From an uncultured Pelagibacteraceae bacterium (GTDB taxonomy: Bacteria > Pseudomonadota > Alphaproteobacteria > Pelagibacterales > Pelagibacteraceae), in NCBI GenBank assembly GCA_902578775.1, contig CACHEF010000001.1, positions 62,001 to 126,000 of the forward strand: DNA of 64,000 nucleotides, in the 5' to 3' direction. The translations under genes and the position numbers were made by a program. How positions within the stretch are numbered: position 1 is the first letter of the stretch; every line of letters starts with the position of its first letter. The notes under the pieces were generated by a model, which did no database searches, was not told where the DNA came from, and saw only the letters and a program-made list of their open reading frames with translations. Shown piece by piece: positions 1-64,000 of the stretch.

Positions 1-2
1 TT

Positions 3-2009
3 AATGGATTATCAGTTCTAGGTTGGGGTGTAGGAGGCATTGAAGCTGAAGCCGGAATGCTTGGCCAACCGATTTCAATGTTAATACCAGAGGTTATTGG
101 TTTCGAAGTTAAAAATAAAATGCCCGAGGGTACTACAGCAACAGATTTAGTTTTAACAGTTGTAAAAATGTTAAGAGACAAAGGCGTAGTAGGAAAATTT
201 GTAGAGTTCTTTGGTGAAGGTTTAAAAAATCTTACTTTGGCTGATAGAGCAACAATTGCAAATATGGCTCCTGAATATGGAGCAACTTGTGGCTTTTTTC
301 CTATAGATGAGGAGACGTTAAAGTACTTAAAATTTTCAGGAAGAGATAATCAAACTCTTAAAATTGTTGAGGATTACGCAAAAGCCCAGGGATTATGGGC
401 AAGTAATGAAATTGAATTTACGGATACGCTTACATTAGATATGTCTTCAATAGTTCCAACAATTTCAGGTCCGAAAAGACCTCAAGATAAAGTTTTATTA
501 TCAGAAGCTTCTCAAAGTTTTAACAAAACTTTTAAAGAGGTTTCAGGTAGTGACGAATTTAAATCTTCAAAAGTTTCGAATGAAGACTTTGAGATAAAAG
601 ATGGAAGTATATTAATTGCAGCTATAACCTCATGTACTAATACATCCAATCCTAATGTTTTGATCGCAGCTGGATTATTAGCTAAAAAAGCTGTTGAACT
701 TGGTCTAGAAACAAAACCTTGGGTAAAGACATCTTTAGCACCAGGTTCTCAAGTAGTTACTGATTACTTAGAAAAAGCTGGACTAAATACATATTTAGAT
801 AAATTAGGATTTAATTTAGTTGGATATGGGTGCACAACATGTATTGGAAATTCTGGTCCATTAGCAGACAGTATAGTTGAGGCTATTCAAAAAGATAACT
901 TATATGGTGTATCAGTCCTTTCAGGAAATAGAAACTTTGAAGGAAGAATATCTCCACACATTAAAGCAAATTATTTAGCATCACCACCTTTAGTAGTTGC
1001 ATATTCTTTAGCAGGACATATGTCTTTTGATTTATACAAAGATTCATTTGGCAAAGACAAAAATGGAAAAGACATTTATTTAAAAGATATTTGGCCATCC
1101 AATCAAGAGATAGAAGAAACTCTTAAAACTTCTTTAAATGCAGAAATGTTTATAAAAAGATATTCAAATGTTTCACAAGGTCCAAAACAATGGCAAGAAA
1201 TTAAAACAGAAAAAAGTAGTATTTATAATTGGGATGAAAATTCAACGTATGTAAAAAAACCTCCTTTCTTTGACAATTTATCAGATGAACCAGAGGGATT
1301 TAAAGAAATTAAGAATGCAAGACCATTATTAATTTTAGGTGATATGGTTACGACTGATCATATCTCACCAGCAGGAAATATTCAAAAAGAGAGTCCAACT
1401 GGAGAATATTTTATGAAACATCAAATTTTACCAAAAGATTATAATTCGTACGGATCAAGAAGAGGAAATCATGAAGTAATGATGAGAGGAACTTTTGCAA
1501 ACATTAGAATAAGAAACGAAATGGCTCCGGGTACAGAAGGTGGTTTTACAAAATTATATCCAGAGGAAAAAGTTATGCCAGTCTATGATGCAGTAGTTGA
1601 ATATAAAAAAAGAGGAACAGATCTAGTTGTAATTGGTGGAAAAGAGTATGGAACTGGTTCATCTAGAGATTGGGCAGCGAAGGGTACAAAATTACTTGGA
1701 GTTAAAGCTGTTATAGCAGAAAGTTTTGAAAGAATTCATAGATCTAATTTGATTGGGATGGGAATATTACCATTACAATTTAAAGATAATCTTAATAGAA
1801 TAAATCTTAAATTAAAAGGATCTGAATTAATTAGTGTGATTGATGTAGAGAAAGGAATTAATCCTTCAGATACTGTTAAGTTAGAAATAAAATATATCTC
1901 AGGTGAAATAAAAATAGTAGATACTCTATGCAGAATAGATACTAAAAATGAATTGGAATATTATAAAAATGGAGGAATATTACAATATGTTTTACGAAAC
2001 ATGATTTAG
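3..2009 (+). CDS. acnA: aconitate hydratase, C-terminal part (5' end outside window)
   Basis: Frame is open from base 3 (NGLSVLGWGVGGIEAEAGMLGQP...), with SCTNTSNP, GCTTCIGNSG and GSSRDWAAKG motifs typical of aconitase. Confidence 0.96.
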   Translation, partial: NGLSVLGWGVGGIEAEAGMLGQPISMLIPEVIGFEVKNKMPEGTTATDLVLTVVKMLRDKGVVGKFVEFFGEGLKNLTLADRATIANMAPEYGATCGFFPIDEETLKYLKFSGRDNQTLKIVEDYAKAQGLWASNEIEFTDTLTLDMSSIVPTISGPKRPQDKVLLSEASQSFNKTFKEVSGSDEFKSSKVSNEDFEIKDGSILIAAITSCTNTSNPNVLIAAGLLAKKAVELGLETKPWVKTSLAPGSQVVTDYLEKAGLNTYLDKLGFNLVGYGCTTCIGNSGPLADSIVEAIQKDNLYGVSVLSGNRNFEGRISPHIKANYLASPPLVVAYSLAGHMSFDLYKDSFGKDKNGKDIYLKDIWPSNQEIEETLKTSLNAEMFIKRYSNVSQGPKQWQEIKTEKSSIYNWDENSTYVKKPPFFDNLSDEPEGFKEIKNARPLLILGDMVTTDHISPAGNIQKESPTGEYFMKHQILPKDYNSYGSRRGNHEVMMRGTFANIRIRNEMAPGTEGGFTKLYPEEKVMPVYDAVVEYKKRGTDLVVIGGKEYGTGSSRDWAAKGTKLLGVKAVIAESFERIHRSNLIGMGILPLQFKDNLNRINLKLKGSELISVIDVEKGINPSDTVKLEIKYISGEIKIVDTLCRIDTKNELEYYKNGGILQYVLRNMI

Positions 2010-2011
2010 TT

Positions 2012-2656
2012 ATGGATGAAGAGACAGCAATAATAAATAGTAGTACAAGAAATGAAAGAATAAAAAATTTTTTTGTTAAAAATAGAAAAACACTTATTTC
2101 GACATTTCTTATAATTTTGATTATATCAATCTTTTATTTTGCATTTAACGAATATAAAGAAAAAAAAAAATTAAAAATTTCTGATGAATATAATTCAATT
2201 ACCACTGAATTTTCAGATAAAAATATAGAAAAAACTAAAAATTCTCTTGTTAATCTAATTTATGAAAATGATTCAACTTATTCACCTTTATCTTTATATT
2301 TTATAATTGATAAAAAATTGATTACCGAAAGAGGAAAAATTAATGATTTATTTGATAATGTGATTAAAAATACTTCATTAGAAAAAGAAATGAAAAATTT
2401 AATAATTTATAAAAAGGCTCTTTATAATGCTGATGAAATAAAAGAAAATGAATTATTAGAGATTCTCAAACCAATATTAAATTCTGATAGTATTTGGAAG
2501 TCACAAGCTTTGTACTTAATGGCAGAATATTTTTATTCAAAAAAAGAAAAACAAAAATCAAAAGAGTTTTTTAATCAAATACTTTCACTAGAAAATGCAA
2601 ATCAAGATTTAAAAATAGAGGCACAAAAAAGATTAAGAAGAGATTTAAGTGAATAG
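2012..2656 (+). CDS. YfgM-like single-TM protein with TPR-like C-terminus
   Basis: One N-terminal TM segment, helical repeat-like C-terminus, directly upstream of a BamB-like gene. Confidence 0.6.
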   Translation: MDEETAIINSSTRNERIKNFFVKNRKTLISTFLIILIISIFYFAFNEYKEKKKLKISDEYNSITTEFSDKNIEKTKNSLVNLIYENDSTYSPLSLYFIIDKKLITERGKINDLFDNVIKNTSLEKEMKNLIIYKKALYNADEIKENELLEILKPILNSDSIWKSQALYLMAEYFYSKKEKQKSKEFFNQILSLENANQDLKIEAQKRLRRDLSE

Positions 2657-3953
2657 ATTTATCATTTTTCTCATTTGTATAATTTTTTTAAATGGCTGTT
2701 CATTAAATAAAAACTCAAAATTTTGGACTACAGCTCAAGATATTCCCAAAGAGAAAAATACTAATTATAAAGAAATATTTGCTGATGATCAAACTTTAGA
2801 TAAGGAATTAAATGCAAATCTAACAATTAATTTCGGAAATATAATTAAAAATAATTCAAGAATTAGAGATTTTTTTAACAATGATGGAAGATTGAATTTT
2901 GATGGAGTAATTAAAAAATCATCAAGATATAAATTTTCTAAAATTGAAAAATTTGATCAATTTGAGCCAGTCATATCTTTTGACAATAAGAATATTATTT
3001 TCTTTGATGACAAAGGTTCAATTTTAAAATTTAATGACAAATCTGAATTAATTTGGAAAAAAAATCATTATTTAAAATTAGAAAAAAAACTTAGACCTGT
3101 TTTACAATTTGCAAATGACGGAACCACATTAGTAGTTGCAGATAGTATTGCAAAAACTTTTGCTCTCAATTTAGATGATGGTGAAATAATATGGTCCAAA
3201 GATAATTCTGCGCCATTTAATTCTCAAATCAAAATTTATAAAAATATGTTTTTCACAATTGATTTTTCAAACACTTTAAGATGTTTTTCCTTAAAAGATG
3301 GGAAAGAATTGTGGAATATTAAAACAGAAAATTCATTAATAAGGTCTCAAAAAAAACTATCAATGGTTATTGTAAATGATCTTTTATATTTCAAAAATTC
3401 GATAGGCGATATAAGTGCTGTTGATTTAAATCAAGGTGAATTGTTATGGCAACTGCCAACACAAAGTAGCTTAATATATGAAGCATCTTTTTCTCTAGAA
3501 ACATCAGATTTAGTAACAGATGGAAATGCGCTTTTTTTTTCAAATAACAAAAATCAATTTTTCTCAATTGATCTTGATACAGGAAGTTTTAATTGGAAAA
3601 ATAAAGTAAATTCAAATCTTAGACCAACTTTAATTGAGGATTATATTTTTACTGTTTCACTAGAGGGATATCTAATTGTTATTGATAAAAAAAGTGGAAA
3701 TATTATAAGAGTTACAGATATATTTAAGAATTTTAAAAAAAAGAAAAGAGAACAAATAAAACCTGTAGGTTTAATTGTAGGTCTTAAAAATATTTATTTA
3801 ACAACAGATAATGGTAGGTTAATGATTATCAATACTAAAACTGGAAAAACAAACTCAACTTTAAAAATTGATAGTGATAAAATATCTAGACCATTTGTGT
3901 TAGATAAGAACATGTATGTTGTAAAAGATAATGCTATTATCAAATTAAATTGA
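2649..3953 (+). CDS. BamB-like PQQ/beta-propeller lipoprotein
   Basis: Lipobox-like FLNGCS; repeated LDDGEIIWS / LKDGKELWN / LNQGELLWQ blades. Confidence 0.75.
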   Translation: MNRFIIFLICIIFLNGCSLNKNSKFWTTAQDIPKEKNTNYKEIFADDQTLDKELNANLTINFGNIIKNNSRIRDFFNNDGRLNFDGVIKKSSRYKFSKIEKFDQFEPVISFDNKNIIFFDDKGSILKFNDKSELIWKKNHYLKLEKKLRPVLQFANDGTTLVVADSIAKTFALNLDDGEIIWSKDNSAPFNSQIKIYKNMFFTIDFSNTLRCFSLKDGKELWNIKTENSLIRSQKKLSMVIVNDLLYFKNSIGDISAVDLNQGELLWQLPTQSSLIYEASFSLETSDLVTDGNALFFSNNKNQFFSIDLDTGSFNWKNKVNSNLRPTLIEDYIFTVSLEGYLIVIDKKSGNIIRVTDIFKNFKKKKREQIKPVGLIVGLKNIYLTTDNGRLMIINTKTGKTNSTLKIDSDKISRPFVLDKNMYVVKDNAIIKLN

Positions 3954-4384
3954 TGTTTCTTAAATTATTGGAAAAATTAGGTCGTAAAAAAATTGTTTTA
4001 GATCGTGGTCCGTCACACCCAAGATTTGATTTAGCGAAACCTTGGATGAATAGATACTATCTTATATTTAGACATAGACCAAAATGGTTTCCGTTTAATA
4101 TACTAATTCATGAAATGTTAGCTGATGATCATGGTGAAGGAGTGCATAATCATCTTTTTCCATACATCACAATTGTCATTAGAGGTGGTTATTGGGAAAC
4201 AACGGAGAAAGGAAAATTTTGGAGAAGACCTGGTTATATTGGATTCAGATCTGCTAATGCACATCACAGAGTTGATTTAGAGCCTGGAACTAAACCAATG
4301 ACTATTTTTATATCTGGTCCATTTGGTTTGAGGAAGGGTCCAAGATCAGAATATGGTATTGATTTTAAATCAAAAAAAAATTGA
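3953..4384 (+). CDS. cupin-like hypothetical protein
   Basis: HNHLFPYITIVIRGGYWE and AHHRVDLEPGT cupin-like motifs; ATG at 3953 overlaps upstream stop (TGATG). Confidence 0.6.
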   Translation: MFLKLLEKLGRKKIVLDRGPSHPRFDLAKPWMNRYYLIFRHRPKWFPFNILIHEMLADDHGEGVHNHLFPYITIVIRGGYWETTEKGKFWRRPGYIGFRSANAHHRVDLEPGTKPMTIFISGPFGLRKGPRSEYGIDFKSKKN

Positions 4385-5442
4385 TGTCCAAAAATCTTGA
4401 GGAAAAATTCAGATCATTTTGCAATTTAAAAAATTTAGAAATTAACCAAAATCAAATAATAACAATTAAAATAATTGAAGATTTTTATAATAAAAATTTT
4501 CATTCTTCGATTTTCAATTTTTTTAAAAAAGAAAATAATAAAAAAGGGCTTTATCTTTATGGAGGTGTTGGTGTTGGAAAAACAATGATTTTAGATTTTT
4601 TTTATGATCTTATCTCTGAAAAAAAACTAAGACTTCACTTCAATGAGTTTATGTTAAATTTTCATAATTTTGTCCATGAAAACAAAAATAAGGGAGATGA
4701 AAATATTATTAACTTATTTGTTAAAGACCTTAAATCAAAAGCTTTGTTAATTTATTTTGATGAGTTTCAAGTAACCAATATAGTAGATGCTATGATACTA
4801 GGTAAGTTATTTGATAGAATATTCAGAGAGAACATAAAGATAATTATCACCTCTAATATTAAAATCTCAGAACTATATAAAGATGGACTTCAACGAGATC
4901 AATTTAAACCTTTTATTGAGATCATGAAAAAAAAGACAATCGAACATGAACTTGTAATTGAAGATGATTATAGAAAATCAAAAGAAAACCAAAATGATAG
5001 ATATTTCTTTCCACTGAATAAAGAAAGTAATTTTAAAATGAATAAACTCTTTAGGATTATTTCAAAGAATAAAAAAAAAACTACTCATAGTCTTAATATT
5101 AAAGGTAGAAAATTTCTAATTAAAGAATTCTATGAGGGAGTTGTTAGATTAACATTTGATGAATTATGTGACAAAAATTTGGGAGCTGAGGATTATCTTG
5201 AAATAGCTAAAGTCTCTAAATTTGTAGTTATTGATAATATACCTGAGTTTGACGACATAAATTCTAATCAACAACACCGTTTTATAACCTTAATTGATAT
5301 AATCTATGATAAGAGAATACCTATTGCGGTCACATCAGAAAAGAGTCTAGAGGGATTAACCTCATCTAAATCATTAAAAGAACCATTTAAACGTACAATT
5401 AGTCGTCTTTATGAACTAACATCTTCAGAATTTAATCTATGA
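4384..5442 (+). CDS. zapE: AFG1/ZapE-family ATPase
   Basis: Walker A YGGVGVGKTM; LIYFDEFQVTNIVDAMILGKLF; AFG1-type layout. Confidence 0.85.
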   Translation: MSKNLEEKFRSFCNLKNLEINQNQIITIKIIEDFYNKNFHSSIFNFFKKENNKKGLYLYGGVGVGKTMILDFFYDLISEKKLRLHFNEFMLNFHNFVHENKNKGDENIINLFVKDLKSKALLIYFDEFQVTNIVDAMILGKLFDRIFRENIKIIITSNIKISELYKDGLQRDQFKPFIEIMKKKTIEHELVIEDDYRKSKENQNDRYFFPLNKESNFKMNKLFRIISKNKKKTTHSLNIKGRKFLIKEFYEGVVRLTFDELCDKNLGAEDYLEIAKVSKFVVIDNIPEFDDINSNQQHRFITLIDIIYDKRIPIAVTSEKSLEGLTSSKSLKEPFKRTISRLYELTSSEFNL

Positions 5443-5861
5443 TACAAAAATTCAATAACTTTCAAATCAATACTAATGGACAAAAATTATACGAATTTAC
5501 CAATCAAACAACTGAGTGGATTAGAAAAAATAAATTTAAAAATGGTATTCTTAATCTTAGTATTCAACACACCAGTGCTTCTTTGATTATTCAAGAAAAT
5601 GCAGATCCTGACGTCCAAACTGACTTAATAAATTATTTTAACAAACTAGCGCCAATGGATAACAAGTTATATATCCATACAACTGAAGGCAAAGACGATA
5701 TGCCTGCACATATAAAATCAAGTTTAACTAACAATCAAATTTCTCTAAGTGTTGAAAATGGAGAATTATTACTTGGAACTTGGCAAGGTATTTATTTATT
5801 TGAACACAGATTAAACCCACAAACGAGAACAATAGTTCACCATTTTTTAGGAGAGGTTTAA
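5439..5861 (+). CDS. yjbQ: YjbQ family protein (UPF0047)
   Basis: LSIQHTSASLIIQENADPDV, DDMPAHIKSSL, GTWQGIYLFEHR. Confidence 0.88.
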   Translation: MIQKFNNFQINTNGQKLYEFTNQTTEWIRKNKFKNGILNLSIQHTSASLIIQENADPDVQTDLINYFNKLAPMDNKLYIHTTEGKDDMPAHIKSSLTNNQISLSVENGELLLGTWQGIYLFEHRLNPQTRTIVHHFLGEV

Positions 5862-7279
5862 TTTTTTTTTAAACTCTGAAAAGCTTTTAGAGCAGAAGCT
5901 CTTGCCTCTTCATGTACCACTATTGGTTTTGGATAATCTTTTCCAACGATTGTATTTATTGCTTGTTGATATTTCATTTCCATTTCCCAAGGTTTGTGAA
6001 TAAATTTTTGTGGAACTTTACTTAATTCTGGGACCCATTTTTTTACATATTTTCCTTCTTTATCAAACTTTTCACCCTGAAGAATAGGATTAAAAATTCT
6101 AAAATAAGGTGCTGCATCTGCTCCACAACCCGCAACCCATTGCCACTGGGCAACATTATTGGCTTTATTAAAATCAAGTAAACAATTTCTAAAATGTTTT
6201 TCACCTTCGGTCCAATTAATCCTTAAATGTTTCACTAAAAAGGAGCCGACTACCATTCTTATTCTGTTATGCATCCAACCAGTTTCATATAATTCCCTCA
6301 TTCCCGCGTCCACGATTGGATAGCCAGTCATTCCTGATTTCCATGCTTTCAAAAATTTTTCATTTTTTACCCACGGAAATTTATCAAATTCTTTTCTATA
6401 ATTTCCTTTTAAGAACTCTGGAAAATAATTAATCAAACTATGAGAGAACTCACGCCAACCTAATTCATTAATATATTTCCTATAACCAATACCTTTAGAT
6501 TTAACCCCATTACATTTTTTCCAAATAGTGCTTACATGTATTTGCCCGTGTTTAATATAAGGAGATAATTTAGATGTGCCTTCTATAGACGGATAATCTC
6601 TTGCTGTACCGTATTCTTTAATTTTATCATTAATTAAATTGTTGAGAACTTTTTTTGAGTCATTTTCTGAGACCTTCCAATAATTCTCAAATTTTTTATA
6701 CCAATTTTTTTTTGGTAAAATATTTTTAGGCTCAATATAATTTTTAAATAAAGAGATTGTTTTCGATTTTTTTTTTACAACATAATTTTTACTCGGTGGT
6801 AAACCAAGATATTTTTGTTCTGCATTTCTCCAGAATGGTGTGAATACTTTAAAAGGTGTTCCATCATTTTTTGTAACTTCTTGAAATTCATTTAAGATAT
6901 TCCCTTTAAAATATTTAAATTCAACCTCATTTTTTAAAAAAGAATCTCTAATTTTTTTTCCTTTTGCAATTACATCAGGTTCATAAATCTTATTCCAATA
7001 TATTGTAACATCATCTTTTTTTTTAATTTTAGAAAATATATTTATTTCATCACCTTCTAATATTTGAAGATTTATTTTATATTTAGATAGTTCAGATTTA
7101 AATATTTCTAAAGATTTAAATAACCACCATTTTTGTGCTTCTCTTTTATTATCAAAATCAGTTTTATTATAAATATATAACGCAATTACATTTTCATGAT
7201 TTTGCGTGGCAAATGAAAGAGCAGGGTTGTGATCAATTCTAAAGTCTTCCCTTATCCAAGCTATAGCATTTTTTGTCAT
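5858..7279 (-). CDS. phrB: deoxyribodipyrimidine photolyase
   Basis: WIREDFRIDHNPAL; GYPIVDAGMREL; NNVAQWQWVAGCGADAAPYFRIFNP. Confidence 0.93.
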   Translation of the reverse strand: MTKNAIAWIREDFRIDHNPALSFATQNHENVIALYIYNKTDFDNKREAQKWWLFKSLEIFKSELSKYKINLQILEGDEINIFSKIKKKDDVTIYWNKIYEPDVIAKGKKIRDSFLKNEVEFKYFKGNILNEFQEVTKNDGTPFKVFTPFWRNAEQKYLGLPPSKNYVVKKKSKTISLFKNYIEPKNILPKKNWYKKFENYWKVSENDSKKVLNNLINDKIKEYGTARDYPSIEGTSKLSPYIKHGQIHVSTIWKKCNGVKSKGIGYRKYINELGWREFSHSLINYFPEFLKGNYRKEFDKFPWVKNEKFLKAWKSGMTGYPIVDAGMRELYETGWMHNRIRMVVGSFLVKHLRINWTEGEKHFRNCLLDFNKANNVAQWQWVAGCGADAAPYFRIFNPILQGEKFDKEGKYVKKWVPELSKVPQKFIHKPWEMEMKYQQAINTIVGKDYPKPIVVHEEARASALKAFQSLKKN

Positions 7280-7287
7280 ATAAAAAA

Positions 7288-8421
7288 TTATTTTCTACCT
7301 TTAGATAGCAGCTCTTTGTAAAGTTTAACATCTGCATTTCCTTCGCATCCAATAAGAAGAATGTTGGAGTCTTTATTCAAATTTAATGATTTTTTTACTT
7401 TAGGATTGTTAGCTAAACCTATAAGCGCAATAACCCCAGGTGTTGCACATTCTCCACCTATAATTGAAAATTTACTAAATTTTTTATCTTTTAGCATTGC
7501 TGTTGTTTTAGCAACATTATTGTCAGCAATAGAAACACAATAGTTTGAGGTTTTTTTTAATATTTGCCATGGAACAAGTGACATTTCATTACATGACATT
7601 CCACCCATAATACTCTCTTTTTTTATTCTTATTTTTTTCAGTTTATTTGCTTTTACACTTTGAAGAACACAATCTGCTCTGTCAGGTTCAATAACGATTA
7701 TTTTTGGAATTCTTTTAAAATATTTTGCTACTCCAGCAACTACGCCTGCTGCTAATCCTCCAACACCAGCTTGAACAAATATGTGTGTTATGTAATGATT
7801 TGTTTGTTTGGATATTTCTTTTATGATTACAGAATAACCGGCCATTGTAAGTTGGGGGACATACTTATAGTTCTTGGTAGAAACATCCTGAACAATTTGC
7901 CAATTATTCTTTTTCGATAGTCTTTTACATTCTTCTAATGAATTCTCATAATTTCCTTTGACTCTTATAACTTCAGCACCAAATTTCTCTATTTCATGAA
8001 CTCTTGTTTGGCTTACATATTGACTTACAAAAATTTTACATTTTAAATTTAATCTTTTTGCCCCCCAGGCAACAGACCTACCATGATTGCCAGCTGTTGC
8101 TGATGAAATAATAATATTTTTTTTCCCCTTAGAAATTCTCTCTACCGCGTATGCTCCCCCTAAAGCTTTAAACGACTTTAAATGAAATCTTTTAGACTCA
8201 TCCTTGTAAAAAATATTATTTAATTTTAAATTTTTCTTTAATTTATCAAGAGATAAAAGAGGAGTTACTTTATAATTTTTCCAACCAGATATGGATTTAT
8301 AGGCATTAGTGATTAATGCAGATGGCAGATATTTTAAAACGTAATTTCTTTTAAAATTATAATGATTATTTTTTAATAATTTTTTATATTTCCAGCTTTT
8401 AAGATTTTTTAAGCTTTTCAC
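7288..8421 (-). CDS. PLP-dependent lyase, diaminopropionate ammonia-lyase-like
   Basis: KDESKRFHLKSFKALGGAYAV; SATAGNHGRSVAWGAK; VQAGVGGLAAGV. Confidence 0.75.
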   Translation of the reverse strand: MKSLKNLKSWKYKKLLKNNHYNFKRNYVLKYLPSALITNAYKSISGWKNYKVTPLLSLDKLKKNLKLNNIFYKDESKRFHLKSFKALGGAYAVERISKGKKNIIISSATAGNHGRSVAWGAKRLNLKCKIFVSQYVSQTRVHEIEKFGAEVIRVKGNYENSLEECKRLSKKNNWQIVQDVSTKNYKYVPQLTMAGYSVIIKEISKQTNHYITHIFVQAGVGGLAAGVVAGVAKYFKRIPKIIVIEPDRADCVLQSVKANKLKKIRIKKESIMGGMSCNEMSLVPWQILKKTSNYCVSIADNNVAKTTAMLKDKKFSKFSIIGGECATPGVIALIGLANNPKVKKSLNLNKDSNILLIGCEGNADVKLYKELLSKGRK

Positions 8422-8422
8422 T

Positions 8423-9748
8423 TTAGCAATCTAGAGTATTTTGTTTTTCCCATTTGGTTATAGGTTTCGACTTGTCAAATTTCTCTACATTATTAAATTC
8501 CTTAATTTCTGTATCTCTAAGCTTTATATAACTATCGATTACATGAGAACCAAAAGTCTCATTCATTTCTTTATTTTGTTTTAATTGTTTTAATGATTGA
8601 TCTAACTCGTCAGGAAGTTTTGGAAGATTTGGGTATTTTGCAAAATCTTTGTACATATTACAATTGAGAGGTTTGCCAGGATCAATCTTATTTTTAACAC
8701 CGTTTATTCCAGCCGCAAGGATACTTGCTTGGAGCAAATAAGGGTTAACAGATCCATCCATTAATCTCAATTCAAACCTCCCTGGGTCAGGAATTCTAAT
8801 CATATGAGTTCTGTTATTGCCCGTATAAGATATACTACTTGGTGACCATGATGCTCCTGATTTTGTTGGAGGTGCATTAATTCGTCTGTAACTATTGATT
8901 GTAGGGTTAAAAAAAGCAGATAAAGACGAAGCATGTTTAATTACCCCACCCAAAAAATTATATGCCATTTTGCTTAGACCTAATTCATTAGACTTGTCCA
9001 AAAATTTATTTTTCTTTCCATCCCAAACAGAAATATGGGCATGACATCCATTACCAGTTAAATTTTCAAATGGTTTAGGCATAAACGTAGCTCTTAAACC
9101 ATGTTTTTCAGCAATAGTTTTTACCATGTACTTAAAAAATGTATGTCTGTCTGCTGTCTTTAAACAATCTGAGTAATCCCAATTCATTTCAAATTGACCG
9201 TTAGCATCCTCGTGATCATTTTGATAAGGACCCCATCCCATTTCAATCATACAATCACAAATTTCTTTAATTAAGTCATATCTTCTCATTAAAGCTGATT
9301 GATCATAGCAAGGTTTTGATTGGGTATCTCTTGGGTCTGCAATTGAATTTCCATCAGGAGATATCAAAAAATATTCACATTCTACTCCAGATTTCATGAC
9401 AAAACCTTGTTTTGAGAGTTTTTTAATTTGTTTTTTTAACATTACTCTTGGTGAGGCATCTACTGGTTTTCCATTCATCCAAAGATCTGATGCAAGCCAA
9501 CCCACTTCTTTATTCCAAGGTAATTGAATTAAACTATCTGGATCTGGAATTCCAAACATGTCTGAATCTGCAGGCGTCATATCCAACCAAGCAGCAAATC
9601 CTGCAAATCCTGCACCAGTTTCCTGCATTTCTTTTATTGCATGTGCTGGGACTAATTTTGATCTTAAAACCCCAAATAGATCTACAAAACTAATTAAAAA
9701 ATATTTAATTTTTTTTTCTTTAGCAATTTTGAATAAATTTTTTGGCAT
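8423..9748 (-). CDS. gmaS: gamma-glutamylmethylamide synthetase-like, glutamine-synthetase family
   Basis: GS family fold; NDHEDANGQFEMNW and YTGNNRTHMIRIPDPGRFELRLMDGSVNPYL motifs; same island as mgs-like and mgd-like genes. Confidence 0.75.
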   Translation of the reverse strand: MPKNLFKIAKEKKIKYFLISFVDLFGVLRSKLVPAHAIKEMQETGAGFAGFAAWLDMTPADSDMFGIPDPDSLIQLPWNKEVGWLASDLWMNGKPVDASPRVMLKKQIKKLSKQGFVMKSGVECEYFLISPDGNSIADPRDTQSKPCYDQSALMRRYDLIKEICDCMIEMGWGPYQNDHEDANGQFEMNWDYSDCLKTADRHTFFKYMVKTIAEKHGLRATFMPKPFENLTGNGCHAHISVWDGKKNKFLDKSNELGLSKMAYNFLGGVIKHASSLSAFFNPTINSYRRINAPPTKSGASWSPSSISYTGNNRTHMIRIPDPGRFELRLMDGSVNPYLLQASILAAGINGVKNKIDPGKPLNCNMYKDFAKYPNLPKLPDELDQSLKQLKQNKEMNETFGSHVIDSYIKLRDTEIKEFNNVEKFDKSKPITKWEKQNTLDC

Positions 9749-9765
9749 AAATTAAGTTAACATAG

Positions 9766-9924
9766 TTATTTGAAAAAAGAAAAAATTGTTTCTTTATATA
9801 AAATTAAATTTACACAGATAATTATTATAACTGCAACTATTACACCATACTTTGCTTTAGGAAAAACAACACCGCGCATTTTAGTTGGTCTTAATTCTTC
9901 GTTATTATTATCTTTTTCGGGCAT
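9766..9924 (-). CDS. 52-aa single-TM small protein (not in supplied track)
   Basis: MPEKDNNNEELRPTKMRGVVFPKAKYGVIVAVIIIICVNLILYKETIFSFFK; open frame with one TM helix. Confidence 0.5.
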   Translation of the reverse strand: MPEKDNNNEELRPTKMRGVVFPKAKYGVIVAVIIIICVNLILYKETIFSFFK

Positions 9925-9936
9925 TATTAGTTAAGA

Positions 9937-9976
9937 AAAAAAATGGGCACTGTGATGAACAGTGCCCAAATTTTTT
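9937..9976. terminator. bidirectional rho-independent terminator
   Basis: GGGCACTGT-gatga-ACAGTGCCC, 9-bp perfect stem with A-tract before and T-tract after. Confidence 0.9.
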
Positions 9977-9984
9977 AGTTTAAA

Positions 9985-10215
9985 TTACCAATCGGTAATA
10001 TTGCTTTTATGGTCATTTGGACCATGTCTTTTTCTACCCAACCTATCAAGTTCATCACTCTCAGATCTGGAAGTTAAAACAGTCCAACCTACCCATATAA
10101 TTAAAGCTAGTATAACAAGTATACCTTCACTAGATCCAGCACCAGGATAAACAGCACCAACAACTTCTTCTGCTGGTTTGTTTAGGTGATCAATCCAATT
10201 TGTAACTGTCGCCAT
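9985..10215 (-). CDS. 76-aa single-TM protein in amt operon
   Basis: Starts just downstream of the amt stop on the same strand; TM SEGILVILALIIWVGWTVLT; strong terminator follows. Confidence 0.75.
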   Translation of the reverse strand: MATVTNWIDHLNKPAEEVVGAVYPGAGSSEGILVILALIIWVGWTVLTSRSESDELDRLGRKRHGPNDHKSNITDW

Positions 10216-10226
10216 ATATTACTCCT

Positions 10227-11627
10227 TTACCTGGTTGCTGATGCAACTGCTTTTTCGTCTGATTTAGCAGTTTCCATCATTTCATAATCTAGACCTGCTA
10301 TTTCTACTTCTCGTGGGATTCTTAATTTGCCCATACCCGCGAGAACTTTAGCAATAACATAGCCTGGTATTAGTCCAAGAACTACGAACATTATTAATGC
10401 TCCTATGAACTGTCCTAATGGGTTAATTGTTGCATATGTTGTTCCATCCCACATAGCTCCAACACTGTAACCAGATGATGGATATCCGTTTAAGACAAAA
10501 CCGCATATTACTAGACCTATAAATCCAGCATAACCATGCACTGCAACTGCACCTACTGCATCATCAATTTTGAACTTACGCTCAACCCAATAATGTAGTT
10601 TGTACGAAATCACAACACCGATCATACCAATTATCATTGCTTGAATTGGATGATATAAATCATTTCCGGCTGAAGCACATATGATACCTGCTAGTCCACT
10701 TGAGTATGTCCAGAAAGGATCACCTTTAGCAATCCAATAACCAGCTAATAATCCTCCTGATAATGACATCAAGAAGTTAAAAGTAATACCACTAAGTGTA
10801 GTAGGGGTTACGTATATATTTGTAGCTGTCCAATAACTTATGCCCTCCATACCGTATTCAGGTCCAAGATCAAAGATTGGTATATTACATGCAGCGTAGA
10901 AGCCCCAGAAACCAGTATAAATTAGAAATAATCCAATTGTAACTAACCAAGGATTTCTTGGTCCAATGTTTCTCGGTTCACCGCTAGATGAAAACTTACC
11001 AATTCTTGGTCCTAAAACAAATAGAACACCTAAAGCAAATCCACCCGCAATTGCGTGAATAACTCCCGATGCATAAGCATCATGGTATCCTAAAAGTTTT
11101 AACATCCAGCCATCAAAGTGCCATCCCCAAGCAGCATCAATTGTCCAAAATACAGAACCAATTGCAATTGCTAAAATTCCAAATGCAAATGTTGTTATTC
11201 TTTCAATAATTGCTCCAGAGACGATAGATGCAGCTGTCCAAGAGAATAAAAGGAATGCCGCCCAGAAAACACCAGAAATATGGTCTCCTAAGTTGACAGC
11301 CATTAGTTCACTTGTTGCTGTATACCAAGTAGCACTAAACGCTGAGTCATCAGTGATTAGAGCTGTACTTTCGTTCATTATTGATGGTGCAAGTCCCGGT
11401 CCAGTAGGGAAAGCCCAGTAAATCCACCAACCAAATAAAAACCATGTTACTGTTACCAAAGGTATCAGCATAGTGTTTTTCATAAGAGTATGTTGGTGAT
11501 GTTTGTATCGAGAAGCTCCGACTTCATACATACAGAAACCGACGTGAATTAAAAACATCAGTACTACTGTCACCCAGTAGTAAAATTCTGTAAATATGGT
11601 TGTAAGAGCAGCTAACTGATCAGTCAT
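10227..11627 (-). CDS. amt: ammonium transporter
   Basis: Polytopic; GASRYKHHQHTLMKN, HAIAGGFALGVLFVLGPRIGKF, DDAVGAVAVHGYAGFIG motifs of Amt/Mep family. Confidence 0.93.
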   Translation of the reverse strand: MTDQLAALTTIFTEFYYWVTVVLMFLIHVGFCMYEVGASRYKHHQHTLMKNTMLIPLVTVTWFLFGWWIYWAFPTGPGLAPSIMNESTALITDDSAFSATWYTATSELMAVNLGDHISGVFWAAFLLFSWTAASIVSGAIIERITTFAFGILAIAIGSVFWTIDAAWGWHFDGWMLKLLGYHDAYASGVIHAIAGGFALGVLFVLGPRIGKFSSSGEPRNIGPRNPWLVTIGLFLIYTGFWGFYAACNIPIFDLGPEYGMEGISYWTATNIYVTPTTLSGITFNFLMSLSGGLLAGYWIAKGDPFWTYSSGLAGIICASAGNDLYHPIQAMIIGMIGVVISYKLHYWVERKFKIDDAVGAVAVHGYAGFIGLVICGFVLNGYPSSGYSVGAMWDGTTYATINPLGQFIGALIMFVVLGLIPGYVIAKVLAGMGKLRIPREVEIAGLDYEMMETAKSDEKAVASATR

Positions 11628-11641
11628 ATTCTCTCTCTCCT

Positions 11642-11693
11642 TATTTAGTTTACAAAACCCTATAAAATTTATCGAGCTGTGACAAACTAAACA
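11642..11693 (-). promoter_or_regulatory. inverted repeat in amt 5' leader
   Basis: TTTAGTTT (11644-11651) and AAACTAAA (11684-11691), just upstream of the amt ribosome-binding site. Confidence 0.35.
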
Positions 11694-11701
11694 GTCATTA
11701 A

Positions 11702-11725
11702 AAACCTAATATAGACAATAGGTTT
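11702..11725 (-). terminator. hairpin between the 138-aa gene and amt, terminator-like
   Basis: AAACCTA/TAGGTTT 7-bp inverted repeat followed on the minus strand by a short T run. Confidence 0.4.
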
Positions 11726-11754
11726 GTAAAAAAAAACAACTTAAGATTGTGTAA

Positions 11755-12171
11755 TTAAAATTTTAAATAAGCTTTTTTCAAATCAACAAGAGGATGTTTT
11801 GGAGACATTTGAAATTTAACTAAAAGTTCTCTCGCAATCATATCTCTATCTTGTTGATTATTTGGTAATTTAATTGATTTTGGAATTGTAACCCAACCAT
11901 TTGCATTTCTACAAAATACTGCTGGTCTATCTTCTTCATATCCCATATGAACATCTTCTAACCAATTTAAATCATCCCAGCCCATTGCTTCAATATATTT
12001 TTTAAGAAACGGTGTTATCTTACTATAATCAGGTAAAAGATTTACATCATATCGGTAACCAATTGATTGGCCGATCATTTTTTCTCTAGCTGTCTCTTTC
12101 TTTTTACCTAACTGGCCTTTAACTTCTTTAACTTTTACCTTAGCTATTTTTTTACTTTTTTTCTTTGCCAT
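11755..12171 (-). CDS. hypothetical protein with Lys-rich N-terminus, in mgs/glx operon
   Basis: Likely start MAKKKSKKIAKVKV at 12171, just downstream of the FMN glutamate-synthase-like gene. Confidence 0.75.
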   Translation of the reverse strand: MAKKKSKKIAKVKVKEVKGQLGKKKETAREKMIGQSIGYRYDVNLLPDYSKITPFLKKYIEAMGWDDLNWLEDVHMGYEEDRPAVFCRNANGWVTIPKSIKLPNNQQDRDMIARELLVKFQMSPKHPLVDLKKAYLKF

Positions 12172-12181
12172 AGTAATTACC

Positions 12182-13591
12182 TTAAATTTTGTGATAGTTA
12201 TCAACTCCAACAGTATAATTTGTTCCTGCTAGTGGAACTTTTGCTAATGCAGAAGCCTCAGAAGTTAGTGCAGCTAAATCTTCAGGTTCAAGAGAGTGTA
12301 TGTTAGTTTTACCACATGCTCTAGCCAAAAGTTGTGCCTCTAATGTCATAGAGTGTAAATAATTATAAACTCTAAGAGCTGCATCATCTGGATTTAATCT
12401 CGCTCTTAATTTTGGATCTTGGGTTGCAACACCCACTGGACATCTACCAGTATGACAGTGATAACATTCTCCAGCTTTTACACCCATTTCTTTTTCAAAG
12501 TTTGCTTCTGGAATATCTTTATTACAATTTAAAGCTATCATCGATCCAGTACCTATTGCAATTGCATCAGCACCTAATGCTAGAGCTTTTGCCATATCAG
12601 CACCATCTCTAACTCCACCGGCGTAAATTAATGTTACTTTTCCAGTTTTACCCACGTCGTCAATTGCTCTTCTTGCTTCTCTGATTGCAGCAATACCTGG
12701 AATACCAGTATTTGCAGCTGCTATGTGTGGTCCAGCTCCAGTAGATCCTTCCATTCCATCTAAATAAATTGAGTCAGGATCACATTTTGCAGCCATACGA
12801 ACATCGTCATAAACTTTTGAAGCTCCAAGTTTTAATTGAATTGGAACTTTATTTTTTGTTAGTTGTCTTAATTCTTCAACTTTTAAAGCTAAATCGTCTG
12901 GACCTAACCAGTCAGGATGTCTTGCCGGAGATCTTTGATCTATACCAGAAGGTAACGATCTCATCTCAGCCACTTGATCAGTTACTTTCTGACCCATCAA
13001 GTGTCCACCCATTCCAACTTTTTGACCTTGTCCTATAAATACTTCAATTCCATCTGCTAATTGTGCATGATGAGGATTAAATCCATATCTTGATTGAATA
13101 CATTGGTAATACCATTTTTCAGAATATCTTCTTTCATCAGGTATCATTCCGCCTTCCCCTGAACAAGTTGCACTCCCTGCCATCGTGGCACCTCTAGCTA
13201 AAGCAGTTTTTGCTTCATAAGAAAGTGCGCCAAAACTCATTCCAGTGATATAAACAGGTATGTCTAACTCAATTGGATTTTCACATCTTGGACCAATTAC
13301 AGTTTTAGTTTCACATTTTTCTCTATACCCTTCAATCACAAATCTAGTTAATGTACCTGGTAAGAAAACTAAATCATCAAATGTAGGAATTTTTTTCATC
13401 AATGCCATTCCTCGCATTCTGTATCTTCCTAATTGTGATTTAATATGAATATCGTCTATTACTTCAGGCGTAAAAATGGCATTATGACCAAGTAAGCTTT
13501 TATTTCTCTTACCTTCCTCGTGTGTGTGAACATCAGCTTTACCACCAACACCTTTACCGTTTGATTTCTTTTTTCCTTTTCTTTTTGCCAT
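12182..13591 (-). CDS. mgsC: FMN-dependent glutamate-synthase-like subunit (MgsC / GlxD type)
   Basis: VYITGMSFGALSYEAKTALARGA; YLDGMEGSTGAGP; GECYHCHTGRCPVGVATQDP Cys cluster. Confidence 0.82.
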   Translation of the reverse strand: MAKRKGKKKSNGKGVGGKADVHTHEEGKRNKSLLGHNAIFTPEVIDDIHIKSQLGRYRMRGMALMKKIPTFDDLVFLPGTLTRFVIEGYREKCETKTVIGPRCENPIELDIPVYITGMSFGALSYEAKTALARGATMAGSATCSGEGGMIPDERRYSEKWYYQCIQSRYGFNPHHAQLADGIEVFIGQGQKVGMGGHLMGQKVTDQVAEMRSLPSGIDQRSPARHPDWLGPDDLALKVEELRQLTKNKVPIQLKLGASKVYDDVRMAAKCDPDSIYLDGMEGSTGAGPHIAAANTGIPGIAAIREARRAIDDVGKTGKVTLIYAGGVRDGADMAKALALGADAIAIGTGSMIALNCNKDIPEANFEKEMGVKAGECYHCHTGRCPVGVATQDPKLRARLNPDDAALRVYNYLHSMTLEAQLLARACGKTNIHSLEPEDLAALTSEASALAKVPLAGTNYTVGVDNYHKI

Positions 13592-14445
13592 TAGATTGCT
13601 CCTTTTTTCTCAGTAGGTTCTAAATTGTCGTAATTCCAAAGTTTTTTACCTGCTACTATCTTTTTCATTTTACTGACATCAAATTTTTCACCTATCTCAG
13701 CTACTTTTAATTTTCTTTTTAACCAATCCTGATCACTTTTTGTTAGCTCAGCATCTACTGCATCACTACCATAAGAACCAATTTCTCCACCTACGAATAT
13801 TGTCCCATCATACATAGAGTCACCTAGGTTTATTCCAACATCTCCTAAGATAATTATTCTTCCTCTTTGCATCATAAAACCAGTAAAAGCTCCAGCATCT
13901 CCACCAATAATTATAGTTCCACCTTTCATATCAATTCCAGTTCTGGCACCAACGCTCCCTTTACATATTAAGTCACCACCTCTGATAGCTGCTCCAAAAC
14001 ATGATCCGGCATTTTTTTCAATTACGACTTTTCCTGCCATTAAATTTTCAGCACATGACCATCCAACTCGCCCATTAATTCGAACAATTGGACCATCACA
14101 TGATCCCATTCCAAAATAACCCAAACTTCCTTCAAAAATTAAATTTAATTTATTTAATATCCCTACTCCTAAACTATGTTTACCTTGTGGATTTTTTATT
14201 ACAATTGTCCCATAGCCTTCACTCATAAGTTTATCAATTTCTTTATTAGCCTCTGCAGCCGTCATATCTTTAACATCAAGATCAGTTCTCTTATTAAAGT
14301 CTACATCATAAGTGCCAAAGTAATAAAAGTTTTCAGCTTCATCAGGGTTAAAAAACTTTTGCTGTGTTCTTCCAGTTAATACTTCAGTGTGCATACCCAT
14401 TGCCTGGGCCTTAGTTTTCTTTTCTACATTTTTTAAATTTGCCAT
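13591..14445 (-). CDS. mgsB: GXGXG-domain subunit (MgsB / GlxC type)
   Basis: GGDLICKGSVGARTGIDMKGGTIIIGGDAGAFTGFMMQRGRIIILGDVG. Confidence 0.82.
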   Translation of the reverse strand: MANLKNVEKKTKAQAMGMHTEVLTGRTQQKFFNPDEAENFYYFGTYDVDFNKRTDLDVKDMTAAEANKEIDKLMSEGYGTIVIKNPQGKHSLGVGILNKLNLIFEGSLGYFGMGSCDGPIVRINGRVGWSCAENLMAGKVVIEKNAGSCFGAAIRGGDLICKGSVGARTGIDMKGGTIIIGGDAGAFTGFMMQRGRIIILGDVGINLGDSMYDGTIFVGGEIGSYGSDAVDAELTKSDQDWLKRKLKVAEIGEKFDVSKMKKIVAGKKLWNYDNLEPTEKKGAI

Positions 14446-15377
14446 ACTTTAACCTCCCCATCGAAAGGATCGTAAGTTTCTATTTCTTGCGGTAAGACTG
14501 ATCTAATTGCTATTTCTTCAGATCCCATTGCCACTAAATCGTCTGACTCATATAAAACTAAAGGCTTAGCAGCCATAGTGTCTTTTGCCATTCCTAAAGA
14601 ATCTTTCGTAGCAACAAAATAAGTAAATACTCCGTCTAATCCTAAAAGTGAATCTTTCATTCCTTCTTCTAAACTTGCTCCTTCTCTCATTTTTTGTGCT
14701 ATATAAACTGCTATTAACTCAGAGTCACATTCCGACATAAATCTCATGCCTTTATTTTCTAAAGCTCTTCTGTTATTCCAATAATTAGTTAATTGACCAT
14801 TGTGAACTACAGAAACATCGCTAAAAGGGTATCCCCAAAAAGGGTGCGCAGATTTAATATCTACACCTGACTCAGTAGCCATTCTAGCGTGACCAATAGC
14901 ATGAGTACCAATAAGTTTATCAAGTGAATATCTATCACAAACTACTTTAGCATTTCCCAAATCTTTTATTACTTCTAAAGATTTACCCATTGAAAGAATC
15001 TCAACTCCCGGAATACTCTCAATTTTTTGAGAAAAATCTAAAAGATCTTTTTTATCGTAAGCAATTTCATATCTAAGGGAATAGGGTAGAGTTCTTTCTT
15101 CTTTAACTATTTTTGCACCTAAATCTAAAAGAGTTTGATCTACAATTTTTTTTCTTTCATCGTAAACTGATACATCTTCAACTATTGAGGAGCTTCCTTC
15201 TCCCACATTCTCACCAACTTTAAAACGCATAATAAAGTTTTTTCCATCAGTATCGCCATATAAAGCATAACCTGTAGAGTCTTCTCCTCTATGCTTTAGT
15301 GCCTGCAGCATTCCTTGAAGTTCGCTACCAACGTTTGATGATTTACCTCTATGTATTAAACCCGCTATTCCGCACAT
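14433..15377 (-). CDS. mgsA: class II glutamine amidotransferase subunit (MgsA / GlxB type)
   Basis: N-terminal MCGIAGLIHRG nucleophile Cys; GHARMATESGVDIKSAHPF; VVHNGQLTNYW. Confidence 0.84.
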   Translation of the reverse strand: MCGIAGLIHRGKSSNVGSELQGMLQALKHRGEDSTGYALYGDTDGKNFIMRFKVGENVGEGSSSIVEDVSVYDERKKIVDQTLLDLGAKIVKEERTLPYSLRYEIAYDKKDLLDFSQKIESIPGVEILSMGKSLEVIKDLGNAKVVCDRYSLDKLIGTHAIGHARMATESGVDIKSAHPFWGYPFSDVSVVHNGQLTNYWNNRRALENKGMRFMSECDSELIAVYIAQKMREGASLEEGMKDSLLGLDGVFTYFVATKDSLGMAKDTMAAKPLVLYESDDLVAMGSEEIAIRSVLPQEIETYDPFDGEVKVWQI

Positions 15378-15404
15378 ATTTTTTCCTCTCTTTAATTTAA
15401 AAGC

Positions 15405-16874
15405 CTATGGTAAACAATCTAGATAAGTATCCAGATCCCATTGAGTAGTTGCACCTAAAAATTTCTCCCATTCATCATTTTTATACCAGTGAAATATTTT
15501 GTACATTTCATCTGGCATTGAAGATTGAACAACCTTGTCTTCAGAAAGTCTTTCAAGTGCTTCACCTAAACTTAAAGGTAATTTTTTAACATCTTTACCA
15601 GCTTTTTGAGCCTCATAAATATTTCTAGATTCCGGTTTGCCTGGATCAATTTTATTAGTTAATCCATCATCCATCGTTTTAAGCAATGCAGCACCCATTA
15701 AATAGGGGTTATGCATAGAGTCAACTGATCTATATTCAAATCTTCCTGGTGCAGAAACTCTCAAACCACAAGTTCTATTTTGGTATCCCCAATCAGCATA
15801 AACTGGTGCCCAAAAACCTTGGTCCCATAATCTTCTATAAGAATTTACTGTTGAAGATCCAATAGCTGTTAAAGCTGGCAAGTGTTTCATAATACCACCT
15901 ATTGACATTAGCCCTACTTTTCCAGGAAGCTGCATATCTTTAGTGTCTGGCATGAATGTATTTGTTCCGCCTTCAACATAAGTAAATACTTCTTCAACAC
16001 CTGGTAATGATTTATGTCCCAATTTGTTAACAACGTCTTTTCCACCTTTCCATAAGGAAAGGTTAGTATGACAACCACTAGCAGAAACTCCCATGAACGG
16101 CTTAGTCATAAAACAAGCAATTAACCCATGTTCTCTAGCTACTTGTGCACAAATTTGTCTATAAGTTGAAAGTCTATCAGCATTTCTTAACACATCATCA
16201 TACATCCAGTTTAACTCCAATTGGCCTGGTGCATCTTCATGGTCTCCTTGAATCATATCAAGTCCCATTGCATTTGCGTATTCAATTACCTTCATAAAAA
16301 CAGGTCTCAAAGACTCAAACTGATCTATGTGATAACAGAAAGGTTTTGAAAATCCTTTACCCGTTGGTGTACCATCTTCATTTTTAGTTAACCACATCAT
16401 CTCAGGTTCAGTTCCAACTCTCATTTGGTAACCATGTTTCTTTTTAAATTCTTCAGCAATTATTCTTAAATTTCCTCTACAATCAGAAGTTAAGTGACCA
16501 CCTGGGTTCTCTCTTTCTTCTCTATTTCTAAAACAAGTACAATAAACTCTTGCAACTCTTTTATCCCATGGTAACTGAACAAATGTTTCTGGGTCAGGAA
16601 TACCGACTAACTCTTTAGCTTCAGGTCCGTATCCGATGTAATTATTATGTCGGTCTAAGAATAAATTTGCAGTTGCACCGTAAACTAATTGAAATCCTTT
16701 TTCAGCAGTCCTTTCCCAATGATCCGCTGGAATTCCTTTTCCAACTACTCTTCCAGTTACAGAAATAAATTGAAAATAAATATAAGTTATTCCTAACTCG
16801 TTAATTTTATCTCTAACTTTTTTAACTAATTTTGCTCTTCCCGGTTGGTTAACATGCTTTTCTAGATCTGTCAT
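15405..16874 (-). CDS. glutamine synthetase family protein (GlnT-like), second GS paralog
   Basis: GDHEDAPGQLELNWMYDD; GYQNRTCGLRVSAPGRFEYRSVDSMHNPYLMGAALL. Confidence 0.82.
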   Translation of the reverse strand: MTDLEKHVNQPGRAKLVKKVRDKINELGITYIYFQFISVTGRVVGKGIPADHWERTAEKGFQLVYGATANLFLDRHNNYIGYGPEAKELVGIPDPETFVQLPWDKRVARVYCTCFRNREERENPGGHLTSDCRGNLRIIAEEFKKKHGYQMRVGTEPEMMWLTKNEDGTPTGKGFSKPFCYHIDQFESLRPVFMKVIEYANAMGLDMIQGDHEDAPGQLELNWMYDDVLRNADRLSTYRQICAQVAREHGLIACFMTKPFMGVSASGCHTNLSLWKGGKDVVNKLGHKSLPGVEEVFTYVEGGTNTFMPDTKDMQLPGKVGLMSIGGIMKHLPALTAIGSSTVNSYRRLWDQGFWAPVYADWGYQNRTCGLRVSAPGRFEYRSVDSMHNPYLMGAALLKTMDDGLTNKIDPGKPESRNIYEAQKAGKDVKKLPLSLGEALERLSEDKVVQSSMPDEMYKIFHWYKNDEWEKFLGATTQWDLDTYLDCLP

Positions 16875-16945
16875 AGTCCCCTCTGTTTAAGAATTTTTAG
16901 TTCAAAAAGGTAACTGAAAAAAAAACGTCTGTCTACTTAGATCAA

Positions 16946-18271
16946 CTAGCTCCAAGGAAACGGACTGTTCGAAGTAGGGTGAAGTTCACCCTTCTCGTAT
17001 CGGTTGAATCTAAAAGGTTTCAACAAGTCACTTTCTTGTCCTAAAATTTCTTTTGCTACTAATTCACCAACTCCAATCATTTTGTAACCATGATTAGCAT
17101 CAGCAATCATATAAACATTCTCTAAAAATCTATCAAATATTGGAAATGAGTCAGGCGTCATACATCCGAGACCACCTGATGGACCCTTTCTGTAAAGATC
17201 AGATTTTCCCTCAAATCTTTTTTGACAATGTGCTAAAGCTGAACACCACATATCATTAAAAGCTTCTGTCGTTTGATATTCAGGTGACTCTATTCCATAT
17301 GGATCAACATTTACTTGATCAAAATGTTTGTCAACTATGTAAGGAGAAGTACCTCCTTGAACACCTAAACCTTCTATATCTGGTTTGTAATAAATTCCCC
17401 AAATTTTATCAGTAATTAATTTTTTAGTTTTATCAGAATATAAAGGTGCAGTAGAGTCAACATGAATTACTGGTGGAGCTTTACCATCATTCATTTTTAA
17501 AAAATCTGGTTCAACACCAATTACACCTTCTTGTAACATCCAATATGTCCACATGTCAGTTGTGTGCATTTTACCATCTTTACCTTTAATGTTTGCAGTT
17601 TTAGGAAGCTCAAGCATGTTCCAAAAGTCTCTAGCCCAAGGTCCAGCTCCAATGACTACTTGTTCGCAATCTATTGTACCTTGATTAGTTTCTACGCCAG
17701 TGACTGCCTTACTGTTACTGCCTCTTTTAAAACCATTTACTTTTACTCCTTTGATTACTTGAACACCATTTGAAGTAGATTTGTTTTCAAGAGCCTTTAT
17801 AGAATCTTTGTTAAATGCATAACCACCTTTTTTTTCATGAAGAACAGAAGTAATTCCTTGGGCTTGCCAGTCATCAAACATACCCTTCATATAATTCATG
17901 CAATCTTTTTCGCCTTCAATAAATTCAGAGTCATAGCCAATAGCTTTTTGTTGTTCATAAATCGTTGCAACATCTTCATGCATAACTTCAGGAGAAATTT
18001 GTAAATAACCAACTGCGTTGTATTTAAATGCTTTTGGATCACTTTCCCAAACAGAAACTGAATGAGCCATTAATTCTCTCATTGCTGGCTGAAAATAATT
18101 ATTTCTAATTACACCACAAGCAATTCCGCTTGCTCCAGCAGCAGTATCTTTTTTTTCTAATACAACAATATCTCCAGGATTTTTATATGTTTCTGATAAT
18201 TTCCAAGCAGTGCTTAGTCCGTGAATTCCACCACCTATTATTACTACTTTTGCTTTTGTCGGTAATGACAT
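16946..18271 (-). CDS. FAD-dependent oxidoreductase of DAO / sarcosine oxidase beta family
   Basis: VVIIGGGIHGLSTAWKLSE Rossmann; GASGIACGVIRNNY; VYMIADANHGYKMIGVGE. Confidence 0.82.
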   Translation of the reverse strand: MSLPTKAKVVIIGGGIHGLSTAWKLSETYKNPGDIVVLEKKDTAAGASGIACGVIRNNYFQPAMRELMAHSVSVWESDPKAFKYNAVGYLQISPEVMHEDVATIYEQQKAIGYDSEFIEGEKDCMNYMKGMFDDWQAQGITSVLHEKKGGYAFNKDSIKALENKSTSNGVQVIKGVKVNGFKRGSNSKAVTGVETNQGTIDCEQVVIGAGPWARDFWNMLELPKTANIKGKDGKMHTTDMWTYWMLQEGVIGVEPDFLKMNDGKAPPVIHVDSTAPLYSDKTKKLITDKIWGIYYKPDIEGLGVQGGTSPYIVDKHFDQVNVDPYGIESPEYQTTEAFNDMWCSALAHCQKRFEGKSDLYRKGPSGGLGCMTPDSFPIFDRFLENVYMIADANHGYKMIGVGELVAKEILGQESDLLKPFRFNRYEKGELHPTSNSPFPWS

Positions 18272-18304
18272 TTCAACATCTTTATTTTTCGTGCAAGTTA
18301 AATA

Positions 18305-18333
18305 TATAATTTTTTATATATATAAAAATTATA
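18305..18333. other. AT-only 10-bp inverted repeat
   Basis: TATAATTTTT (18305-18314) ... AAAAATTATA (18324-18333). Confidence 0.35.
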
Positions 18334-18341
18334 AGTATAAA

Positions 18342-18692
18342 TTAAAAACTTAGATGTTTTAATGTTTCTAAATATCGATTGAATTCCTCTATAAAAGTTT
18401 CACTAGGCTTTATGTGTTTTTTTCTTTGATCACCTGATGTTTTCTCTAAGAAAAAGAACCCTTTTTCACAGGCCTCGTTTATCATTAAAGCAGATTTTGG
18501 TCTTGAGGTTTTAAATAATTTTGTTTTTAACTCTTCAACGGTCAGATTTTGATTGTACTTAAATGCATGCATTACTAGAAGCATCATATGATAATGGGAT
18601 GGTGATTTTCTAAAAAAATAGTTACTAGACATATGTGAAAGTTTCATTTGATCCTCCCAAAATTCTAATAAATCTTTTGCAGTTTTAGTCAT
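18342..18692 (-). CDS. small winged-helix-like putative regulator
   Basis: LTVEELKTKLFKTSRPKSALMINEACEKGFFFLEKTSGDQRKKHIKPSE resembles a MarR-type wHTH; abuts the tdm stop. Confidence 0.5.
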   Translation of the reverse strand: MTKTAKDLLEFWEDQMKLSHMSSNYFFRKSPSHYHMMLLVMHAFKYNQNLTVEELKTKLFKTSRPKSALMINEACEKGFFFLEKTSGDQRKKHIKPSETFIEEFNRYLETLKHLSF

Positions 18693-21031
18693 TATGATCT
18701 TACACGAATTTTTTGAGGATCGTAGTGAGGAAAGCCAACTATTTTAGCTGGAATTCTTTTTTGATGTCCATCAATCTTTCCAATTTCTACTTCTGTGCCT
18801 ATTTCTGAATGACCAACATCAATTCTGCATAAAGCAATATTTTTTCCTAAAGTGGGAGACAAACATCCACTTGTAATTATCCCAACTTGGGCTCTTCCAA
18901 TATGCACACAATCTCCATGATTAGCTTTTTCTTTTCCAACTATTTCTATACCAACTAGTTTTTTTTGCGGGTTTTCTTTTCTTTTAATTAGACTTTCTTT
19001 TCCAATAAAATCGTCAGATTTAGTTTTAAGTGGAACAGCAAAACCTATACCAGCTTCAAAAGGATCTTGTTGTCCATCAAATTCGTTACCAAATAAAACT
19101 AATCCAGCTTCAATTCTTAATAAATCTAATGCACCAAATCCTGCAGGTATAAGCCCATCTTCTTTGCCTGTCTCCATAACTTTGTCCCATAATTGAGGAG
19201 CATGATCAGGATGACACCAAACCTCATAACCAAGCTCTCCTGTATAGCCTGTTCTAGAAACAATTAATGGAATTCCGTTTAATTCTTCTAATCTACATAT
19301 AGTAAATCTAAACCATTGTAATTCTGATATTGTTGGTTGAGTTGGTGGAGTAAAAACTATCTTTTCTAAAATTTTTCTACTGTTAGGACCTTGTACAGAT
19401 ATATTATTAATTTGATCTGTTGAGTTTTTTATAATTACTTTAAAATTTTTCTTTTTTGCTTGTTCTTTTAACCATTCACCTGCATATTCGTCTCCACAAA
19501 CCCACCTAAAACCTGTTTCACTTAATCTCAACAATGTACCGTCATCAAACATAGTACCGTTTTCATAACACATTGCAGAATATACAATCTGACCGACAGA
19601 AAGTTTTTTAATATTTCTTGTCAATGTATAATTCATTAGATCTTCAGCATCAGGACCTATAATTTCAAATTTTCTTAATGAAGATAAATCGATAATAACA
19701 GCTTTTTCCCTGCACGCTGTGTATTCATTTATTATACCATGTTTTGTATAATCATTTGGTAACCAAAATCCTCTTGCATCAACAAAGTTTCTTGTAAGTT
19801 TCGATGTTCTTTCATAAAAACCAGTGTTTCTTGTAAGTTTTTTTTCAGAGTCTGTTTTCATTCTAAAAGCAAATGATTTTGTAAATTCTTTTTTTCGATC
19901 ATATGTTCTAACAAAAATATCAGTAGGATTCCATCCATTACAGCTGTCAATATCACTTGGACAGGCAGTTGTACCACATGTTAAATCTTTTAAAGCTCTT
20001 AATATTACATAATCACCAGGTCTAGCAAAAGACTCGTCTGATAGTACTGAGTTTTGACCACCAGCAGATGTATTGAAAAATAAGTTAATCGCATGCCAAC
20101 CCTTTTTTTTTTGAACCCCATATTTTTCCATTGCTTCATTTAAATTGTCAGAACAATTTGCATGACCAAAATAACCAGCATCCTCATAATATTTAGATGT
20201 GCAAGCAAGATTAAATGTATCATGAATACCAACTGTATCTCTAACTACCTCTACTAATGGTTCGTGATCAATATCGTAAAATTTTGAAAATAGACCTGGC
20301 CCTGGAAAAGTATGACCCATGAAAGTTCTTGTTGTTTGCCAATCAAGACCATTTTCTCTTCCTTTATCTAATTTTGCCGTATCATAAGCTACAAAATCAG
20401 AGCACTGTCTTCCTGTAGGCGTAATTATTTGGATATAGTCTCCCTCTTTTACTTGATAACCAATTGAAGTTGTCCTTGCTATATTTCTTTCATCTGATGG
20501 ATCGTATATAGGATCTGGAATAATAGAAAACTCTTTCTCTTTTTTTATTTCTGACCTTTTTACCATTACTGTAAGCTCGGTCGAAGGATTTTGCTCATGT
20601 ATTAGCATTTGATTTCCTGGAGCCGCAAAAATACAATAGCATTTATCTTTAGATTTTAATTTGAAACTTTCATTTGCTTTAGTTTCTTTATTAAAAATTA
20701 CTGAAGATTTTGATTTTTCTATGTCTAAGTTTCTTTTTTTTAATTGAAGTAAAGCTTGCAAAGATGTTTCATCTTTTTTAAGAAGTATTTTTTTGATTTC
20801 TGAATTATCTCTAATCTCTTTTAAGCTTAAAATTCCAAGTTCTGATTTACCTTCTTTGTTAAATACTGAAATCTCACAAATTTGATTACCTTCATTATTA
20901 ATTATTTCTATTTCATCATCTGGTAAAATTTGAATTCCAGTTAATCCACCACCCTCTACAACATATCTTTCAACCCCAGGTGGAAGTGTATTTAAGCCAG
21001 GTTCTTTTATATTTAAAGAAGTTTGCGACAT
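18692..21031 (-). CDS. tdm: trimethylamine-N-oxide demethylase (DUF1989 + GcvT fusion)
   Basis: Cys-rich DUF1989-like N-terminal half (GRQCSDFVAYD, HANCSDNL, TCGTTACPSDIDSCNGWNPTD) fused to GcvT-like domain; divergent from the TMAO-type binding protein. Likely start MSQTSLN at 21031. Confidence 0.85.
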   Translation of the reverse strand: MSQTSLNIKEPGLNTLPPGVERYVVEGGGLTGIQILPDDEIEIINNEGNQICEISVFNKEGKSELGILSLKEIRDNSEIKKILLKKDETSLQALLQLKKRNLDIEKSKSSVIFNKETKANESFKLKSKDKCYCIFAAPGNQMLIHEQNPSTELTVMVKRSEIKKEKEFSIIPDPIYDPSDERNIARTTSIGYQVKEGDYIQIITPTGRQCSDFVAYDTAKLDKGRENGLDWQTTRTFMGHTFPGPGLFSKFYDIDHEPLVEVVRDTVGIHDTFNLACTSKYYEDAGYFGHANCSDNLNEAMEKYGVQKKKGWHAINLFFNTSAGGQNSVLSDESFARPGDYVILRALKDLTCGTTACPSDIDSCNGWNPTDIFVRTYDRKKEFTKSFAFRMKTDSEKKLTRNTGFYERTSKLTRNFVDARGFWLPNDYTKHGIINEYTACREKAVIIDLSSLRKFEIIGPDAEDLMNYTLTRNIKKLSVGQIVYSAMCYENGTMFDDGTLLRLSETGFRWVCGDEYAGEWLKEQAKKKNFKVIIKNSTDQINNISVQGPNSRKILEKIVFTPPTQPTISELQWFRFTICRLEELNGIPLIVSRTGYTGELGYEVWCHPDHAPQLWDKVMETGKEDGLIPAGFGALDLLRIEAGLVLFGNEFDGQQDPFEAGIGFAVPLKTKSDDFIGKESLIKRKENPQKKLVGIEIVGKEKANHGDCVHIGRAQVGIITSGCLSPTLGKNIALCRIDVGHSEIGTEVEIGKIDGHQKRIPAKIVGFPHYDPQKIRVRS

Positions 21032-21072
21032 TTTATAATTATTTATGATCATATTATATAAATATCTATCTG

Positions 21073-21101
21073 TTGACTATCCTATTAGTTAAGCACATAC
21101 T
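21073..21101 (+). promoter_or_regulatory. candidate promoter upstream of tmoX
   Basis: TTGACT, 17 bp, CATACT in the divergent tdm/tmoX intergenic region. Confidence 0.35.
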
Positions 21102-21132
21102 AACAACTTTAATTAGTACTAGGAGGAAAAAA

Positions 21133-22101
21133 ATGAAAAACAAATTACCGTTATTAATCGGTGCAATTGTTGTTATTGCTGGTCTTGTTTTCTTTATGGG
21201 TGGAGGAGATAAAACTGCAAAGAAATCAGGTGATAGCAGTGCCCCAATAGTAATTCCAACTCATAACTGGTCAAGCCAAATAGTAATGGCTTACGTTATT
21301 GGTGGAATTTTTGAAAGTATGGGAAACAATGTAAGTTATGTTAATGCTGACTCACAAGCTGTTTATGAGTCAATTAGAATAGGAGATGTTACAATCTCTC
21401 ATGAAGTATGGGAGTCTGCATTTGGAAAATCATTCACAACTGCTTTAGACAAAGGTGGTCTACTAGATTGGGGTGATCACGAGGCAAGAACTCTTGAGGA
21501 TATGGGATATCCTAACTGGGTTGTAGATAAAGGATTATGCCCAGGTCTACCAGATTGGACAGCATTAAAAAATCCAGATTGTGCAAAAAACTTTGTAACA
21601 CCAGACTCTGGTGGAAAAGGACGTATGCTAGAGGGCCCACAAACTTGGCATGGTGATTTAATTCCACAAAGAGTAGACGCACTAGGTTTAGGCGATCTTT
21701 GGATGGTTAAATTTGCTGGAAGTGCAGATGCGCTTTGGGCAGAGTTAGCAGCAGCAGAAAAAGAGGGAAGAGGAACAATAATTTTTAACTGGACACCAAA
21801 CTTTACGGATGGAGCTGGTTTTACATTTATTGACTTTCCACCTTATACAGCAGGCTGTAGACCAGAAGATGGTGGAGATGGTAAATGTGGTTCTCCGGAT
21901 GGATATTTGAAAAAAGCAGTGCATGAGGATTTTCCTAACACTCATCCAAACGCAGCTGCAGCTTTCAAAAAAATGTCATTCTCTACTAGTCAGATTGGAG
22001 CAATGGCAGCTTTAGTCGATATCGATAAAATGACTCACGAAGATGCAGCTAAAAAATGGTTAGCTGATAATGAGTCAGTTTGGAAAGCATTTACTAAATA
22101 A
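21133..22101 (+). CDS. tmoX: TMAO/betaine-type ABC transporter substrate-binding protein
   Basis: Signal anchor MKNKLPLLIGAIVVIAGLVFF preceded by AGGAGG; OpuAC-like; divergent from tdm. Track start 21073 is a TTG, better start 21133. Confidence 0.82.
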   Translation: MKNKLPLLIGAIVVIAGLVFFMGGGDKTAKKSGDSSAPIVIPTHNWSSQIVMAYVIGGIFESMGNNVSYVNADSQAVYESIRIGDVTISHEVWESAFGKSFTTALDKGGLLDWGDHEARTLEDMGYPNWVVDKGLCPGLPDWTALKNPDCAKNFVTPDSGGKGRMLEGPQTWHGDLIPQRVDALGLGDLWMVKFAGSADALWAELAAAEKEGRGTIIFNWTPNFTDGAGFTFIDFPPYTAGCRPEDGGDGKCGSPDGYLKKAVHEDFPNTHPNAAAAFKKMSFSTSQIGAMAALVDIDKMTHEDAAKKWLADNESVWKAFTK

Positions 22102-22123
22102 GGTAAGTATAAAAAAAAATAAT

Positions 22124-22159
22124 AAATCTCTCCCAACATTGTTGGGGGAGATTTTTTTT
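22124..22159 (+). terminator. rho-independent terminator after tmoX
   Basis: AAATCTCTCCCAACattGTTGGGGGAGATTTTTTTT. Confidence 0.92.
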
Positions 22160-22171
22160 AATATAAATTTC

Positions 22172-22633
22172 ATGAAAAAATATTTTTTAAGTGTACTTAT
22201 TATTTTATTTTTTATTAATAATTCAATTGCAGAAAATATTAATATTAAAGAAAATATTGATTTAAGTTTTAAATGTGAATTAGAAAAAAAAATAATTAAA
22301 AACTCTAAGTATAATTATCAGGTATTTCCAGCGAAAGATTTAGATCAAAAAGATTTAAGTAAATTTGAAATAAAATCAGAACAACCAGAGACTCTTAATA
22401 TTAAAGGCCTATCATCATTTCTTTCTCAATCGGTAAAACTAAGTGTTAAAGTTGTAAATAAAGATGTTGTTTTATTTAAAGCTATTGACAATAATATTAA
22501 TTATTCTGAGTCAGCTATAATTGATAGAAAAACAGGTGAATTAGTTCATGAAATTTCAAAAAATATAAAAAGTAAGAATTCTGAAAAGGACATTACTTTT
22601 TATTCTTGTAGTGAACTGAATAAAAATGTCTGA
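22172..22633 (+). CDS. small secreted hypothetical protein
   Basis: MKKYFLSVLIILFFINNSIAEN signal peptide; start after the terminator. Confidence 0.6.
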   Translation: MKKYFLSVLIILFFINNSIAENINIKENIDLSFKCELEKKIIKNSKYNYQVFPAKDLDQKDLSKFEIKSEQPETLNIKGLSSFLSQSVKLSVKVVNKDVVLFKAIDNNINYSESAIIDRKTGELVHEISKNIKSKNSEKDITFYSCSELNKNV

Positions 22634-22667
22634 TTTTTTTTTTATTAATTTTGTGTAAGATGAAAAA

Positions 22668-23045
22668 ATGAAAAAATTTATTATCGGCTTGTTTTTAAGT
22701 TTTTTAATTACGTCTTTTGCTCAAGCAAGAAGCACTGGATGTAAAGAGGGAAACTGTGAAAACGGATATGGTAAATGGGTTTATACAGACAAAACCACTT
22801 ACGAGGGAGAATGGGTAGGAACTAAAAAAAATGGTCAAGGAGTAGAGACTTGGCCTAATGGATATATTTACAAGGGAGAATTTAAGAATAGTGAGTGGAG
22901 TGGAATAGGTATTTTGACTTTTCCAGATGGATCTACATATGAAGGTGAGTGGGCTAAAGGTTTTATGAATGGTAAAGGAACTTTTACTTGGACTGATGGA
23001 AAACAAAAATCAGGAACATGGATAAATGGAAAGTTACAGGATTAA
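22668..23045 (+). CDS. secreted MORN-repeat protein
   Basis: Signal peptide; repeats YEGEWVGTKKNGQG / YKGEFKNSEWSGIG / YEGEWAKGFMNGKG. Confidence 0.82.
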   Translation: MKKFIIGLFLSFLITSFAQARSTGCKEGNCENGYGKWVYTDKTTYEGEWVGTKKNGQGVETWPNGYIYKGEFKNSEWSGIGILTFPDGSTYEGEWAKGFMNGKGTFTWTDGKQKSGTWINGKLQD

Positions 23046-23596
23046 TGATTAAAGAAACCAATTTAGCTAAAATTAAAGAATTACCAGATCAAATTAAACA
23101 AACTGGTGGTTTAGTAATTTTGATCTTAATTATTATTTTTTCTTTTTTTGTTTTAGATATTATGTTTGGAGAAGGTGATGAATTAGTCAAAAAAATGAAA
23201 TTAGAAGAGAAGCGAATTGCGGAGGAAAAAAAATTAAGTGAATTAATATCAAAACTTCCTTCAGGAATATTAGTTACTTTTGATGGAACTGATCATTACA
23301 AATTATCGGATGAAGTATACGAACAAGTCTGTAAGGCAACAAAACTAATTCCTCAAAGAGCAATAATGGGTGCAAATTTTCTTAATTTTAGAGCTCATGA
23401 AATTTATACAATTAATGGAAATAAAATAAATGATACATTTGTTAAGTGGGATAATGAAAAAAACAAGTGTTTCGCTGGCTTTACAGTAAGTGGAAAAAAT
23501 GTTGGAGTTAATGAGTCAATTACTGTTAGTGGAGAAGCTCTTAGTTTTTTAAGCACAGGAATTGATACAAGAGTGTATTTTATTAAAAATTTTTAA
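23045..23596 (+). CDS. single-TM hypothetical protein
   Basis: Start overlaps upstream stop (TAATG); TM GGLVILILIIIFSFFVLDIMF. Confidence 0.6.
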   Translation: MIKETNLAKIKELPDQIKQTGGLVILILIIIFSFFVLDIMFGEGDELVKKMKLEEKRIAEEKKLSELISKLPSGILVTFDGTDHYKLSDEVYEQVCKATKLIPQRAIMGANFLNFRAHEIYTINGNKINDTFVKWDNEKNKCFAGFTVSGKNVGVNESITVSGEALSFLSTGIDTRVYFIKNF

Positions 23597-23639
23597 GGAG
23601 AAACAACAATTATATGGATTTAACTTTATCTTGATATCA

Positions 23640-23645
23640 TATAAT
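23640..23645 (+). promoter_or_regulatory. consensus -10 box upstream of tmoV
   Basis: TATAAT 15 bp before the start codon at 23660. Confidence 0.4.
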
Positions 23646-23659
23646 TTGATCTAATATTT

Positions 23660-24688
23660 ATGTCTAATCCGGTAATTAAATGTGAAAATGTTTTCAAAAT
23701 TTTTGGAGCTAATGCAAAAAAAATGCTTCAAGATTCCAATGGGAACGTTGATGCTCAAACATTTCAAAATAATGGATGTATTGTAGGCGTAAACAATGCT
23801 TCATTTGAAGTTTCAAAAGGGGAAATGTTAGTTGTCATGGGTTTATCGGGATCAGGTAAATCAACATTATTAAGATGCATATCAAGATTAACAGATGCTA
23901 CAGGTGGAAAGATTTATATTGAGGGTCAAGATTTATTAAAATTAAATAATAAAGAACTTATTGATCTTAGAAGAAATAAAATGGGAATGGTCTTTCAAAG
24001 TTTTGCTTTACTACCTCATAAAACAGTAGTTGAAAATATTGCATTTCCACTTCAAATCAAAGGCATAGAAATTGAAGACAGTATAAGTAAGGCTATGGAT
24101 ATGGTTAAATTAGTTGGTCTTGAAGGCAGAGAAAACTATTTTCCTAGAGAGCTTTCAGGTGGACAACAACAAAGAGTAGGAATTGCAAGGTCATTAGCTG
24201 TTGAACCAGATATATGGTTTTTAGATGAACCTTTTTCTGCTTTAGACCCTTTAATTCGTAAAGAAATGCAAGATGAATTTTTAAGATTACAAGATAAATT
24301 ACAAAAAACAATTATGTTTATTACACACGATTTTGATGAAGCTTTAAAACTTGCTGATCGTATTGCAATTATGAAAGATGGTGTCATTGAACAATTAGAT
24401 ACACCTGCGAATATAGTTTTAAATCCAGCTACAGAATATGTAAGAAAATTCACTGAAGAAGTACCTAGAGAAAAAGTTCTATTGATTGAGGATGTAATGG
24501 ATAAGTCTGTTACCAAAGACTTAAGTGATTTAAAAGTCTCAAAGGATGAAACTATAGAAAATGTTGCTGAAAAAATTCTTACTCAAGAAAAAACAGTTGC
24601 TGTTATAGACGATAATAATAAAGTTGTAGGGTCTATTAATCCAACAAAAATAATTAATACAGTTTTTGGAGGAAGAAAAAATAATTAG
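23660..24688 (+). CDS. tmoV: ABC transporter ATP-binding protein (TMAO/betaine type)
   Basis: GLSGSGKSTLLR Walker A; LSGGQQQRVGIARSLA; WFLDEPFSALDP; C-terminal CBS-like region. Confidence 0.87.
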   Translation: MSNPVIKCENVFKIFGANAKKMLQDSNGNVDAQTFQNNGCIVGVNNASFEVSKGEMLVVMGLSGSGKSTLLRCISRLTDATGGKIYIEGQDLLKLNNKELIDLRRNKMGMVFQSFALLPHKTVVENIAFPLQIKGIEIEDSISKAMDMVKLVGLEGRENYFPRELSGGQQQRVGIARSLAVEPDIWFLDEPFSALDPLIRKEMQDEFLRLQDKLQKTIMFITHDFDEALKLADRIAIMKDGVIEQLDTPANIVLNPATEYVRKFTEEVPREKVLLIEDVMDKSVTKDLSDLKVSKDETIENVAEKILTQEKTVAVIDDNNKVVGSINPTKIINTVFGGRKNN

Positions 24689-24690
24689 TT

Positions 24691-26844
24691 ATGGAAATTT
24701 TAAAAAAATATCCAAAAACATTTCAATGGTTATTTTTATTAATTATTTTTTTTGCATTATGTTTTGCAATCGAAGTTCCAGAGACATATAAATTTATTCG
24801 TGGCCAAGCTGAGTTTGTTAAAGACCCTAATCAAAGTTTTTACGTTTTTCTGGGGAAAGAGGTAAGATATTATCCTTTTGATGTATTCTGGAGATTACCA
24901 CCATTGCTTGGGTGGTTACCTATTTGGATAAATGACTCATTATTTTTTTTAATGAATGAATGGCTTCCAATGGAATTTTGGAATGAGACTACTCAATCAT
25001 ATAAAACTCGACCTTTAGTTTTGCAGATAACAAGGGAGGTAACTTCAATAATGACATTTTTGATAGAATTAATCAGAGATATTTTATTAGGAGGTCTAAA
25101 AACTATCGTTGCCTTTACAAGTTGGGACTTCGTAGGCTCAAATTCTTGGGCAAAAATGCCAGGTCTTCCGTGGACTATAGTTGCTGCTGGTGCAGCAATA
25201 TTGGCTTATAAATTAAGTGGTAAAGGTCTGGCTTTATTTGCAGGATTAGTAATGGTTTATATTTCTGTATTTGGTCAATGGAAACCGTCTATGCAAACTC
25301 TTTCTTTTATATTGGTTGCAGCACCATTATCTTTTGTTTTTGGTTTAGGTTTAGGAATTGCAGCATTTAAAAATAAGCGTGTAGAAAAAGCTTTATATCC
25401 TGTGTTATTAGTTATGCAGACAATGCCACAATATGCTGTGTTGGTTCCTGCACTTGTCCTTTTTGGAGTTGGTGATCATGCAGCAGTAATTATTACTATG
25501 ATTGTTGCTGTCCCTCCAATGATATTATTAACTTTAATTGGTTTAAGAGCAGTTCCACCAGAAGTTATTGAAGCTGGAAGGATGAGTGGATGTAATAATT
25601 GGCAGCTAATGTTTAAAGTATTAATTCCAACTGCAAGAAGAGATATATTAATTGGAGTAAACCAAGTAATTATGGTCTGCTTTTCTATGGCTGTTATTTC
25701 AGCTTTTATAGGTGCAAAAGGTTTAGGATTTAATTTATTATTAGCATTAAATCAGCTTAATATAGGCCTGGCGTTAGAGGCAGGTTTATGTATTAGTTTA
25801 ATTGCAATATTATTAGACAAAATGTCTTTGGCATGGGCAAATAAACAAGTTGATTATTTTGGCAACTTAACTTTTTTTGAAAGAAATAAAAATGCTTATT
25901 ATTTTAGTATTGCAGTAGCAATAGGAGTAGTACTAGCTTATTTAGGATCTTTCTATTTTGAAGAAGGATACAATTATCTATTTGAAGTTCCTCATAATAA
26001 AGGAATATCCACAGCTGATTTTTGGAATAAAGGAGTTGATTGGATTTTTGACACTTTTTTTGTCTATATTAAAGCATTTAATACTTGGTTAATTGTAGAA
26101 GTGTTACAACCAATGCGAGCTTTATATTTAAGAATGCCAGCAGTAGCCACAATAGTTTTAGTTGTTGGGGCTGGATATTTAATTGGTGGAATTCGATCAG
26201 CTTTAGTTGTTTGTGGATTAACATTATTTATAGCCTTAAGTCCTTGGTGGGATAGAGCTTTAGTTACAACTTATATGGCAACATTTGGTGTTATAGTATC
26301 TTGTATAATTGGGTTTACAGTTGGAACTTTATGTTTTCAGAATAAGCACTCAGCTAACTTTATGTTGGGTGTTTGTGATATTTTTCAAACGTTCCCCTCA
26401 TTTGTATATTTGATTCCAGTCATGATGCTTTTTGGAATAACTGATACATCAGTATTAATAGCAGTTATAGTTTACGCAACAATACCAGCTACAAGATATA
26501 CAATAGAAGGACTTAGAAGTGTTCCGATTGCTTTACATGATGCAGCAACAATGTCAGGCGTAAATAAATTTCAAAGATTAACTAAAATAGAATTTCCTCT
26601 AGCTTTCCCACATATGATGCTAGGTTTAAACCAAACAATCGTGTTTGCTTTATTCATGGTAATAATAGGAGCGTTTATTGGAACTGAAGATTTAGGCCAA
26701 TATATCCTTAAAGCGCTGTCAGATAAAAATGGAGCAGGCATAGGGTTGACGCTTGGAATTTGTGTAGCGTTTATAGGTTTGATTTTTGATAATTTAATAC
26801 GGACTTGGGTTGAAAAAAGAAAACACCATTTAGGTATCACCTAA
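24691..26844 (+). CDS. tmoW: ABC transporter permease with two permease domains
   Basis: Two EAA-type regions: EAGRMSGCNNWQLMFKVLIPTARRDILIGVNQ and DAATMSGVNKFQRLTKIEFPLAFPHMMLGLNQ. Confidence 0.87.
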   Translation: MEILKKYPKTFQWLFLLIIFFALCFAIEVPETYKFIRGQAEFVKDPNQSFYVFLGKEVRYYPFDVFWRLPPLLGWLPIWINDSLFFLMNEWLPMEFWNETTQSYKTRPLVLQITREVTSIMTFLIELIRDILLGGLKTIVAFTSWDFVGSNSWAKMPGLPWTIVAAGAAILAYKLSGKGLALFAGLVMVYISVFGQWKPSMQTLSFILVAAPLSFVFGLGLGIAAFKNKRVEKALYPVLLVMQTMPQYAVLVPALVLFGVGDHAAVIITMIVAVPPMILLTLIGLRAVPPEVIEAGRMSGCNNWQLMFKVLIPTARRDILIGVNQVIMVCFSMAVISAFIGAKGLGFNLLLALNQLNIGLALEAGLCISLIAILLDKMSLAWANKQVDYFGNLTFFERNKNAYYFSIAVAIGVVLAYLGSFYFEEGYNYLFEVPHNKGISTADFWNKGVDWIFDTFFVYIKAFNTWLIVEVLQPMRALYLRMPAVATIVLVVGAGYLIGGIRSALVVCGLTLFIALSPWWDRALVTTYMATFGVIVSCIIGFTVGTLCFQNKHSANFMLGVCDIFQTFPSFVYLIPVMMLFGITDTSVLIAVIVYATIPATRYTIEGLRSVPIALHDAATMSGVNKFQRLTKIEFPLAFPHMMLGLNQTIVFALFMVIIGAFIGTEDLGQYILKALSDKNGAGIGLTLGICVAFIGLIFDNLIRTWVEKRKHHLGIT

Positions 26845-27215
26845 TAAAGATACTCAACTTCTGAAAAACGATCTTTAGGAAAAATCCAATAAAACTTCAA
26901 TGTTTCCTTTCCGTTATTCTTTAAAGCATGTTTTGCATTTTTAGCTATATAAACGACATCGCCTTTTTTAATTTCTTGAAATTCTCCAGATTTATTTAAT
27001 GTGCCAGTCCCTTCAGTAATCACATATATTTCAGCAGGCGAATGGTAATGTAGAATTAAATCACCACCTGGTTCGATCTCAGCAAAACCTAGTGAAAGGC
27101 CAGAACTTTTAGTAAAGTCTGCATCAATTAAAAATTTCCATCTAACACCAGGATATTTATCTGTAGTTGACCATTTTTGTTCAGCAATAGACTCCAGATT
27201 TTTAACAAATATCAT
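26841..27215 (-). CDS. dddK: cupin-type DMSP lyase
   Basis: 124-aa cupin, LHYHSPAEIYV and KHALKNNGKETL; His56, His58, Glu62, Tyr64, His96, Tyr122 at the positions I recall for SAR11 DddK. Confidence 0.87.
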   Translation of the reverse strand: MIFVKNLESIAEQKWSTTDKYPGVRWKFLIDADFTKSSGLSLGFAEIEPGGDLILHYHSPAEIYVITEGTGTLNKSGEFQEIKKGDVVYIAKNAKHALKNNGKETLKFYWIFPKDRFSEVEYLY

Positions 27216-27233
27216 AAATGTTTTTTAGCACAA

Positions 27234-28574
27234 TTATTTCGTAGGCTGATCTAAAAATGTTTTCATTGAGTCATCCATAGCTTTTTCCCAAGGCGTGTGA
27301 TGTATTGGCGCTATAGATCCTGTCACTGGTGATGAAAAAGATTTATTTCTGTAAGTTAGAATATCCTCAACTTTATGATGCTCCCATTCTTTAAAATGTT
27401 TTCTAATTAATTCAAAATCAATTTTAGGATAGTCAGACATATCATGTAATTCTTTGGTATATTCAGTTTGAAAATCAATCATTTGATCTGGATTTTCTAA
27501 TTTTTCCTCCATAGAAACCCATTTATTAATATCCTCATTTACCTTTTTATCGTCAGGTATTTTAATCTTTTGCATAATTACATCTCTTGCAAACCAAGCC
27601 TGACAATCAAACATATTGAAAGTATGGAACTGGTCCTGCATTCCCAAATAAAATAACTTATGATTATCTTGCCATACTACACCCTTGTATAGTTTTGGTG
27701 GATATAATCTGTTATGAGTTTTTAATTTTAAATCCTCATTAATAAATGGAAAATGGTGTAAATATCCAGTACACAAAATTATCACGTCTGCATCTTGTTT
27801 GGTTCCATCTTTAAAAATTGCTTTTTTACCCTCAAGTTTATCCAGATAATGAACCTCTTTCATGCCTTTTGGCCATTTAAATCCCATCGGATTATGTCTG
27901 TACCCAATTGTAACGCTTTTAGCTCCATATTTATTGCATTGTAAAGCCACGTCCTCAGCAGAATAACTACTTCCAAGAACAATAACATCTTTATTTCTGA
28001 ATTCTTCAGCATCTCTAAAATCATGTGAATGCATTATTCTTCCGGGAAAAGAGTTCATACCTTTGTACTCAGGAATAAAAGGTACTGAAAAATGACCAGA
28101 GGAAACAACTAAATAATCAAAGTTTTCTGTTAAAATTTTATTGTTAGCTTTGTCTTGATAACTTACTTCAAATTTGTCATTTTTATAAATTGTATTTGTA
28201 ACTCTTGTATTAAATTTAATTTTGTCTTTTAAATTTCCTTGGCTTACTCTTCCAACTATATAATCATAAAGAACTTCTCTTGGAGGAAACGAAGGAATAG
28301 GTTTTTTAAAATGTTCATCAAAAGAGTAATCAGCAAATTCTAAACATTCTTTGGGCCCATTTGACCAAAGATATCTATACATACTATTTGGTATAGGATC
28401 ACCGTATTGATCGGATCCAGTCCGCCAACTGTAATTCCATAACCCACCCCAATTTTCTTGTTTATCGAAACAAACTATATCAGGAATCTTTTCACCTTTT
28501 TTTTCAGCTTGTTCAAAAGATCTTAACATTGATAAACCACATGGTCCTGCACCAATAATTGCTACTTTAGTCAT
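27234..28574 (-). CDS. tmm: trimethylamine monooxygenase (flavin-containing monooxygenase)
   Basis: VAIIGAGPCGLSMLRSF; ENWGGLWNYSWRTGSDQYG; VIVLGSSYSAEDVA; FKWPKGMKEVHYL; linked to tdm and tmo genes. Confidence 0.88.
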   Translation of the reverse strand: MTKVAIIGAGPCGLSMLRSFEQAEKKGEKIPDIVCFDKQENWGGLWNYSWRTGSDQYGDPIPNSMYRYLWSNGPKECLEFADYSFDEHFKKPIPSFPPREVLYDYIVGRVSQGNLKDKIKFNTRVTNTIYKNDKFEVSYQDKANNKILTENFDYLVVSSGHFSVPFIPEYKGMNSFPGRIMHSHDFRDAEEFRNKDVIVLGSSYSAEDVALQCNKYGAKSVTIGYRHNPMGFKWPKGMKEVHYLDKLEGKKAIFKDGTKQDADVIILCTGYLHHFPFINEDLKLKTHNRLYPPKLYKGVVWQDNHKLFYLGMQDQFHTFNMFDCQAWFARDVIMQKIKIPDDKKVNEDINKWVSMEEKLENPDQMIDFQTEYTKELHDMSDYPKIDFELIRKHFKEWEHHKVEDILTYRNKSFSSPVTGSIAPIHHTPWEKAMDDSMKTFLDQPTK

Positions 28575-28656
28575 AAATAAAACTCCGTTTACAAAAAATT
28601 TATAACTACATTTTACTAATAAAATGATAAAAATTGCAATAAATTAATAATTATTT

Positions 28657-29619
28657 ATGAAAAAAATTTTAGTAATTGGTGGTGGTGCTATGGGTTCTGC
28701 ATTCACAATTCCATGCATAGAAAATAAAAATATAGTCACAATTACAGAACCTTATAATAATATATTTATAAAAAACCTTTCTTCAAAAAATAAATTTCAT
28801 TCGGCATTAAAAGTTAGTTTACCAAAAAAATTAAAATTTCGAAAATTTTCTGAAAATTTGTTAAAAGAAAAATTTGATCTAATTGTAATTGCCCTTAGTC
28901 TTCCAGGAATTGATTTTATTGGCAAGAAATTAAAAAAATTTAAAATTAAAACTCCAATTTTAGTTCTTACTAAAGGTTTGAAATATGAGAAAAAAAATAA
29001 AAAAATTCTTACAATCCCGGAACAATTAAAAAAAAACTATAATGTATCAAATATTTCAATTTTAAAAGGACCTTGTCTAGCTAAAGAATTAGCTAAAAAA
29101 AACCAAACAAATGTAATTATTGCTAACAAAAGCATTAAGAAAGCTCAACAAATTGGCAAAATGATTTCTACTAGCTATTACTTAATTGAATTTTCCAAAG
29201 ATGTCATTGGAATAGAAGTTTGCTCGGCAATAAAAAATATATATTCAATGATTATTGGAGCAGGACAAAGTCTAAACGCATCATCAAATTTATTTCAAAA
29301 ATCTGTAATAGAAATGAAGTATTTAACAAAATATTTTAAAGGCCAAGAACATACAATTATGGGTCTTGCAGGTGTTGGGGATTTATATGTGAGTGCTGCT
29401 GGTGGAAGAAATAGTAAAATGGGAAGCTACTTAGGAAAGGGGTATACTTTCAAAATAGCTAAAAAAAGATTTATGCCCTATGATACTGTTGAGGGTGAGC
29501 AATTAGCAAAAGAAATAGCACCTTTCATTTTTAAAAAAGTTAGTAAAAGAAAAATTCCATTGATGATAAGTTTGTTAAAAACAATAATTAATAATAAAAG
29601 ATTAAAAATTAAGGTTTAA
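28657..29619 (+). CDS. NAD(P)-dependent glycerol-3-phosphate dehydrogenase family
   Basis: [48 protein letters not shown]. Confidence 0.8.
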
Positions 29620-31301
29620 AACAAACCTTCTATATCACCTTTTTTATTAAGTTTAATAGAATCTGCAGCAGGCACTCTTGGTAAGCCAGGCATTGTCATT
29701 ATCGCTCCACAAACAACAACGATAAATTCAGCACCAGATGAAAGTCTTATTTCTCTTATAGGCATAGTATGACCTGCTGGTGCACCTTTAAGAGTTGGAT
29801 CAGTGGAAAAACTATATTGAGTTTTTGCTATACAAATAGGTAAGTCTCCATATCCAGCATCTTCAAAATTTTTAAGCTGATCTCTGATTTTAGTGTCAGC
29901 TATAACTTCATCCGCTCTATAGATTTCTTTAGCAATTGTTTCTATCTTTTTAAAAAGAGGGGTTTTACTTTCATATAAAAATTTAAAATTAGCCACTTTT
30001 TTTTCACATATATCGACAACAAGATTTGCTAGATCTTTTGTGCCCTCACCACCATTTGCCCAATGAGTACATAGACTTACTTTTATACCTAAACCTTTAC
30101 AAAAATTTATTAAAGCTTTAACCTCTTGCTCTGTATCTTTAATAAAGTGGTTTACTGCTATCACAACAGGTAAATCAAATTTTTTTATATTTTCTATATG
30201 TCTTTGGAGATTAACAAGTCCTAATTTTAAAGCATCAACATTTTCATTATTTAAGTCATCTTTAGATACACCACCATGCATCTTTAATGCTCTTATTGTA
30301 GCAACTATCACTACACAATTTGGTTTTAAACTTGATTTTCTGCATTTTATGTCCAGAAATTTTTCAGCACCTAAATCAGCGCCAAAACCTGCCTCAGTTA
30401 CAACATAATCAGCCATTTTCAATCCAGCTTTTGTTGCAATTACTGAATTACATCCATGAGCAATATTTGCAAAAGGTCCTCCATGAATAATTGCAGGATT
30501 GTTTTCTAAAGTTTGAGTAACGTTAGGCCTAATTGCATCTTTGAGTAATACAGTCATAGGACCTTGAGCTTTTAAATCTTTTGCATAAATAGGCTTTCTT
30601 TCTCTTGTATAAGCAATTGTTATATTTCCAATTCTTTTTTCTAAATCATCTAGATTGTTAGCTAAACAAAAGATAGCCATTATTTCTGAGGCAACAGTAA
30701 TATCAAAACCATCTTCTCTAGGAAAACCATTTGCTACTCCACCTAAATTAATATTTATTGATCTAAGAGCTCTATCATTCATATCAATGACTCTTTTCCA
30801 AACAATTCTTCTTACGTCTATATTTAATTTATTTCCCCAATAAATATGATTATCAATTAATGCTGATAAAAGATTGTGAGCCGATGTAATTGCATGAAAA
30901 TCTCCTGTGAAATGTAGATTGATCTGTTCCATTGGCACAACTTGAGCATAACCACCTCCAGCAGCGCCACCTTTCATTCCAAATGAAGGTCCCAAACTTG
31001 GCTCTCTAAGACAAACAATTGATTTTTTTCCAATTTTATTCAACCCATCATTTAAACCTACAGATGTAGTAGTTTTTCCCTCACCAGCAGGTGTAGGAGT
31101 TATGGCTGTTACCAAAATTAATTTTCCGTCAGGTTTATCTTTTAGTTGATCTAGATATTCTAAATTCATTTTAGCAATATGCCTGCCCATAGGGCTGAAT
31201 GCAGCGCTTTCATCAGGTACTCCGACCTTAGCTAAAATATCCTTAATAGGGTGCATTTTTGCTTCTCTTGCTATTTGAATATCTGATTTTACTTCGCTCA
31301 T
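29616..31301 (-). CDS. fhs: formate--tetrahydrofolate ligase
   Basis: [55 protein letters not shown]. Confidence 0.97.
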
Positions 31302-31425
31302 AAAGGTTTCTTAGTTATATTAAATTTTGAAGATTAGTATCTCTTTTTAAAGGCTTTGGAAATATCTAAAAATTATATATAAAAAAAATACGAACTATTT
31401 CTACTCATTATTATAAAATTTATAT

Positions 31426-32682
31426 ATGCAAAAATATTCAGTATTTAATTTAATTAAAAACGCCTTTTCAAATCATGAGAATTGGGATCTTGCGTGGAAA
31501 GACCCAACACCTAAAAAAGAGTATGATGTAGTTATTATTGGAGGTGGTGGACATGGTTTAGCAACTGCATATTATCTCGCGAAAGAACATAATATTACAA
31601 ATGTCGCCATAATAGAAAAAGGATGGATAGGAGGAGGAAATGTAGGTAGGAATACTACAATAATTAGATCTAATTATATGCATGATGACAATGCTTTATT
31701 TAGTGAATTTGGCATGGATCTTTGGAGAAAAATGAGCCAAGATTTAAATTACAATGTAATGTTTTCTCCTAGAGGAATTATCAATCTTGCGCATTCAGAT
31801 GCACAAATGAATGTTTACGCTAGAAGAGGAAATTCAATGAGATTAAATGGGATTGATGCTATTCTTTTAAACAGGGATCAAGTTAAAGAAATTATTCCGA
31901 TGGCAGACTTTTCTGATAACGTTAGATTTCCAATATTTGGTGGCTTGATGCAACCTAGTGCAGGCACTGCTAGACATGATGCTGTAGCTTGGGGTTATGC
32001 AAGACAAGCAGATTCTATGGGTGTTGATATAATTCAAAATTGCGAAGTAACAGGTTTTGATGTTTCAGGGGGAAAAATAAAAGGTGTAAGAACATCACGC
32101 GGAGATATTAAAGTAAAAAAAATTGGATTGTGTGTTGCTGGTAGCACAAATATTTTAGCAGAAAAACTTAACATGAGGTTACCAATAGAAACACATCTAT
32201 TGCAAGCGTGCGTATCTGAACCAGTGAAACCAATTTTAGATAGAGTTGTAACTTTTGGTGCTGGACATTTTTATATAAGTCAATCAGACAAAGGTGAAAT
32301 GGTAATGGGTGGTGATTTGGATGGATACAACAGTTACGCTCAAAGAGGTAATCTTCCAACTTTACAGCATGTTTTGACAGAAGGAATAGCTATGATGCCA
32401 TTTCTTAGTAAATTAAAAATGCTTAGAACTTGGGGTGGTATAATGGATATGTCTATGGATGGTTCTCCAATTATTGATAAAACTCACATAGAAGGTTTGT
32501 ATTTAAATTGTGGTTGGTGTTATGGTGGATTTAAAGCAACACCAGCATCTGGTTGGACATTTGCTCATACCATTGCACAAGATAGAGTTCATGAATTAAA
32601 CGCTGGATATAATTTGAATAGATTTAATACAGGTCACTTATTAGATGAAAAAGGACTTGGTACAAAAACTTGGATTTCATAA
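31426..32682 (+). CDS. mgdA: N-methylglutamate dehydrogenase subunit A / sarcosine oxidase beta
   Basis: VVIIGGGGHGLATAYYLAKEHNITNVAIIEKGWIGGGNVGRNTTIIRSNY; first gene of a B-D-A-G-like operon. Confidence 0.78.
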   Translation: MQKYSVFNLIKNAFSNHENWDLAWKDPTPKKEYDVVIIGGGGHGLATAYYLAKEHNITNVAIIEKGWIGGGNVGRNTTIIRSNYMHDDNALFSEFGMDLWRKMSQDLNYNVMFSPRGIINLAHSDAQMNVYARRGNSMRLNGIDAILLNRDQVKEIIPMADFSDNVRFPIFGGLMQPSAGTARHDAVAWGYARQADSMGVDIIQNCEVTGFDVSGGKIKGVRTSRGDIKVKKIGLCVAGSTNILAEKLNMRLPIETHLLQACVSEPVKPILDRVVTFGAGHFYISQSDKGEMVMGGDLDGYNSYAQRGNLPTLQHVLTEGIAMMPFLSKLKMLRTWGGIMDMSMDGSPIIDKTHIEGLYLNCGWCYGGFKATPASGWTFAHTIAQDRVHELNAGYNLNRFNTGHLLDEKGLGTKTWIS

Positions 32683-32952
32683 ATGCTTCATATTAAATGT
32701 CCACATTGTGGAATGAGATCACAAAATGAATTTTCTTATGGAGGAGATGCTACAGTTAAAAGACCTGAATTAGGTAAAGAGATATCTGATCAAGAATGGA
32801 ATGACTTTGTTTACAATAGAAAAAGTTTAAGAGGTAAACATTGGGAGTTATGGCAACACATATCAGGTTGTCGTCAATGGATAAAAGTTGAAAGAGATAC
32901 AGCATCTCATGAGATCTTTAAAACTTTAAAAGCTGATCAGGAAATTTCCTAA
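32683..32952 (+). CDS. mgdB: N-methylglutamate dehydrogenase subunit B / sarcosine oxidase delta
   Basis: CPHCGMRSQNEFSYGGDA; GCRQWIKVERDT. Confidence 0.82.
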   Translation: MLHIKCPHCGMRSQNEFSYGGDATVKRPELGKEISDQEWNDFVYNRKSLRGKHWELWQHISGCRQWIKVERDTASHEIFKTLKADQEIS

Positions 32953-35948
32953 TGACTCAAGCATTTAGATTAGAAAATGTAGGATTAATTAATAGAAATA
33001 AAAAACTTTCATTTAAATTTAATGGTAAAAACTATCATGGCTATGAAGGAGATACTTTAGCATCAGCATTAATTGCAAATGGTGTACATTTAGTCGGTAG
33101 AAGTTTTAAGTATCACAGACCAAGAGGATTTTTTGGTGCTGGTGTTGACGAACCATATGCAATAGTTCAATTATATAGAAATGGTGAAACAGAACCAAAT
33201 ATAAAAGCCACAGAACAAGAGCTTTTCGAAGGCTTGGAGGCTAAAAGCGTAAATTGTTGGCCAAGCGTAAATTTTGATATTGGAGCTATAAATAATTTTT
33301 TAAAAATATTTCTCCCTGCAGGATTTTATTATAAGACTTTTATGTGGCCAAAAAGCTTTTGGTACAAAGTTTATGAACCGTTTATTAGAAAAGCAGCTGG
33401 ACTTGGCGTTGCGTCTATAAAACACGACAAAGAAAGATACGAACATAAGTACGAATATTGTGACTTATTAATTACTGGATCTGGACCATCTGGATTGGCA
33501 AGCGCTTATGCTGCTGCAAAGAATGGAGCTAGAGTAATTTTGGCTGAAGATAAATCAAGATTTGGCGGAACATTATTAACTAGTGATGTAAATATAGGTA
33601 ATCAATCAGGTAAAGAATGGGCAGATGGAATAATTTCCGAACTTAAGGAAATGCCTAACGTTACAGTTAAAAATAGATCACAAGTTTTTGGTTACTATGA
33701 CCACAATATGTTAGTGATGTCTGAGAGGATAAGTGACCACTTACCTGAAACAAAAAAATTCCACCCAAAACAAAGATTGTGGTACATAAGAGCTAAAGAA
33801 GTTTTAATATCCTCGGGATCAATTGAAAGACCAATTGTATTTGGTAATAATGATACCCCAGGGGTAATGCTTTCATCAGCTGCAAAAGAGTATTTAAAAG
33901 TTTATGGAGTATTAGTTGGAAAAAATCCACTTATTTTTACCAATAATGATAGTGGCTATGAGACTGCGATAGAGTTTAAAAAAAATGGTATTGATCCAGT
34001 TATTTTAGATACAAGAAATGATCCTAATTCAGAGATAATTGATGAAGCAAAAAATCTAGGAATAGATATAAAATTTTCTTACGTAGTAGTAGCCGCTCAA
34101 GGTTATAAAAAAGTAAAATCAGCTGATATCGCAAAAATTTCTGAAGACAAAGAGCAACTTGGAAAAATAGAAAACATTAAATGTGACTGTATCTGTGTAT
34201 CAGGTTTTTGGACACCAACTATTCATTTGGCCTCACAATCAGGAAATAAATCAAAATTTAAAGAGGATATAGATGCATTCATTCCAGGGATATCAAAACA
34301 AAATGAAACAACTTTAGGTGCTGCTAATGGGGTTTATACTTTAGATCAAACCTTAAAAAGTTCATTTGAAACTGGTCAAAAATTGTCAAAAGAAATTACT
34401 AATAATGATAATAAGATCTCTTTCCCAAATGTTGTTGAAAAAAAATCAACAGTTCATGATAAATTTTGGTGCGTACCACTTCCAAAAGGAAAAAATTACA
34501 AAAGATTTTTAGATTTTCAAAACGATGTTGCGGTATCTGACATTGAAATCGCTTTAAAAGAGGGATATCGATCAATTGAACATGTTAAGCGATACACAAC
34601 TCTTGGAATGGCTACCGATCAAGGTAAAACAAGTAATCTTAATGGTTTGCAATTAGTATCCAAAATAGAAAATAAAGTTGTACCAGCTGTAGGCCATACA
34701 ACATTTAGACCTCCATATACACCAGTTTCAATCGGAGCAATTGTTGGAAGAGAAGTTGGGAAACATTCAAAACCAACTAGAAAATCACCAATGCATACAT
34801 GGCATGAGAAAAATAATGCAGTTTTTGTTGATGCAGGTGTGTGGTTAAGACCAAGATACTATAAACGAGGAAATGAGAATTTGTTTGAGGCATCAAAAAG
34901 AGAGGCAAAAAATGTAAGAACAAATGTAGGTGTTTGTGATGTAACGACGTTAGGAAAAATAGACATTAAAGGGCCGGATGCAGCCGAATTACTCAATAGA
35001 GTTTATACGAATGCCTGGTTAAAGTTACCAGTGGGTAAAGCAAGATATGGAGTGATGTTAAGGGAAGATGGAATAGTTATGGATGATGGAACAACTACAA
35101 GAATTTCTGAAAATCATTATCATATGACTACCACAACTGCTCAAGCAGCGAACGTTCTCTCTCATTTAGAATACTATTTACAACTAGTATGGCCTGAATT
35201 GAATGTGAATGTGGTTTCAACCACTGAGCAATGGGCAGGAGCTGCAATTGCTGGACCAAAATCAAGAGATTTATTACAAAAACTATTTCCGAATTCTGAT
35301 GTGTCTAATGAAGGTTTGCCTTTTATGGGTTATATCGAGGGAGATTTATTTGGAGTAAAAGCTAAAATCTTTAGAATTTCTTTTTCAGGTGAACTTGCAT
35401 ATGAAATTAATGTTGAGTCAGATAATGGAAATTTCATGTGGGAAAAAATTATGGAAGTCGGTCAAGAATTTGAAATTCAACCATATGGCACAGAAGCGTT
35501 ATCAACTTTGAGAATAGAAATGGGACACGTTGCAGGTTCAGAGCTTGATGGAAGAACTATTCCTTATGACAATTCTTTAGAGGGTTTGTTAAGTAAAAAG
35601 AAAGATTTTATAGGAAAAAGATCTTTAACTAGAAAGGCTTTTACAGCTGATGATAGACAAAAAATTGTTGGCGTTGTTCCTTTAGATAAAAAAACAAGCA
35701 TTCCAGAAGGATCACATTTGGTTAAAGATTCAAATGCTCCACTACCAAATCCTAAATTAGGATATATTTCAGCCTCTTGTTGGAGTGTTGAGTATGATAA
35801 TCCATTTTCATTAGCAATATTGAAAGATGGAAAAAATATGATTGGTGAAAAATTATTTGTGATGTCTCCACTTAAAAACAAAGTAATCCCAGTTGAAATA
35901 GTTTCTTCACATTATGTCGATCCAAAAGGTGAAAGGGTTAGATCATGA
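32952..35948 (+). CDS. mgdC: N-methylglutamate dehydrogenase subunit C / sarcosine oxidase alpha
   Basis: 998 aa; NAD/FAD region [23 protein letters not shown]-terminal GcvT-like domain. Confidence 0.82.
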
Positions 35949-36532
35949 GCTCAATTTCAGCTTTAGCAAATGTTCATTCAACAGGTCAATTTGGTGATCA
36001 TGAAGGCAAAAATGAAAATGATCTTTTAAAAATTTCAGAAATAAAAAATTTACTTATAGTTCAAATAGTTCAGTATAAAAGTTCAACAGTTTCAATTAAA
36101 GATATTGAAATTGATGGTTTAAGATTAAAAGATGAACCATTACGAGTGTTAAATAATAGTAATACAAGAATATTATGGAATGGACCAAAGAATTGGCTAT
36201 TAGTTTCAACAAAAAAAGATTTATTAAAAAAAATTTTGGAAAATTTTCAAGAAAAAGATTTTGCTGTGACAGACTTATCTCATTCAAGAGCTATAATTCA
36301 AATAGAAGGACAAGAGGTAAAAGAAATTTTAAAAAAAGGGTGTCCTTTCAATTTTAATACTTTAGAAAAAAATAATTCAATAAATTCTATTTATAATGGA
36401 ATAGCTTTCACTGTTGATATGATGAATGAAAATCCTGATAAGGTAAGATTATTTACTCTTAGAAGTTTTGGAGAATCTTTGTATCATTCTATCACAGATG
36501 CATCTCTGGAATTTGGTTTCAAATCATTATGA
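35945..36532 (+). CDS. mgdD: N-methylglutamate dehydrogenase subunit D / sarcosine oxidase gamma
   Basis: Fourth gene of the operon, overlaps mgdC stop; SoxG-like. Confidence 0.75.
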
Positions 36533-36537
36533 ATGTA

Positions 36538-37386
36538 TTAATTTCGTGTGGCGATGTAAACACCTATTGTGGTAATTAGAAACCCTAAAAGATCTAAATT
36601 AGTTAAACTTTCATTTAAAAAAAGCCAAGCCATAAATGCTGATGTAGCTGGTATTAAAAAAAATATAGAGACAGTTTTACTTGCTGAGTTGTTTTTTATT
36701 AAATACATCAATATTGTAAAAGCACCAAAAGACACTAAAAAAATTTGATGACTCATTGCAAGAATAAATGTCTGCGTGAAATCAATATAAGGTCTGGCAA
36801 AAAAAATTATGATTATCATATGAAATGAAACACCTCCTAAACCTTGATACATATTGCTTACTGAAAGTGGGAGATTATTACTTAATTTCTTTTGCCAAAT
36901 AGTTGAGGCTGTTATTGCAATTAAAGCTATTATAGTTGCAATTAAACCCATCACTGGAATATTTGATCCAATATCTAGACCAAGAACTAAAGCTGCACCA
37001 GAAAATCCAAGCAAAACACCAATCCATTGTTTTTTAGATACTTTTTCTTTAAGTATTGGTCCGCTAAGAGCATTAGTTAGTATTGGCTGTAGGGTAACAA
37101 TTAGAGCAGCAATACCTGTTGGCATGCCAATTGATATAGAGTAAAAAACTCCACCTAAATAAAGACCATGAAAAAGTACTCCACTAAAAAAAGATTCTAA
37201 AAAATTTTTTCTATTTACTAAAATTTTTTTTTTTGAATAAAGGGAAAATAATAAAAAACCTAATGTTACAATTGAAAATCTAAAAGCAAGAGCTGAAAAT
37301 GGGTCACTGTTATCAATCAAAGGTTTAGTTGTTATAAAAGCTGATGACCAAAGAGTAATAAAAATAAATGGGAATACTTTAACCAT
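36538..37386 (-). CDS. EamA/DMT-family transporter
   Basis: Multiple TM helices with two-repeat DMT pattern. Confidence 0.8.
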   Translation of the reverse strand: MVKVFPFIFITLWSSAFITTKPLIDNSDPFSALAFRFSIVTLGFLLFSLYSKKKILVNRKNFLESFFSGVLFHGLYLGGVFYSISIGMPTGIAALIVTLQPILTNALSGPILKEKVSKKQWIGVLLGFSGAALVLGLDIGSNIPVMGLIATIIALIAITASTIWQKKLSNNLPLSVSNMYQGLGGVSFHMIIIIFFARPYIDFTQTFILAMSHQIFLVSFGAFTILMYLIKNNSASKTVSIFFLIPATSAFMAWLFLNESLTNLDLLGFLITTIGVYIATRN

Positions 37387-37492
37387 GACATTTAATAAAC
37401 CAAAAAGATAAGTAAATTCATATAAATTTTTCTCATTTTGAACTATTTATTTATAGAAACCATTAAACAAATCGCTTAGTGTGAGATAAGGG

Positions 37493-37807
37493 ATGAGTAA
37501 TAAAATAGTAAAAATTGCTATAATAGCATTCTCGTTTTTCTTTTTAACGGGATTTATTCCTGTTATGAGCATTCTTGGACCTGGTATCACTGCTGTTACT
37601 TCTGGTAATATTTACAAAGCAAGTGCACAATTCCTGATTGATCAAAAAATAAAAAAAGAAACTGGAAAAAACTCATTTGCACTAGTCAAACAAGAAATAG
37701 AAAAAAAAAATCAGCAAAATAAATTCAATGAGGATTTAAAAAAATTAGTTGAAAAAAGAATAGAAATTACAAGAAAAAAACTTAATCTAAATAATATTAT
37801 TCAATAA
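37493..37807 (+). CDS. hypothetical small protein with N-terminal TM
   Basis: Open frame; MSILGPGITAVTSGNIYKASAQFLIDQKIKKETGKNS. Confidence 0.55.
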   Translation: MSNKIVKIAIIAFSFFFLTGFIPVMSILGPGITAVTSGNIYKASAQFLIDQKIKKETGKNSFALVKQEIEKKNQQNKFNEDLKKLVEKRIEITRKKLNLNNIIQ

Positions 37808-38234
37808 GCCCTAAAAATATTAAATTTTCCTGTTTGCTCTCTTTACACCATAATTCATAGCTTTCACACATTCTCCATATATGGTCAAAAGCTCTTTGAG
37901 ATAATTCTAATGGATAATGGCTCTTGGCAAAATATAAATCTGGAAATTGAATTAATTGTTTAACCATCATATCTTTTTGGAGCTGTAATAATCTTATCGT
38001 TTCCTCAGGAATTTTTTTCTTTGTGATTGGATCAATAAATTTATTTTTTTTTAATTTTTTAAACCATTCGTCATGAAATTTTCCAGAACTTATATGAATA
38101 TAAGTATCAGTGCCGATAAAAGCTTCAATAGAATCCACATTATTTAAATATGAATTTTTTTTCTTTATTTTACAAACTTCAGAATAAATTAATTCAGCAA
38201 CAATTAATACGTATGGCTTTTCTTTAGACGGCAT
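37797..38234 (-). CDS. hypothetical protein
   Basis: 145-aa open frame upstream-coupled to racemase-like gene. Confidence 0.6.
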   Translation of the reverse strand: MPSKEKPYVLIVAELIYSEVCKIKKKNSYLNNVDSIEAFIGTDTYIHISSGKFHDEWFKKLKKNKFIDPITKKKIPEETIRLLQLQKDMMVKQLIQFPDLYFAKSHYPLELSQRAFDHIWRMCESYELWCKESKQENLIFLGLIE

Positions 38235-38237
38235 TAA

Positions 38238-38984
38238 TTATTTTTTATATTTTCTCATTGCTGCATTAGCTAATATCAAATTCGGATCTAAAAAAATTTT
38301 TGATGTCTTAATATTTTTAAAAGACTTATAAGCAAAAATAGCAATTGGTAATTCTGTACAACCAAGAATTATTTTTTTGCATCCTTTTTTTATTAAAAAA
38401 TTAATTGAAGGCTTGATAACTTTGTTAGCATCATTCACTTTACCCATTTTCACAAGCTGAATTGCTTTATTTACTGATTTTTTTTGAAGGGAATGATTAG
38501 GAAAAATAAGATTATATCTTTTGTCAAAAAATTTATTATAAATCCCTGTGTATAAAGTTCCTTCAGTCGCAAGCAAACCTATTGTTGAATTTTTTTTACA
38601 ATTTTTTAAAGTATAATTAAAAACTTCTTTGGGCATATTAATTATAGGTAAATCAATTTTTTTTTGTAAATCATTAAACCAAAAATGAGCTGTATTACAT
38701 GGTATAACAATAAATTTACATTTACTTTTCTTGAGTACCCTGCAACCTTCTAATAAACTTTTTAATACAAGAGAATATTTTTTTTCACTTTTTTTATTAC
38801 TTAACCTATTTGATAAATTTTTAGTTTGGACTCCAATTGACTCAGGTCTGCCAGGGATATTTGATTTATTATAAAGTAAAAATAATGGATATTCCTGATC
38901 AATTCTGCCTCTATTTAAAATTGCTAACTTGTTGCAGAAATCAAGTCCAGCTTGCGTACCCATTCCTCCTAAAATACCAATCAT
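38238..38984 (-). CDS. aspartate/glutamate racemase family protein
   Basis: IGILGGMGTQAGLDFCNKL; IPCNTAHFW; ILGCTELPI. Confidence 0.88.
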   Translation of the reverse strand: MIGILGGMGTQAGLDFCNKLAILNRGRIDQEYPLFLLYNKSNIPGRPESIGVQTKNLSNRLSNKKSEKKYSLVLKSLLEGCRVLKKSKCKFIVIPCNTAHFWFNDLQKKIDLPIINMPKEVFNYTLKNCKKNSTIGLLATEGTLYTGIYNKFFDKRYNLIFPNHSLQKKSVNKAIQLVKMGKVNDANKVIKPSINFLIKKGCKKIILGCTELPIAIFAYKSFKNIKTSKIFLDPNLILANAAMRKYKK

Positions 38985-38991
38985 AATTTAA

Positions 38992-39345
38992 TTATTTTTT
39001 ATTTATTCGATTGTTTTTTCCTCTCATAAAAGTCAAAATTAAACAACCTTTTTCTGTGAAAGAGTAATGACTACTATTAGGTTCGTAAGAAACAAAGTCT
39101 CCTTTTTTAAAAATAGTACCATCAGAATCTATTAATTCACCATCTAGTATTAAAAATTCTTCATGACCAGAATGAATATGTGGAATTGTTTTAGTGCCTG
39201 GCTCTAATTTTGAAATATAACTTCCAAAATTTGTTTTCTCATCAAAACTAATTTTATGCCAGGTCCAACCATTAATCGGTGTTCCATATTTATCAAATGG
39301 TTCAAATTTAAGATTATCTAATTTTGTTATTTTCCTTTTACCCAT
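38992..39345 (-). CDS. cupin-domain protein
   Basis: LEPGTKTIPHIHSGHEEFLILDGELIDSDGTIFKKGDFVSY. Confidence 0.85.
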   Translation of the reverse strand: MGKRKITKLDNLKFEPFDKYGTPINGWTWHKISFDEKTNFGSYISKLEPGTKTIPHIHSGHEEFLILDGELIDSDGTIFKKGDFVSYEPNSSHYSFTEKGCLILTFMRGKNNRINKK

Positions 39346-39361
39346 AAATAAAAGAATAGAT

Positions 39362-39420
39362 TATTGGCTATAAAAATAAAATAAATCTGTATTAAAGATT
39401 TGAATTATATATAGCCAATA
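39362..39420. other. nested inverted repeat, candidate structured RNA / 3' UTR of csp
   Basis: 11-bp perfect TATTGGCTATA / TATAGCCAATA with inner AAATCT / AGATTT. Confidence 0.45.
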
Positions 39421-39436
39421 TTTGATATTATGAAAA

Positions 39437-39643
39437 TTATGCAGTTTTTAAGTTAACTGCTGAAGGACCTTTAGGACCATCTTCAACATCGAAAGTCAAA
39501 GCTTGACCCTCATCTAAACCGTTCATACCAGCATCTCTTACTGCTGAAACATGTACAAAAACATCTTTTTCTTTATCTTCTCTTTCAATAAAACCAAAAC
39601 CTTTGGTTGGATTGAACCATTTTACTTTACCTTGTAGACTCAT
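39437..39643 (-). CDS. cspA: cold-shock protein
   Basis: [31 protein letters not shown]. Confidence 0.97.
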
Positions 39644-39761
39644 ATTTATCTTCTTACTTTTTGTTATATTAATTTATTACTTATAATTAAGTAACATTGG
39701 GTTTCTTTAGAAAATTACGAGTTTTGTCAACTAAATATATTAAAATATAACTATAAAAGTT

Positions 39762-40229
39762 CTAATTGTTGTCTAAAAGTTTAGTTAAATAGAGCGAATT
39801 AATGTCTTCTTCATAATGGGCAAAAGGCTTACAAGGCTTAAATCCACAATTATCAAAAAGTTTTCTAGCTGGAGCAAAAAAATTACTTGACCCTGTTTCA
39901 ATACTTAATCTTTTAATATTAAGTTTTTTTGCCTCATTAATTAGATGATTGACTATTTTTATACCATTACCTTTACCTTTAAAATTTTCATGTATTCTAA
40001 TAGATTTAAATTCACCATGATTTTTATCAAGAAATTTTAAAGCACCGCACCCCATTAATTTATTTTCTTCCCATAAACTCCAAAATTTTATAGAGGGTAT
40101 CTTCAGCCCAGGAATATCCAGAACATGAGCACTACCCTCAGGAGAGGCAGCTCTTAATTCGATAAAATGTTTTTTTAAAAGTTGATTGACTTCTGGATGA
40201 TCAAAATTTCCTTCGATTGATTTAATCAT
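39762..40229 (-). CDS. GNAT-family N-acetyltransferase
   Basis: KSIRIHENFKGKGNGIKIVNHLINEAKKLNIKRLSIETG. Confidence 0.85.
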   Translation of the reverse strand: MIKSIEGNFDHPEVNQLLKKHFIELRAASPEGSAHVLDIPGLKIPSIKFWSLWEENKLMGCGALKFLDKNHGEFKSIRIHENFKGKGNGIKIVNHLINEAKKLNIKRLSIETGSSNFFAPARKLFDNCGFKPCKPFAHYEEDINSLYLTKLLDNN

Positions 40230-41276
40230 TTATTTTAAAGTTGTTAAGTGGCCCATCTTTCTTTTTTCTTTAATATCTTTTTTAAGATAATCAAAGAGAA
40301 ATTGATTATTATCGAGTTTAGGGTTTTCACGATAAGGGATAATTTGATCACCAATAAGATTAATCATTTCGGCATTATATAATTTTTTAATAGGTATTTG
40401 TTCTAAAGAACAAACAGCTCTAATATGATTTTCAAATTGACTTATGTTATATGCATTTATTGTTAAATGACCTGAGTTATGTACTCTTGGTGCAATTTCG
40501 TTAACATATAAATTGTCGTTTCGATCAATAAAAAATTCAACGCATAAAGTTCCTATATATTTTAATTCTTCAGCAATCAAAATTGCCCATTCTTTAGATT
40601 GAAAAAAAATTTTTTTACTTATTTCAGCAGGAATTTTAGAATACCTTAAAATTTGATTTTCATGGCTGTTTTCTATTGGCTCATAAACCTCATACTTATT
40701 ATTGTTAAATCGAGTAATAATTACTGATATTTCTTTTTTGAGTTTCACTAACTTTTCTAAAATATATTCATTACTAAAATCTATATCTAAAGAATTAATT
40801 GTATCTATATTTTTAATTGGATATTGTCCTTTTCCATCATACCCCATAGTAGTTGTTTTAAGAATGCCTGGTAAAAAATCATCTAACGGTAATAAATCTT
40901 GTTTATTTTTAACGTGAACATATCTTGTTGTTCTAATATTAAGCTTATTTATAAAATCTTTTTCTGCTAGTCGGTGTTGTATCAAACGATTAATAGATGG
41001 TTTAGGTAAGATAATTTTTAATTTGTTTAGTTCATTTAATGTTTCGAATGGAATATTTTCAAACTCATAAGTAATTACTTCTACTTTTTTAGCAAAATTA
41101 TATAACTTTTCCTTATCATTATATGCACCAAATATGAACTCGTCACAGAAATTTTGTGCTGGAGCATCTTGATCATCACTGTAAACTAAAGTTTTAATAT
41201 CTAGTTTTTTTGCAGCAACCGAAAGCATACTTCCTAACTGACCACCTCCAAGTATCCCAAGTGTAATTGTAGACAT
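40230..41276 (-). CDS. purK: 5-(carboxyamino)imidazole ribonucleotide synthase
   Basis: LGILGGGQLGSMLSVAAKKL; YVNEIAPRVHNSGHLTINA. Confidence 0.95.
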   Translation of the reverse strand: MSTITLGILGGGQLGSMLSVAAKKLDIKTLVYSDDQDAPAQNFCDEFIFGAYNDKEKLYNFAKKVEVITYEFENIPFETLNELNKLKIILPKPSINRLIQHRLAEKDFINKLNIRTTRYVHVKNKQDLLPLDDFLPGILKTTTMGYDGKGQYPIKNIDTINSLDIDFSNEYILEKLVKLKKEISVIITRFNNNKYEVYEPIENSHENQILRYSKIPAEISKKIFFQSKEWAILIAEELKYIGTLCVEFFIDRNDNLYVNEIAPRVHNSGHLTINAYNISQFENHIRAVCSLEQIPIKKLYNAEMINLIGDQIIPYRENPKLDNNQFLFDYLKKDIKEKRKMGHLTTLK

Positions 41277-41767
41277 TATTTAGGATTTTTTTTCACTGAT
41301 TTGGCTTGATCAAGCCTCCAGTTTTTTAATTTATTTTTTATTTTTAAATTATTATTAGCTATTATTGATGAGGCGAGTAAAGCAGCATTTATTGCTCCAT
41401 CCTCACCAATCGCAAGACTTCCAACAGGAATTCCTTTAGGCATTTGAACAATCGACAATAAACTGTCCAAACCTTTTAATATTTTACTCTCAATAGGAAC
41501 ACCTAATACTGGTATCGAGGTCAATGCAGCAATCATTCCTGGTAAGTGTGCTGAACCACCGGCTCCAGCAATGATAACTCCTATATTATTTTTTTCTGCA
41601 TTTAATGCGTACTCATACATTCTTTTAGGTGTTCTATGAGCTGAAATAATCTTTGTTTCATACGAAACACCTAAATTTTTTAATACTTTTTCACATTGTT
41701 TCATGGTTTTGTAATCAGATTGACTACCCATAACAATTGATACTTTCAAAGTCTTATTTTTATTCAT
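41276..41767 (-). CDS. purE: 5-(carboxyamino)imidazole ribonucleotide mutase
   Basis: [48 protein letters not shown]. Confidence 0.97.
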
Positions 41768-41862
41768 AGTTTAAGAGAATCTTTATTTCAAAATATAGTT
41801 AAAATTTCAATAAAATTAATAGAAATTGAAAATACATGTTGATATGGTTTATCTATAAAACC

Positions 41863-42828
41863 ATGAACTATAAAATAGATAACCTTCAGTATTGCAATTG
41901 GTCTCGACAAATTTTTGAGATTAATAGAGAAGCAAAATTAGATGCTGTACATGTCACCATAGTTTATCATGAAGACTACAACGAATTACTTATTGAAAAA
42001 GAAAAATGGGAAAAGTTATTTAAAGAAAACTCAGATTTAATATTTTTAGGCAATAATTTTGAAGATATTGATAAGGCACATAAAGAAAATAAAACTGCAA
42101 TTTTTTTTGGTTTTCAAAATTGTTCACCTATAGAGGACGATATTAATCTGGTTGAAAAAGTTCATGAAATTGGATGTCGATTTATGCAACTTACTTATAA
42201 CAATCAATCATTGTTAGCAACTGGTTGTTATGAAAAAAATGATAGTGGCGTAACTAATTTTGGAAGAGAAACAATTAAAGAGATGAATAGAGTTGGAATA
42301 GTTATTGACATGTCTCATTCAGCAGAAAAAAGCACTTATGATGCAATTGAAATCAGTGAAAAACCAATAGCTATTACTCATGCAAACCCAGCTTTTTGGC
42401 ATCCTGCAAAAAGAAATAAATCTAATGATTTACTTAAAACCTTAAGCGAAAGTGGAGGGATGTTGGGTCTCTCTTTATATCCACACCATTTGAAAAATAA
42501 TACTGAATGCACATTGGAAAGTTTTTGTGAAATGACTGCAAGAACGGCAGAAATAATGAATGTAAAAAATATAGGCATTGGTTCTGACCTTTGTTTAGAG
42601 CATCCAGATAGTGTTGTTGAATGGATGAGAAATGGAACTTGGTCAAAAAGTAAAAATTATGGTGAAGGGTCAAAAAAGAAACCTGGTTTCCCAAAACAGC
42701 CTAATTGGTTTAAAGATGCAAGAGGTTTTGAAAATTTAGAAAAGGGATTAAAAAAAATTGGGTTTTCTGAAGATGAGACTAATGGCATACTTGGTAACAA
42801 CTGGTTTAATTTTTATAAAGGTATTTAA
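41863..42828 (+). CDS. M19 (renal dipeptidase)-like protein
   Basis: GIVIDMSHSAEKSTYDAIEISEKPIAITHANP; IGIGSDL; canonical N-terminal HxD replaced by IDNLQYCNW. Confidence 0.8.
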   Translation: MNYKIDNLQYCNWSRQIFEINREAKLDAVHVTIVYHEDYNELLIEKEKWEKLFKENSDLIFLGNNFEDIDKAHKENKTAIFFGFQNCSPIEDDINLVEKVHEIGCRFMQLTYNNQSLLATGCYEKNDSGVTNFGRETIKEMNRVGIVIDMSHSAEKSTYDAIEISEKPIAITHANPAFWHPAKRNKSNDLLKTLSESGGMLGLSLYPHHLKNNTECTLESFCEMTARTAEIMNVKNIGIGSDLCLEHPDSVVEWMRNGTWSKSKNYGEGSKKKPGFPKQPNWFKDARGFENLEKGLKKIGFSEDETNGILGNNWFNFYKGI

Positions 42829-44484
42829 ATGCAAATTCAGCTAAGAGATCCAAACAAAATCATGAAATTATCAAGACTTGGATCATTTCATCAGTCTAAA
42901 TTATCTTTTTTGAGAAGTTTTTTGGATGAATTTAAAGACTGGGATTACAAAAATGATTTATTTGATTTAGATAAAAATGGGTATGGTACTGCAGTTTATT
43001 CATTTAGGAAAAAAGAAAGAATCTATTCTTTAGTTTGCTTTGCAAACAAAATAAATGATGATGAAAGATCAGATAGAGTCATTGCTACTAAGTGGGATGC
43101 TGCTTTCACATTACATGATGGCCCACCGTCTAAAAAAGATATTGAAAGATTAAGAAATGAAGTTCCAAAACAAGAAGTAGGCAGATTATCTTATAAGGAA
43201 CTAACTCTTTCCAGAGCCAATAGATCCGTAAGAGTATTCAATTATGTAGTAGATAGTTTAAGTAAAGGCTCTCAGCCCGATTTAGATATTTTAGAAAAAG
43301 TTGGGTATCTTTATAGAACTACAGCTGTTTATGGTTCTGGAAAGTTTGGTCTTGCAGACAGATTTAGAATTAAGAACAGAGAGGAAATTAATGGACCATT
43401 TAGACTAGAAATGATGCTAGTTTATTTAGTAAGGCAATTCACATTTGACCAAGTAAATCACGTTGCAAAAAATAAAAATCCAAAATCTGCTGTAAAACTT
43501 GATCCCAAAATTTGTAAAAAATTAGGAATTGGAAATTCTACAGGCTTAGGTATGGCCCCATTTATTGTAAATCACCCAACTTTATTAAATAATTGGATTT
43601 TAAGTAGAGAAATTGCTTTAAAAAAAATTAGAGAGATAAAAAAAGTAAATTTAAATGAAATAAAAATTTTTAAAAAATGCCTTAAAAATTCAATTAAAAT
43701 TATATCAAGCTGGAATACTGATAGTGAATATCAAAAAAATAAAATAAATTCTCTTTTTAAAAATATTCAAAAATTTTTAAAATTTATTGAAGAAGAGTTT
43801 GATTTTGAAATAGATTTTCCTCTTAATGAAGTTTACTTATGGGTAGAAAAAAATACTTGTGAAGAATGCATAGAATATGTTGTTTCAATGATGTTGGAGC
43901 CATTTGACAATATTACAAAACCACTTGTAAATGGAATGAGTTCAGATGAGGATGAATATTTTACTATACCTACAAATCGAACAGTTAAAGATTTAAGAAA
44001 TATTATTGAAAAAAGATATCCCGATATACTAAAAATAAATTTTGAAAAAAAAGAAAATTTTAAAAATTTTTGGTTTATTTCAAAAAATAAAGAAGAGCCA
44101 AGATATGCTGATAGATTCGATGAAGAAGGTTCAGAATTAGAACAACCACTTGCAATTGCTAGAGACGTCAAAAAATTGTATGATCAGCTTTTAGTTTCAA
44201 AGAATAGCTTAACAATTGATAAATTTTTAATTGCAAATAATGACTTAAGACATGTTATTAGAAGAGCTTTTATAATTGAAAAATTTCCTTACTCAGAAAT
44301 TCAAGATAATACTATAGGTGAAAAAGTAATTCCAATTGATATGCTCAGATTAAAGCTATCTTTTTTTGGTGCTTTAAAATTTGATCCTAGATCAGATAAG
44401 TGGCTAAGAATTTGTATGTTTCAAGGTGCTCCATTACCAAATGATTTAAAAAATTTTGATCATCACTGGGTTTACAATTATTAA
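42829..44484 (+). CDS. uncharacterised 551-aa protein
   Basis: Open frame starting directly after the M19-like stop; no family recognised. Confidence 0.75.
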   Translation: MQIQLRDPNKIMKLSRLGSFHQSKLSFLRSFLDEFKDWDYKNDLFDLDKNGYGTAVYSFRKKERIYSLVCFANKINDDERSDRVIATKWDAAFTLHDGPPSKKDIERLRNEVPKQEVGRLSYKELTLSRANRSVRVFNYVVDSLSKGSQPDLDILEKVGYLYRTTAVYGSGKFGLADRFRIKNREEINGPFRLEMMLVYLVRQFTFDQVNHVAKNKNPKSAVKLDPKICKKLGIGNSTGLGMAPFIVNHPTLLNNWILSREIALKKIREIKKVNLNEIKIFKKCLKNSIKIISSWNTDSEYQKNKINSLFKNIQKFLKFIEEEFDFEIDFPLNEVYLWVEKNTCEECIEYVVSMMLEPFDNITKPLVNGMSSDEDEYFTIPTNRTVKDLRNIIEKRYPDILKINFEKKENFKNFWFISKNKEEPRYADRFDEEGSELEQPLAIARDVKKLYDQLLVSKNSLTIDKFLIANNDLRHVIRRAFIIEKFPYSEIQDNTIGEKVIPIDMLRLKLSFFGALKFDPRSDKWLRICMFQGAPLPNDLKNFDHHWVYNY

Positions 44485-44492
44485 AATTAAGA

Positions 44493-45104
44493 ATGAAATC
44501 TTTGAGTGAAATAGATACTACATCAAAACGAGCAAGTAGAGCTGTAGGATTTTCATGGGGAGTTGCAGAGGAAATAGGAAAAAACATTCGTTTACTTGAA
44601 TTATTTGGTCTAGAGGGCATTAAGACTTTAAATCAATATTATAAATTGAGAAAAAATCAAAAATTTGAAAATGTGAATCTAATAAATGAAAATAATCACT
44701 CTGAAAAATATCCATTTTGTCCAATCACATTAGGTCTTAATTTTCTTGATCAAATAAGAGGCATTGAAAAATTTGAAAAGATTATATTTAATAATGTTTC
44801 TTATCCTTTATTAATTTTACCTTTTTTAAGTAGAAGCTCTGAAGTAATTGGAAAAAAAATTAAACTAAAATTTAATGATATTGCGTTTTTGTTAAATCTT
44901 AATGTCAATATTAGATCAAATTTATCAAATCAAAGCTTTCCTGAGTTTGCTAAGAAAGTAGAAATAAATTTTTTAGAAAATAAAGATAATTTTTCTCAGC
45001 AAGAATGGGAAAGTTTATATAAACTATCTGAAGAAACGTTTGTTGATGAAACTGATAGCTTAAAACAAAATGCTGCTGGTGCAGGGTTAACTGATAATGA
45101 CTGA
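44493..45104 (+). CDS. DUF3726-like hypothetical protein
   Basis: MKSLSEIDTTSKRASRAVGFSWGVAEEIGKNIRLLELFGLEG; coupled to upstream ORF. Confidence 0.65.
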   Translation: MKSLSEIDTTSKRASRAVGFSWGVAEEIGKNIRLLELFGLEGIKTLNQYYKLRKNQKFENVNLINENNHSEKYPFCPITLGLNFLDQIRGIEKFEKIIFNNVSYPLLILPFLSRSSEVIGKKIKLKFNDIAFLLNLNVNIRSNLSNQSFPEFAKKVEINFLENKDNFSQQEWESLYKLSEETFVDETDSLKQNAAGAGLTDND

Positions 45105-45267
45105 AAATAGAGATAAAATTTTTCCTAATGACAATGACGTAAGAGATTTAGACAATATTTGTGATGAATGTAAAGAAGAACATGAGAGTGTATCCCATAA
45201 TTTAATATTAATGGGATTTAAAATCTGTAATACTTGCAGAACCGCAAAAACAATATTTCCAATTTAG
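45097..45267 (+). CDS. 56-aa zinc-ribbon-like protein (not in supplied track)
   Basis: MTENRDKIFPNDNDVRDLDNICDECKEEHESVSHNLILMGFKICNTCRTAKTIFPI; start overlaps upstream gene, stop overlaps the convergent Yip1-like stop by 4 bp. Confidence 0.72.
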   Translation: MTENRDKIFPNDNDVRDLDNICDECKEEHESVSHNLILMGFKICNTCRTAKTIFPI

Positions 45268-45806
45268 ATATTATTAACAGGCAAAACATTCATTCTACTC
45301 ATTACGAAGGAAATAGATAAAAATGCAATTATCAAGAAAGATAAAAATACAACTCCAAATGATTTTAAATTAGATTTTAAATTTAATATTTGTTTTGTTG
45401 AAATTATTAAAGCCGCAAAAATCCAAAATTGAGTAAGAAATATGATTGGGATCATTAGTTCGGGAGTTACAGCAAAAAATCTCATCAGGCCAGGAGCATG
45501 TGCAAATCCAACTGCAGTTAAAACTTTTTTAAAAGATACTTTAGTTTGTTTATCAGGAAAAAGTTTTACACCTATTACATAAATAAAAATTCCCCAAACT
45601 AACCAGGTAATTATTGCTGTTAGACCAGACATTGCAACAGCTGTTTTGATTATAGTATTTGCAGCTACCGCACCAGCAATACCATCTAAAATCATTATTA
45701 TCCCCGCAAAATAAATTGCAGCTTCTCCAAAATTTTTATTATCACTGTATAAGGTTTTGTCTAATTTTATTGATTTAAAAATTATATTTAAAAATTCACC
45801 AAACAT
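45264..45806 (-). CDS. Yip1-domain-like membrane protein
   Basis: Five hydrophobic segments, Yip1-like layout. Confidence 0.7.
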   Translation of the reverse strand: MFGEFLNIIFKSIKLDKTLYSDNKNFGEAAIYFAGIIMILDGIAGAVAANTIIKTAVAMSGLTAIITWLVWGIFIYVIGVKLFPDKQTKVSFKKVLTAVGFAHAPGLMRFFAVTPELMIPIIFLTQFWIFAALIISTKQILNLKSNLKSFGVVFLSFLIIAFLSISFVMSRMNVLPVNNI

Positions 45807-45910
45807 TATTTTTTTCTATTTTTTTGTTCTTTGTATGAAACAATTAGTGGGAAGATTATTAAAGCAATTATTATAATAATGCAAACTGCTATTAAGAAAC
45901 TCTTAGTCAT
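45806..45910 (-). CDS. 34-aa single-TM micro-ORF (not in supplied track)
   Basis: MTKSFLIAVCIIIIIALIIFPLIVSYKEQKNRKK; stop overlaps the start of the Yip1-like gene. Confidence 0.45.
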   Translation of the reverse strand: MTKSFLIAVCIIIIIALIIFPLIVSYKEQKNRKK

Positions 45911-45911
45911 T

Positions 45912-45938
45912 TTAGGGGAAGTATAACACTTCCCCTAA
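45912..45938. terminator. 11-bp perfect hairpin after the LigM-like gene
   Basis: TTAGGGGAAGT-ataac-ACTTCCCCTAA; no T-tract. Confidence 0.5.
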
Positions 45939-45944
45939 GTTAAG

Positions 45945-47303
45945 TTAACCTTTTACAACTTCTCTTGTATTCGCGTTGAAGGATTCTTTAAAAGGAATAT
46001 CAACTACTACTGCATCTACAGGTTGACCAGGTGTCTCTGAATATATTTCTGGTAAATGAACTTTAAATTTGGTTCCAATTTTACCTTTTGGAAAACCATT
46101 TGCATTTAATGTTCCATCAAACGGAACATACCCCATTGCAATATTAGTTTTCTTTTCAGGATGCCACCACGGTGAAGTAATAAATCCAACAGGATCTCCA
46201 CCACCTTCATTTGATATTAACCAAAAATCTGGCGCATAATCATCTATAGGTTTTCCACCCAACTCTAATCCAACTAACTGAAGTTTATAGGGTTTTTTTC
46301 CATCCCTAATTTCTTTGCCCATTTTTTCTAATGCAGCTTTTCCAACATAATCTGTAGTTTTATTCCATTCTCCTTTTCCAGAGAGTGATACTTGATAACC
46401 TAAATTACATTGGTAAGGATTGTGCTGCACATCCATATCTTGTCCCCACGATAGAATACCTGCTTGAATTCTTCTGTGATGAGCTGGAGCAATTACCATC
46501 AAGTTATGTTTTTTTCCTGCTTCAAGAACAGCATTCCACATATCTTCAGCATACAAAGTTGCGTTTCTTAAATATATTTCATAACCAGCTTCACCAGAAA
46601 AACCTGATTGTGAAATTACGCAACTTCTTCCACCAATCTTTACCTCAGCCAAACCATAGAAAGGCATATTATCAAAATCAACTTGATCTCCACAAAGATC
46701 TTTCATTAAAGCTTTTGACTTAGGACCCTGAATTTGAACTGGACAAGCATCAATCTCTTCGATTGTGCAATCAAATCTTCCGTCAGCATTAACACCTTGA
46801 AGGTACATACCTATATCAGAGTCAGATAAAGAAAACCAAAATTCATCTTTTGAAATTCTTAGAAGAATTGGATCATTTAAAACTCCACCATAAGCATTAC
46901 ATAAAATTACATATCTAGCTCTCATTGGAGAAATTTTTGTTGCATCTCTTGTAATTACATAATCGGTAAATTTTTCTGCATCTGGACCTTTAACTCTAAT
47001 TTGTCTTTCAACAGCAACATTCCACATCGTAACATGATTAACAATCGCATCATATTCCACCATTGCCCCACCATCCTCTGGTTTAACATATCCTCTTGGA
47101 TGATAAATACGATTATATACAGTTGCTCTCCAACATCCTGCTTGCATTGATAAATGCCAATAAGGTGATTTTCTAACCCTTGTTGAAATTAACATTTCAA
47201 CTTTAGTAGGCCCGCTTTGTCTTAAATTATATGGTACTTCTCGATCAGATTGATCAACAGAGGTAACATGTTTTAGTTTAGTATAGTCAAATTCTTTAGA
47301 CAT
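45945..47303 (-). CDS. GcvT-fold THF-dependent demethylase, DmdA/LigM-like
   Basis: VNHVTMWNVAVERQIRVKGPDAEKFTDYVITRD; CNAYGGVLNDPILLRI; FWFSLSDSDIGMYLQG; VQIQGPKSKALMKDLCG; SGFSGEAGYEIYLR. Likely start MSKEFDY at 47303. Confidence 0.8.
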   Translation of the reverse strand: MSKEFDYTKLKHVTSVDQSDREVPYNLRQSGPTKVEMLISTRVRKSPYWHLSMQAGCWRATVYNRIYHPRGYVKPEDGGAMVEYDAIVNHVTMWNVAVERQIRVKGPDAEKFTDYVITRDATKISPMRARYVILCNAYGGVLNDPILLRISKDEFWFSLSDSDIGMYLQGVNADGRFDCTIEEIDACPVQIQGPKSKALMKDLCGDQVDFDNMPFYGLAEVKIGGRSCVISQSGFSGEAGYEIYLRNATLYAEDMWNAVLEAGKKHNLMVIAPAHHRRIQAGILSWGQDMDVQHNPYQCNLGYQVSLSGKGEWNKTTDYVGKAALEKMGKEIRDGKKPYKLQLVGLELGGKPIDDYAPDFWLISNEGGGDPVGFITSPWWHPEKKTNIAMGYVPFDGTLNANGFPKGKIGTKFKVHLPEIYSETPGQPVDAVVVDIPFKESFNANTREVVKG

Positions 47304-48069
47304 AACCATTCTCCTTCAACCACTTGTTTGTTTCCTTCAAGCCGCCGAATGTATAAATGTGGAAGAAATCAGTATGCGATTTAACTTTCCCAATTAGATC
47401 ATTAGGGTCTTTAGGTTTTAATAAATCTAACGCCTTAGTAAAATTAGATTTAAGAAAATTTAGGGAATTTTTTGCTCCAACAATATTAGCAAATTTAATT
47501 AAGCTAGATATTTTAAGAGGTCCAGTAATTCCTACATGCACTGGTACGCTTTGTTTAGAAATAAAATCTATGATAGGCTGAGGATCTAATAACCACTGTG
47601 TAACTATATAATCAGCATAAGGCTTTTTATCTTTCATAGCTTTTTCTAAATCTGAGTCGGATATATCAGGACTCCCCTCTGGGTGTCCAGCGATTCCTAT
47701 AGTCATCTTCTCAAAATAACCAGTTTCCAAAAGTTGAAACGAACTATCAAATTTTCCCATTGGTTCCCTTCCGCCACCAATTACTAAAACCTGTTTAACC
47801 CCACCATCTTTACATCTAGAAACATAATCTTTTAGCTGCTTTTCATCCTGCATTGATCGTGCAGGGAAGTGAGGTATCGGGTTAAAACCTTTTTTTACTA
47901 ACTCAACTGCCTGTTGAGCAGTCTCTTTATAGTCTCCGCCTGGTAGCATAGTTACATAAACATCACTAACCTTCGGAACTGTCTCAAGGTCTGTTTGCGG
48001 TCCTATTTCTAAAGAAAATTTCATTTCTTGATCATTATCCTTTTTGAAAAAGCTGTCAAAGAAATTCAT
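47296..48069 (-). CDS. methylenetetrahydrofolate reductase-like protein
   Basis: FSLEIGPQTDLETVPKVSDVYVTMLPGGDYKETAQQAVELVKKGFNPIPHFPARS; GGGREPMGKFDSSFQLLETG. Confidence 0.8.
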   Translation of the reverse strand: MNFFDSFFKKDNDQEMKFSLEIGPQTDLETVPKVSDVYVTMLPGGDYKETAQQAVELVKKGFNPIPHFPARSMQDEKQLKDYVSRCKDGGVKQVLVIGGGREPMGKFDSSFQLLETGYFEKMTIGIAGHPEGSPDISDSDLEKAMKDKKPYADYIVTQWLLDPQPIIDFISKQSVPVHVGITGPLKISSLIKFANIVGAKNSLNFLKSNFTKALDLLKPKDPNDLIGKVKSHTDFFHIYTFGGLKETNKWLKENGYV

Positions 48070-48108
48070 TTATAGATGTGGCGAAATTTGTTGCCAAAAA
48101 TTATGCTC

Positions 48109-49320
48109 ATGATAATTTTTTTTGTGGATCAAAATCTTAAAAATTTACACTTATCAAAAATACTAGATATTAAGAAACTCAATAATGTTGATCAATCAAT
48201 AGAAGTAGCGAATGGCCTACCTAATGAGTGCTACATAAATAATGATTATTTGGCCTATGAAAGAGAAAAGGTTTTTTATAACAAATGGGCGGTAATTGGG
48301 GTGGCAAGTTCCATCCCCAATCCTGGAGATGCTAAACCACACAATCTACTCGGGATTCCATTGATCTTGTTAAGAGGTAAAGATATGAAGATTCGTGTAT
48401 TTCATAATGTTTGTAGTCATAGAGGTTTTAAACTTTTAGATAAACCATGTAGCTTAAAAAATGTAATTAGATGCCCTTATCACTCTTGGTCGTATGATCT
48501 AAATGGAAAACTCATTGCAACACCACACATTGGTGGTCTGAATAATCATAAATTAGAAAATTTTGATAAGACAAATAGTAACTTAAAAGAGGTTAAAACT
48601 AGAGTTTGGATGGATATAATTTTTGTAAATATAAATTCAAATGAAGTTGATTTTGATGAATATATCAAACCTTTAGAAAATAGATGGCAAAAGTTCATTG
48701 GTAAAGATGATTACAAATCTTTAGTTCATTCAAACGACTATGGTTACTTTAGTTTAGAAGTTAATTGTAACTGGAAATTTGCAATAGAAAATTATTGTGA
48801 GAGTTATCATTTGCCAACAATTCATCCAGAATTAAATAAGGTTTCAAATATTAATGATCATTATCACATTCAAGGATTACCTAATAGATTTGCTGGACAA
48901 GGAAGCAAAAAATATGAACAACCCACCAAAGGAAATAAAAAATTTAATACTTTTACTAATTGGGATAACGAAATGTTAAAAAATTCAGAATATATAGCTT
49001 TATTTCCAAACGTAATGATTGGTTTACATATAGATCACTTTTATGTTTTTTGGTTAGAACCTTTAACTATGAACAAAACTAAAGAACACATGCAAATGTA
49101 CTATGTAGGCAATGAAAGTGCAAATGGAGTAGAGTTAAAAGAATTAAGAAAAGAAAATTCAAGATTTTGGAAAGATGTTATGTTAGAGGACATAAATGCA
49201 ATTGAAGGAATGCAAGAAGGAAGAAACTCACCAGTTTACAATGGTGGAAATTTTTCACCTATAATGGATCAACCAACCCACCAATTCCATAAGTGGGTAG
49301 CAAATAGTTTAATGGAGTAA
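48109..49320 (+). CDS. Rieske non-heme iron oxygenase, alpha subunit
   Basis: NVCSHRGFKLLDKPCSLKNVIRCPYHSWSYDLNG; NWKFAIENYCESYHLPTIHPEL. N-terminus uncertain. Confidence 0.88.
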   Translation: MIIFFVDQNLKNLHLSKILDIKKLNNVDQSIEVANGLPNECYINNDYLAYEREKVFYNKWAVIGVASSIPNPGDAKPHNLLGIPLILLRGKDMKIRVFHNVCSHRGFKLLDKPCSLKNVIRCPYHSWSYDLNGKLIATPHIGGLNNHKLENFDKTNSNLKEVKTRVWMDIIFVNINSNEVDFDEYIKPLENRWQKFIGKDDYKSLVHSNDYGYFSLEVNCNWKFAIENYCESYHLPTIHPELNKVSNINDHYHIQGLPNRFAGQGSKKYEQPTKGNKKFNTFTNWDNEMLKNSEYIALFPNVMIGLHIDHFYVFWLEPLTMNKTKEHMQMYYVGNESANGVELKELRKENSRFWKDVMLEDINAIEGMQEGRNSPVYNGGNFSPIMDQPTHQFHKWVANSLME

Positions 49321-49327
49321 TATTTAA

Positions 49328-49954
49328 ATGGCACTTAAAGATGTTGGTAATAAAGTTCCTATATATAAACTTAAGACTACTGATGAAGTTATGAAATATT
49401 ATGATGAGTGGGGTGAAAAAGATAAATATAATAAAGATATGGTTGAGTGGAATTATACAGGACCACAAGAAACTGTAGATGTTTTTAGAAGATATACTGA
49501 AAATAAAGAAATGCTCATATTTGATGCAGGATGTGGCACAGGCTTAGTAGGATTACAATTAAAAAAATTTGGTTTTAAATATTTTCACGGAGCCGATCTA
49601 TCACAAAAATTACTTGATACAGTTCCAAAACAACTTTATCAAAAACTAATAAAATTTGACTTAAATAAACCTATTGATATTAAAGATAATTTTTATGATG
49701 CAACAATGTGTGTTGGAACTTTTACTTTTGGACATGTAAAACCACAAGCTCTAGATGAATTCGTTCGAGTAACAAAAAAAAATGGATTGATTTGTTTTAC
49801 AATCAACGAAGGTATCTATAAAGATTATGGTTTTGATAAAAAAATCGAAAATTTAAAACAAAATAATAAATGGGAAGAATTAGAGTTTTTTAAATCAGAT
49901 TATATTGCCAGCAAAGATGTAAATGCTTGGCTTGGATTATATCGAGTAAAATAA
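49328..49954 (+). CDS. SAM-dependent methyltransferase
   Basis: MLIFDAGCGTGLVGLQLKKFGFKYFHGADLSQKLLD. Confidence 0.87.
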   Translation: MALKDVGNKVPIYKLKTTDEVMKYYDEWGEKDKYNKDMVEWNYTGPQETVDVFRRYTENKEMLIFDAGCGTGLVGLQLKKFGFKYFHGADLSQKLLDTVPKQLYQKLIKFDLNKPIDIKDNFYDATMCVGTFTFGHVKPQALDEFVRVTKKNGLICFTINEGIYKDYGFDKKIENLKQNNKWEELEFFKSDYIASKDVNAWLGLYRVK

Positions 49955-50361
49955 TGAAGATTATATTAATAATGGGATTACCTGGATCTGGCAAAACAAC
50001 TTTAGCTAATGAATTAGCTCCAATGTTAAATGCAAAACGATTAAATGCAGATGAAGTAAGAAAAGAAGCTAATGATTGGGATTTTTCAGAGGAGGGAAGA
50101 AAAAGGCAAGCTAAAAGAATGGCAGACTTTGCTTTAAAGATGAAAGAAGATGGAAGTTACGTTGTTGCGGATTTTATTTGTCCAACACCTGAAGCAAGAA
50201 GTTTATTTCCAGCTGATTATATTATTTGGGTTGATACCATTAAAGAAGGTAGATTTGATGATACCAATAAAATGTTTGTTAAACCAGATAAGTATAACTT
50301 TCATGTTACTACTCAAGATGCTAAGAACTGGGCACCTAAAATATTAAAAGAGATAAATTAA
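49954..50361 (+). CDS. P-loop kinase, APS-kinase-like / AAA_33
   Basis: MGLPGSGKTTLANELAPMLNAKRLNADEVRKEANDWDFSEEGR; start at 49954 overlaps upstream stop. Confidence 0.82.
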   Translation: MKIILIMGLPGSGKTTLANELAPMLNAKRLNADEVRKEANDWDFSEEGRKRQAKRMADFALKMKEDGSYVVADFICPTPEARSLFPADYIIWVDTIKEGRFDDTNKMFVKPDKYNFHVTTQDAKNWAPKILKEIN

Positions 50362-50735
50362 TGGCTTACGAGTGGGACAATAAAAAACCAACAGCACAAA
50401 TGTTAGGAAGATGGCAACCATTTCATGATGGTCATTATACTTTATTTAAAGAAATAATAAAAAAAACAGGTCAAGTTTGTATTCAAATAAGAGATGTTCA
50501 GGGAGTAGACGATAATCCTTTTGACTTTGATACGGTAAAAAAAAATATTGAAGACAGACTAAATCCAGAATTCGAAGGAAGATTTAAAATAATTTTAGTA
50601 CCTAATATTACCAATATTTGTTATGGCAGAGGTGTTGGATATAAAATTGAGGAAATAGTATTACCTGAAGAAATACAGAAAATTTCAGCCACTAAAATTA
50701 GAGCTAAGATGAGAGAAGAAGGAAAGCTAAAATAG
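50361..50735 (+). CDS. HxGH nucleotidyltransferase-superfamily protein
   Basis: MLGRWQPFHDGHYTLFKEIIKKTGQ and C-terminal ISATKIRAKM. Confidence 0.82.
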   Translation: MAYEWDNKKPTAQMLGRWQPFHDGHYTLFKEIIKKTGQVCIQIRDVQGVDDNPFDFDTVKKNIEDRLNPEFEGRFKIILVPNITNICYGRGVGYKIEEIVLPEEIQKISATKIRAKMREEGKLK

Positions 50736-50742
50736 AATTTTA

Positions 50743-51516
50743 ATGAATATAAAAGTTAAAAATTTATCTAGCGGAATTTCTACTATCATAATCAATGAGC
50801 CCAAAACATATAACTCGTTATCATTTAAAAATTTAAGCGATTTAATCAAAGTATTTAAAAAACTTGATAAAGACAAAAAAACAAAAGTAATTATTCTTGA
50901 AGGATCTGGCAAAGGTTTTAGTGCCGGACATAATCTTAAAGAAGTAAAAAATTTAAAAGTTAGAAATAAATATCAAAAGCTATTTAATTTATGTTCAAAA
51001 TTAATGCTTCAAATTGTTGAGGGAAAAAAACCAGTTATAGCTAAAGTTCATGGAGCAGCATACGCAGCTGGATGCCAATTAGTTGCAAGTTGTGATTTGG
51101 CATTTAGTACAAAAGAAGCTTTGTTTGCTACTCCGGGAGTAAATATTGGATTATTTTGTAGTACACCGATGGTTGCCGTTAGTAGAAAAATAAATAGAAA
51201 ACCTATGATGAAAATGTTGTTAACAGGAGAACCAATCAAAGCAAACTATGCAAAAGAAATTGGATTAATTAATGATTGCTTTTCAAAGTCTAAATTAAAT
51301 AATGAAGTTATTAAAGTAGCAAAAAAAATAGCATCAAAATCCAATCTTACAATTAAAATTGGTAAACAAACTTTTTACAAACAATTAGAAATGCCGTTAA
51401 GAAAAGCATATGCTTATACCAGCAAGATGATGACACTCAATATGATGGCAATGGATGCAAAAGAGGGAATTTCTGCATTTTTAGAAAAAAGAAAACCAAA
51501 ATGGAAAAATAAATGA
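50743..51516 (+). CDS. enoyl-CoA hydratase/isomerase family protein
   Basis: GSGKGFSAGHNLKEV; KVHGAAYAAGCQLVASCDLAF. Confidence 0.9.
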   Translation: MNIKVKNLSSGISTIIINEPKTYNSLSFKNLSDLIKVFKKLDKDKKTKVIILEGSGKGFSAGHNLKEVKNLKVRNKYQKLFNLCSKLMLQIVEGKKPVIAKVHGAAYAAGCQLVASCDLAFSTKEALFATPGVNIGLFCSTPMVAVSRKINRKPMMKMLLTGEPIKANYAKEIGLINDCFSKSKLNNEVIKVAKKIASKSNLTIKIGKQTFYKQLEMPLRKAYAYTSKMMTLNMMAMDAKEGISAFLEKRKPKWKNK

Positions 51517-51704
51517 AAATTAAGAATATCTTAATTATAATTTTTGTTTTTGTTGGACTTTATGTAGTTTTAAACTTTAGAGATCATAACTTTAAAAGAG
51601 CTGTAGATGCTTGTGTTGCAGGCAGTCAAAAATTGGAAAAACCAATGACCATTGAAGAAGCTAAAAAATTCTGTAAAGAAAAAATTTTAACAAAAAATAA
51701 ATAA
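51513..51704 (+). CDS. small single-TM hypothetical protein
   Basis: Start overlaps upstream stop; IKNILIIIFVFVGLYVVLNF. Confidence 0.6.
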   Translation: MKIKNILIIIFVFVGLYVVLNFRDHNFKRAVDACVAGSQKLEKPMTIEEAKKFCKEKILTKNK

Positions 51705-51709
51705 TCAAT

Positions 51710-52144
51710 ATGAGTGAAATTAAAGAGATTCTCTCAAAATTCAAATCTATTGCTATGGTCGGTGTTAGTAAAGATCCTAAAAAAACATCAACTATAGTTA
51801 TGAAGTATATGCAGGATTATGGATTTAAAATTTATCCTGTAAATCCTTCTGCAGAAGGAGAAACAATTTTGGGTGAGAAGGTTTATGCAAAAATTACAGA
51901 TATAAATGAGTCTGTAGATATAGTTGATGTATTTAGACCATCTAAGGAGGTTTACGAAATTGCAAAAGACTCAGTGAAAATTGGTGCAAAAGTTCTTTGG
52001 CTCCAACTAGGTATTCGTGATGAAAATTCAAAAAAATTAATTGAGGATAATAAAATGCAGTATATTCAAAACAAGTGTACTAAAATGGAATATCAGAAAC
52101 ACTTTTTAAAAATCAGACAAGCGTTCCCAGCTCTAAGTGACTAA
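51710..52144 (+). CDS. CoA-binding-domain protein (YccU-like)
   Basis: FKSIAMVGVSKDPKKTSTIVMKYMQDYGFKIYPVNPSAEG. Confidence 0.88.
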   Translation: MSEIKEILSKFKSIAMVGVSKDPKKTSTIVMKYMQDYGFKIYPVNPSAEGETILGEKVYAKITDINESVDIVDVFRPSKEVYEIAKDSVKIGAKVLWLQLGIRDENSKKLIEDNKMQYIQNKCTKMEYQKHFLKIRQAFPALSD

Positions 52145-53755
52145 ATGAATAAAATAATCAAATTTTTAGACAATACTTTTTTAGATTTGGGACGCCAATT
52201 TAAGTGGACTTATTTACCGCCATTAATGGTTTATGTGGCAGCTGGAATTTCTGGATTAACTGGAATTGTTGGAGCATTTTTTGTTAAAGATTATTTAAAT
52301 TTATCAGCAGCTTTCCTAGCAGGATTAGGTTTTTGGGCAGGAATCCCTTGGGCGTTAAAAATGCCATTAGGTCATTTAGTTGATCTTATTTGGGAACGAA
52401 AAAATTATATGGTTTACTTTGGAGCATCATTAATAGCTCTTAGTTTATTAATTATGTATGGGCTTATTATTCATACTGAAGACATGGCTCAAATTTTTTC
52501 AGTAGAAACTTGGTTCGTTATTAGTGTTATCTTAGCTCCTGTTGGTTATGTAGTTCAAGATGTAGTTGCAGACGCAATGACAGTAGAAGCTGTTCCTTTA
52601 ATTGATGAGTCAGGAAATTTTTATTCTAAAGATCAAATAAAAATAATGCATACGACAATGCAAACCCTTGGAAGGTTTGCAATTATTGGTGGAACAGTTC
52701 TTGTTGCATTAGTTAACGTAATTTTGTTTAGAGATGTAGAGAGTTTGGAACAGACTGCTAAGATTAATTTGTATGGAACTATTTATATTTATGCTCTTGT
52801 AATACCTTTAGTATCTATTCTAGGTGTAATTCTAGCTAATTTTTTAAGACAAAAAAAAATACAAACTTTAAAATCTAAAGGTCTAGAATTTAAAGAAGAA
52901 AGAGGCAATGAGAAAACAAAAATAAATTGGTGGATACTAGGAGGGAGTTTAGTTTTTGTTATTTTCACATTGTCTATTGGATCCTTTAACATACCTTTTG
53001 CTCAAGAAATTGTATTTCTTGGTTCAGTAATAATTATTTTGTTTTTAATGTTTAAGCTAATTAAGGAGTTACCTCAGGAATTAAGATTTACTATTGTAGG
53101 TACAGCAGTTATTATTTTTATATTTAGAGCCATGCCCGGACCTGGACCAGGATTAACATGGTTTGAAATTGATGAACTCGGATTTAACGAACAATTTTTT
53201 TCTATATTATCTTTACTGGCATCAATTCTAACATTAGCAGGTATTGTTTTGTTAAGACCATTTATGGCAAACAATTCAATTGCCAAAATTATTGTTATCT
53301 TAAGTATTGCAGGAGCAATTTTGTTCTTACCAAGTGTTGGAATGTATTATGGTTTTCATAAGTGGACAGCATCCTTAACAGGTGGAGTGGTTGATGCTAA
53401 GTTTATTGCATTAATTAATACTGCTCTTGAATCACCTTTGGGACAAGTCTCTATGATTCCACTTTTGGCATGGATAGCAAAAAATGCTCCATCACACTTA
53501 AAAGCAACTTTTTTTGCAGTTTTTGCATCTTTTACAAATCTTGCTTTATCAGCAAGCGCACTAGGAACTAAGTATTTAAATCAAATCTATACTGTTACAA
53601 GAGAAGTAAAAGATAAAGTTTCAGGTGAAATTCAAACTACTGCAGATTATTCTGAGCTTGGGATTTTATTAATTGTTGTGACACTTTTGACATTAATTCT
53701 TCCAATATTATTTGTAATTATTATCAATAATAGTAAATACAAAACATCTGAGTAA
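52145..53755 (+). CDS. MFS-type transporter
   Basis: About 12 TM segments, 536 aa. Confidence 0.75.
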   Translation: MNKIIKFLDNTFLDLGRQFKWTYLPPLMVYVAAGISGLTGIVGAFFVKDYLNLSAAFLAGLGFWAGIPWALKMPLGHLVDLIWERKNYMVYFGASLIALSLLIMYGLIIHTEDMAQIFSVETWFVISVILAPVGYVVQDVVADAMTVEAVPLIDESGNFYSKDQIKIMHTTMQTLGRFAIIGGTVLVALVNVILFRDVESLEQTAKINLYGTIYIYALVIPLVSILGVILANFLRQKKIQTLKSKGLEFKEERGNEKTKINWWILGGSLVFVIFTLSIGSFNIPFAQEIVFLGSVIIILFLMFKLIKELPQELRFTIVGTAVIIFIFRAMPGPGPGLTWFEIDELGFNEQFFSILSLLASILTLAGIVLLRPFMANNSIAKIIVILSIAGAILFLPSVGMYYGFHKWTASLTGGVVDAKFIALINTALESPLGQVSMIPLLAWIAKNAPSHLKATFFAVFASFTNLALSASALGTKYLNQIYTVTREVKDKVSGEIQTTADYSELGILLIVVTLLTLILPILFVIIINNSKYKTSE

Positions 53756-53766
53756 TTATTTATAAA

Positions 53767-54228
53767 ATGAAAACTATCTTTAAAACATTAATTCTACTTT
53801 TGATTTTGACATCTCTGTCAAACGCTGACCTATTAATTCCAAATAGTAATATTAAACCAAAAGAAGTAATAAAGATTCAACTTAGTGGGCTTCAAAAAAA
53901 TGACTCTAAATTTAAAGATAGTGGAATTGAACAAACTTGGAATTTTGCTCACCCAAATAACAAGAGAGTAACAGGACCATTAAGCAATTTTAAGATGATG
54001 TTGAAAAGTGACTCCTATGGAATGATGATTAATCACTTAAACCATACAATTACTGAGCTTGGAAGTAGTGACAAATGGGCACAATTTGAAGTAATTATTC
54101 TTGATAAAAACAAGATTTATCACAAGTTTAATTGGCAAGTTGAAAAGTATACATTAGAGGGAACTTTAAAAGACTGTTGGTTAACTACAATGGTATCTAG
54201 TCCGATCCCTCTTGGAAGCTCAATTTGA
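53767..54228 (+). CDS. secreted DUF4864-like protein
   Basis: Signal peptide; SGIEQTWNFAHPNNKRVTGPLSNFKMML. Confidence 0.7.
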   Translation: MKTIFKTLILLLILTSLSNADLLIPNSNIKPKEVIKIQLSGLQKNDSKFKDSGIEQTWNFAHPNNKRVTGPLSNFKMMLKSDSYGMMINHLNHTITELGSSDKWAQFEVIILDKNKIYHKFNWQVEKYTLEGTLKDCWLTTMVSSPIPLGSSI

Positions 54229-54285
54229 TTATCCACAGATACATTTTTGTTTCGTAACAATTAAAAATTTAGTAGGAATCGCTGA

Positions 54286-56718
54286 ATGAAAACAAAAACT
54301 AAAGTTGTAGTAGTTGGTGGAGGAGTTGTAGGTGTTAGTGCTCTTTATCATTTAGCAAAAAAAGGTTGGTCCGACGTTGTTCTTATTGAAAGAAAAGAGT
54401 TAACCTCAGGATCTACTTGGCACGCCGCTGGTTTATTGCCTTTGTTTAATATGAGTTATTCTGTAGGACAACTACATAAATATGCAGTTAATCTTTATAA
54501 AACATTGGAGGAAGAAACTGGAAAAAATGTTGGCTTTAGCGTTGTTTCTAATATTCGGTTAGCGAGCACCAAAGATAGAATGGATGAGTATCATCAATAT
54601 GCAGGTGTTGCTCGAACTATTGGAGTAGATGTAAAATTTTTGAAACCAAAGCAAGTAAAAGAAATTTGGCCGTTATGTCATACAGATGATTTAGTTGGTG
54701 CAATACAACATCCAGAGGATGGATATATTCAACCAGCAGATTTAACACAAGCTTTAGCAACAGGTGCTAGGAATAGGGGAGCTGAAATTTATAGAAACAC
54801 AACTGTTTTATCAATGAGACAAACTAAAGATGGATGGGTTGTTGAAACTGATAAAGGATCAATTGAGTGTGAACATGTTATTTCTTGTTCCGGAAATTTT
54901 GCAAGACAAACAGGTGAAATGGTGGGATTAGATATTCCAGTAATTCCTGTAGAGCATCAATACATTGTTACGGAGCCTCATCCTGCAATTCAAAAAAGAA
55001 AAAAAGACGGATTACCAGAAATGGGAGTCTTAAGAGATAGTGATAGTAGATGGTATATGAGAGAAGAAGCTGGAGGATTAATTTTAGGTCCTTATGAAGA
55101 TGGCGCACCAGCATGTTATGTTGAGGGTCCGTCAAAAAATTCTGAATATGAATTATTTCAAGAAGACTTAGACCGATTAGCTCCACATATAGAAGGAGCA
55201 ATTCATAGAGTTCCTGCATTTGGAGAAGTTGGAGTAAAGAAAGTTTATAACGGCGCAATATGTTATACTCCTGATGGAAATCCAATTGTTGGACCTGCGT
55301 GGGGACTTAAAAATTTTTGGATTAATGAAGGACATAGTTTTGGAATTACAGCAGCAGGTGGTGCTGGATGGCAATTAGCAGAGTGGATTATTGATGGTGA
55401 ACCAACGATTGACATGTTAGGAGTCGAACCAAGACGCTATGGAAACTATGCAACTAAATCTTATTTGAAAGCAAAAAATGAGGAAGCTTACAGCCATGTA
55501 TTTATAGTTCACTATCCAGATGAAGAGAGACCAGCAGCCAGACCACTTAGAACAGCTCCTTGTTATGAAAGAATGAAAAATTTAGGTGCTGTATTTGGTC
55601 AGAAGTTTGGATGGGAAAGACCAAATTTTTTTGCGACAGATGGAATGGAACAAAAAGATGACTGGTCATTTAGAAGATCAAAATGGTTTGATGCAATTAA
55701 AAGAGAATGTCAAAATGTAAAAGAAAATGTAGGCCTTTTGGACATGACTGCATTTGCAAAATGTAGAATTAGGGGGCCTAAAGCTGAGGAATTTTTAGAT
55801 TATCTAGTTGCAAATAAACTTCCTAAAAAAATTGGAAGAATTAATTTATGTCACGCTTTAAATACTAAAGGAGGAGTACATTCTGAGTTTACAATAATGA
55901 AAGAAGCAGAGAATAGTTACTATTTAGTTTCTGCTGGAGCAAATTTAAGATTAGATCATGACTGGATTCAAAAATGGATGCCAGATGATGGATCAGTAAT
56001 ATTTGAAGATTTAACAAACAGCACAGGAGTTCTAGTCGTAGCAGGCCCTAAAGCTAGACAATTAATGCAAAAGGTTTCAACAGATGATTTTTCTAATGAG
56101 AATTTTAAATGGCTGACTGCTAAAAATGTTAATGTTGGATATGCTCCAGTAAATGCGATGAGAGTAAACTTTGTGGGTGAGCTTGGTTGGGAACTGCATC
56201 ATCCAATTGAATATCAAAATCATATTTTTGATAAATTAATGGAAGCGGGAAAAGATTTAGGAATTAAACCTTTCGGAATTAGGGCTATGAATAGTTTAAG
56301 AGTTGAAAAATCTTACAAACTAGTTGGTACAGAACTATCAATTGAATATTCACCATATGAGTCTGGTCTTGATAGATTTGTTCATCCAAATAAAGGAAAT
56401 TTTATTGGTTTAGAGGCACTTAATAAATGGAGAGAAAAAGGTTTTGACAATAAATTAGTCACTTTAGAGGTTCATAATACTAAGGACGCAGATGTACTTG
56501 GAAATAACCCAATTTTTAAAGACGGAAAAGTCGTTGGAAGAGCAACGGGTGGAGAATTTGGATTTAGATTAGATAAATCAATAGCTCTTGCAATGGTTAA
56601 ACCTGATTGTTCAAATGTGGGCGACAAATTACAAGTTGATATATTAGGCGAAATGTACGACGCTACTGTTTTAGATGAAAGTCCATACGATTCAGAAAAT
56701 AATTTATTGAGAGCTTAA
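54286..56718 (+). CDS. dimethylglycine dehydrogenase-like (DAO + GcvT fusion)
   Basis: [46 protein letters not shown]; GcvT-like C-terminal half; followed by etfBA/ETF-QO. Confidence 0.83.
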
Positions 56719-57467
56719 TGAAAATTTTAGTAGCTGTAAAAAGGGTTATTGATTACAACGTTCAAATCAGAGTTAAAGAAGATGGCAGTGGTGTAATTAC
56801 TGATAATGTTAAAATGTCAACGAATCCTCCTGACGATAATGCGATTGAAGAGGCAGTAAAAATTAAAGAAGCAGGTAAAGCAACCGAGATAGTTGCAATA
56901 ACTGTTGGAGAAGAAAAAGCGCAAGAGACAGTTAGGAAAGCTTTAGCTGTTGGTGCGGATAGGGGAATACATGTAAAAGCAGAAGGTACCCTTGAGCCAC
57001 TAGCTGTTTCAAAAATTTTACAAAAAGTAGTTGATAAAGAAAAACCAGATTTGGTATTCATGGGCAAACAAGCAATTGATGATGATTGCAATCAAACAGG
57101 TCAAATGTTGAGTGCTTTATTAAATTGGCCACAAGCAACATTTGCTTCAAAGATTGACGTTAAAGATAATAAATTAGAAGTTACTAGAGAAATAGACGAA
57201 GGGCTTGAGACAATTGAAATAAATGTTCCAGCTATTGTAACATGTGATCTTAGGTTAAATGAACCAAGATATGCATCATTACCAAACATTATGAAGGCAA
57301 AGAAAAAACCTATAGAAGAAATTAATGCATCTGATTTAGGTGTAGATGTATCTCCAAGATTACAACAATTAAAAGTAGAGGAGCCTCCTAAAAGAAAAGC
57401 AGGTATAAAAGTAGCTAATGTTGCTGAATTAGTACAAAAATTAAAAAATGAAGCAAAGGTAATATAA
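56718..57467 (+). CDS. etfB: electron transfer flavoprotein beta subunit
   Basis: [48 protein letters not shown]. Confidence 0.96.
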
Positions 57468-58420
57468 TGTCAGTTTTACTTATAACAGAACACAATAATA
57501 AAGAATTAAGACCATTTACTTTAAATGCCGCTACAGCAGCATCACAAATTGACTCAGATGTCCACGCAGTGATTATTGGTCAAAATTGTTCGGAAGCTGC
57601 AAAAAAATTATCTGAACTTCCAGTTGTAAAAAAAGTATTAAGTATTGAAGCAGCTCATTATGAAAACTTCACTGCTGAAAACTTTGCTCCAGTAATTGTT
57701 AAGCTTGCAGAAAATTATTCTCATATAGTTTGTTCAGCAAATACATTCGGAAAAAATTTAATGCCAAGAATTGCTGCTCATCTTGATACTTCACAGGTAA
57801 GTGACATTATTAAGGTAATATCACCAGACACATTTTTGAGACCAATTTATGCTGGAAATGCTTTTGCAACAATTAAGAGTAATGATTTAAAAAAATGTGT
57901 AACAATAAGACCCACTTCTTTCGATCCATGTGAAAGTACTGGTGGATCAGCTCCAATTGAAAATGTAGAAGCTAGTGAGGAATTTTCAAATACAAAATTT
58001 ATTAAACGAGAAGAAATAAAATCTGATCGACCAGAACTTGGAACTGCAAGAATTGTCGTATCAGGTGGAAGAGGAATGCAAAGTGGAGACAATTTTAAAT
58101 TAATAACTGAGATTGCTGATAAACTTGGTGCAGCAATTGGAGCATCAAGGGCAGCTGTGGACGCTGGATATATAAGTAACGATCATCAAGTTGGTCAAAC
58201 AGGAAAAGTGGTAGTACCCGATTTATACATTGCTATAGGAATTTCAGGAGCAATTCAGCATTTAGCGGGGATGAAAGAAAGTAAAGTTATCGTTGCTATC
58301 AATAAGGACGGAGAAGCACCAATTTTTAGTGTTGCCGATTACGGTTTGGAAGCAGATTTATTTGAGGCCATACCTCAATTCATGGAAGAATTGAACAAAT
58401 TAAACACTATACAAAAATAA
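57467..58420 (+). CDS. etfA: electron transfer flavoprotein alpha subunit
   Basis: [45 protein letters not shown]. Confidence 0.96.
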
Positions 58421-58443
58421 TCGTTAAAGTTAAAAACTAGGTT

Positions 58444-60063
58444 ATGTCAAGAGAATCAATGGAATATGATGTTGTTATCGTAGGGGGAGGTCCCTCAGGT
58501 TTATCAACAGCGATAAAGTTAAAACAATTAGATGCGAATTTAAATGTTTGCTTATTAGAAAAAGCTTCAGAAATTGGAGCTCATATTTTAAGTGGCAATG
58601 TATTTGAAACACGTGCTTTAGATGAATTACTGCCTAATTGGAGAGAATTAAATTCTCCAATTAAAACTAAAGTAACTAAAGAAAAATTTTTATTTCTTGG
58701 AAAAACAAAATCCTTAAGTTGGCCAACTTGGTTACTTCCAGCTGTTCAAAAAAATCATAATAATTATATTATCAGTCTTGCTAATTTATGTAGATGGCTT
58801 GCCGAACAAGCTGAGGCTGTCGGTGTTGAAATTTTTCCAGGATTTCCAGCAAATGAAATTTTATACAATAAAGATGGATCTGTTAAGGGTGTGGCTACTC
58901 AAGATATGGGAATAGATAAGGAGGGAAATAAAAAAGATAGTTTCGAACCTGGCATAGAACTTTTAGGTAAAGTAACTGTTTTTGCAGAAGGATGCAGAGG
59001 ACATTTAGGAAAACAATTAATTGAAAAATTTGAACTAAATAAAGGTAAAGATCCTCAACAATATGGAATAGGTTTTAAAGAAATTTGGGAAATAGAAGAT
59101 AAAAATCATGAGGAAGGTTTAGTCATGCATACAGCAGGATGGCCGCTAGATAACAATACTTATGGCGGAAGTTTTTTGTATCATGCAAATAATAAACAAG
59201 TTTTTTTAGGATATGTAATTGGTTTAGATTATAAAAATCCCCATTTATCTCCTTATGATGAATTTCAGAGATTTAAGACACATCCAGCTATTAAAAAAAT
59301 TATACAAGGTGGAAAAAGAATTTCTTACGGTGCAAGAGCTTTAATTGAGGGTGGATTTCAAAGTTTGCCAAAAATGTTTATGCCTGGAGCTTTACTAGTT
59401 GGTTGTGATGCTGGAACTTTGAATATGCCAAAAATTAAAGGTTCACACACAGCAATGAAAAGTGGAATAATTGCAGCTGAAACTATTAATGAACATTTAA
59501 AAGAAAACAAAAATTTATCAATATACGAAGATAAATTTAAAAATAGCTGGTTACACAAAGAGTTGTATGAAGCTAGAAATGTAAAACCTAGTTTCAGTTG
59601 GGGGTTGATTTTAGGAATAATTTTTACAGGAATAGATCAAATTTTATTTAGAGGAAAACTTCCTTTTACCCTAAAACATAAACATGCAGATCATGAAACA
59701 TTAAAACCAGCGAAACAAATGCCTAAGATAATTTATCCAAAATATGATAATATTTTCACTTTTGACAAAACTAGCTCAGTTTATCTTACAGGAACCAATC
59801 ATACAGATAATCAACCAGTTCACTTGAAACTTAAGGATCCTAATTTACCAATTAATTACACCTTAGAAAAGTTTGACGAACCTGCTCAAAGATATTGTCC
59901 TGCAGGTGTTTATGAAATTCAAAAAGATAATGACGTAAATAAATTTATAATAAATTCTCAAAACTGCATTCATTGTAAAACCTGTGATATCAAAGAACCA
60001 TCTCAAAATATAATATGGATAACACCAGAAGGAGGAGGTGGTCCTAAATATGGAAATATGTAG
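58444..60063 (+). CDS. electron transfer flavoprotein-ubiquinone oxidoreductase
   Basis: VVIVGGGPSGLSTAIKLKQL; CPAGVYEI; NCIHCKTCDIKEPSQNIIWITPEGGGGPKYGNM. Confidence 0.96.
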   Translation: MSRESMEYDVVIVGGGPSGLSTAIKLKQLDANLNVCLLEKASEIGAHILSGNVFETRALDELLPNWRELNSPIKTKVTKEKFLFLGKTKSLSWPTWLLPAVQKNHNNYIISLANLCRWLAEQAEAVGVEIFPGFPANEILYNKDGSVKGVATQDMGIDKEGNKKDSFEPGIELLGKVTVFAEGCRGHLGKQLIEKFELNKGKDPQQYGIGFKEIWEIEDKNHEEGLVMHTAGWPLDNNTYGGSFLYHANNKQVFLGYVIGLDYKNPHLSPYDEFQRFKTHPAIKKIIQGGKRISYGARALIEGGFQSLPKMFMPGALLVGCDAGTLNMPKIKGSHTAMKSGIIAAETINEHLKENKNLSIYEDKFKNSWLHKELYEARNVKPSFSWGLILGIIFTGIDQILFRGKLPFTLKHKHADHETLKPAKQMPKIIYPKYDNIFTFDKTSSVYLTGTNHTDNQPVHLKLKDPNLPINYTLEKFDEPAQRYCPAGVYEIQKDNDVNKFIINSQNCIHCKTCDIKEPSQNIIWITPEGGGGPKYGNM

Positions 60064-60231
60064 TTATTTATAAAAAAATTTAATTATAAAAGCAATTATT
60101 CCAATAATAATGATCCAAATAAAAATGTTATTAAAAAATACTTTTTTATTTTTATTAGCATAGATAAAGCCTGGCAAAAGTAGAACAAGCACTAAAACTA
60201 AATATACTACTGATAAAACATCATCATTCAT
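60064..60231 (-). CDS. 55-aa two-TM small protein (not in supplied track)
   Basis: MNDDVLSVVYLVLVLVLLLPGFIYANKNKKVFFNNIFIWIIIIGIIAFIIKFFYK; stop abuts the ETF-QO stop. Confidence 0.65.
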   Translation of the reverse strand: MNDDVLSVVYLVLVLVLLLPGFIYANKNKKVFFNNIFIWIIIIGIIAFIIKFFYK

Positions 60232-60240
60232 TTTAATCTC

Positions 60241-60615
60241 TTAAGAAAGATCAATTGCAAATTTTTTTAAAGTTTCAATAGGTAAGATTTTTAAAGTGTT
60301 TTGATGTGTACTCTTTAAATAAATAGGGCACCCTTTCCCTGCCTCAACTGCCTTAGCATACCAACTTGCACACACACACCAACCATCTCCTTCCTTTAAA
60401 CCTGGAAAACCAAACTCAGGATGAGGTGTAATTAAATCATTTCCAGATTCTTTACACCATTCTAAAAATTCATTCGTCACTTTTGCACATACAGTATGAA
60501 CTCCTTGATCATTTTCATCAGTATTACAACATCCATCACGATACCATCCAGTTAATGGATCAATTGAACATTGCTCTAGATCTTGACCAAGAACATTTTT
60601 TTGTTTTTTATTCAT
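60241..60615 (-). CDS. DUF2237-family protein
   Basis: NVLGQDLEQCSIDPLTGWYRDGCCNTDENDQGVHTVCAKVT; GDGWCVCASWY. Confidence 0.88.
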   Translation of the reverse strand: MNKKQKNVLGQDLEQCSIDPLTGWYRDGCCNTDENDQGVHTVCAKVTNEFLEWCKESGNDLITPHPEFGFPGLKEGDGWCVCASWYAKAVEAGKGCPIYLKSTHQNTLKILPIETLKKFAIDLS

Positions 60616-60630
60616 ATTAAATCTTATTAT

Positions 60631-61746
60631 TCAAAACTTGAATATTTCTTCGACATATCCTCTTCTCAACCAGTATAAATTTTTTGAGTATTTATTAGGA
60701 TTTTTAGTATCAAAATAATCACTTACTTTATAATGGTTATTTTCATGATTAATAGACAAAAAAATCTTTGAATTTTTTTTTAAATATTTTTGGTACTTTT
60801 TTTGATTTATAAAATCAATCTCTGTAAATGAGTCAGAATTAAATACTAAATCAAACTTAACATTATTTGAAAAAAGGAATTGGGGTGATACTACTTTTAT
60901 ATTTTTTTGATAAAAATTAGATAATTTAGGTTTTGAGATAATTTTTTTTTCATTTATAAGTCGAGATAAATAATTAATTTGACAAATCCTGGGTATTAAA
61001 AGATCTACTAGTGTATAATTTTTGATGCCAAATTTATAACAGTAGTAAGCAGTTCTGCCCAATCCACCTCCTATTTCTAAAATATTTTTATTTTTAAATT
61101 CATTACAATTTAATGTTCTTTTTATTATATACGCTTGGTAAATTGCTTGAATTTCTCTAGATGTTAAAATACCCTTACTTGTTTTAATACCCCTTTCACC
61201 TGGAAATGGATTGTTAAATTTAAGTTTAAGTTTTATTTTTTTTTCAATTTTTTTAATTAAGTTTTCTATATTTAAGTTTTTATTAATTTTTTTATGGTTT
61301 TCAGGATTATTCAACTTTAATATTCCTAGAAATTCACAAAATGAAATTAACTTATCAATTATTAGTAAAGAATATTTAAATTTGAAATTAAAACTTGAAT
61401 TTTTATATAAAATTTTACAATTATCATCGAAACCATAAAAGATGTTAAACGAGTGAGGGTTATCCAGAGCATGATTAAGGTTACTTTTGTTGTTATTAAC
61501 AAAATTTAAAAATTTTATATGGTAATTACTTAAAATTGAGTGCCACATACTGTCTTTATGAATATGATCATGTTCATTAAGTAATTTATAGATTTCATCT
61601 AATTTATTTCTATTAATTGAGCTAATGTTTTTTGAAATTGCTATTTTATTTTTTATATTGAGTAATTTTTGATTTCTAAAAAATTGATCTTTTAAGTGAA
61701 ATATTTCTCTATAATATTTTATTCTAAAAATTTTTTTTATTTCCAT
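60631..61746 (-). CDS. putative sugar O-methyltransferase
   Basis: ILEIGGGLGRTAYYCYKFGIKNYTLVDLLIPRICQINYL; NSDSFTEID. Confidence 0.75.
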   Translation of the reverse strand: MEIKKIFRIKYYREIFHLKDQFFRNQKLLNIKNKIAISKNISSINRNKLDEIYKLLNEHDHIHKDSMWHSILSNYHIKFLNFVNNNKSNLNHALDNPHSFNIFYGFDDNCKILYKNSSFNFKFKYSLLIIDKLISFCEFLGILKLNNPENHKKINKNLNIENLIKKIEKKIKLKLKFNNPFPGERGIKTSKGILTSREIQAIYQAYIIKRTLNCNEFKNKNILEIGGGLGRTAYYCYKFGIKNYTLVDLLIPRICQINYLSRLINEKKIISKPKLSNFYQKNIKVVSPQFLFSNNVKFDLVFNSDSFTEIDFINQKKYQKYLKKNSKIFLSINHENNHYKVSDYFDTKNPNKYSKNLYWLRRGYVEEIFKF

Positions 61747-61781
61747 AGAATTAAAAAAAAATTTGTCCTTATTTTCATTCT

Positions 61782-62249
61782 TTAGATTTTTGTTGGGTTA
61801 GGTTGATCCTTATAAACTTCTTCAGGGTCAAATTTTTTTTCTTTTTCTAAAAACTTCATTTCAATTTTTCTCCCATTATCAATTGGTCCTAAAGGAATAG
61901 ATCGATAAAAACATGAACGATATCCAACATGACAACTAGCACCATCACCAATATCTACTGTTAACCATACAGCGTCTTGATCATCATCGATTCTGATTTC
62001 TGTTACTATTTGGGTAAAACCACTTGTTTTTCCTTTATGCCAAATAGTATTTCTTGATCTGCTAAAATAATGAGCCTCTTTTGTTTCAATCGTCTTTTTT
62101 AAGGCCTCAACATTCATATAGCCATGCATCAGAATATCTTTTGTTTTTGAACACATTGTAATAACTGGAATTAGACCATCATTATCAAATTTGGGTGATA
62201 GAAGTTTTCCTTCCTCAATTTCAAGGACATTATCTCTTTTTTTGAACAT
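61782..62249 (-). CDS. hisI: phosphoribosyl-AMP cyclohydrolase
   Basis: MHGYMNVEALKKTIETKEAHYFSRSRNTIWHKGKTSGF; DGASCHVGYRSCFYR. Confidence 0.95.
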   Translation of the reverse strand: MFKKRDNVLEIEEGKLLSPKFDNDGLIPVITMCSKTKDILMHGYMNVEALKKTIETKEAHYFSRSRNTIWHKGKTSGFTQIVTEIRIDDDQDAVWLTVDIGDGASCHVGYRSCFYRSIPLGPIDNGRKIEMKFLEKEKKFDPEEVYKDQPNPTKI

Positions 62250-62270
62250 AATAAGTGATTATGTAGCACA

Positions 62271-62316
62271 TATAGGTATATTTTAAATATTTTAAAATAT
62301 GTAAATTATAGGTATA
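62271..62316. promoter_or_regulatory. direct repeats flanking a palindrome upstream of folE
   Basis: TATAGGTATA at 62271-62280 and 62307-62316, with ATATTTTAA / TTAAAATAT between. Confidence 0.35.
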
Positions 62317-62326
62317 AAGCTCCACA

Positions 62327-62941
62327 ATGAAACTAGTAAAAGACACAAATACTGATGAAGTAACTAAAAAGATTTCTGATCAGGATGCTGAGGATGCATT
62401 CAGAACGATCTTAGCCTGGATGGGTGAAGATCCAAGCAGAGAAGGGCTTTTAGAAACTCCAAAAAGAGTGGTGAAAGCATTTAAAGAATATTTTAAGGGT
62501 TATAAAGAAGATCCAAATCTAGTTCTTGATAAAACTTTCGGGGATGTAGAAGGATATGACGATATGGTTGTGCAAAAAAATATTTCTGTACAAAGTCATT
62601 GTGAACATCATATGGCACCCATCATTGGAAAAGCCCATGTTGCTTATATCCCTAAGGAAAGAGTGGTAGGATTGAGTAAATTAGCTAGAGTTGTAGAAGT
62701 GTTTTCAAAAAGATTACAAACACAAGAAAGACTAACTATGCAAATTGCGAATACCCTAATGGAGTCATTAGATGCTAAAGGTGTGGCTGTTACAATAGAC
62801 TCGACCCATCAATGTATGACTATGAGAGGTATTAAAAAAGAGCAAGCATCAACAGTGACTAATTATTACTTAGGTCAATTTAAAGAAGATTTAAGTTATC
62901 AAAATAGATATTTAAGATTTATCAGCATAGCAAAAGAATAA
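62327..62941 (+). CDS. folE: GTP cyclohydrolase I
   Basis: GLLETPKRVVKAFKEYFKGY; QSHCEHHMAPIIGKAHVAYIP; DSTHQCMTMRGIKK. Confidence 0.97.
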   Translation: MKLVKDTNTDEVTKKISDQDAEDAFRTILAWMGEDPSREGLLETPKRVVKAFKEYFKGYKEDPNLVLDKTFGDVEGYDDMVVQKNISVQSHCEHHMAPIIGKAHVAYIPKERVVGLSKLARVVEVFSKRLQTQERLTMQIANTLMESLDAKGVAVTIDSTHQCMTMRGIKKEQASTVTNYYLGQFKEDLSYQNRYLRFISIAKE

Positions 62942-62942
62942 A

Positions 62943-63944
62943 GTGTCAGATCAATTTAAAGCTTTAGTTTTAGATCAAAAAGGTGAAGAATTTACAAGAG
63001 AGATAAAAACTCTAGACCAAAGTTTTTTAAAGCATGGTGATGTTACAATTAAAGTAGATTATTCAGATCTTAATTTTAAAGATGGAATGATTTTAAAAAA
63101 TGGTGGAAGATTAGTTAAAGAGTTTCCCCACATTCCAGGCATCGATTTTTCAGGAAAAGTAATTGAAAGTAAAAATTCCAAATTTAAGGAAAATGATGAA
63201 GTAATTTTAACTGGCTTTAGGGTAGGAGAAATTTTTTATGGAGGATATTCTCAAATTGCTAAAGTAAACGGAGATTTTTTAGTTAAGAAACCAAAAAACT
63301 TAACAACTAAACAAGCAATGATACTTGGAACTGCAGGCTTTACTTCTTTGATGAGTGCGTTTGCAATAAAAGCAAGAGAAGAGATATTATTAGGTGAAAA
63401 AGTAAATAATGTTTTAGTTACAGGTGCTACAGGTGGTGTAGGTAGCGTTGCAGTCATTGCATTAAATAAAATGGGATATAATGTTACTGCAGTTACTGGA
63501 AAAGACTCAAAAGCTGATTATTTAAAATCTTTAGGCGCTAAAACTGTTGTAAATAGAGCTGAATTTGACAAAGATCCTAGACTTATTGACAAAGGTTTAT
63601 GGGATGGAGTTGTGGATACAGTGGGCGGAAAGATATTAGCCAATGCAATTGTCCAGACAAATCCAAATGGAATCATTGCTGTATGTGGAAACGCAAACAC
63701 AAATGAGCTTAATACAAGTGTGATACCTTTCATGCTTAGAGGTATTAAACTTTGGGGAATGGACTCAGCAAACTGTAGTATTAAAAGAAGAGAATTTATT
63801 TGGAGTGAAGCTGCAAATTTAATTGATTTTGATTTATTAGAAAAATCTATTCAAACCGTAAGCTTAGAAGAGTTAATTGAGACTTATCCTAAAATACTAA
63901 AAGGTGAAATTTCTGGAAGAGTTTTAGTTGATTTAAATAAATAA
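62943..63944 (+). CDS. acuI: acrylyl-CoA reductase-like MDR family oxidoreductase (GTG start)
   Basis: YSDLNFKDGMILKNGGRLVKEFPHIPGIDFSG; VTGATGGVGSVAVIAL; AcuI/YhdH-type. Confidence 0.83.
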   Translation: MSDQFKALVLDQKGEEFTREIKTLDQSFLKHGDVTIKVDYSDLNFKDGMILKNGGRLVKEFPHIPGIDFSGKVIESKNSKFKENDEVILTGFRVGEIFYGGYSQIAKVNGDFLVKKPKNLTTKQAMILGTAGFTSLMSAFAIKAREEILLGEKVNNVLVTGATGGVGSVAVIALNKMGYNVTAVTGKDSKADYLKSLGAKTVVNRAEFDKDPRLIDKGLWDGVVDTVGGKILANAIVQTNPNGIIAVCGNANTNELNTSVIPFMLRGIKLWGMDSANCSIKRREFIWSEAANLIDFDLLEKSIQTVSLEELIETYPKILKGEISGRVLVDLNK

Positions 63945-64000
63945 TGGATTGGGATAAATTAAAAATTTTTCATGCTGTAGCAGAAGCTGGAAGTTTTACC
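63944..64000 (+). CDS. LysR-type regulator, N-terminal fragment (runs off window)
   Basis: MDWDKLKIFHAVAEAGSFT. Confidence 0.75.
   Translation, partial: MDWDKLKIFHAVAEAGSFT

Follow-up and report, generated by a model that had tools for sequence, protein, structure and literature searches.

Background

In the trigonelline pathway, cleavage of the ring yields an N-formyl group and an aldehyde. N-methyl amino acid dehydrogenase belongs to the Ldh_2 family and reduces N-methyl imines. An operon for another betaine, homarine (N-methylpicolinate), was reportedly described in 2026 under the name homABCDER; it is said to comprise five genes plus a regulator, to occur in Rhodobacterales and SAR11 and to yield N-methylglutamate. 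Homarine is taken up fast by Ruegeria pomeroyi (PMC12817926), and N-methylglutamate dehydrogenase (Mgd) takes part in homarine catabolism according to a passage of PMC13390433 that cites doi 10.1038/s41564-026-02313-7. The AraC regulator TmaR is located beside mgd (PMC13390433). In Vibrio and Pseudomonas, the genes ahead of dgcAB are a hypothetical one and one for a predicted dipeptidase (PMC12093977).

The operon described here is likely the SAR11 form of an alphaproteobacterial module that turns a quaternary-nitrogen betaine, with homarine as the likeliest case, into N-methylglutamate. In the surface ocean no bacterial clade is more abundant than SAR11, and homarine is common among plankton metabolites; if the role in homarine use is true, the operon shows how a streamlined cell taps the homarine pool.

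Gene order and reading frames

The window (the whole stretch of 64,000 nucleotides analysed here, from an uncultured member of SAR11) possesses four coupled reading frames on its plus strand, as described in the first-pass annotation. These encode an M19-like hydrolase of the PA5396/2i5g clade (41863-42828), a protein of 551 amino acids, here called O551 (42829-44484), a DUF3726 protein (44493-45104) and a 56-aa CxxC...CxxC microprotein (45097-45267). The M19 gene ends directly at the O551 start without a gap, 8 bases separate O551 from DUF3726, and the ATG of the 56-aa frame overlaps the end of the DUF3726 gene. Homologues place the start of M19 at 41863 (MNYKIDNLQY...) and do not support the longer frame from 41836. 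All 49 full-length SAR11 loci keep the order M19-O551-DUF3726, and 45 of the 49 have the 56-aa frame in the same order.

The existence of the four-gene operon is confirmed, and the M19-O551-DUF3726 core is conserved far beyond SAR11. The four genes had been presented as one set; this holds for the core three, which are neighbours in other genomes too, but not for the 56-aa protein, an accessory of the SAR11 genus.

Downstream of the operon (45945-49320) the window contains a DmdA-like GcvT protein and a short MTHFR-like protein on the minus strand, together with a divergent Rieske oxygenase gene. A second type III glutamine-synthetase-like protein of 489 aa (15405-16874), matched by its model in two pieces, is located beside methylamine genes.

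The O551 family

O551 has no match in Pfam or NCBIfam, and a sequence search of the PDB returned chance matches only (beta-lactamases at E about 1). Its AF2 model is confident (pLDDT 87, pTM 0.88), and a fold search with this model against the PDB matched no solved structure (best E 0.4, TM about 0.1). Neither by sequence nor by fold does the protein match a well-known unrelated family, a finding that would have spoken against a common pathway. O551 was initially called an orphan, which is strictly speaking wrong, as it belongs to a widespread family, albeit one that has no name and no fold match. Its range was surveyed in a class-wide sample of 288 alphaproteobacterial genomes and in annotated plasmid records: O551 is present in 40 of 61 close relatives and in 41 of the 288 class genomes. 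Identities are 64-85% within SAR11, 57-59% to the clade of genomes G088 and G291 and 38-59% outside SAR11 in the class sample; plasmid-borne copies of Phaeobacter, Ruegeria, Aminobacter, Mesorhizobium, Shinella and Roseateles reach 38-46%. About 90 columns are invariant in an alignment of 29 sequences.

A remote clade with 25-30% identity occurs in plasmid records of Sinorhizobium, Neorhizobium, Variovorax and the archaeon Natrinema, and splits from the main clade with full support in the tree. In this clade (the Sinorhizobium copy on pSymB) the partner of O551 is an Ldh_2-like protein, M19 follows in the three bacteria, and ABC transporters of polyamine or branched-chain type are found nearby. 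Two metagenome-type assemblies (G214, G127) have O551 interrupted by in-frame stops or fragmented; these copies could be pseudogenes or assembly errors. Phaeobacter inhibens DSM 17395, G198 and G286 possess two O551 copies each in different contexts, and more than one substrate may therefore be used within the family. A plasmid of P. inhibens DSM 17395 carries an ALDH-M19-O551-DUF3726 copy beside dmdD and a gene annotated as DMSP demethylase; another O551 locus is present in the same record. In G090, O551-DUF3726 adjoins a Rieske oxygenase and an MR_MLE enzyme, an arrangement reminiscent of hydroxyproline-betaine genes.

DUF3726 as partner of O551

The DUF3726 protein matches PF12525 with 77.6 bits (cut-off 22.1, E 6.5e-22). 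The same Pfam model finds matches in 34 of the 288 genomes, in all 34 directly downstream of O551, and in Mesorhizobium sp. 131-2-1 both are fused into one protein of 814 aa, WP_199201047.1. A structure search for this 203-aa protein, advised at the outset, pointed to an Ldh_2-type fold: with the AF2 model (pLDDT 88), the top 20 Foldseek matches in the PDB are all of Ldh_2 type (type 2 malate/lactate or related dehydrogenases), weak singly (probability 0.57-0.99, TM about 0.45, E 0.03-0.44) and uniform as a group. DUF3726 itself does not match the Pfam Ldh_2 model PF02615. In the remote O551 clade, the corresponding position is taken by a DUF3726 homologue (hhalign E 1.8e-7), whose Natrinema member scores 36.2 bits against PF02615 (cut-off 38.8, E 4.8e-9). 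Because of the uniform fold matches and this remote-clade homologue matching Ldh_2, DUF3726 is predicted to be a truncated, degenerate Ldh_2 relative and a partner subunit of O551. Its C-terminal tail, GAGAGxxDND, is conserved. A literature search found no description of DUF3726, PA5396 or this gene cluster.

O551 and DUF3726 may represent a new kind of enzyme, in which a catalytic subunit of new fold is joined to a degenerate Ldh_2-fold subunit and would open or reduce the ring of N-methylpyridinium compounds with no known oxygenase involved; the family would be large, act on several substrates and extend from SAR11 to haloarchaea. We regard this proposition as rather doubtful. O551 has a confident predicted structure without a solved match, is nearly invariant at about 90 positions and always has a remodelled dehydrogenase as its partner. 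If its reaction were identified, O551 and DUF3726 could both be named; the remote clade hints at additional substrates.

The M19-like protein

The M19 protein belongs to Pfam PF01244 (E 1.7e-69), and its closest solved relative is PDB 2i5g (E 1.3e-52). This structure is that of PA5396, the predicted dipeptidase of the pepD-hp-dgcAB cluster. The Pfam family, together with the label "membrane dipeptidase" that relatives receive in automatic annotation, might suggest an ordinary dipeptidase and an operon that handles peptides. This is very improbable, as the residues of the metal site argue against it. The HxD motif is absent from the M19 protein of the operon and from nine M19 proteins of related clusters, and the metal-bridging Glu, in comparison with 3id7, is replaced by Gln here and in every other member aligned; retained are two His, the Arg and the later Asp. 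Because of both changes, a plain dipeptidase role was ruled out, and the protein is predicted from its sequence not to be an ordinary dipeptidase. No recurring peptide transporter is present in the clusters examined.

The 56-aa CxxC microprotein

The 56-aa frame occurs at 93 loci in 81 distinct sequences, with all four Cys of the two CxxC pairs invariant and with dN far below dS, so it is considered a coding gene. Its two conserved CxxC knuckles are as expected of a zinc ribbon, and the product probably serves the operon as a small accessory protein that binds zinc. It has no match in the neighbouring SAR11 family, in other Alphaproteobacteria or in the fetched plasmid records; a role as a core component was ruled out on account of this restriction to the genus.

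The full cluster in relatives

In Rhodobacterales and on rhizobia-like plasmids the core is part of a larger cluster, with a LysR regulator, ALDH-M19-O551-DUF3726-Ldh2 and a BCCT or glycine-betaine ABC transporter. This full cluster recurs in Ruegeria TM1040, Phaeobacter inhibens 2.10, Aliiroseovarius, Alisedimentitalea, Aminobacter NyZ550 and Roseateles XES5; the TM1040 genes are TM1040_RS02315-RS02345, at 395104-403693 of NC_008043. Among 40 class loci of O551, DUF3726 is co-located in 38, M19 in 35, Ldh2 in 18 and ALDH in 13. The G088/G291 clade retains betaine ABC-ALDH-M19-O551-DUF3726 with Ldh2 beside it; in G088, ALDH (54-55% to the cluster versions) and Ldh2 (46%) both lie beside the operon. 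The five structural genes plus regulator that reportedly make up the homarine operon are found in Rhodobacterales relatives but not in the window.

The SAR11 operon in the window possesses only M19, O551 and DUF3726 of the five structural genes, and ALDH and Ldh2 are not linked. SAR11 lacks a close ALDH orthologue (the best is unlinked, with 31% to the cluster version), and its Ldh2 homologue, likewise unlinked, has 36% and occurs also in a genome that yielded no O551 match. The SAR11 substrate could differ for this reason, the retained genes having been recruited, together with the 56-aa gene, into local one-carbon and methylamine metabolism, for which GcvT-like, MTHFR-like and Rieske genes are present next door. 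Such a recruitment would agree with the GcvT-like/MTHFR-like pair that follows in 43 of 49 SAR11 loci, with the presence of a GcvT-family gene downstream of the operon in G088 and G291 too, and with the lack of a linked ALDH or Ldh2 orthologue. We nevertheless consider it unlikely, since it is to the G088/G291 clade, where the full arrangement with betaine ABC, ALDH and Ldh2 is found, that SAR11 O551 shows 57-59% identity. The best reading of the SAR11 operon is a reduced form of the operon for conversion of homarine to N-methylglutamate, devoid of linked ALDH and Ldh2 and extended by the genus-specific 56-aa CxxC protein.

Linkage to N-methylglutamate dehydrogenase

In Phaeobacter 2.10, Aliiroseovarius and Roseateles the cluster is contiguous with genes that carry the annotation soxBDAG and with a regulator of AraC type that most resembles GbdR; in the stretch examined of Ruegeria TM1040, the terminal sox-like subunits and an AraC/GbdR-type regulator adjoin it. 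A soxBDAG-like set of Rhizobium sp. T1470 is found together with mgsABC, gmaS (glnT), purU, folD and dmm, which make up the methylamine pathway. The SoxB of this mgs/gmaS-linked set shares 71-87% with the O551-linked SoxB of Roseateles, Phaeobacter and Aliiroseovarius, whereas SoxB copies linked to glyA or creatinase-like genes reach 54-59% in the same comparison. The O551-linked soxBDAG genes are therefore assigned to mgdABCD, as judged from sequence and context, and their identity as sarcosine oxidase was ruled out by comparison with the gmaS/mgs-linked copy.

The window contains mgdA, annotated in the style of soxB (31426-32682, plus strand, 62% to O551-linked MgdA), the adjoining soxA-like mgdC (32952-35948, plus strand, TIGR01372) and the soxG-like mgdD (35945-36532, plus strand), which overlaps the end of mgdC; these are proposed to encode the downstream step. 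The mgdA copy of the window has 60-62% identity to the mgs/gmaS-linked clade versus 53-55% to glyA- and creatinase-linked copies; the second SoxB copy of the SAR11 genome has 53% to MgdA. Further genes of the window are gmaS and those for a glutamate-synthase-like mgs subunit, TMAO demethylase and Tmm. In 40 of 49 SAR11 loci mgdC lies close to O551 (about 5 kb away, within about 9 kb), and mgdD does so in 41 of 49, an argument weakened by the general conservation of gene order in SAR11. With MgdA called at 59% identity or more, it is present in 30 of 41 O551 genomes versus 31 of 247 others, a clear MgdA missing in 11 of the 41. Among genomes with any SoxB/MgdA the counts are 30/41 with O551 versus 31/74 (p 0.001, in a test that ignores phylogeny). 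Linkage to mgd ranges from contiguity in four relatives to a distance of about 5 kb in SAR11.

Other N-methylated betaines or N-methyl amino acids, for instance N-methylproline, proline betaine or trigonelline, might be degraded instead, ending in N-methylglutamate or another N-methyl amino acid, with homarine as one case or none. The transporters of glycine-betaine type are broad, some genomes have two paralogous clusters together, MR_MLE and Rieske genes adjoin one locus in the manner of proline-betaine pathways, and transporters and partners are different in the remote clade (Sinorhizobium, Neorhizobium, Variovorax and Natrinema). However, adjacency to mgd is conserved in two distant O551 subclades, gene number and kind suit homarine chemistry, and neither a proline dehydrogenase nor a racemase is a recurrent member of the sets examined, which makes a substrate of this kind unlikely.

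Proposed pathway

A quaternary-nitrogen substrate is favoured because it fits the betaine transporters, and homarine because of the linkage to mgd and because the number and kind of genes fit its chemistry. The cluster probably corresponds to the published homarine operon, as deduced from these features and from the reported make-up of that operon. A single catabolic pathway around a betaine, as first suggested, is supported by gene order, by the betaine transporters of the relatives and by the linkage to N-methylglutamate dehydrogenase; the further suggestion of an undescribed system is probably wrong, as the cluster agrees with the pathway for homarine that was reported in 2026. New here are the O551 model without a solved match, DUF3726 as a degenerate Ldh_2 fold and an M19 protein without HxD and bridging Glu.

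The conversion of homarine to N-methylglutamate would require ring opening, loss of one carbon, aldehyde oxidation and a reduction. ALDH, M19 and Ldh_2 would cover the remaining steps, so the ring attack is left to O551 and DUF3726. These may form one two-subunit enzyme, with O551 as core subunit, for the first attack on the pyridinium ring. With the trigonelline pathway as model, cleavage between C5 and C6 would turn C6 into an N-formyl group and C5 into an aldehyde. The aldehyde would be oxidised by ALDH, the amide hydrolysed by the M19 protein with release of formate, and N-methylglutamate completed by the Ldh2 enzyme acting as N-methyl-imine reductase. In SAR11, unlinked paralogues would carry out the ALDH and Ldh2 steps. 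The mgdABCD product, encoded about 5 kb upstream in SAR11, would finally convert N-methylglutamate to glutamate and a one-carbon unit. The exact order of steps is tentative and may well differ.

Comparison with known systems

The pepD-hp-dgcAB dimethylglycine cluster of Pseudomonas and Vibrio likewise has a predicted dipeptidase beside a demethylation system for an N-methyl amino acid, but other enzymes surround it, and O551 or DUF3726 are not reported there (PMC12093977). DUF3726 is predicted to share its fold with the Ldh_2 family, and the partner protein of the remote O551 clade is related to PF02615; unlike Ldh_2 proteins, DUF3726 is truncated to about 200 aa, stays under the Pfam Ldh_2 cut-off and has a C-terminal tail of its own. 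The TgnABCDE trigonelline pathway of Acinetobacter has in common with the proposed one a pyridinium betaine, ring opening, an aldehyde dehydrogenase and the logic of an amide hydrolase. TgnAB, in contrast, is a flavin two-component oxygenase with no detected relation to O551 or DUF3726, and the product differs. The homarine operon hom reportedly agrees with the cluster in having five structural genes with a regulator (LysR in the cluster) in Rhodobacterales and in its occurrence in SAR11; from this reported gene set the SAR11 operon differs in that it retains only three of the five and has gained a 56-aa CxxC gene. Linkage to mgd is a further common feature, as the passage of PMC13390433 referred to above places Mgd in homarine catabolism.
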